This document shows, one piece after another, positions 1 through 28,053 of a stretch of DNA of 28,053 nucleotides. The DNA comes from a virus: IMG/VR virus record IMGVR_UViG_3300029286_001866, positions 1 to 28,053 of that record; one strand, given 5' to 3'. The first letter of the stretch is position 1; each line of letters opens with the position of its first letter. Both the position numbers and the translations under genes were made by a program. A model generated the notes under the pieces. The model saw only the letters and a program-made list of their open reading frames with translations, was not told the origin of the DNA and made no database searches.

Positions 1-127
1 CAATTTGATTAGAGGAAGTGGCTAATGAACTTTTGTCAATTAAAATTTCTCCACTAGAATTGACTCTAGCTTTTTTTTCATAATTTGTTCCTTGTTCAAG
101 AAAACAAGGGTTTAATTCACCACTCAT
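1..127 (-). CDS. Partial gene (N-terminus only), late structural operon
   Basis: An open reading frame starts at an ATG (reverse strand, 127) and runs off the left edge of the window. It encodes at least 42 residues beginning MSGELNPCFLEQGTNYEKKA. It follows the adaptor gene by two bases, so it is probably the next virion gene (in podoviruses often a tail or neck component), but this is inferred from position only. No recognisable domain is visible in the fragment. No clear Shine-Dalgarno was seen, so it is probably translated by coupling to the upstream gene. Confidence 0.6.
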   Translation of the reverse strand, partial: MSGELNPCFLEQGTNYEKKARVNSSGEILIDKSSLATSSNQI

Positions 128-129
128 AA

Positions 130-753
130 TTATCCAATTAAATCAATAAATCGTGGTTTAGGAACAAACCTAACCGCTGAAAGAATTTCTTTATATTCTG
201 TTTTTATATCCCTAATCCAAGATTGAACTTGCTGCATGGAGATACCATCAGGTTTAGCATTATAATCCCAATTTTTAAGATCAACAAAATATCCCATTAA
301 TTTTGAATAAGCTCTTAATACAGTACCTAAAACTAAAACTTCAATTTTAGCATCTGGGATATCTAAGGCTTGACCTTCTGTAAGATCAGCAATTGGAGTA
401 AATGATTTTTTAATTGAAAGTCTTAATGGATAAACTGCAATAGTTCTTTGAGGTAAATAAAGATTTCCAGCAAAAGTATCCCAACCTTTAATTTCATTGT
501 AATCATCTTCATTAGTTGAGTTTAAATCATTTATTTCTACTTTTTCAACTTTAATAGTTCCAGTAGGTAATGGATATGTTCTTTTATCAACAACAGTATT
601 TGATTCCCAAACCTCTTCTTTATAAACATTCTTAGCAGGAAGAGTTCTTAATTCTTCATCAGCAAAATCATCTAACTGAGTATCTGTCCAAAGATCAGCA
701 GTAGATTCATCTAATTTTTCTCTAATAAGAGTTCTAAAAGCACTTTTAATCAT
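130..753 (-). CDS. Putative head-tail connector/adaptor protein
   Basis: This 207-residue protein is probably the adaptor that docks below the portal ring. The N-terminus (MIKSAFRTLIREKLDESTADLWTDTQLDDFADEELRTL) has the pattern common in gp6-like adaptors: a short helix, an alternating charged segment, then a tryptophan followed by D/E-rich helix starts. The rest is mixed alpha/beta with no transmembrane segment. It lies downstream of the capsid gene, separated from it by a glycosylation cassette, and is followed directly by another late gene. The intergenic stretch upstream (754-795) carries one copy of the recurring 17-bp late-boundary motif. Family assignment rests on pattern and position. 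Confidence 0.6.
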   Translation of the reverse strand: MIKSAFRTLIREKLDESTADLWTDTQLDDFADEELRTLPAKNVYKEEVWESNTVVDKRTYPLPTGTIKVEKVEINDLNSTNEDDYNEIKGWDTFAGNLYLPQRTIAVYPLRLSIKKSFTPIADLTEGQALDIPDAKIEVLVLGTVLRAYSKLMGYFVDLKNWDYNAKPDGISMQQVQSWIRDIKTEYKEILSAVRFVPKPRFIDLIG

Positions 754-780
754 ATCTTGATTTTATTTAAGATAGACTTT

Positions 781-797
781 AAAAGTATTAGATAATT
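781..797 (-). promoter_or_regulatory. Recurring 17-base late-boundary motif (copy 1)
   Basis: AAAAGTATTAGATAATT on the plus strand (minus: AATTATCTAATACTTTT) overlaps the methyltransferase stop and lies 28 bases before the adaptor start. It is identical to 13696-13712 and 15/17 identical to 6157-6173. TAAAAT also ends six bases before the adaptor ATG. Confidence 0.5.
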
Positions 798-1437
798 AAA
801 TTGGTTGTGGATAAGGCTTCCTAGTGGCTATTATCGTGATGTTTTTACCATCATTATGGGGTTGAACTTCAACTGCAAAGAAACCTACATATCTTAAAAG
901 ATATTCAATAGTTTGTGAAGAATAAGCATTAATATATCTAGGATCAACTTTCCATTTTCTAACTTCTGATTCATTATCAGGATTTGGAATTTGTAGAATT
1001 AAAATTCCACCTCTTTTAAGTTGTAATCTAGCTAATCTAAAAAATTCATATATGTAACCAATATACATATATTGTAGGTTATGGATGCAAGTAATGGCTT
1101 TATAGGTTGTTCTAACATAACTTAATCTTTCTATAGCTGACATCCACATAGTTGATAATCTTTTTTTACTACAAATTTCAAGATGAAGTCTTATTTCATC
1201 AATACCATAACTTTTTTTCTTAGGAAGAATAGTTTTAAAAATTTCCAACATTTCCCCTCTACCACAACCTATATCTAAAAATACTCCATACCTAACTTCT
1301 TTTTTTACTCGTTCTAAATCAGGAATATAGCGTTCAATATTTCTTTTAAAAGTTTCTTCACTACCAATTATTGAATTTCTTATTTCAAAAAGAATTTGAT
1401 CTGGGAGAGTATTAATGACATTAAAGTTCTCTATCAT
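796..1437 (-). CDS. Class I SAM-dependent methyltransferase
   Basis: The protein has a Rossmann-fold SAM-binding motif I, FLDIGCGRGEM, near residue 55, an acidic residue at the end of strand 2 (YGID), and a late strand with the GGILILQIPNP pattern typical of small-molecule methyltransferases. There are no DNA-methyltransferase catalytic motifs, so a sugar or other small acceptor is more likely. I chose the ATG at 1437, which overlaps the upstream gene by 17 bases; an in-frame ATG at 1482 would overlap by 62. It closes a cassette of glycosyltransferases, so methylation of a glycan added by the same cassette is a reasonable inference. Its stop codon overlaps the 781-797 motif. Confidence 0.75.
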   Translation of the reverse strand: MIENFNVINTLPDQILFEIRNSIIGSEETFKRNIERYIPDLERVKKEVRYGVFLDIGCGRGEMLEIFKTILPKKKSYGIDEIRLHLEICSKKRLSTMWMSAIERLSYVRTTYKAITCIHNLQYMYIGYIYEFFRLARLQLKRGGILILQIPNPDNESEVRKWKVDPRYINAYSSQTIEYLLRYVGFFAVEVQPHNDGKNITIIATRKPYPQPI

Positions 1438-1612
1438 CTGGGTAAAAGAATATTTTCTTTTTAACTCGTAAACCAGTACCATGGCATAAATGACAGGGAA
1501 TATTTTTTACTTCTTGATCTGGACCATTAGTAATATAAAAGGCTGATTTACCATTGCCACCACAAAAATCACACTTAATAAAATTCTCCACTATTTTTCT
1601 TACTCTTTTCAT
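1421..1612 (-). CDS. Small DnaJ-type zinc-finger protein
   Basis: This 63-residue protein is mostly one zinc site: CDFCGGNGK (residues 14-22) and CHLCHGTGL (residues 40-48). These are two CxxCxGxG-type half-sites as in the cysteine-rich domain of DnaJ. There is no J-domain and no other domain. Such stand-alone CxxCxGxG proteins occur in phages; their role is unknown to me. The start overlaps the stop of the upstream glycosyltransferase by four bases (ATGA), so it is translationally coupled within the glycosylation cassette. Confidence 0.75.
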   Translation of the reverse strand: MKRVRKIVENFIKCDFCGGNGKSAFYITNGPDQEVKNIPCHLCHGTGLRVKKKIFFYPDDREL

Positions 1613-2316
1613 ATCCTTAAATTAAAATTACTAATGTTTGAAAGATTAAAAGAATCGTGATTTTTATCTACATATTGTTTCAATTCATTCCAAAATTCTG
1701 GAGTGGTATAAGTTCCTACTTCACCTATATTAGTTACTCTACTAACAACAGGATAAACTTCTTTTAAATTTTTTCCATTAATATAATTTCTTTGAATTTG
1801 AGTATCCCAAGAAACATTAGTGTCATTATTAAAATTAATTGAATTCCATCTATCTTTCCAAGTAGCCCAACCCCAGCAATTAAAAGCTGGTCTTGTTTTA
1901 CAAATATCATTAAAATCAGAAAAATCAGCAAAATCATCTTTATCATTAAACCATCCACTTAGATTAAAAATATCTTTATTATCTTTAAATTCTTTGTTTC
2001 CCCATAAAATAAAATTAAGAAAATCACTTGATGGAACAACATCTTCTTCAAGAATACAAACAAAATCATAATCATTAAAAGCATCATTTATAGCAGTTAT
2101 GGTATTTTTATTGCATCCAAATTTTTCTGGTCTTATGGTTCTTTTGATTTCAATAAAATCAACATTAGAAAACAATTTTTGATTTTCTTCACATCCAGGT
2201 TCTTCGGCTGTTAATAAAATGAATTTATCTAAATTATCATTTTTACTTAATCCTTCTAACACTTTCTTTAAATATTCAGGTCGGTTATGAGAAGTCATTA
2301 CAATTGGAATTTTCAT
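1609..2316 (-). CDS. Glycosyltransferase, GT-A fold (GT2/GNT-I-like)
   Basis: The N-terminus PIVMTSHNRPEYLKKVLEGL is the nucleotide-sugar-binding opening of GT-A glycosyltransferases. LEEDVVPSSDF (about residue 91) is the metal-binding acidic motif, in the form seen in GNT-I-like bacterial enzymes (E-D/E-D followed by a hydrophobic strand). CWGWATWKDRW (about residue 147) is a tryptophan-rich acceptor-site segment typical of the same group. At 235 residues it is a complete single-domain enzyme with no membrane segment. It is the third of three glycosyltransferases in a row and overlaps both neighbours by four bases. Donor and acceptor cannot be told from sequence. Confidence 0.8.
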   Translation of the reverse strand: MKIPIVMTSHNRPEYLKKVLEGLSKNDNLDKFILLTAEEPGCEENQKLFSNVDFIEIKRTIRPEKFGCNKNTITAINDAFNDYDFVCILEEDVVPSSDFLNFILWGNKEFKDNKDIFNLSGWFNDKDDFADFSDFNDICKTRPAFNCWGWATWKDRWNSINFNNDTNVSWDTQIQRNYINGKNLKEVYPVVSRVTNIGEVGTYTTPEFWNELKQYVDKNHDSFNLSNISNFNLRI

Positions 2317-3008
2317 ATTTTATCTAACCAACTTTTAACTTCACCTGAAAAATTATGATCTCTGTAATTAATCTTCTCTATATTACCACCAGCCCAATGA
2401 AGCATTTTTACTTTTCTCCCTTGACACCAAAGCCTATCGTCTTTAACTATTATTTGTTCCCAACGATCTAAAATTGAAACTCCCCAAAAAGGATTATTAA
2501 TATCTTCATCTAAAACTAAAACATTAAAACCACCATAAAAAGCACATTGGTTCATTAAATCTTGTTCAACTAAATTATTATATGACCAATACATTTTAGA
2601 CATTTCTTTCCATAGAGTTACAAACCTCTCACTCTTAATTGCGTGAAACCCTGCATTCATATATTTATGTTCTGGAATACTACCAGTAACAGAATGATAC
2701 CAACCACAATTATTTTGGGCAGCTGCTATGTCATAATCCAATTCTAAAAGTTCATATAAATTATCAGTAATTATAATATCAACATCTAAATGAATTATTG
2801 TTTTATATTCTTTAATTAATTTATCTGCAAAATAAGGGAACCAAGTTCCGCTAGGAAAACCATTATTAGCAGCTTCTTGAATATCTTCGTCCCCAAAAAC
2901 AATTAACTCATCATTTGGATGAAATTTTTTAAATGACCTATTCATTAAGTCAAAATATCTTCTATATTGGCTACTACAAACTGTCCAAAAACAATAATCT
3001 TTTTTCAT
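2313..3008 (-). CDS. Glycosyltransferase, DxD type (GT8-like)
   Basis: The protein starts MKKDYCFWTVCSSQYRRYF and carries IIHLDVDIII, the DxD divalent-metal motif of GT-A enzymes. Next comes the N-A-G-F segment (YMNAGFHAIK) that in GT8-like and related nucleotide-sugar enzymes shapes the sugar pocket. A C-terminal LHWAGG resembles the metal-binding H-x-x-G of this group. The start at 3008 gives an ATGA overlap with the upstream gene; an in-frame ATG at 3059 would overlap it by 55 bases and adds a basic segment of no obvious function. It belongs to the same operon as the GT4 and GNT-I-like enzymes. Confidence 0.8.
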   Translation of the reverse strand: MKKDYCFWTVCSSQYRRYFDLMNRSFKKFHPNDELIVFGDEDIQEAANNGFPSGTWFPYFADKLIKEYKTIIHLDVDIIITDNLYELLELDYDIAAAQNNCGWYHSVTGSIPEHKYMNAGFHAIKSERFVTLWKEMSKMYWSYNNLVEQDLMNQCAFYGGFNVLVLDEDINNPFWGVSILDRWEQIIVKDDRLWCQGRKVKMLHWAGGNIEKINYRDHNFSGEVKSWLDKI

Positions 3009-4087
3009 AAAGTTTTTATAATATCTAACATATCTTTTGCACAACATTCCCATGTCCATTTTTTGTGCATTTCTTTTGATGCTAATTTTCCCTTGGCAAA
3101 AGCCTCTTCTTTATTTTCGTAAACATGTCTCATCCAATACATAATCTCTGCCACATCAAGCCTAGCCATAAAACCAGGTTGTTCAGGTCGGTTATCAGGG
3201 TAATCTATTGCCACAGGGGCGATTGGATAGTTAAATTTAGGGTCACAAACCTCAGCCAATCCTTGATAGTCAGTAAGGATACATGGTGCTCCAGTTGCCA
3301 TCGCTTCGCGTGCAGGTAAACCACTCCCCTCCCCTCTCGTAGTAAACATGAAACAATCGGTTAATTGATACATTTTGACCATCTCTGAGTTAGTAAAAGT
3401 CTTTTCAATTATTTTAATTCTTGGATCATTTGGAATTTGATAACCAAAATGAGGACAACTATTTTTTAATAAAAGTTCTACTGGTTCTTCGGGGGAGAAC
3501 TCAGAAGTAAAGGCTCTAACTACATCATCCCAGTTTTTTCTAGCATCTAAAAATCCAGCTAATGTAAAAGTAAAAATTGGTTTGTTAATATCTCTTTGAA
3601 AAAATTTATATTGCTTTGGGTTAAAACCTTGACGAACTAAAGAGATTGGAACCGTAACTCCACAGTCCTTAAACGATTGTAAATTGAGAGGGTTTGGAAC
3701 AAAAATATGATCCATTTCATTGCACAACTTTACCCAATTTTCTCCAATTTTAGTGTTCTCAATCATAGTAAAACCAATGCGATATTTTGAAGTATTGTGT
3801 TTGAATAAATCTGGAGTTGATTTTATAATTCCAATTCTTTCTTTCTTAAATTTTCTTTTCTGCATTTCCTTTAAACGATTCGGTAATTGATCCCATAAAT
3901 AAGGATCCTGTTCTCTTGTCCTTCTCTCCCAACCAATAGATACTCCACCATCAGTTAATTTATCAAGAGCACATGCCCATTCAATATTTGCCCTACCATA
4001 GCCACTAGCGAACATAAACCACCCATACCAATTTATTTTAATATCTTTATAAGGATTATTTGAATGGATCATAAGTATTTTGAACAT
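3005..4087 (-). CDS. Glycosyltransferase, GT-B fold (GT4 family)
   Basis: The N-terminal half opens with FKILMIHSNNPYKD and a Gly-rich loop (FASGYGRANIEWA). The C-terminal half has the strand FTFTLAGFLDARKNWDDVVRAF and the GT4 donor-site signature: TRGEGSGLPAREAMATGAPCILTD matches the E-x-G/S-x-G-x-P-x-x-E-A pattern, with the two glutamates. At about 360 residues it is full length for GT4. The ATG at 4087 is chosen because GAGG sits five bases upstream; the longer form from 4111 lacks this. It overlaps the small upstream gene by 32 bases. It transfers a sugar from an activated donor; the acceptor is unknown. Confidence 0.85.
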   Translation of the reverse strand: MFKILMIHSNNPYKDIKINWYGWFMFASGYGRANIEWACALDKLTDGGVSIGWERRTREQDPYLWDQLPNRLKEMQKRKFKKERIGIIKSTPDLFKHNTSKYRIGFTMIENTKIGENWVKLCNEMDHIFVPNPLNLQSFKDCGVTVPISLVRQGFNPKQYKFFQRDINKPIFTFTLAGFLDARKNWDDVVRAFTSEFSPEEPVELLLKNSCPHFGYQIPNDPRIKIIEKTFTNSEMVKMYQLTDCFMFTTRGEGSGLPAREAMATGAPCILTDYQGLAEVCDPKFNYPIAPVAIDYPDNRPEQPGFMARLDVAEIMYWMRHVYENKEEAFAKGKLASKEMHKKWTWECCAKDMLDIIKTL

Positions 4088-4295
4088 AAAAACCTCTAAC
4101 TTTATTAACATCTCTTAAAATCATCCATGCTTCTCTGGAAATTTCCACTTCTTCATTTAATGGATAAAAATAATTATTATCACCGACCCCAACAAATACT
4201 CCTTTATCACAATTACCTTGTATAAATGTAACTTTAAATGGATGACAACATTCCTCTAATTCTAAAACTTTCTTATTAGACCTCATTCTTTCCAT
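4056..4295 (-). CDS. Small hypothetical protein opening the glycosylation cassette
   Basis: This protein of about 79 residues, MERMRSNKKVLELEECCHPF..., has two cysteines at CC and one further along, and a motif of short beta strands (VFVGVGDNNYFYPLNEEVEISREAW). I do not recognise the family. The ATG at 4295 is preferred over 4349, because the longer form would translate through the terminator hairpin at 4338-4363. It has no Shine-Dalgarno, and a TTGACA/TAAATT promoter ends five bases before the ATG, so it is a candidate leaderless first gene of the cassette. Confidence 0.6.
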   Translation of the reverse strand: MERMRSNKKVLELEECCHPFKVTFIQGNCDKGVFVGVGDNNYFYPLNEEVEISREAWMILRDVNKVRGFYVQNTYDPFK

Positions 4296-4300
4296 AATTA

Positions 4301-4328
4301 AATTTACAACAATCAAAAATATTGTCAA
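4301..4328 (-). promoter_or_regulatory. Sigma70-type promoter of the glycosylation cassette
   Basis: On the minus strand TTGACA (4328-4323) is followed after 16 bases by TAAATT (4306-4301), with five bases to the ATG at 4295. Expected initiation falls at or within a base or two of the start codon, giving a leaderless message. It sits directly downstream of the capsid terminator, which makes the cassette an independent transcription unit. Confidence 0.6.
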
Positions 4329-4334
4329 GTCCAA

Positions 4335-4363
4335 TAAAAAAGCCCCCATTTCTGGGGGCTTTT
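4335..4363. terminator. Rho-independent terminator after the capsid gene
   Basis: AAAAGCCCCC and GGGGGCTTTT form a perfect 10-bp stem around the loop ATTTCT. On the minus strand the stem is followed by a run of T, so it ends transcripts coming from the capsid gene (stop at 4379). The plus strand also has a TTTT, so it may act in both directions. Confidence 0.9.
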
Positions 4364-4378
4364 ATCTAATTTAATCTA

Positions 4379-5332
4379 TTAGACATAGCTAGCATCTCTA
4401 GCAGATTCAATTCTCACCATAGCCAAATCTTCAAGGATAACAGCTTTCATAGCAGCTTTCCAAGTTAATTTATGCTTGTTTTTCCATTCATCACCATGAC
4501 CACCTGGTGCGGTATAGATAATGTCAAAGTCAGAGAACATAATTTTGGAGACACCGTAAGCACCTTCACCAAAAACTAAGGTTTGATCAACAGTAGCGAC
4601 ACTAGAAGCAGATCCAGCTAAGCTAACAGTTGGGGCATATTGAGACATCCAGAAATCAACACCACCAAGAGTACCGATTCGTCCAGCAAATAAGTCCTGT
4701 GCTCGGCTATGTTCAACCAAATCTCTGAAGGTAGAATCCATCAAAAGAGTCAATTGAGTAATAGGGGAGATAACAGCACAATATTTACCGAATTTAGCAA
4801 CTGGTTGAGCTCCATTAGTTTGGAGTTTAGCAGCAGCTCGGAAAATATCTTTCATAGTAATAACGTGAGTAGACAATAAATCTTGACGTGCAACTATATT
4901 AGTACCAGAATAAATTACTTGAGTACCAGTAATTAACACAGTTCGGATTCTTTTATCAATAGCTTCAGCAGCTTGAACTGACAAATTCTTTCTCATGTTT
5001 TTAGGAATATCAGACCATGAAGTATATTCACGAGCAGAGTTCCATTCAACACCATTACCAAAAAGGTAATCAGGAGTACAAGTAATTGGAGCAGTAGAGA
5101 TAGAATCAGGAGTCCAGGTTGGGGAATCTCCAGTTACATTGGCGGTATAGCCAGTGTCACTATCAAATTTTGTAAATTTAATCCAGCTAAAAGAATTACC
5201 TTCAGAACGAGGCATTTCATCTTCTTGACCAAATTTGTTAAAAACTAAGTTATATTCCATTATAGGAAGAGCTTCCTTCATATAGTGGGCTTTATTTAAC
5301 CCAGTTGTATTGCTTATATTAGCAGCAGCCAT
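4379..5332 (-). CDS. Major capsid protein (HK97 fold, N4-gp56-like)
   Basis: This 317-residue protein has the features of the N4-gp56/P22-coat group: an N-terminal helix followed by EMPRSEGNSFSWIKFTKF, the strand-rich P-domain with repeated T/S-P turns, a spine-helix region (DIFRAAAKLQTNGAQPVAKFGKYCAVISPITQLTLLMD), then VDFWMSQYAP and a C-terminal beta strand set ending in KAAMKAVILEDLAMVRIESAR. It forms the shell of the head. The gene follows the scaffold gene by 17 bases and is followed by a strong terminator, as expected for the most abundant late product. No Shine-Dalgarno was seen. Exact family should be confirmed by profile search. Confidence 0.85.
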   Translation of the reverse strand: MAAANISNTTGLNKAHYMKEALPIMEYNLVFNKFGQEDEMPRSEGNSFSWIKFTKFDSDTGYTANVTGDSPTWTPDSISTAPITCTPDYLFGNGVEWNSAREYTSWSDIPKNMRKNLSVQAAEAIDKRIRTVLITGTQVIYSGTNIVARQDLLSTHVITMKDIFRAAAKLQTNGAQPVAKFGKYCAVISPITQLTLLMDSTFRDLVEHSRAQDLFAGRIGTLGGVDFWMSQYAPTVSLAGSASSVATVDQTLVFGEGAYGVSKIMFSDFDIIYTAPGGHGDEWKNKHKLTWKAAMKAVILEDLAMVRIESARDASYV

Positions 5333-5349
5333 ATTTTTTAAATTTTAAA

Positions 5350-6090
5350 TTATAATAAACCCATTTTTTCTGCCATCGCTAAAGCCTTATCAAATGTTTT
5401 CTGATCAACCTCTCGGTCGCTCAGTCTTGCAAATGCGGTATTAATACCAGCTTTAGTTTTAAAGAGTTCCAATAGTTGATTTACTTTTGGATCTCCACTA
5501 GCAGATACACCACCATTGTTTCCAACAATAGCGAATTCTTTAGGTTTTTGAGGAGCCTTTGGAGCTTCTCCTTGGGAGATATTTGATATGTAGTCTTCAA
5601 TGTCGAGGAGAGCATCATCAACATATACAGTGCCTGGTTTTACAAATCCTCGGGGATTTGCTCTAATTGCCTTGACTAACTCTGGAGAAATGTTTGGATA
5701 ATCCGCTAGGACATCCTCCAAACCTTCCTTCATTTCAGTCTCTGCTGCTTTAAGAAGTAATTCTTGACTCATAGGGTTTTGAGCCCATTTAGCCAACGCA
5801 TCAGGATCGTCAGGTATATTTGAACCACTATCACTACCAGCTACATTTCTAAGTTTTTCATAGCGAGCCAACCTTTTTGAAATGGTTGACTGACCAGATC
5901 TCAGCCTCTCGTTCTCTTGTTCTAACTTCTCCCAATGTGATTTGGGTTTTCCCAAGACAACTTCTTCTTCAGGGGCTGCCTCAGATGGTGTGCTTGCATC
6001 CTCAGATTGAGAAGGATCTACTTCAACAGGAGCTTCCTGTGGAATTTGACCTTCTGAACCTGGAATGACAACTTTGTCATCTTCGTTCAT
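5350..6090 (-). CDS. Scaffolding protein (putative)
   Basis: This 246-residue protein lies immediately before the capsid gene. Residues 1-50 are acidic and disordered (repeated E, P, S, D). Next is a predicted coiled coil (HWEKLEQENERLRSGQSTISKRLARYEKL), then a helical body, and a C-terminal helix ending MAEKMGLL. This order, an acidic tail, coiled coil and basic/helical end beside the capsid gene, is that of capsid scaffolds. No protease motif is visible. It is the first gene after the third copy of the recurring late motif (6157-6173). Confidence 0.75.
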   Translation of the reverse strand: MNEDDKVVIPGSEGQIPQEAPVEVDPSQSEDASTPSEAAPEEEVVLGKPKSHWEKLEQENERLRSGQSTISKRLARYEKLRNVAGSDSGSNIPDDPDALAKWAQNPMSQELLLKAAETEMKEGLEDVLADYPNISPELVKAIRANPRGFVKPGTVYVDDALLDIEDYISNISQGEAPKAPQKPKEFAIVGNNGGVSASGDPKVNQLLELFKTKAGINTAFARLSDREVDQKTFDKALAMAEKMGLL

Positions 6091-6182
6091 ACTTGTTTGT
6101 TAAATTGTTAAAGTATCTATTACTAGACACCTCAATAATGAATGTTTTCTATAACAATAAGTATCAGATAATTTAAGATAAA
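6091..6182 (-). promoter_or_regulatory. Late boundary region with AAGTATCAGATAATT motif
   Basis: This 92-base gap between p799 and the scaffold gene holds, at 6157-6173, a 15/17 match to the motif repeated exactly at 781-797 and 13696-13712. A partial second copy (AAAGTATCTATTACTAGAC, 6109-6127) is closer to the scaffold start. No sigma70 -35/-10 pair with proper spacing was seen. It probably starts or processes the scaffold-capsid transcript. Confidence 0.4.
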
Positions 6183-8582
6183 TTATTCACCAGAAGTTAA
6201 TGCTTTTAACTGAGTTTGAAAATTTCTTTGAATTTCTCTTATCCTTTTATTTCTTTCTCTTTCATCTTCTATCTTTGAAGCCTTTTTCATAAGTGAACTC
6301 ATTCCAGATTGTAAATCTCTAATTTCATATTGTTTAGAAGTACTAAATTTACCAATATCAAAGTCGTAGACATTTAATCCTAGGTTACCAAGAATACTTT
6401 GACTTGTAGTTTTCTTTGAAGATGGTAATAATGTTTTTGAAACAACAGAAGGAAGTAATGTTTGAGCTACAGATTTTGCCTTAGCTTTTGTGACATCAGA
6501 TTTTATAAATGAATCTGAAACTTTAGAATCGTAATAAGGGTCATAATTATTAACAACTTTACTATATAAATCAGCTGCAGGGATATTCATTCCAAAAGGT
6601 AATTTAGACTCACCTAAGAAACCACCAAATGGATAAAGATAATCAAGTGACGCATATTTACCTTTTGTTCCAGGTACTCTAACAGCATTCTTTAAATAAG
6701 AAGGTAACATTTTTCTTTCACCCTCTCTTTCAGGAGTCATATTATTAATAGCTGTTTGAGCCTTATTAAAAACAGAAATTCTATTTGGGTTTTTAATAGC
6801 AGTTTCAGCAGTAAGAGGAATTGCTTTACGAGTAAAAGTATAGAAAGGAACAATTCTTTTTAATACATTCTTTTCAAATGGAGTTAAATCTCCATAATTA
6901 AAGAGAGCTTTTTCAGCAAGGTCTTTAGCTTCTTCAGCTGTTTTACCTTTACCTCTTTGATAGATAAATTGTTGAAGTTTAGAAATTTCTTCCTCTTTAT
7001 TTTGGATACCACCACCAACATCAATTGCTTTATTCCAAGCACCTTTAATCTTTTCAAGAGATTTCTTTAAAACTCCATCAGTTGATTGACTTGGTAATAA
7101 TTTATTAATTTCATTTATATTAAAACCACCAGCAAAAGTTCCAGCTTTTTTAGCTTCTTGGTAAAGAAGACCTTTTGTTTTGTATTCTTTTTTAGCCACA
7201 CTTCTTTTTAATAAAGGACCAACACCACCAGTCATATAATTTAAAATTGGATTAGATGTTTTATTTCTAATAAGTTGAGATGGTGAAAGAACTGTTTTAC
7301 CAGCTTTCCAAATAGATTGAACCTTATCAAAATTCTTAAAGAAATTATCAACTCCAGTTCCGAAATCACCTGGTCTAATTCCACCAGCACCCATTATATC
7401 TTGGGCAATATAATTTGGAATATATTTACCAGCTAATTTACCATAAGATGCAGAACTAGGAATTTGTTTGAAACCTTCTTCTGCTGTGTCCTTAGCCCAA
7501 TTTTTATTTACTTGTTCAAAGAATTTACCCACTTCTACATTTTTACCTTCTTCTGCTAGACCTCTACCAGCACGATAACCAGGTTGTTGTACAAATTTTT
7601 CCCAATCAGTAGAAACTGTTCTCTTTTTAAATCTATCAACACTTAATTTATTGCTTCCAATTTTACCAATTTGTTCTGTTTTTTCTTTTAAATATGAAGG
7701 TAAATAACCACCTTTATATTTTTCAAAAACTTCTTTTCCTGCTTGTTTTGTTCTAACTAATTCTTGACCAGCTTTTTGAAAACCTTCTTTAATAGGATTA
7801 GTTAAACTTGCTAATGCTTCATTCATTGTTATTCCACCAGGACCACCAGTACCAGCACCTTCAAGTAATTGAGTAATTCTTTTTTGAATAACATCAGGAA
7901 TTTCTTGACCCTTTTTAATTACATATTTTCCATAAGTAAAATCAATAGGGGATTTAGTTATGTTTTTTCCAAGTTCAGTAGCATTTTCTACGACATTACT
8001 AACACCTTGTTTATATTTTTCAAATGCTTTTAAGTAATCAGTATTTCCAGCAACTCTAAATTTATTAGAAACTAACCCTCCAACATTTTGGAGAACAGGC
8101 ATCTTCTTAACTAAATTTTCAACTTTTAAAACATCATCAATTTTATTAATTCCTTTTGCTAAACCTGGTATTTTCTTAAGTCCAGCTTTAATAGCACTTC
8201 CACCAATATAAGTAGTAGGATCCAATAAGATATCGCCAGCAAAACCACCAATTGCTTTTACATACTTATTGGTTACACCTAAATCACCGAGAACATCTGA
8301 ATAAGATTGACGATTACTAACACCTTCTTTCATCCCTTTAAAGATATTTCCACCTTTAACTAATGAACGAGCTAAACCAGCCGAAGCATATTGAGGAGTT
8401 GATAATATATCAAAAAATTTCTGTAATCCAGAACCACTCATATATTTACCACGATTAGTGTCACCACTAACAGTAGGTGTTTGAACTGGAGATGGAGTAG
8501 AAACTTTTGGAATAGTTGTTTGAGTTGGAACAGTTGTTTGTCCAGATCTCATTGCTCTAAGTTCTTCTAATGTATGAGCCAT
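6183..8582 (-). CDS. Large internal virion / DNA-ejection protein (putative)
   Basis: This 799-residue protein has a Pro/Thr-rich N-terminus (to about residue 40), a glycine- and alanine-rich segment (about 60-180) and long helical stretches. The recognisable segment FEKNVLKRIVPFYTFTRKAIPLTAETAIKNP (about 575-610) has a pattern seen in large polyvalent phage proteins thought to be carried in the head. No enzymatic motif was found. It overlaps p811 by one base (its start A at 8582) and precedes scaffold, as internal proteins often do in podoviruses. Function in ejection is inferred. Confidence 0.6.
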   Translation of the reverse strand: MAHTLEELRAMRSGQTTVPTQTTIPKVSTPSPVQTPTVSGDTNRGKYMSGSGLQKFFDILSTPQYASAGLARSLVKGGNIFKGMKEGVSNRQSYSDVLGDLGVTNKYVKAIGGFAGDILLDPTTYIGGSAIKAGLKKIPGLAKGINKIDDVLKVENLVKKMPVLQNVGGLVSNKFRVAGNTDYLKAFEKYKQGVSNVVENATELGKNITKSPIDFTYGKYVIKKGQEIPDVIQKRITQLLEGAGTGGPGGITMNEALASLTNPIKEGFQKAGQELVRTKQAGKEVFEKYKGGYLPSYLKEKTEQIGKIGSNKLSVDRFKKRTVSTDWEKFVQQPGYRAGRGLAEEGKNVEVGKFFEQVNKNWAKDTAEEGFKQIPSSASYGKLAGKYIPNYIAQDIMGAGGIRPGDFGTGVDNFFKNFDKVQSIWKAGKTVLSPSQLIRNKTSNPILNYMTGGVGPLLKRSVAKKEYKTKGLLYQEAKKAGTFAGGFNINEINKLLPSQSTDGVLKKSLEKIKGAWNKAIDVGGGIQNKEEEISKLQQFIYQRGKGKTAEEAKDLAEKALFNYGDLTPFEKNVLKRIVPFYTFTRKAIPLTAETAIKNPNRISVFNKAQTAINNMTPEREGERKMLPSYLKNAVRVPGTKGKYASLDYLYPFGGFLGESKLPFGMNIPAADLYSKVVNNYDPYYDSKVSDSFIKSDVTKAKAKSVAQTLLPSVVSKTLLPSSKKTTSQSILGNLGLNVYDFDIGKFSTSKQYEIRDLQSGMSSLMKKASKIEDERERNKRIREIQRNFQTQLKALTSGE

Positions 8583-11017
8583 TATCTTTTAAATAAACCA
8601 GTAATTTTGTCCCAAAGAGAAGATTTCTTTTGTTGAATAACTGGAGGAGCATAATTTTGACCCAAGTTAATTTTTGTTCCACTTGGGTTTGGAATTGAAA
8701 CCGGAGTTGCCAATTTAAGAGTTTGAGCTGTTTTATTTGCAGTATCTTGTTGAGTTTTAATAACTGAAGGATTAGTTGTTGGAGTAATCGTCTGAGGAAT
8801 ACTAGTGATAGCTTTATTTATTGAAGCACCAGCAGTTATATTTTGTTGTGGAGTTAAATTAAGTGGAGTTTGTTGACTAGCAAAAGTTGGTTTAACAATA
8901 GTTGGAGTTATAACCTCGGTTGAATCTAATGGCATATTACCATTAATAGATACATTACCAGGAACAGGATTTGTTCCAGTTTTAGAAATTGTTTCAGGAA
9001 GTATATTTAATTTTGTAGCTCCAACAGGAGTTTTATTTTCCCCAACTAAACCTAGTTGTCTAGGTTCATTAGCTTTCTTTTCAATTAAAGTTTGTTGTTC
9101 TGATATTTTTTGATCTTCAACTTGTTTATTAATATTTTCAGTTTGCTTAGACAAACTTAATAAAGAAACTATCCCATTAACACCAGCAGATTTATACTCT
9201 TCATTAATATCTTGTTCACCATTTAATTGAACTGATTTAATAGTGTTATCATTATTTATCCAATATCTCAAAAATTGTCCAGTAGTTGGATCTTTTATAT
9301 CAACATACTTATCATTTATTTTTTGATAACCACCACTAGTGGTATCAAATTTATAATTTTTTTGTTCTTCTGGTTTTAAATTAGAATAATTTACACCATC
9401 AATAAATTCATTACTCTTAATTTCATTAATTTTATGGTTGATTCCATTTTCATCAGCGATATAATTTTCATTCATCCCTGGTAGTTTTCTAATAACTAAA
9501 GGAGTTGCTTGACTACCAACCGCAGAAAATCCCCCAGTAGTTAAAGCATCTGTCATAACAACTGTTAGATTACCTGGATTTTGAGAAACTTCATTATAAA
9601 TATCATTAATACCAACTTTAGCATAATCTGGAGCATCAACACCAAGTGCGGAAGTCCAATCATCATTTAATTCTTTATTTATAGATTCAATAACATTTGA
9701 AATTTTTTGATTTGAACCATTATAATAAACTTTTGAATTTTGATTTTTACCACTTAAAATTCCTAATCTATAATCAAGATCATCTTTTCTATCAGCTAAT
9801 ACAGTAGACAAATCTGATAAATAATCAGTAGAGCTAATTGATCCAGAGGATAATTCATTATTTAATTGAGTAATTGAATCTTTAAAAGTTTTATCTTCTA
9901 TATCTGGAGATTGATGTTGTGTAGTGTCCTGCTGAGTTGGTGGACCACCAGCATTAGGTAAAATAACTCCATTATTTTGAGTTGTTCCACCACCAGTACT
10001 AATACCTCCACTACCACCGCTTGATGATCCACCACCACCACCAGTACCCTCAACTAAGTTTCCATAAATATCATAAGTAGCAGAACCAGTTCCTACTCCT
10101 GGTCCTTTAATTCTATCTCCACCTCTATCCCAGGCTTTACCATATTGAACATCTTCCCTAACATCATTACCCCAAGTATTTAAATCTTTTAATAAATCAG
10201 TATGCCCACTACTTACAGCGGTAGATTGAAATTGATCTAATATACCAGAAAATTCCTGTGGTGATATTTCATTATTTACATAAGAATTTATAGCTAAATT
10301 AATTTTGTCAATTAAATTAGCTTTTTCTTGTTTTGTATTTGCAGTTTGGAGAGTTTCTTTAGCTTTGTCTGTTTCTATTTTATATTCACCAGCTTTGGTC
10401 AAATAATCATTTGCTTCATCAGTTAATCCAGCAACATTAGCTTTATTTGACATCTCTCTATAAAGATTTTCATATCCAGCATATTGAGAAGTAGTATCTC
10501 CTAAATTTGAAATTCTAGCTGCTTCACTTTTAAAGTAAGTGTTTAAATCTTCTTTTGATGCAGCTTTTTTCAATTGTTCAACATCAGTTGAGAGTGAATC
10601 ATATAAAGCAGAACCTTGGTTTACCCCAGTTAATCTATTTTGTTTATAAGCTAAATATTGTTTCGCAGTAATAGCCCCTGAGTTATATTTATCAGCATAA
10701 TCATTATCAGTTTTTTTGTTGTTCATCTGTCCAACAGTTTGCATTAAAAGTTTTTTATCTTCATTACTTAACCAAGCTCTATTAGATGTCTTAGTTAAAT
10801 ACTGAATCATCTCATCAATTCCAATTTCACCATTTTCATACTTATTTTGCATTATCTGATCTTCTTTATCAGCATTATTTTTTTGTAATGACATTGTATA
10901 TCCACCTAAGGTTCCACCATATCCTGATAATACACGACCTCTTCTATTATAAACACGAGTCATTCCGCCTGTTTCTGCTGCTTGATTTTTGAGTCTTTCT
11001 GATACTGCTGTTGCCAT
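8582..11017 (-). CDS. Large low-complexity virion protein (p811), putative ejection protein
   Basis: This 811-residue protein has helical, polar N-terminal half repeats (about 40-290), a Gly/Ser linker (about residues 325-345), a middle domain (about 370-650) with beta-rich segments, and a disordered Thr/Pro/Gln/Asn-rich tail (about 660-790). It ends in an amphipathic peptide, SSLWDKITGLFKR. A similar peptide opens the neighbouring lysozyme (GFFDKIISKFTKK). A GAGGT about ten bases upstream of the ATG can serve as the ribosome site. I do not recognise a family. Its place between lysozyme and p799 suggests an internal or tail-associated protein. Confidence 0.6.
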   Translation of the reverse strand: MATAVSERLKNQAAETGGMTRVYNRRGRVLSGYGGTLGGYTMSLQKNNADKEDQIMQNKYENGEIGIDEMIQYLTKTSNRAWLSNEDKKLLMQTVGQMNNKKTDNDYADKYNSGAITAKQYLAYKQNRLTGVNQGSALYDSLSTDVEQLKKAASKEDLNTYFKSEAARISNLGDTTSQYAGYENLYREMSNKANVAGLTDEANDYLTKAGEYKIETDKAKETLQTANTKQEKANLIDKINLAINSYVNNEISPQEFSGILDQFQSTAVSSGHTDLLKDLNTWGNDVREDVQYGKAWDRGGDRIKGPGVGTGSATYDIYGNLVEGTGGGGGSSSGGSGGISTGGGTTQNNGVILPNAGGPPTQQDTTQHQSPDIEDKTFKDSITQLNNELSSGSISSTDYLSDLSTVLADRKDDLDYRLGILSGKNQNSKVYYNGSNQKISNVIESINKELNDDWTSALGVDAPDYAKVGINDIYNEVSQNPGNLTVVMTDALTTGGFSAVGSQATPLVIRKLPGMNENYIADENGINHKINEIKSNEFIDGVNYSNLKPEEQKNYKFDTTSGGYQKINDKYVDIKDPTTGQFLRYWINNDNTIKSVQLNGEQDINEEYKSAGVNGIVSLLSLSKQTENINKQVEDQKISEQQTLIEKKANEPRQLGLVGENKTPVGATKLNILPETISKTGTNPVPGNVSINGNMPLDSTEVITPTIVKPTFASQQTPLNLTPQQNITAGASINKAITSIPQTITPTTNPSVIKTQQDTANKTAQTLKLATPVSIPNPSGTKINLGQNYAPPVIQQKKSSLWDKITGLFKR

Positions 11018-11021
11018 ATTA

Positions 11022-11822
11022 TTATGACCTCACAAAATCTGTGCAGTCTATTAAATTTTTAACATTTTTACCTCTATCTGCTTCTCCAGAATTATATTGT
11101 TGAAGAATTGCATCCCAATCAGGTTCTAAACCTTTATTTGTATACACTTTTGCTTCTTTAGAAAACTTCTTAGCCATCCACTCAGCTGATTTCCACATAT
11201 CTTTGGCATCATCAGGTGTTATATATAAATCACCTGGTTTACGACCTAATTCAAGAGCCTTAGGCCCAAACCATCTCATATTAATTTGACCAGGGCCATA
11301 TGATTCTTCACCAGTATTTTTCTCAGCATTCCACCAAACATTATCTACATATTTACCTTCATTCCAACCTGGATTATTTCGGTGTTCCCATCTTGAATTA
11401 GCCAAAATAATTTCCTTAGGAACTCCCATAGCAGCACCATATTTTTCAGCAGCATCATAAAAATCACTAGGAACCATTTCTTGTTTTTTAGTTTCTCCAA
11501 TACCTAATACCTTAGGAGTAAGTGTTTTACCTATACTAACATTTTTCATTTCACTTGGCATTAAACTTGGAGTTGCCATTTGTGTTTTTCTTAAATCATT
11601 TGGAAATTCTGGAGTTGTATACCCATATAATTCATTTGATCTTTTTTTTTGTCCCTCATTATTTAAATTTGAATAAACACCATTTGAAACTTTAGTTAAA
11701 CCATCTACATCTGTTTGCCCTATTTTTAAAACTTTATCTCTCTGATTAAAATCCATAGATTTTAAATTAGGAGTAGATGATTTTTTTGTAAATTTACTAA
11801 TTATTTTGTCAAAAAATCCCAT
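11022..11822 (-). CDS. Virion-associated lytic transglycosylase / lysozyme
   Basis: Residues 1-15 form an amphipathic basic helix and about 20-120 are an unstructured linker. The catalytic domain (about 125-266) is lysozyme-like: ILANSRWEHRNNPG supplies a candidate catalytic glutamate, EESYGPGQINMRW matches the E-S-x-G-x-x-Q-I motif of transglycosylase SLT domains, and ILQQYNSGEAD matches the Y-N-(S/G)-G motif. It would cut peptidoglycan during genome delivery rather than lysis, because there is no signal peptide, it lies between portal and ejection-type genes, and no holin neighbours it. AGGGGG sits seven bases before the start. Confidence 0.75.
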   Translation of the reverse strand: MGFFDKIISKFTKKSSTPNLKSMDFNQRDKVLKIGQTDVDGLTKVSNGVYSNLNNEGQKKRSNELYGYTTPEFPNDLRKTQMATPSLMPSEMKNVSIGKTLTPKVLGIGETKKQEMVPSDFYDAAEKYGAAMGVPKEIILANSRWEHRNNPGWNEGKYVDNVWWNAEKNTGEESYGPGQINMRWFGPKALELGRKPGDLYITPDDAKDMWKSAEWMAKKFSKEAKVYTNKGLEPDWDAILQQYNSGEADRGKNVKNLIDCTDFVRS

Positions 11823-11823
11823 A

Positions 11824-13641
11824 TTATGCCCCCTGTGCTCCTAAATTTTGAGCTGCTTTATTAATTAAACCTTGACCTGAAGTATATGAAGTTGTTCCAC
11901 CAGAAACTGACATTGGTTTTTTATTACCTTGATTTTCACTTGATACCAATGTTGGACTTGGAGTATTAATTTGTGGAGCACCAAGAGTTGTAGTTGGAGC
12001 CTGTGTAGCCGCCATAGCTTCCTGTTGAGCTTGAACACCACCCTTCATAAAGTTGTACATTTTTGCACGATATTCAACTAATACAGGGTCTTCAGCTTCT
12101 TGTTTCATTATTTCCATAATAGCCTTAGGATCCTTATAACCAAGTTCATCAAATGTAGTTTCAAATGGAAGTCCCATTTGGAATTTATTCATTATGTTTA
12201 CAATTTTGTCTGAGGCTGAAATTGGCATTACGTCTTCCCAGCTAAATTCAATCATTCTAGTTTCAAATTCTTCAGTATCAGCATTATTCCAGAAATCAAC
12301 ACCTGAAAAATATTTATGACCAAGTATTTGAATTCTTTCTATAATTCCATCTAATACTAATTCCCAAGCATCTCTTAAATCAGTAGTCACATCCAAAATA
12401 GTTTGATAATCAATTGCAGATTTTCTACCAGAATCAGAACCACTACTTCCAAAACCAACTTCAGGAACTAACATATCGTGGATAAACGATTTAGTTGTCT
12501 GAACATAAGTATCCACTGGATAAGTATTTACTGTTTGAGTTAAGGTTGAAAAATCAGATTCAGGTCCATCAATAAAAATAACCTGTCCGCTTCCTGGCTT
12601 AATGCTTTCAGGATCAAAATCACTCATATTTTTAGCAACATATTTAGCATTTGAAGCGGTTCTAATATAATCACGAGCATCATTTCTAACTTCATTAAGT
12701 TCAATATTTGGACTCATTAAATCATCAATATATGATTTACTCCAAGGTTTACCTGGCATATGGAGAGAATGACCAATCACCCAAGGGTTAAAACCCCATT
12801 CGTGTTTGATATATTGACAGAGAGTATCTCCAATAACTATTGCGTAAATTTCGTCAGTACAATATTCAGTAACAGTTGCCATTGGTTGAGTTGAATAATC
12901 CTTAGTACCTATTGGGCTATTAACTGATGATTTATTATCAACACTCCATTCATCACCATGTTGACCACTTTTACTACCCCCCTTATTATCAATCTCTGGT
13001 TTAACCTTAATTCCCCATTCATTATTAATGAAATCAATACTCATCATTGATGTATGAGCTACCCAATCATATTGTAAAGCATCATCACTTCTCCATCCAA
13101 CTAAAAGATTCTCAACCTTTTCAGCTTGAGTAACTTTAATTTCTTTTGTAGATGAATCGTAGTAAACCTTAACACCAAAATCTCCAATAACTACCTGATT
13201 CATAACTGCTCGTTTGTACCCTTGTTTCCACCATTTATTTCTCCAAAAAACTCTATCAACAAAATCTTCAACACTTTGAGCTCTTAATCCTTCAATTTGA
13301 TTTGTTCTACTTAATGGTAATGTTTTAATATTAGGTGGATTATTTCCAACTGAATGATAGATTTTAACTGCACTTCGACCAACATAATTAACCACTTGAT
13401 CAGCATGACCTTGTTTAGATTTTTGAGTTAATCCAATAATGTTAGTGTAACCTTCTTGACGACCTGCTACAAAATCTCTTCTCTTATCATACATTCTTTT
13501 TCTTTCATCTTTGTCAGGATTGGCACCACTAATATCTGCCAAAATTTCTTTTTCAATCTTTTCTCTAATCTTATCATCATCTTTTAATTCAATTTTGAGA
13601 TTTGAGTTAGTTAGATCTACTTTGTCATCATTTTGTATCAT
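11824..13641 (-). CDS. Portal protein
   Basis: This protein of about 605 residues is the dodecameric portal at the packaging vertex. It follows terL, has the usual size, and shows the familiar segments: KRMYDKRRDFVAGRQEGYTNIIG near the start, a WKQGYKRAVMNQVVIGDFGVKVYYD helix-strand pair, and GFNPWVIGHSLHMPGKPWSKSYIDDLMSPNIELNEVRNDARDYI, the clip/stem region of portal proteins. The C-terminus is Gln/Thr/Ser-rich. I chose the ATG at 13641; a TTG at 13656 would add five residues. No Shine-Dalgarno; TATATT lies five bases upstream of the ATG. Ends one base before the lysozyme gene. Confidence 0.85.
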   Translation of the reverse strand: MIQNDDKVDLTNSNLKIELKDDDKIREKIEKEILADISGANPDKDERKRMYDKRRDFVAGRQEGYTNIIGLTQKSKQGHADQVVNYVGRSAVKIYHSVGNNPPNIKTLPLSRTNQIEGLRAQSVEDFVDRVFWRNKWWKQGYKRAVMNQVVIGDFGVKVYYDSSTKEIKVTQAEKVENLLVGWRSDDALQYDWVAHTSMMSIDFINNEWGIKVKPEIDNKGGSKSGQHGDEWSVDNKSSVNSPIGTKDYSTQPMATVTEYCTDEIYAIVIGDTLCQYIKHEWGFNPWVIGHSLHMPGKPWSKSYIDDLMSPNIELNEVRNDARDYIRTASNAKYVAKNMSDFDPESIKPGSGQVIFIDGPESDFSTLTQTVNTYPVDTYVQTTKSFIHDMLVPEVGFGSSGSDSGRKSAIDYQTILDVTTDLRDAWELVLDGIIERIQILGHKYFSGVDFWNNADTEEFETRMIEFSWEDVMPISASDKIVNIMNKFQMGLPFETTFDELGYKDPKAIMEIMKQEAEDPVLVEYRAKMYNFMKGGVQAQQEAMAATQAPTTTLGAPQINTPSPTLVSSENQGNKKPMSVSGGTTSYTSGQGLINKAAQNLGAQGA

Positions 13642-13714
13642 ATCAAAATATATCAACAGCTAATAATACTATTATTATGAAACCAACCCCAATTCAAAAG
13701 TATTAGATAATTCT
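13642..13714 (-). promoter_or_regulatory. Late boundary region upstream of portal
   Basis: The gap between terL and portal holds an exact copy of the 17-base motif AAAAGTATTAGATAATT (13696-13712) and a perfect palindrome TAATAATA-c-TATTATTA (13661-13677). The motif lies directly after the terL stop, as in the copy at 781-797, which runs into a stop codon. Probably a late promoter or processing site. Confidence 0.4.
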
Positions 13715-15406
13715 TTAATAACTTACTGCCCTAGTATGTCTTTCGTAAGGACAAACATCACCCTTAGGCCATTCTCTATCGTCCTTAACCATACTTCTCA
13801 AAAAATCAATACTAACAGCTCTATTATGACTTTGTTTTGGTCGTCTCATCATCAACCAATCAACCGCCATCATTAACATCATCACACAATCAGTTCTAAG
13901 TTTTTTATCTGCAAAAGCATAATTAGTTAATTCTCCAATTAATTCAGGTATATTAGGAACTCTAATTAAGCCCCAATTCTTATTTAAATCTTTTCTAACA
14001 CCATCCTTAGTAATTATCAATTTTCTATTTAAAAGTACATTACCAGTTCCATCCATAGCTGATTTCAAATTAGCCAATCCTTGTGCTTTTTTAGATCCTC
14101 CACTTCCTGTTGGTCCCGCATCAAAATTAATAGGGTAAATATCTCTAAGAAATGCCTGAGCATTTTTACCTCCTGGTCCAGAAGCATCTATAATTACTTT
14201 CCCTCTAAATTTTCTGCTTAAATCTCTAATCATTTCATATTGCAATGGAACTGGAACATCCTTAGCCTTCATTCTAATAAACTTCACCAATTTCCAAGGT
14301 TCTTCTGTATAATCAAAAACCCCAATAACTGTATAATCTGCCCAAAGTGAATTTCCGCTAGCGAAATCAGCTGATACTAAATACATCCTTCCTGGAATTC
14401 CTTCTTCTATTACCTTTAATTCTGGATCAATCATATTCCTTACCCTCTCATGCCCAAAGAATTTTTCCCCCACATTAACGAATTCTCCATCAATAATCTG
14501 CCTTCTTAATTCAGGATCAGCTACTGATTCAATCTGTCTAATGAATGTTCTATCCAAATAGATATTGTCATACATACTTCCTCTCTGCACATAATAAAGC
14601 CCCTGACTATCCCAGTTTGGCCGCTTCATTTCTTCCTCAGCAGTTTCAATCATCCTCTGATAATCAAAACCATTTGGTTGTGGCGTTCCAACAAAATGGA
14701 TACTTCCCTTATAACTCGCTAAACGAGGTAATAATGTGTTCGTTGTAAATGTATACAATTCCTGCACATCAGAACATTCATCCCCAGTTATAAAAGCCAA
14801 AGCCTTCATCTTAAAACTTTTACCCATGTCATCAAAACTTCTCCCTAATGTCTGCGATTTATTGAACCAAGTAATTCCAGGCATCAACTGAGCTGACGAT
14901 TTATCATCCTCAATTGCCCACCCTTTTAATGAAGAATCATTAACTCTATATTTAGCATTTTTAAATTTATACCCACAATGTAAACAATTGAATATCTTAT
15001 CTTTAGCAGTTCTCTTATGGATTTTATGACTATTACAGTTTGGGCAACACTGTATATTTAAATTTCCCTCAACCATATCAACCATTAATCTTAATACTTC
15101 TCTACTTTGTTCATATTGTGGTCCGAAAATCAAAGTATCATATGGTATTCTTAACCACTCATCTTCTGACCACACTTGTCCAGTTCTTCTAGGTTTTATA
15201 GTGGCTTCCCAAATATGGAGTATTGCTTCTCCTAATGTCTTTCCCCATCTATTTCCAGGTCGCAGAAATGATATTAACCTTTTGCTACTCTCTCTAATCC
15301 ATTTCTGTTGCCCAGGATGAGGCCATATTCCCAACATCTTATCTGCGAATTCTAGTGGATCATTTCTAACTGCCGAACTTAATTCAATATTATTTAGATC
15401 TGACAT
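13715..15406 (-). CDS. terL: Terminase large subunit (with zinc-ribbon insertion)
   Basis: This 563-residue DNA-packaging motor has all the terminase signatures. Walker A RPGNRWGKT is at 49-57, Walker B with FITGDE at 205-210, a coupling motif GTPQPNG at 240-246, and the RNase-H-fold nuclease with D347 (VSADFASG), D407 (IIDASG) and D506 (RTDCVM). Between Walker A and B there is an extra treble-clef or ribbon-like zinc site, C121-x2-C124 ... C141-x2-C144, not a standard part of the ATPase. GGAG lies about ten bases before the start, and terS ends one base upstream. The pair packages the genome. Confidence 0.95.
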   Translation of the reverse strand: MSDLNNIELSSAVRNDPLEFADKMLGIWPHPGQQKWIRESSKRLISFLRPGNRWGKTLGEAILHIWEATIKPRRTGQVWSEDEWLRIPYDTLIFGPQYEQSREVLRLMVDMVEGNLNIQCCPNCNSHKIHKRTAKDKIFNCLHCGYKFKNAKYRVNDSSLKGWAIEDDKSSAQLMPGITWFNKSQTLGRSFDDMGKSFKMKALAFITGDECSDVQELYTFTTNTLLPRLASYKGSIHFVGTPQPNGFDYQRMIETAEEEMKRPNWDSQGLYYVQRGSMYDNIYLDRTFIRQIESVADPELRRQIIDGEFVNVGEKFFGHERVRNMIDPELKVIEEGIPGRMYLVSADFASGNSLWADYTVIGVFDYTEEPWKLVKFIRMKAKDVPVPLQYEMIRDLSRKFRGKVIIDASGPGGKNAQAFLRDIYPINFDAGPTGSGGSKKAQGLANLKSAMDGTGNVLLNRKLIITKDGVRKDLNKNWGLIRVPNIPELIGELTNYAFADKKLRTDCVMMLMMAVDWLMMRRPKQSHNRAVSIDFLRSMVKDDREWPKGDVCPYERHTRAVSY

Positions 15407-15407
15407 A

Positions 15408-15857
15408 TTATTCTGTCTCCGCAGTGAGCTTTCCTGTTTTTGGAGGTTCTATAAATCCCCCCAAGAACTTAGCAATTGATAATTTCAAAGCATCCTGCCC
15501 CATTTGTAATTTTCTACCTTCTAAATCAATCTTTTTAAGTGTCCCAGCTAATTTAAGTTTCTTCTCAGGTGAAAGGAATTCTAATGTTTCGTCATTCATT
15601 CCATCTTGTAAAAGCTTCTCAGCAGCTGTGTCATAGGTGTGTATCTTTTTAAGTTCTCCACCTGTATTAATTATTGTACTAACATTCATATGTTTTTTCT
15701 TTTTATGTTCTTTAAGTATCTCCCATAACTGTCCTTTTCTACATTTCAATATCCTGAAATATTTCTCCGCAATTAATTCTAGATTAACTTCACTTTTAAT
15801 TAAATTATCTATTTCTTTTTTAATTTCACTTTTACAGATAATACAAGTAGTTGTCAT
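15408..15857 (-). CDS. terS: Terminase small subunit (putative)
   Basis: This 149-residue protein lies directly before terL. The N-terminus MTTTCIICKSEIKKEIDNLIKS has a C-x2-C pair, followed by a helical segment IAEKYFRILKCRKGQLWEILKEHKKKKH resembling the recognition helix and basic stretch of a DNA-binding domain. The rest is predicted helices of the oligomerisation core. TerS selects the genome and feeds it to TerL. Identity rests on position, size and the basic helix, not on a decisive motif. It has no Shine-Dalgarno, and a TTGACA-N17-TAATCT promoter ends five bases before the ATG. Confidence 0.7.
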   Translation of the reverse strand: MTTTCIICKSEIKKEIDNLIKSEVNLELIAEKYFRILKCRKGQLWEILKEHKKKKHMNVSTIINTGGELKKIHTYDTAAEKLLQDGMNDETLEFLSPEKKLKLAGTLKKIDLEGRKLQMGQDALKLSIAKFLGGFIEPPKTGKLTAETE

Positions 15858-15862
15858 ATCAA

Positions 15863-15891
15863 AGATTATTCTAATTAAAAGGTTTTGTCAA
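15863..15891 (-). promoter_or_regulatory. Promoter of the packaging/late operon (leaderless)
   Basis: On the minus strand TTGACA (15891-15886) is followed after 17 bases by TAATCT (15868-15863), with five bases (TTGAT) to the terS ATG. Both hexamers and the spacer are near-ideal. Initiation is expected at the A of the ATG. Confidence 0.75.
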
Positions 15892-15957
15892 ATAAAAGCC
15901 CCCAGTCTATCATTCCTAATAAACCGAGAACCATTCTTCTATTATACCTTAAAACCT

Positions 15958-15981
15958 AAAAGTCTCCCAAGCGGGAGACTT
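15958..15981 (-). terminator. Hairpin, likely terminator on the minus strand
   Basis: AAGTCTCCC and GGGAGACTT (15960-15981) form a perfect 9-bp stem with a four-base loop. On the minus strand it is followed by a short TTTT, so it may stop transcripts from the 16243-16554 gene before terS. On the plus strand it sits just before a strong Shine-Dalgarno (AAAGGAGG) and could instead be a leader hairpin of the small plus-strand gene. Confidence 0.5.
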
Positions 15982-15999
15982 CTTCGGAAAGGAGGTAAA

Positions 16000-16089
16000 A
16001 TGACCAACCATAATCATCACCAGCAATTAAAACTATACTCTATTTGCTTTTTAAAATCAATTATGATTAACTATTTTTATGAAAGCTGA
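16000..16089 (+). CDS. 29-residue small protein
   Basis: MTNHNHHQQLKLYSICFLKS... is 29 residues, with a His/Asn/Gln-rich start and a hydrophobic, possibly membrane-inserting, second half. The evidence that it is real is a perfect Shine-Dalgarno (AAAGGAGG at 15988-15995) four bases before the ATG and its overlap with the next small gene. No clear promoter upstream. Function unknown. Confidence 0.5.
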   Translation: MTNHNHHQQLKLYSICFLKSIMINYFYES

Positions 16090-16246
16090 ACAAGTATTTT
16101 CTAAACCAATGAGAGATTTTCAAAAGTTATTACAAGAGGCAAAATTAAAAATGATTATACCTGATACAATTGATGTGAGGATTGATGTGGAGAAGAGGGA
16201 AGTTATTTTCTCAGTTAAGAGAATAGGGGAAGAAGATTTGAATTAA
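16079..16246 (+). CDS. 55-residue small hypothetical protein
   Basis: The protein begins MKAEQVFSKPMRDFQKLLQEAKLKMIIPDTIDVRIDVEKREVIFSVKRIGEEDLN. It has a helix, then a beta hairpin rich in alternating hydrophobics (IDVRIDVEKREVIFSV), and an acidic end. It overlaps the preceding gene by 11 bases and the end of the convergent gene by four. The regular composition supports it being real, but I recognise no family. Confidence 0.55.
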   Translation: MKAEQVFSKPMRDFQKLLQEAKLKMIIPDTIDVRIDVEKREVIFSVKRIGEEDLN

Positions 16247-16554
16247 ACAGGTCCAGATGTAGAAGATTGTTTATATTCAATAACCCACTTATATTTATTA
16301 TATATAATGAATTTTTTATAGATTATAATTTCTTTTGAAAAATATCCAGGTGCAGTTCCATAATGGATATGCCTATAAAAAACTATTTTTTTATCCCATT
16401 TCCACCAAATTATTCCAAAATTAGGACGCCAATTGAAAAAGATTAAATCAAGTGAAATATGTCCTGTTTCAAATTTAAAAAACTTAATTAAATTTTTAAA
16501 AAAGTTTTTTCTTTGCTTTTTAAGTCGTCTATCTCTTAATGTTTTTAATGACAT
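16243..16554 (-). CDS. Hypothetical basic protein
   Basis: About 103 residues from the ATG at 16554 (MSLKTLRDRRLKKQRKNF...). The N-terminus is strongly basic. The middle has aromatic, Trp-rich beta-type stretches (ISLDLIFFNWRPNFGIIWWKWDKK) and the C-terminus is polar. No family recognised. I prefer this start because TAAAAT ends five bases before it, as in other leaderless-type genes here; upstream ATGs at 16569 and 16584 lie inside or before that box. The gene converges on the 55-residue gene. Confidence 0.55.
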   Translation of the reverse strand: MSLKTLRDRRLKKQRKNFFKNLIKFFKFETGHISLDLIFFNWRPNFGIIWWKWDKKIVFYRHIHYGTAPGYFSKEIIIYKKFIIYNKYKWVIEYKQSSTSGPV

Positions 16555-16957
16555 AATTAATTTTACCATAGTGAAAAGTGCCAAAATTTTTTGTGGACTA
16601 CATCAAAATTCAGGGACCGCCAGCCAAACACGACACCCAGTACCCCACCCCTCAAAGTTTTAATGTCGCAAAATGTAGATTGTGCGACACTAATTTGTGC
16701 AACATATAGGCTCAGAGTATATCATTTGTTGGTATCCCTGGAATAATATACCTTATAATATAGAAGAAGGCGGCAAAATATCCTAAATTTGACTACTTTT
16801 GATATAAAAAAGCGGTGGATTTTTTGTATATGTACGAAATCCCCATAGGTTAGGCACAATAATTACCGCATAATTTACGGTAAAAGTGTTCATTTAAGGC
16901 ATTTACATCAGATTTTATATAATTATTTCCCATCTTTACATTAAAAATACATTTAAT

Positions 16958-16986
16958 TTGACAAACTACTCGGAGTTTGTTATTAT
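16958..16986 (+). promoter_or_regulatory. Early rightward promoter with overlapping inverted repeat
   Basis: TTGACA (16958-16963), a 17-base spacer and TATTAT (16981-16986) form a near-consensus promoter. Within the spacer ACAAACT (16961-16967) and AGTTTGT (16974-16980) form an inverted repeat that would place a dimeric regulator exactly on the promoter. Initiation is expected near 16993, giving a leader of about 57 bases with an SD, unlike the leaderless units. Two AATGATCA boxes (16993-17000 and 17009-17016) follow. Confidence 0.75.
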
Positions 16987-17034
16987 CCTTTCAATGATCA
17001 CATTAAAAAATGATCAGATTATAAAAATTTATCT

Positions 17035-17042
17035 AAAGGAGA
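17035..17042 (+). promoter_or_regulatory. Ribosome binding site AAAGGAGA
   Basis: AAAGGAGA lies seven bases before the ATG at 17050. It fixes that start and contrasts with the other first genes of transcription units, which have none. Confidence 0.85.
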
Positions 17043-17049
17043 TAAAAAA

Positions 17050-17370
17050 ATGATTAAGACACTTAATCAAAGTCAGTTCATTGATGAAATGACTTTTTCA
17101 AAAGATAGCAGCTATAACAACTGCTTTAGTTATGAAGGCAAAATAGCCCTTTTTAACTACTTGGAACAATTAGAAGAAGACACAGGAGAACCAATAGAAT
17201 GCGACCCTATTACTTTTTGTTGTGAATATACAGAAGAAAAGAATATTTCACATATTGAGGAACAATACGAAGAATGCAACAATATGACAGAAAAACAGGC
17301 ACGAGAATGGTTAGAAGATAGGACAACATTGATTGAATTCGATGGTGGAGTTATTTATCAACAGTTTTAA
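17050..17370 (+). CDS. Early acidic phage protein of unknown function
   Basis: This 106-residue, very acidic protein has FSYEGKIALFNYLEQLEEDTGEPIECDPITFCCEYTEEKN in the middle and ends DRTTLIEFDGGVIYQQF. This combination, a LFxYLEExEEDTG helix, a D-x-I-x-x-C-C-E-Y strand and a terminal EFDGG-I-x-Q, is a pattern I have seen in uncharacterised proteins of many phages. Acidic, first-expressed phage proteins often mimic DNA or bind host proteins; that is only a guess here. It is first in the early operon with an ideal SD. Confidence 0.8.
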   Translation: MIKTLNQSQFIDEMTFSKDSSYNNCFSYEGKIALFNYLEQLEEDTGEPIECDPITFCCEYTEEKNISHIEEQYEECNNMTEKQAREWLEDRTTLIEFDGGVIYQQF

Positions 17371-17372
17371 TT

Positions 17373-17534
17373 ATGACTAATAAAGAACTAAACCAATGGA
17401 AGATGTTAGCTAATCAATTAAAAAACGGCTACCATTTATCCAGTCAAGATAAAACAGAGCTTTTAATCTTGAATTATAAAGTTATGGAAATCGCCAACAA
17501 TATCCATAATAGAAATATGTTAGACAATTTATAA
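17373..17534 (+). CDS. 53-residue small protein
   Basis: MTNKELNQWKMLANQLKNGYHLSSQDKTELLILNYKVMEIANNIHNRNMLDNL is predicted to be two helices with a short turn. The ATG follows the upstream stop by two bases, so translation is likely coupled. The AT-rich codon use matches neighbours. No family recognised. Confidence 0.6.
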   Translation: MTNKELNQWKMLANQLKNGYHLSSQDKTELLILNYKVMEIANNIHNRNMLDNL

Positions 17535-17554
17535 ATTATTTAAAAATAAACAAT

Positions 17555-17731
17555 ATGATCATTTTATCCCCAGCTTTAACAATTGACCTCGAAAAGGTCT
17601 GTAATAACTATGGCTTCACTCTTAAACATTCAGCCATTAACGACATCAACAAAAATAAAGAATGTCACCGCCATGTTTTTAGTGATGGCGATCTAAAGTT
17701 AATCATTGAAATTAAAAAAGATGAACAATAA
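17555..17731 (+). CDS. 58-residue small protein
   Basis: MIILSPALTIDLEKVCNNYGFTLKHSAINDINKNKECHRHVFSDGDLKLIIEIKKDEQ. A short beta/alpha protein with two Cys and a His pair (CHRH), which might bind metal. It lies 20 bases after the previous gene and overlaps the next by 11. Function unknown. Confidence 0.55.
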   Translation: MIILSPALTIDLEKVCNNYGFTLKHSAINDINKNKECHRHVFSDGDLKLIIEIKKDEQ

Positions 17732-17915
17732 ACATTTTGATGCTATCCTCTCAAAAAATGAACTCGCCAAAATGATAGTTGAAAACGAAAACACTGGCAC
17801 CCTTGGTGAAATTAAAGTTTCAGTTAGTCAGTTAAAATTTCATTTAATGGAGATAGAGCGATTCATCGGCACTGGCAATCAACCCAGTGTATTTGACATC
17901 ATAAACAATAAATAA
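17721..17915 (+). CDS. 64-residue small protein
   Basis: From the ATG at 17721 the protein is MNNKHFDAILSKNELAKMIVENENTGTLGEIKVSVSQLKFHLMEIERFIGTG... A TTG at 17706 would add five residues but overlaps more of the upstream gene. It looks like a compact helical protein. It is the last gene before the terminator at 17935. No family recognised. Confidence 0.6.
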   Translation: MNNKHFDAILSKNELAKMIVENENTGTLGEIKVSVSQLKFHLMEIERFIGTGNQPSVFDIINNK

Positions 17916-17934
17916 AAAAGATCTAAAATAATAT

Positions 17935-17973
17935 AAAATCCCTCAGCGATTGAGCCACTGAGGGATTTTTTTT
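17935..17973 (+). terminator. Rho-independent terminator of the early operon
   Basis: AAAATCCCTCAG and CTGAGGGATTTT form a 12-bp stem with an 11-base loop, followed by a run of T (17967-17973). It closes the 17050-17915 set of genes. Confidence 0.95.
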
Positions 17974-18009
17974 GTTTTATATAAATTATTAAAAATCAAT
18001 AAAATACCT

Positions 18010-18429
18010 ATGATTACACCAAATGATACACTTTTAACTAGAGAGAGTCAAAAATTAGACTTCACTAAATGCCCTACAATTGACAAAATTAAAAAAGAGG
18101 ATAAAAGACACCACCCAAAACAAAATGTAAAACTCCAACGACTCACACCCGATGAATTGTACAAAATAAACCGCCGCCAGTTTGTCAAAAACTATCTTTT
18201 AATTCATTGCCCAGTTTGTGGACATCGACACCCTATATCAAGATTTTTATATAAAAGGATTAAGGACGAGTTAAGAAAGGAATGGGCAAGGGATATGAAC
18301 AACAAACTCACCCCACAACAAAGAAAAGATAGAGCAATAAAGGCGGGAACAATTAGAGCAATAAAGGCGGGACAGATATTAAAACCATCAACTATACAGA
18401 AATGTACGAGAAGGCAAATTTCTCTCTAA
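18010..18429 (+). CDS. Hypothetical protein with CxxC-HxH metal site
   Basis: This 139-residue, very basic protein holds HCPVCGHRHPISRF (about residues 66-79): C-x2-C with an H-x-H nearby, a likely zinc site of an HNH-like or ribbon type. The N-terminal part is polar and the C-terminal part is rich in Lys/Arg with a repeated segment (RAIKAGTIRAIKAGQI). That suggests nucleic-acid binding. It lies after the terminator and has no SD; TAAAAT ends four bases before the ATG, so it may be leaderless, but no good -35 was seen. Confidence 0.6.
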   Translation: MITPNDTLLTRESQKLDFTKCPTIDKIKKEDKRHHPKQNVKLQRLTPDELYKINRRQFVKNYLLIHCPVCGHRHPISRFLYKRIKDELRKEWARDMNNKLTPQQRKDRAIKAGTIRAIKAGQILKPSTIQKCTRRQISL

Positions 18430-18441
18430 ATAACTTTTCCC

Positions 18442-18684
18442 CTACAAATCCACAACCCGACTCTTCCCATCGTGTAACTTAAAAACAGAATTCTTGATTT
18501 TAATCACCCTTTCAACTTCAATAGTCTGCATAGACCCCCCTAAAAAGAATTCTTTGTTTCCCACTTGCCAGGATATTCCAATTCGCCCACCCTGCCCCAT
18601 TAAACCAACCACCTTCTTGGCTTTCTCTTTAACCTCATCCCCCCATTTTGGTTTTCTAATTGGTTCTTGAATTATTTCTTGCAT
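18442..18684 (-). CDS. Hypothetical small protein
   Basis: This 80-residue protein begins MQEIIQEPIRKPKWGDEVKEKAKKVV, then has beta strands with a Gly-rich turn (GLMGQGGRIGISWQVGNKEFFLGGSMQTIEVERVIKI). It is the last gene of the leftward early/middle operon and lies only 12 bases from the convergent 18010 gene. No family recognised. Confidence 0.6.
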   Translation of the reverse strand: MQEIIQEPIRKPKWGDEVKEKAKKVVGLMGQGGRIGISWQVGNKEFFLGGSMQTIEVERVIKIKNSVFKLHDGKSRVVDL

Positions 18685-18688
18685 AAAT

Positions 18689-18967
18689 TTAATAAGTTAA
18701 TGCCTCTCTAATTAAATCTTCTTCTGTAAAACTTTTCCAAGCATTTATTAATTCATGTTTTTCTTCAAATTTATATTTACCTTCATTTATAATTCCTTTC
18801 TTATAAGTAATACATAGATAAATTGACTTAAATTCATTTAAGCTAGCTTGCAGAAAATTCCAAACTCTCATTTTAATAGGTGAACGCCTACTTATTACCT
18901 TTCCATCTAAAAATTTAATTTTTACATAAAATGATAAACCATTTTGTCTTATCTTTTTAGTTTTCAT
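18689..18967 (-). CDS. Hypothetical protein
   Basis: This 92-residue protein, MKTKKIRQNGLSFYVKIKFLDGKV..., has a basic N-terminus, strands (LSFYVKIKF), a hydrophobic helix (RVWNFLQASLNEF) and a C-terminal acidic helix. It is separated from neighbours by 4 and 8 bases. No family recognised. Confidence 0.6.
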   Translation of the reverse strand: MKTKKIRQNGLSFYVKIKFLDGKVISRRSPIKMRVWNFLQASLNEFKSIYLCITYKKGIINEGKYKFEEKHELINAWKSFTEEDLIREALTY

Positions 18968-18975
18968 AATTTTAT

Positions 18976-19200
18976 TTAAATCATCCCATCCTTTTCAGGA
19001 CGAAGAATACTTAACATAACTTTAATCTTTTTAAGATTACCATCCTTAATCCACTTAACAATCTTATCATTCATCCAAGGGTTAGTTCTAGATTTATTCA
19101 AATAAGCCTTATTCTTCAAGTAGTAGCGGTGGTTAATCTCCCTGAGTTTCTCAGGATTATCCAACCGCCACTCTTTAAGATATTCATTTTTGTTTTTCAT
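18976..19200 (-). CDS. Small basic protein, HNH-endonuclease-like N-terminal motif
   Basis: This 74-residue protein starts MKNKNEYLKEWRLDNPEKLREINHRYYLKNKAYLNKSRTN. The pattern YLKEWR-x-NPEK-x-RE-x-x-x-RYYLKNK is the basic repeat that often leads HNH homing-endonuclease-type proteins, but the catalytic HNH part is absent. It may be a remnant or a stand-alone DNA-binding protein. The start overlaps the stop of the upstream gene (TAATG). Confidence 0.65.
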   Translation of the reverse strand: MKNKNEYLKEWRLDNPEKLREINHRYYLKNKAYLNKSRTNPWMNDKIVKWIKDGNLKKIKVMLSILRPEKDGMI

Positions 19201-19502
19201 TAAGCAACTATTGGTTCAGATTTAGTTTCTGAAACTTCTTCATTTTCAATAACAGGTTTAATCTCTTCCACCTCACTATCAGTCTCAACAGGTATAGTAT
19301 TAAGAGTACCCTTATCAATATCCACAGAAACATTAATCTCTCGTCCTAGAGCCAATCGTGGCTTAATAACACCATCCACAAACATATTCATGTCCCCCCT
19401 AATCAAATCAATCATATAATTACTAACATTACGGATAGCAATTAATCTATCTTTCTCTTCTTTTGAGAGATTAAAGATTTTAGAGTTATCTTTTTTGCTC
19501 AT
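19200..19502 (-). CDS. Hypothetical protein
   Basis: This 100-residue protein has a helical N-terminus (LSKEEKDRLIAIRNVSNYMIDLIRGDMNMFVDGVIKPRL), a short beta part and a disordered acidic C-terminus rich in Glu and Thr/Ser (VEEIKPVIENEEVSETKSEPIVA). It overlaps the next upstream gene by 17 bases. No family recognised. Confidence 0.65.
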   Translation of the reverse strand: MSKKDNSKIFNLSKEEKDRLIAIRNVSNYMIDLIRGDMNMFVDGVIKPRLALGREINVSVDIDKGTLNTIPVETDSEVEEIKPVIENEEVSETKSEPIVA

Positions 19503-19656
19503 TTTTTATGTAAAAATATAATAATATAGAAGTTGCAAAAGAAATCTTATCAACTGCTATATGAACTAAATAGTAAACCAAAATTGCAGAAAGTACATTA
19601 GCTATAATTTTAATTATTGTTTCTATATTAATTTTAATTGTTTTTTGTTTGCTCAT
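19486..19656 (-). CDS. Small membrane protein
   Basis: About 56 residues from the ATG at 19656 (MSKQKTIKINIETIIKIIANVLSAILVYYLVHIAVDKISFATSILLYFYIKNEQKR). It has two hydrophobic segments: residues 15-35 and 39-50. A start at 19728 would overlap the upstream gene by 95 bases and is rejected. The basic N-terminus suggests an N-in orientation. It could be a holin-like or superinfection-type protein, but nothing more specific can be shown. Confidence 0.6.
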   Translation of the reverse strand: MSKQKTIKINIETIIKIIANVLSAILVYYLVHIAVDKISFATSILLYFYIKNEQKR

Positions 19657-19885
19657 TTTGTTTAGTAAACATAATAATTTCCTCCTTCTTAAGTCTAAAT
19701 GGACAATAAGGATAAAGAGGATCATCAAAATCCAGAGTGACCTTACGATTAAACTCCTTCATATAAACTGGACAAGAATACAACTTCCTATATCTCTCAA
19801 TAGCCTTAATTACTTCCTTTAATTCATAATCCTTTATAAAGATTATTTGCTTTAATCTTGATATTTCTATGTTTTTATCGTCCAT
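19634..19885 (-). CDS. Hypothetical protein with two CP motifs
   Basis: This 83-residue protein has a coiled-coil-type start (DDKNIEISRLKQIIFIKDYELKEVIKAIERYRKLY) followed by CPVYMKEF and YPYCPFRLKKEE. Two Cys-Pro sites around a strand suggest a metal or structural role. It is first after the promoter at 19893-19921 and lacks an SD, so it may be leaderless. No family recognised. Confidence 0.6.
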   Translation of the reverse strand: MDDKNIEISRLKQIIFIKDYELKEVIKAIERYRKLYSCPVYMKEFNRKVTLDFDDPLYPYCPFRLKKEEIIMFTKQNEQTKNN

Positions 19886-19892
19886 CTAATTA

Positions 19893-19921
19893 AATTTATA
19901 TTATTAATTTAATAATGTCAA
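19893..19921 (-). promoter_or_regulatory. Promoter of the 18442-19885 operon
   Basis: On the minus strand TTGACA (19921-19916) and TAAATT (19898-19893) are 17 bases apart, and seven bases (TAATTAG) separate the -10 from the ATG at 19885. The same TAAATTTAATTA string occurs at the 4295 promoter. Expected initiation is at or next to the ATG. Confidence 0.65.
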
Positions 19922-20023
19922 ATGTTTCCCGAACAAACATTACCACTTGGGATGTCTTAATTCCAAATTGGGATGTCTTAGACCCGAACAAGCATACTGC
20001 TTGGGGACCATAGCTTCGCTAAT
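19922..20023. repeat. Small repeat patch between genes
   Basis: TTGGGATGTCTTA occurs twice (19947-19959 and 19968-19980, 21 bases apart). A longer imperfect pair also repeats: CCCGAACAAACATTACCACTTGGG (from 19928) versus CCCGAACAAGCATACTGCTTGGGG (from 19983). The second contains a hairpin CAAGCA-tac-TGCTTG. Could be a regulator site or remnants of a mobile piece. Confidence 0.6.
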
Positions 20024-20284
20024 CTACTTAAAAATCAACTCAGCTGCTTGAGGTGCACTAAGCCCTTCTACATTTCCTAATCCCTCTAAGAAATCTTTAC
20101 CTCCAATAATTAACCCAATTAAAAAATCTCTATTAAAACCAAACTCTAATAAATCTTGAATAGTTTTTTCTGAGGCCTCCAATAATCTACCTCTTTGGTC
20201 CTCAGTTGCTTTCTTATAAACTCCATTAACTTTCTTTAATCTGATTAAAAGATCTTTTAATTTTTCTTTATTTTTTTCTTCCAT
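20024..20284 (-). CDS. Hypothetical helical protein
   Basis: This 86-residue, almost entirely helical protein, MEEKNKEKLKDLLIRLKKVNGVYKKATEDQRGRLLEASEKTIQDLLEFGFN..., has an AAAGGAGAG ribosome site at the expected distance. It lies directly downstream of the TTGCACAA-type repeat array. No HTH could be identified, so it is not clearly the binder of the array. Function unknown. Confidence 0.7.
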   Translation of the reverse strand: MEEKNKEKLKDLLIRLKKVNGVYKKATEDQRGRLLEASEKTIQDLLEFGFNRDFLIGLIIGGKDFLEGLGNVEGLSAPQAAELIFK

Positions 20285-20309
20285 TTTCTCTCCTTTTTAA
20301 ATTTATAAA

Positions 20310-20546
20310 ATGGGACTTGTGCAAAATTCCCTATATATAATAAATATACTTGTTTGCACAAGTTATATTTATTACATATATTTGTTGCACAACTACCTTT
20401 TTTTCTTAAATAGATAATATACCTTACTTACCGCACAAACCTTAGAGTTGTGCAATTGCACAAGTCCCATTGCACAACTGCACAACTCCCCAAAAAGACT
20501 TGTGCAAAGGGGGGTAAAAAAACGAAAGTCATTGCACAAGTCTTTT
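20310..20546. repeat. Array of TTGCACAA(G/C)T repeats, candidate origin or operator cluster
   Basis: Ten copies of the decamer TTGCACAAGT/TTGCACAACT, or its complement ACTTGTGCAA/AGTTGTGCAA, occur at 20315, 20354, 20385, 20431 (degenerate), 20446, 20456, 20470, 20478, 20498 and 20532. Two abut as a dyad (20446-20465). Two pairs extend to 15-base inverted repeats (20310-20324 with 20456-20470; 20493-20507 with 20532-20546). The stretch between copies is AT-rich. Such an array beside a primase-helicase gene is typical of an iteron origin; an operator cluster for the 20024-20284 gene is the alternative. No gene is present in it. Confidence 0.75.
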
Positions 20547-20568
20547 GATATAGTTTGAACTAGAATCA

Positions 20569-22149
20569 TTATTTCAAAGAATAGCTAACTTTTTGGCCAG
20601 TTCTTATCTTTTCTAAGACATTATTTGACACCATATCGGACAGAGTTGTATTAACAGTTCTGGTACCCACTCCATTTTCAGTACAGTAGTCAATGATGTC
20701 TTGACGAAGGGAAGTAATGTTTTCAGTTAAGAAGTCGGTGATCAATTCTTCGGCTTTATCTGACTGGCCTTCCTGATCGTAATACTCACCATTATGGCGG
20801 ACCTCAGAGACATAAGTCTTATCGGGATTGTATGGATTAGGTTTGGAAACTAGCTCAACTTTAAATGGTTTTAGCTTTTCGGAGTCGCCAGCCTTGAATT
20901 GTTCAAGAACAAATTGATTTGACTCTTTGGGAATTGAAAAGACACGAAAACCAGAAACGATTTGGGCGGTGATATTAGTACTTCCTCTCACTCTTTGACT
21001 GGAGGTACGAGATATGCCTTGGGAAGGTTTATTCTCATGATGGAGTACCAAGACAGCTCTCCCTGGAAATAAAATACGAATAGCATCAAAGAACTGCTGA
21101 CAGTCGGCTACCGCGTTCTCATTGCCCACCATCACATCAGCAAATGAATCTATTATAATTAGACCAATGTTAAGACGTTCAGCTTCTTTGGAGAGATGGA
21201 GAGCGAAGGCAGAGAGTTCACCTTGCTTAGATTGATCTTGAAGTTGAAAAAACTGAGGGTATTTAACCCAGTAGATGTTCTTTAACTCTTCAGGTTTAAT
21301 GTTGAGGCCAGCAATGCGGGCTTTCTTCCTGCGGTCAGAATTTTCTTTATCTATAAATAGAATGTTAACTTGTTTAGAAACTTTAAACTTACCGAGCCAG
21401 GGAGTACCAGTCGCCACAGAGTGGGCGAGAGTTAAAGTATAGAATGATTTCCCAGTTGCTTCAGCACCAACTATGAAGGTAAAACCATCAGTTGGGAGGA
21501 CACGATCAATTAACCACTCTTCAGGGGGTATTGGGCGTTCCATTAGTTTATCGCCTGATTCAAGTTCGTATTCTTCGGGAATTTTAGAGAGGTTATAGTC
21601 ATCTAGGGAGAGAGCTTCCTTCTTTAATTTGAGGAAGTCTTGACGGGTGTGACCTGCGGTGAAGTATTCGGAGACATCTTTATACTCTGAGGGGAGGGTT
21701 ATTATAAAAGGGATAGCTCCTATTTTAGTAAGGACTTCTATATATTTGGCGATGGCTTTCTGGCCTGCTTCATCGGTATCAAGAGTAATGTAGACATTTT
21801 TATCTTTGAGAGGTTTAGTAAATTTCTCTGAAAAGGTAGATACTCCAAAAGTACCAGTGGTAGCTGGAATTCCTTCTTGCCATAGCCTAGAAGCATCTAC
21901 TTCTCCCTCCGCTAGGATGATGTCTTGATATTTAATGGCATTCTTAATCATATATAAAACTGGATGAGAGCCAGGATCTGCTGTAAATTTTGCCTCACCT
22001 ACTAAATTACGATATTTATTGTAAAGATGGTTGCCTTCTATATCATTAATTGGAATTGTTATTTTATTTTCTTCTAATACCCAATCCATTTGTTTAGTAA
22101 CAAATTCTTCTTTTAAACTATGGTTGATTAAATATTCTTGGGGGGTCAT
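20569..22149 (-). CDS. TOPRIM primase plus RecA-fold (RepA-like) helicase
   Basis: The 526-residue protein has a TOPRIM domain (about 75-165) with the metal-binding AEGEVDA (E81-E83) and DTDEAG (D124, D126). A hexameric-type RecA-fold ATPase follows, with Walker A GAEATGKS (228-235), Walker B IIIDSFAD (331-338) and a sensor-type strand VLVLHHENK (366-374). A C-terminal winged-helix-like segment lies at about 463-526. It would prime and unwind at the fork. The zinc finger normally fused in front lies in the separate gene just upstream (four-base overlap), so the primase is split. AAAGGAGA precedes the start. Confidence 0.9.
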   Translation of the reverse strand: MTPQEYLINHSLKEEFVTKQMDWVLEENKITIPINDIEGNHLYNKYRNLVGEAKFTADPGSHPVLYMIKNAIKYQDIILAEGEVDASRLWQEGIPATTGTFGVSTFSEKFTKPLKDKNVYITLDTDEAGQKAIAKYIEVLTKIGAIPFIITLPSEYKDVSEYFTAGHTRQDFLKLKKEALSLDDYNLSKIPEEYELESGDKLMERPIPPEEWLIDRVLPTDGFTFIVGAEATGKSFYTLTLAHSVATGTPWLGKFKVSKQVNILFIDKENSDRRKKARIAGLNIKPEELKNIYWVKYPQFFQLQDQSKQGELSAFALHLSKEAERLNIGLIIIDSFADVMVGNENAVADCQQFFDAIRILFPGRAVLVLHHENKPSQGISRTSSQRVRGSTNITAQIVSGFRVFSIPKESNQFVLEQFKAGDSEKLKPFKVELVSKPNPYNPDKTYVSEVRHNGEYYDQEGQSDKAEELITDFLTENITSLRQDIIDYCTENGVGTRTVNTTLSDMVSNNVLEKIRTGQKVSYSLK

Positions 22150-22460
22150 TGGTTCTCCTTTATAAATTTTAACGCTTCTTTAAAATCACAATGGAGAACA
22201 TTTTCAACAAAAGAGAAAGCATCACCTGATTTGTTACAAGCAAAGCAAAAATATGAGGAAGTATCAGGATAAATGGCTAAGGAAGGTTTAGAATCATCGT
22301 GGAAACAACATGGAACGAGAAATACTTTACCAGTACGTTTCATTACACCACCAACAAGCTTCTCATATAGGGAAACAATATCAGCCTTTGGTTTATCTGG
22401 GAAATCTTTTTTAACATTCGTGGTGGTTCCAAATTTGAAAGTTACTTTTTGATTTAACAT
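22146..22460 (-). CDS. CHC2-type zinc-finger primase subunit
   Basis: About 104 residues from ATG 22460 (MLNQKVTFKFGTTT...). The signature is VPCCFHDDSKPSLAIYPDTSSYFCFACNKSGDAFSFVE: the C-x-x-H-x-D-x-x-P-S-L ... F-x-C-F-A-C form of CHC2 primase zinc ribbons, complete with the downstream GDAFSFVE. The TOPRIM/helicase partner is the next gene, with an ATGA overlap. Together they make the primase found fused in DnaG. A TTG at 22499 would add 13 residues, but that codon lies in the -35 box, so I chose 22460. No SD was seen. Confidence 0.9.
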   Translation of the reverse strand: MLNQKVTFKFGTTTNVKKDFPDKPKADIVSLYEKLVGGVMKRTGKVFLVPCCFHDDSKPSLAIYPDTSSYFCFACNKSGDAFSFVENVLHCDFKEALKFIKENQ

Positions 22461-22470
22461 AGTATCTATA

Positions 22471-22499
22471 AATTTAAACTCTATTGGTGGTGTTGTCAA
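22471..22499 (-). promoter_or_regulatory. Promoter of the primase operon
   Basis: On the minus strand TTGACA (22499-22494) and TAAATT (22476-22471) are 17 bases apart. The ATG at 22460 is ten bases beyond, so the leader is expected to be only a few bases. It is back-to-back with the rightward promoter at 22517, leaving only 17 bases between the two -35 boxes. Confidence 0.65.
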
Positions 22500-22516
22500 T
22501 TAGTCAAATTAAGTAC

Positions 22517-22545
22517 TTGACAATGAATTTCAATACCATTAATAT
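22517..22545 (+). promoter_or_regulatory. Promoter of the HTH gene operon (leaderless)
   Basis: TTGACA (22517-22522), a 17-base spacer and TAATAT (22540-22545), then six bases to ATG 22552. Initiation is expected at the A of the ATG. No SD is present. Confidence 0.75.
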
Positions 22546-22551
22546 TGAGAT

Positions 22552-22752
22552 ATGATTATAGAAAAACAATGGCTAACACCTAATGAGGCAGCTAAATACC
22601 TCGGTGTTCACGTCCATACAATATACAATTATTTGAGATTAAAAGAGAATCCTCTCCAATGCTCAAGAATTAGTAAAAACAACATTAGAATTAATGTTGA
22701 AACATTAGAAGAGTGGATCAAAAGTTATAATTTAGAAGGAGAAACAAAATGA
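22552..22752 (+). CDS. HTH (excisionase/MerR-type) DNA-binding protein
   Basis: This 66-residue protein reads QWLTPNEAAKYLGVHVHTIYNYLRLKENPLQCSRI...NIRINVETLEEWIKSYN. This is the HTH_17/excisionase pattern: a helix, the AAKYLGVHVHTIYNYL recognition unit, then a wing and a final helix with EEWI. Such proteins regulate or direct recombination; no integrase is in the window, so regulator is more likely. It sits between back-to-back promoters, the expected place for a switch. Its last bases overlap the next gene (ATGA). Confidence 0.8.
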   Translation: MIIEKQWLTPNEAAKYLGVHVHTIYNYLRLKENPLQCSRISKNNIRINVETLEEWIKSYNLEGETK

Positions 22753-22913
22753 CAAACGAACAAAGAATAGCGTTAATACTATTACAAGTAGTGATAATTT
22801 TAACTGCATTTAGGTTAGGGTTTTATTTAGGAATTAGAGAAAACCAAATCAAAGCGGATGGGTATTACTATCAAAAAGATGGTATTATGGTAGGTAAGTT
22901 TTATTTAGCTTAA
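22749..22913 (+). CDS. Small membrane protein
   Basis: This 54-residue protein, MTNEQRIALILLQVVIILTAFRLGFYLGIRENQ..., has one hydrophobic segment at about residues 8-27 and a basic/polar tail (KADGYYYQKDGIMVGKFYLA). It has an AAGGAG ribosome site and overlaps the stop of the HTH gene. It precedes the terminator hairpin. No family recognised. Confidence 0.7.
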   Translation: MTNEQRIALILLQVVIILTAFRLGFYLGIRENQIKADGYYYQKDGIMVGKFYLA

Positions 22914-22961
22914 AAAACTGATAAGGTGCCGCGACCTTGGCGGCATCTTAATGAGTTTTTT
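22912..22961 (+). terminator. Hairpin terminator after the HTH operon
   Basis: AAGGTGCCGC and GCGGCATCTT (22923-22932, 22940-22949) make a 10-bp stem around a seven-base loop, with one G-U pair. An outer AAAAAACT (22912-22919) pairs with AGTTTTTT (22954-22961) and supplies the T-run. It should terminate the two-gene operon. A read-through form would lead directly into the structured region. Confidence 0.85.
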
Positions 22962-22964
22962 AAA

Positions 22965-23069
22965 AACTTGAAAGTGGAATAGTAGGGCTGGAGAGTACAG
23001 ACCAGTTAACTCCATAAGCGATGGTGAATCCTTGCTTTTAGAGAGACGTCTCTAATCCACTTTTAAGTT
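22965..23069 (+). ncRNA. Candidate structured RNA / 5' leader (four-way junction)
   Basis: AACTTGAAAGTGGA (22965-22978) pairs with TCCACTTTTAAGTT (23056-23069): 13 Watson-Crick pairs plus one G-U. Inside it three hairpins fit in turn: TGGAG/CTCCA (22989-23014); AAGCGA-GG/CC-TTGCTT (23016-23037, one bulge); and TTAGAG/CTCTAA (23038-23055). The second and third abut, and the third runs straight into the closing stem. The result resembles a compact four-way junction. It lies in the leader of the SSB-like gene. It matches no riboswitch I recognise. Confidence 0.55.
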
Positions 23070-23083
23070 CTTAATGAACTTAA
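23063..23083 (+). promoter_or_regulatory. Alternative hairpin competing with the RNA closing stem
   Basis: TTAAGTTC and GAACTTAA (8-bp stem, five-base loop). Its 5' arm overlaps the 3' strand of the closing stem (23056-23069), so the two pairings exclude each other. No T-run follows, so any control would act by translation or RNA stability. It could alternatively be a protein operator. Confidence 0.5.
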
Positions 23084-23094
23084 TATTATTTATT

Positions 23095-23115
23095 ATGCTA
23101 GAAAGTATATGCTAG
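23095..23115 (+). other. Mini-ORF (MLESIC) overlapping the next start
   Basis: ATGCTAGAAAGTATATGCTAG encodes six codons and a stop. It overlaps the ATG of the SSB-like gene (23109) in another frame. TATGCTAGAAA is duplicated (23094-23104, 23108-23118), so the start context is repeated. TATTAT ends five bases before the first ATG. It may be a decoy or leader, or just a local duplication. Confidence 0.35.
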
Positions 23116-23654
23116 AAAAACCTGTAAAAATGGGAGTCGGTGGAAATTTTTCCACTATCCCAGAAGATAAATACACGACTCAAATCGTGGATGTAAACCT
23201 GGTAACCCAGAAGAAGTACATGTCATCGGAAGATGAAGATGTCCTTAATTATAAATTTGTGATTCTCGACAAAAAAGAGATTGATGGTGACGAAAAAGGC
23301 ACCAGAGGTCGCTTCCTTTGGAAAAGAGTTCCTCTATTCATAGGTGGAGATAAATCATGGGCTAATAAGCTATATAAAGCTGTCATTGGTCGAGAACTTA
23401 CCAAAGAAGAAAAGGAAGCCTTTGATCCTGAAAGTGTTGTTGGAAAGCAAGTTGATGTTTTTATTGAGAATAAACCAAGTAAAGATAAAAGTACTTTATA
23501 TACTAATATCACTAACTTTGTAAAGACTACCAAACAATTAGATCCAGTTGAAGATGCTCAACCTAATAATGTAGTTGTTGAAAAAACTTCTAAAGCTGTG
23601 CAAATGCCAGCTGATGAAGATCCTGAAAAAGTAATTGCTGATTTAAAAGCATAA
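23109..23654 (+). CDS. SSB-like phage protein (OB-fold, DUF669-type, putative)
   Basis: This 181-residue protein has a beta-rich body: NFSTIPEDKYTTQIVDVNLVTQKKY, VLNYKFVILDKKE, GRFLWKRVPLF, VVGKQVDVFIENKPSKDKSTLYTNITNFV. The strands, an acidic disordered tail (residues 145-181) and the position directly upstream of nuclease and helicase fit a single-strand DNA-binding protein. The acidic C-terminus is typical of SSBs. Family-level evidence is by pattern only. The start lacks an SD; AGAAAG lies a few bases upstream of the ATG. Confidence 0.6.
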   Translation: MLEKPVKMGVGGNFSTIPEDKYTTQIVDVNLVTQKKYMSSEDEDVLNYKFVILDKKEIDGDEKGTRGRFLWKRVPLFIGGDKSWANKLYKAVIGRELTKEEKEAFDPESVVGKQVDVFIENKPSKDKSTLYTNITNFVKTTKQLDPVEDAQPNNVVVEKTSKAVQMPADEDPEKVIADLKA

Positions 23655-23695
23655 TTTCTTGCTACACTCCCTCAGTTGTACCTGAGAGGGTGGGT

Positions 23696-23700
23696 GGAGG
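23696..23700 (+). promoter_or_regulatory. Shine-Dalgarno GGAGG of the nuclease gene
   Basis: GGAGG lies ten bases before ATG 23711. A GTG at 23690 in the same frame is rejected because the SD lies after it. An imperfect hairpin (CCTCAG/CTGAGAGG, 23670-23688) immediately precedes the site. Confidence 0.75.
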
Positions 23701-23710
23701 AAATAAAAAT

Positions 23711-24460
23711 ATGAGAATTATAAACGAAATGTATAATGGTGAAATAGAAATGGTTTTTGATGATTTAGTTCATCGTTACAGTATTAATGGTAAAAAAATT
23801 AAATCTGTTACTGGAATTCTTGGTGTGATTTCTAAACCATATCTGATTCCTTGGGCAGCTAAAGTTACTGTTGAGAAGATGTCAGAGTTATTTAAACCTG
23901 GAACTCCTTATGATGAAATAGAAATTAAACAGATGTTAGACACCTCTAAGAGGGCTCATTTTGCTATTAAAACAACTGCTGCCGACATCGGCACTTTAGT
24001 ACATAAATATCTTGAACAATATATTAAAGGTGAAAAACCAGAAGAACTAGTCCACGAACAAGCTAGAAAAGCTACAGAGAGATTTATTAACTGGGTTGAA
24101 AAGAATAAAGTTAAATTTCTTTTATCTGAACAAATGGTTTACAGTAGAAAGTATGATTATTGTGGAACATTAGACTTTGTTTGTGTTATCAATGGTAAAT
24201 TAATGTTAGGAGATATTAAGACTTCCAACCAAATTAGTAAGATTGAATATGGGGCTCAGATGGCTGCTTATAAGATGGCTAGAAATGAAGAATTTCCAGA
24301 AGAAAAATACCAGGGAATGGTTTTAATTAGAGTTGGAAAGAAAGATGCAGAATTTGAACACTGGGAAATCGGCGAAGAAGAAACTAAAATTTATGAAGAT
24401 ATTTTTTTAAACTCAATAAGTCTTAAAAGTTCTATTGATAAAGTGGAGGTTGAAAAATGA
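23711..24460 (+). CDS. PD-(D/E)XK nuclease (Cas4/RecB-like exonuclease)
   Basis: The 249-residue protein carries the core nuclease pattern: GTLVHKYLEQY (about 94-104), EQMVYSRKYDYCGTLDFV with E140 and D155, and LMLGDIKTSNQI with D168-x-K170, then a QMAAY-type motif (183-187). This is the motif set of RecB-family exonucleases used in phage recombination and end processing. No cysteine cluster is visible, so it is not an Fe-S Cas4. Next to SSB-like and helicase genes it is likely part of a recombination or replication module. Confidence 0.85.
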   Translation: MRIINEMYNGEIEMVFDDLVHRYSINGKKIKSVTGILGVISKPYLIPWAAKVTVEKMSELFKPGTPYDEIEIKQMLDTSKRAHFAIKTTAADIGTLVHKYLEQYIKGEKPEELVHEQARKATERFINWVEKNKVKFLLSEQMVYSRKYDYCGTLDFVCVINGKLMLGDIKTSNQISKIEYGAQMAAYKMARNEEFPEEKYQGMVLIRVGKKDAEFEHWEIGEEETKIYEDIFLNSISLKSSIDKVEVEK

Positions 24461-24618
24461 TTTGTCCAATTTGTAAATCAAAAATGTTTGTTGAAGATGT
24501 TTTGACAATAAGGACTACTGATCCTAAAGAGGATGACACTTTTGAAAAAGAGTGGGTTTGTGAAAATTGTGGTCATTTAGAACCAATTACTGATTCAGAA
24601 ACAGAAGATGAAATATAA
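24457..24618 (+). CDS. Small zinc-ribbon protein
   Basis: This 53-residue protein has ICPICKSKMF at the N-terminus and VCENCGHLEP at about residues 38-47, two C-x2-C pairs, the only recognisable features. It overlaps the nuclease gene by four bases and the helicase by 11. GGAGG precedes the start. It may help load or bridge the neighbouring proteins; no evidence beyond position. Confidence 0.75.
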   Translation: MICPICKSKMFVEDVLTIRTTDPKEDDTFEKEWVCENCGHLEPITDSETEDEI

Positions 24619-25810
24619 ACTCCGTCCTTACCAATCAGAAGTAGTAGACAAACTCATCGCTGACATGGCTAATCCATTTCCTGTAATTGCTTGTCTTGCT
24701 CAAGGAGCTGGAAAAAGTTTGATTATAGCAGAACTGGCTAACCGTCTTAATACTGATATTTTAATACTTTCCCCTTCAAGAGAAATAACAATTCAAAACT
24801 CAGACAAGATGAGAACTTATGTTTATGATAGTGAAATTGGTATTTATTCAGCCTCTCTCAATTCTAAAGTAATCAAAAAATATTGCTTTGCAACCATTGG
24901 ATCGTGTTATAAACACCCAGAATTATTCTCTCATTTTAAAGTGGTAATCATTGATGAATGTGATTTGGTGCCAGTAAAAAAAATGGGAAGTATGTTTATG
25001 ACCTTCCTTAGAAAGATTGGTAACCCAAAAATTATTGGAACCACAGGCACTCCTTACAGAATTTGTCAAGAATATCAAAGACTTAAAAATGGTTTTATTC
25101 TTACTCACACAGTTACTAAGATGGTGAACAGAATTTATAGTGGTGGAAAACAATTTTGGAAAGACATCATCTGCAATGTCACCACCCAAGAATTGATTGA
25201 TTCTGGTTATTTAGTACCAAATGAATATCACTTTTTATCCCTCACAAAGTGGGAAGATATTCCAATCAATAAAAGTAAATCTGATTTTGATTTGGCTAGA
25301 TATTCCAAGGCCATCAACAATAAACTTGGAGTTGTCACCGAAGTTATCGCTGCTTGCGAACAGAAGATGAAATCTGTTTTGGTGTTTTGTGCATCGGTAG
25401 AACAAGCCGAGGAACTTCAGGGACTTGTTGCTGGAAGTGAGGTAGTTTCAGCCTTAACATCCAAGAAAGACAGAAAACGAATTGTGGATAACTTTAAAAA
25501 TGGGACTATTAAAACTGTCTTTAATTATGGGGTTTTTACTGTTGGATTTGATCACCCTGGATTAGATTGTATAATTTTATTAAGACCTACTCAGAGCATT
25601 AGGCTTTACTGTCAAATGCTTGGCCGAGGATCCAGAATTTCCGAAGGCAAAACTAAATGTTTTGTTTTTGATTTTACTGGGACCGTTAAAAGGCTTGGTA
25701 GAGTTGAAACTTTTGCTGTTGAGAAAGCTCCTTTTGGTTGGGATATTCTCAGCGAGAAAGGTTATTGGCATAAGAAAGTACTTTATTCATTTCAAATGGA
25801 GAAAAAATGA
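24608..25810 (+). CDS. SF2 DNA/RNA helicase (DEAD/DEAH-type)
   Basis: The 400-residue protein shows the SF2 motifs in order: RPYQSEVV at the front, Walker A AQGAGKS (31-37), DECD (116-119, motif II), GTTGTPYR (about 144-151), VLVFCASVEQAEEL (257-270), GVFTVGFDHPGLD (motif V, about 308-320) and QMLGRGSR (336-343, motif VI). It would unwind DNA for replication or recombination. It has the size of a single helicase core, with no extra domain. Its start overlaps the zinc-ribbon gene and its end overlaps the next gene. Confidence 0.92.
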   Translation: MKYKLRPYQSEVVDKLIADMANPFPVIACLAQGAGKSLIIAELANRLNTDILILSPSREITIQNSDKMRTYVYDSEIGIYSASLNSKVIKKYCFATIGSCYKHPELFSHFKVVIIDECDLVPVKKMGSMFMTFLRKIGNPKIIGTTGTPYRICQEYQRLKNGFILTHTVTKMVNRIYSGGKQFWKDIICNVTTQELIDSGYLVPNEYHFLSLTKWEDIPINKSKSDFDLARYSKAINNKLGVVTEVIAACEQKMKSVLVFCASVEQAEELQGLVAGSEVVSALTSKKDRKRIVDNFKNGTIKTVFNYGVFTVGFDHPGLDCIILLRPTQSIRLYCQMLGRGSRISEGKTKCFVFDFTGTVKRLGRVETFAVEKAPFGWDILSEKGYWHKKVLYSFQMEKK

Positions 25811-26067
25811 AAATATATAAATACAGTCGTAAAAAAATAATTAGACAGATGAAAGAATCACAGTATGGTTATATTAAATGTGGAAAACTAATAATAGATG
25901 ACCTATTAGCCACAATAAATAAACCATCTAAAAAGATTAAAGAATTTGAAACACTTTTCCATTATTCAAATAATTTTAGAGAAGTAAGTTTTAAACAAAG
26001 TGATGAATTTAGACAATGGGTTAAACAAATAACATACACAATTAATTTATTAATTAAAAACAAATAA
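25807..26067 (+). CDS. Hypothetical protein
   Basis: This 86-residue protein, MKIYKYSRKKIIRQMKESQYGYIKCGKLIIDDLLATINKPSKKIKEFETLFHYSNNF..., is basic and helical. ATGA overlap with the helicase, GGAG ahead of the start, and a one-base overlap with the following gene. No family recognised. Confidence 0.7.
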   Translation: MKIYKYSRKKIIRQMKESQYGYIKCGKLIIDDLLATINKPSKKIKEFETLFHYSNNFREVSFKQSDEFRQWVKQITYTINLLIKNK

Positions 26068-26918
26068 TGAAAACACTAAAATTAGGTGCAAAAGACTTTA
26101 AAGAGTCAGATAGTTATTATAAAATTTACATCGGAAAAACTGATGTATCAGACTTTGATGGTCATATAGAAATTGAAGGTGGTTTAGGATACGTAAAATT
26201 TAATTCTATTAAAGTTACTGGTCATATATTGGCGGAAGCAGGTTCGGGAATTGAAGCAGGTTGGGGAATTGAAGCAGGTTCTGGAATTAAAGCAGGTTGG
26301 GGAATTGAAGCAGGTTCGGGAATTGAAGCAGGTGAGGGAATTGAAGCAGGTTCTGGAATTAAAGCAGGTGAGGGAATTGAAGCAGGTTGGGGAATTAAAG
26401 CAGGTTGGGGAATTAAAGCAGGTTCTGGAATTAAAGCAGGTGAGGGAATTGAAGCAGGTTCTGGAATTGAAGCAGGTTCTGGAATTAAAGCAGGTTGGGG
26501 AATTAAAGCAGGTTGGGGAATTAAAGCAGGTTGGGGAATTAAAGCAGGTGAGGGAATTGAAGCAGGTGAGGGAATTGAAGCAGGTTCTGGAATTGAAGCA
26601 GGTTCTGGAATTAAAGCAGGTTTATCTATAAGTTGTAAATTAAAACTCAATATCGGTTTAAGAATATTTGCTGGGCTATGTTTATGGAGAAAACCAGAAA
26701 TAGAAGAAACAAAAATAATTTGTGGAAAATTAGAAAAAGGTGATGTTTCATTTGGAGTTTTAGAAGAAACTGGATTGCCAGAAGAAAAGAAAGAAATTAG
26801 TCTATCGGGTAAAGAAGTTTCTGTAACTATTGATAATGTTACTTATCAGCAATCATTAAATAAACCCCCTATGATAAATAAAACTTTACTCAATTCAAAA
26901 CAAGGAGAAGATAAATGA
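26067..26918 (+). CDS. Hexapeptide-repeat (beta-solenoid) protein
   Basis: The 283-residue protein has an N-terminal region (1-57), 21 perfect-length copies of AG-x-G-I-(E/K) (about residues 58-183), and a C-terminal part with LEKGDVSFGVLEETGLPEEKKEISLSGKEVSVTIDNVTY. The repeat has the I-(E/K)-A-G-x-G spacing of left-handed beta-helix hexapeptides. Only two positions vary: x is S, W or E, and the last is E or K. No enzymatic motif was seen. It is embedded in the replication operon, so a binding or scaffold role is possible. Confidence 0.75.
   Translation: MKTLKLGAKDFKESDSYYKIYIGKTDVSDFDGHIEIEGGLGYVKFNSIKVTGHILAEAGSGIEAGWGIEAGSGIKAGWGIEAGSGIEAGEGIEAGSGIKAGEGIEAGWGIKAGWGIKAGSGIKAGEGIEAGSGIEAGSGIKAGWGIKAGWGIKAGWGIKAGEGIEAGEGIEAGSGIEAGSGIKAGLSISCKLKLNIGLRIFAGLCLWRKPEIEETKIICGKLEKGDVSFGVLEETGLPEEKKEISLSGKEVSVTIDNVTYQQSLNKPPMINKTLLNSKQGEDK
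26238..26615 (+). repeat. 21 tandem 18-bp repeats
   Basis: The unit is GCAGGT-xxx-GGAATT-(G/A)AA. The third codon is TCT/TCG (Ser), TGG (Trp) or GAG (Glu). Because the unit is a multiple of three, all frames stay open across it, which creates spurious long reading frames on both strands. Confidence 0.95.
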
Positions 26919-27586
26919 AAAACCAAGTAATTTATGGTGATTGTTTAGAAATACTACCAACTATAAAAGAAGATTTTATTATAGTAACTGATCCGCCATT
27001 TAATATTGGTTATCATTATGGACAATATAAAGATAAAATGGTTGATAATGATTATTATGAAATGTTAGGTGAAGTTTTTAGTTATTCACCATTTGTTGTA
27101 ATTCACTACCCAGAAGAAATATATAAAATATCTTTTCAAACTGGATACTTTCCTGAAAAAGTAATTAGTTGGGTTTACAATTCTAATACAGCAAAACAAC
27201 ATAGAGATATTGCTTTCTTTGGAATTAAACCAGATTTTACTCAAGTAGGGCAACCATATAAAAATCCAACAGATAAAAGAGTAAAGAAACTAATTGAACA
27301 AGGGAAACAAGCTAGACTTTATGATTGGTGGAATATTAATCAAGTTAAAAATGTTTCTAAAGATAAAACTTCACACCCTTGTCAAATGCCTTTAGAAGTA
27401 ATGGAGAGAATTATTGGTTTACTACCAAAAGATAAATTAATAGTTGATCCTTTTTGTGGAAGTGGAACTACATTATTAGCTTGTAAAAATCTTAATAGAA
27501 ACTTTATTGGTATAGATATAGATAATAATTATTGTGAAATATCAAAACAAAGATTATCAATTACTACCCCACCTAAAACAAAATGA
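26915..27586 (+). CDS. DNA N4/N6 methyltransferase (DPPF type)
   Basis: The protein of 223 residues has catalytic motif IV VTDPPFNIGY (24-33) and, near the C-terminus, motif I IVDPFCGSGTTLLACKNLNRNFIGIDID (176-203). Motif IV comes before motif I, as in beta-class amino-methyltransferases. It methylates adenine N6 or cytosine N4; the target cannot be predicted. No restriction endonuclease partner is nearby, so self-protection against host restriction is likely. AAGGAG precedes the start. Confidence 0.9.
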   Translation: MKNQVIYGDCLEILPTIKEDFIIVTDPPFNIGYHYGQYKDKMVDNDYYEMLGEVFSYSPFVVIHYPEEIYKISFQTGYFPEKVISWVYNSNTAKQHRDIAFFGIKPDFTQVGQPYKNPTDKRVKKLIEQGKQARLYDWWNINQVKNVSKDKTSHPCQMPLEVMERIIGLLPKDKLIVDPFCGSGTTLLACKNLNRNFIGIDIDNNYCEISKQRLSITTPPKTK

Positions 27587-28053
27587 AAAAAACTAAACAA
27601 ATAATGACAAATAAAAAATATTCGCTTACAAAAACAACCAAAAAATGGTGTGGTGTTACTTTATTTCAAATCAAAGCTGAAAAAGACTTTGGAAATATCA
27701 GTAAAGGTGAACTTGGTGGTTATATAGAGAAAGAAGAAAATCTAGATAACTCTGGTAATGCTTGGGTCTCTGGTGATGCTCAGGTCTATGGTGATGCTCG
27801 GGTCTCTGGTGATGCTCAGGTCTCTGGTAATGCTTGGGTCTCTGGTGGTGCTCAGATCTATGGTGATGCTCAGGTCTCTGGTAATGCTTGGGTCTCTGGT
27901 GGTGCTCGGGTCTCTGGTAATGCTTGGGTCTCTGGTGATGCTCAGGTCTCTGGTAATGCTTGGGTCTCTGGTGATGCTCAGGTCTATGGTGATGCTCGGG
28001 TCTCTGGTGATGCTCAGGTCTCTGGTAATGTTTGGGTCTCTGGTAATGCTTGG
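27583..28053 (+). CDS. Partial hexapeptide-repeat protein (polymer-forming type)
   Basis: At least 157 residues, truncated at the right edge. The N-terminus (1-57) includes CGVTLFQIKAEKDFGNISKGELGGYIEKEENLDNSGNAWVSG, a leader often seen before this kind of repeat (GGYIEKEENL). Next come units of G-(D/N/G)-A-x-V-(S/Y). Position 4 is W, Q or R. These proteins occur in phages and bacteria and are thought to form beta-solenoids; function is unknown. The start overlaps the methyltransferase (ATGA). Confidence 0.8.
   Translation, partial: MKKTKQIMTNKKYSLTKTTKKWCGVTLFQIKAEKDFGNISKGELGGYIEKEENLDNSGNAWVSGDAQVYGDARVSGDAQVSGNAWVSGGAQIYGDAQVSGNAWVSGGARVSGNAWVSGDAQVSGNAWVSGDAQVYGDARVSGDAQVSGNVWVSGNAW
27754..28053 (+). 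repeat. At least 16 tandem 18-bp repeats
   Basis: The units are GGT-(A/G)(A/G)T-GCT-xxx-GTC-T(C/A)T with x = TGG, CAG or CGG, running to the window end (16 units and 12 bases). Two larger blocks recur (e.g. DAQVYGDARVSGDAQVSG at the start and near the end), which suggests recent internal duplication. Confidence 0.9.

What the first reader, a model, noticed from the sequence alone, without database searches (positions are those of the whole stretch)
22965..23069. Candidate structured RNA with four-way junction in front of the SSB-like gene
A 14-bp closing stem with one G-U pair encloses three hairpins that tile nearly the whole interval, two abutting each other and one abutting the closing stem. 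The chance of this tidy packing is low in AT-rich sequence. It sits just downstream of a terminator and upstream of the recombination operon, so it is either a free small RNA or a leader element. I do not recognise a known riboswitch or ribozyme.
Basis: seen in the sequence. Interest (0 to 1): 0.75.

Follow-up and report, generated by a model that had tools for sequence, protein, structure and literature searches.

The report
Folded RNA ahead of phage SSB gene
Just in front of a phage gene for a single-stranded-DNA-binding protein lies a 105-base sequence that folds into a four-way-junction RNA with no relative in the collections searched; it is probably a control element in that gene's messenger RNA, possibly one that the protein itself binds to limit its own production, but its function is untested.

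Summary
At 22965-23069 (+ strand) the sequence folds at -36.8 kcal/mol (z -4.5, 0 of 200 shuffles), with a 14-bp closing stem (one G-U), one bistable hairpin and two firm, abutting hairpins. Several G-U pairs work only on the + strand, so it looks like RNA. No Rfam family matches, DNA searches find no relative, and a covariance model finds only the window among 16 related records, so the requested covariation test cannot be run.

New evidence comes from eight syntenic phage records (IMG/VR) in which SSB follows an excisionase-like operon. In five, SSB starts at or within 7 nt of the upstream gene, with a strong Shine-Dalgarno. The window and two others have 177-195 nt there, holding three different structured RNAs: the four-way junction, a degenerate tRNA-Leu-like RNA and a long closed stem. 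The window's SSB has no Shine-Dalgarno but a 39-nt A/U-rich leader.

Best explanation: a cis-acting leader of the SSB mRNA, possibly a phage-T4-gp32-like operator for autogenous control (inferred, not shown). The main rival is an excised RNA cassette or tRNA-like relic. Real structure is likely (about 0.8); mechanism is open.

The parts
22965..23069 (+). four-way-junction RNA element (whole)
   Evidence: z -4.5; no Rfam hit; GC 41% against 33% for the window
22965..22978 (+). P1 closing stem, 5' strand (pairs with 23056-23069; G22970-U23064 wobble)
   Evidence: pair probabilities mostly ~1
23056..23069 (+). P1 closing stem, 3' strand
22986..23014 (+). P2 region, bistable: 22986-22991/23002-23007 or 22989-22993/23010-23014
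   Evidence: -36.8 against -36.4 kcal/mol
23016..23037 (+). P3 hairpin (G-U at 23020/23033)
   Evidence: pair probability 0.73-0.98
23038..23055 (+). P4 hairpin, GACG loop
   Evidence: pair probability 0.68-0.94
22906..22963 (+). terminator-like hairpin (core 22922-22950, T-run 22958-22963) closing the upstream excisionase-like operon
   Evidence: terminator scan; sequence
23070..23108 (+). 39-nt A/U-rich leader to the SSB start, two UUAAU repeats, no Shine-Dalgarno; contains the right half of palindrome TTAAGTTC-N5-GAACTTAA (23063-23083)
23109..23654 (+). SSB-like OB-fold protein (181 aa)
   Evidence: phrog_378 E 2.5e-4; AF2 model and Foldseek hits to PrgE and DUF669/SSB-like proteins
22552..22752 (+). 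excisionase-like HTH_17 gene, start of the operon in which SSB lies in relatives; promoter-like TTGACA-17-TAATAT at 22517-22545
23690..24460 (+). RecB/Cas4-type exonuclease, next gene of the recombination operon
   Evidence: phrog_298 8e-39, PF12705

Best explanation
The element is a + strand RNA structure that forms the 5' leader (intercistronic leader) of the SSB-exonuclease mRNA. Shown: the predicted fold, its position, the missing Shine-Dalgarno and the 39-nt A/U-rich stretch between fold and start codon. Inferred: the fold is a cis-acting control site for SSB translation, most likely an operator to which SSB itself binds. The folded element would nucleate binding and SSB would then spread along the A/U-rich leader over the start codon, shutting off its own synthesis once free ssDNA is covered, as T4 gp32 does. 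Relatives without the element have SSB next to the upstream gene with a strong Shine-Dalgarno, so the element goes with uncoupled, separately controlled SSB translation.
For: Fold z -4.5 and + strand preference through G-U pairs. Position 39 nt before SSB, with P1 predicted stable in full context. Eight syntenic relatives: the gap before SSB is -3 to 7 nt with SDs such as AAAGGAGGTGAA in five, 77 nt in one, and 177-195 nt with a structured RNA only in the window, L094 and L096. The window SSB lacks an SD. The T4 gp32 operator is a ~28-nt folded 5' part plus a >40-nt less structured part with UUAAA/UAAA repeats over the ribosome-binding site (PMC535899); the window has the same order of parts with UUAAU repeats.
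Against: No homologue of the element, hence no covariation evidence. The T4 operator fold is a small pseudoknot, not a four-way junction. The SSB here is not shown to be related to gp32, and its RNA binding is unknown. In the two other phages with a long gap the structured RNA is different, and L096 keeps a reasonable SD. No transcript data exist.
Confidence: 0.33

Rival explanations
1. The element is an intercistronic RNA cassette, possibly a degenerate tRNA/tmRNA-like gene, at a slot where this phage group carries exchangeable structured RNAs. It is cut out of the early transcript by host RNases, thereby setting the 5' end of the SSB mRNA and releasing a stable small RNA, like tRNA punctuation.
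For: L094 has a tRNA-Leu-like RNA in the same slot (acceptor GTGCGGG/CCCGCAC, D-arm GCGGAATAGGTAGACGC). L100 has a tmRNA tRNA-like domain without its mRNA part one gene downstream (E 2.8e-11). The L014 record has another tRNA-like RNA between direct repeats. AGTATTTAATT occurs on the + strand of the 1.42 Mb held only directly 3' of the L094 and L096 elements. A hand-anchored P1 foot over window/L094/L096 keeps 91% of cells paired with 3 double changes. Global similarity of the window element to the L100 tRNA-like domain reaches z 3-4.
Against: The window element has no T-loop or anticodon arm and no tRNA/tmRNA CM hit. Similarity to the L094 element is not significant, arm similarity is reached by 16/300 and 178/300 shuffles, and the L100 similarity is one of several comparisons and is nearly equalled elsewhere in the window.
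Confidence: 0.27
2. A free trans-acting small RNA with its own promoter (regulator of host or phage mRNAs, or decoy of a host factor).
For: Compact, well folded, bounded by a terminator-like hairpin upstream; GC 41% against 33%.
Against: No promoter-like site of 9/12 or better between terminator and element; no terminator directly 3' of it; the gene 39 nt downstream is on the same strand.
Confidence: 0.12
3. A DNA-level element (cruciform, replication origin part, or operator): the inverted repeats act in DNA.
For: Perfect palindrome TTAAGTTC-N5-GAACTTAA at 23063-23083 overlaps a weak promoter-like TTCTTA-17-TATTAT; P1 arms share AACTT with it.
Against: G-U pairs favour the + strand RNA (-36.8 against -28.3). 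A stronger origin candidate with repeated TTGTGCAA lies at 20285-20568. The palindrome has no second copy in the window within 3 mismatches.
Confidence: 0.1
4. Chance or neutral structure: lineage-specific spacer that happens to fold well.
For: No homologues; strong folds are common in gaps of this AT-rich window; five of eight relatives do without it.
Against: z -4.5; a 14-bp closing stem in this gap is expected about 0.004 times per strand; L096 also keeps a strongly folded RNA there.
Confidence: 0.18

Closest known systems
Phage T4 / RB69 gene 32 translational operator (SSB autogenous control; PMC535899)
   Same: Folded RNA directly 5' of a less structured, A/U-rich leader with UUAA-type repeats before an SSB gene's start codon.
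   Different: There a ~28-nt pseudoknot, here a 105-nt four-way junction; relation of the two SSB proteins not shown; no binding data; no Shine-Dalgarno here.
STAXI RNA motif (Weinberg et al. 2010, PMC2864571)
   Same: Structured element often near SSB, integrase and other DNA-handling genes.
   Different: STAXI is a repeated pseudoknot; no Rfam hit here.
tRNA / tmRNA tRNA-like RNAs carried by related phages (L094, L014, L100)
   Same: Same gene neighbourhood, closed multi-branched RNA; in L094 and L014 the closing stem is extended by AU-rich flanks.
   Different: Window element lacks T-loop, anticodon arm and any tRNA/tmRNA model score.
Phage T4 stable RNAs C and D (from own knowledge)
   Same: Phage-encoded small structured RNAs of unknown function.
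   Different: Those lie in a tRNA cluster; no sequence comparison made.

Membership tests
Any Rfam family | match at or above gathering score | tested here: not met
   none at gathering; all hits at E<=10 far below cut-offs
T4 gp32-type SSB operator | folded nucleation element 5' of the SSB start | tested here: met
   (predicted fold, 39 nt before SSB); that it nucleates binding is untested
T4 gp32-type SSB operator | pseudoknot as the folded part | tested here: not met
   four-way junction predicted; the folding tool does not model pseudoknots
T4 gp32-type SSB operator | unstructured A/U-rich leader with UUAAA/UAAA-type repeats over the RBS | tested here: inconclusive
   39 nt, two UUAAU, open at 23084-23093, but a small hairpin at 23094-23109 and no SD
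T4 gp32-type SSB operator | specific binding and repression by the SSB | not testable with these tools
   needs binding and reporter assays
tRNA / tmRNA | covariance-model or ARAGORN match | tested here: not met
tRNA / tmRNA | T-arm with TTC[AG]A loop abutting the acceptor stem | tested here: not met
   P4 loop is GACG; no T-arm pattern in the gap
self-cleaving ribozymes | Rfam match or hammerhead core | tested here: not met
STAXI | Rfam match, tandem pseudoknots | tested here: not met
intrinsic terminator / attenuator | GC stem followed by a U-run | tested here: not met
   only the upstream hairpin 22922-22950 qualifies, not the element

The most novel reading that the evidence does not exclude
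This phage lineage carries exchangeable, tRNA/tmRNA-derived RNA cassettes next to its SSB gene, and the four-way junction is one that has drifted beyond recognition. Such folded cassettes would replace Shine-Dalgarno-driven coupling and control SSB synthesis: a tRNA-like translational operator in a bacterial virus.
Probability: 0.12. Interest if true: 0.75.

Novelty: new variant of a known kind. Interest (0 to 1): 0.4.

Why it matters
SSB level affects the balance of replication and recombination in a phage. An RNA fold that gates SSB translation outside the T4 group would suggest that autogenous SSB control arose more than once. The slot comparison also points to a phage group that holds unrelated structured RNAs, some tRNA- or tmRNA-like, near one gene, which is directly testable.

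Tried and rejected
DNA searches of the element in phages, plasmids and viral contigs: no relative. Single-protein searches with SSB and helicase in IMG/VR: nothing; the exonuclease alone gave one distant locus without an SSB match. The exonuclease alignment opened the way, then SSB alignments. The SSB alignment in genome contigs found no relative. Alignment A3 held a dummy second row with one altered base; it was not used, and the model R1 was built from two identical rows (A4) instead, so R1 knows only this sequence. The MAFFT alignment of the three slots (A9) misaligns the elements and was not used for pair counts. Ribozyme-like patterns: nothing convincing. Integrases: none in the window or the SSB-bearing relatives searched, so an attachment-site explanation for the tRNA-like pieces is not supported in these records, some of which are fragments. 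tRNA-Leu homology of the window element to L094 looked tempting (AATCCTTGC shared) but is not significant.

Full report
The window is a 28,053-base virus record, 32.6% GC. The element lies between a small gene that follows an excisionase-like HTH gene (22552-22752) and an SSB-like gene (23109-23654). Downstream come a RecB/Cas4-type exonuclease, a helicase and a DNA methyltransferase.

Observation. The + strand of 22965-23069 folds into a 14-bp closing stem with one G-U pair, enclosing three hairpins; energy -36.8 kcal/mol, z -4.5, no shuffle as good. The minus strand folds less well (-28.3) because the G-U pairs become A-C mismatches. P1, P3 and P4 are firm; P2 is bistable within 0.4 kcal/mol. 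A closing stem of that kind is the only one in the window and is expected 0.54 times per strand over the whole window in shuffles, which scales to about 0.004 per strand for the 195-nt gap. The element is richer in GC (41%, interior 44%) than the window. No ORF of 60 aa overlaps it.

Known families. No Rfam match at gathering score in the window, nothing credible at E<=10 in the region, no tRNA or tmRNA, no hammerhead core.

Relatives. DNA and single-protein searches found almost nothing, so the lineage is sparsely sampled. Alignment-based searches brought in syntenic phages with the SSB and exonuclease genes: L014, L094, L096, L097, L100, L101, L104, L189. The five SSB proteins aligned with the window's are 39-47% identical to it. 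A covariance model made from the window element alone finds only itself in all of them and in other records. A model built from one sequence has limited reach, so distant homologues could be missed.

The slot. In L014, L097, L100, L101 and L189 the SSB start lies -3 to 7 nt from the upstream gene and has a strong SD; in L104 the gap is 77 nt. In the window, L094 and L096 the gap is 177-195 nt and holds structured RNA. L094 has a tRNA-Leu-like RNA with a proper D-arm but a T-loop UGCAAAU and no normal anticodon arm; ARAGORN and Rfam do not call it. L096 has a long closed stem (-48.4 kcal/mol, z -8.5) and a second element. The 11-mer AGTATTTAATT occurs on the + strand of 1.42 Mb of loci only directly 3' of the L094 and L096 elements; the window has the looser AGTTCTTAAT at the same place. 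A hand-anchored alignment of the foot of P1 over the three phages keeps 91% of cells paired and has three pairs changed on both sides (slid controls: none; 76 of 500 shuffles as good), but arm similarity by itself is weak. I treat slot homology as suggestive only.

tRNA origin? L100 carries a tmRNA tRNA-like domain with the mRNA part missing, one gene downstream of SSB, and the L014 record has another tRNA-like RNA flanked by direct repeats. The window element aligns with the L100 piece better than shuffles (z 3-4), but similar scores occur elsewhere in the window and several comparisons were made; it lacks a T-loop. So this is a lead, not a result.

Protein. An AF2 model of the SSB (pLDDT 69, so moderate confidence) has an OB-like strand order; best structural matches are PrgE from pCF10 and DUF669/SSB-like phage proteins, which supports the SSB label.

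Mechanism. Shown: fold (predicted), position, no SD, 39-nt A/U-rich leader. Inferred: cis-acting control of SSB translation. The order of parts matches the T4 gp32 operator (PMC535899), where a folded element nucleates binding and the protein spreads over an A/U-rich leader. The missing SD and the loss of close spacing in the phages with a long gap make a separate control of SSB translation plausible. Nothing here shows binding or transcription.

Verdict: a real-looking, lineage-specific structured RNA; no member of a described family; probable leader; mechanism a testable analogy.

Noticed in passing
window 20285-20568 (- strand): Intergenic region dense in TTGTGCAA/TTGCACAA repeats and long hairpins between the primase and the next gene (MFE -92.9, z -7.9); looks like an iteron-type origin or regulator binding region. 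Related TTGTGCGACA/TTGTGCAACA at about 16680-16705.
   Followed up: partly
window 26146-26712 and 27696-28053: Two arrays of 18-bp tandem repeats; the first is inside ORF 26067-26918, the second runs to the record end. L014 5636-6481 encodes a protein with short DQV-type repeats.
   Followed up: no
window 23655-23712; L094, L096, L097, L101, L104, L189 after SSB: After the SSB stop codon most relatives keep a hairpin of changing sequence followed by the next gene's SD, which in several is partly paired with a U-rich/TTGC stretch before the hairpin: a conserved intercistronic hairpin with apparent compensatory changes.
   Followed up: partly
L100 4572-4644: Rfam tmRNA hit (E 2.8e-11, below gathering score) in which the whole mRNA part is missing: a stand-alone tRNA-like domain in a phage, next to a second closed RNA structure (4438-4570).
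   Followed up: partly
L014 8336-8460: tRNA-like RNA between two direct repeats CTTTTAAAGAGAAG.
   Followed up: no
L014 3877-3990; L094 7620-7950: Further closed-stem structured RNAs in gaps of related phages; L094 has about 330 nt of successive hairpin-like sequence beginning with a 14-bp closed 86-nt element.
   Followed up: no
window 23095-23120: 13-nt tandem duplication TATGCTAGAAA at the SSB start; the first ATG copy is out of frame.
   Followed up: no
window 4255-4350 (- strand): 20-bp AT-rich closed stem next to a terminator-like hairpin, at the start of the 4056-4349 gene (z -5.2).
   Followed up: no
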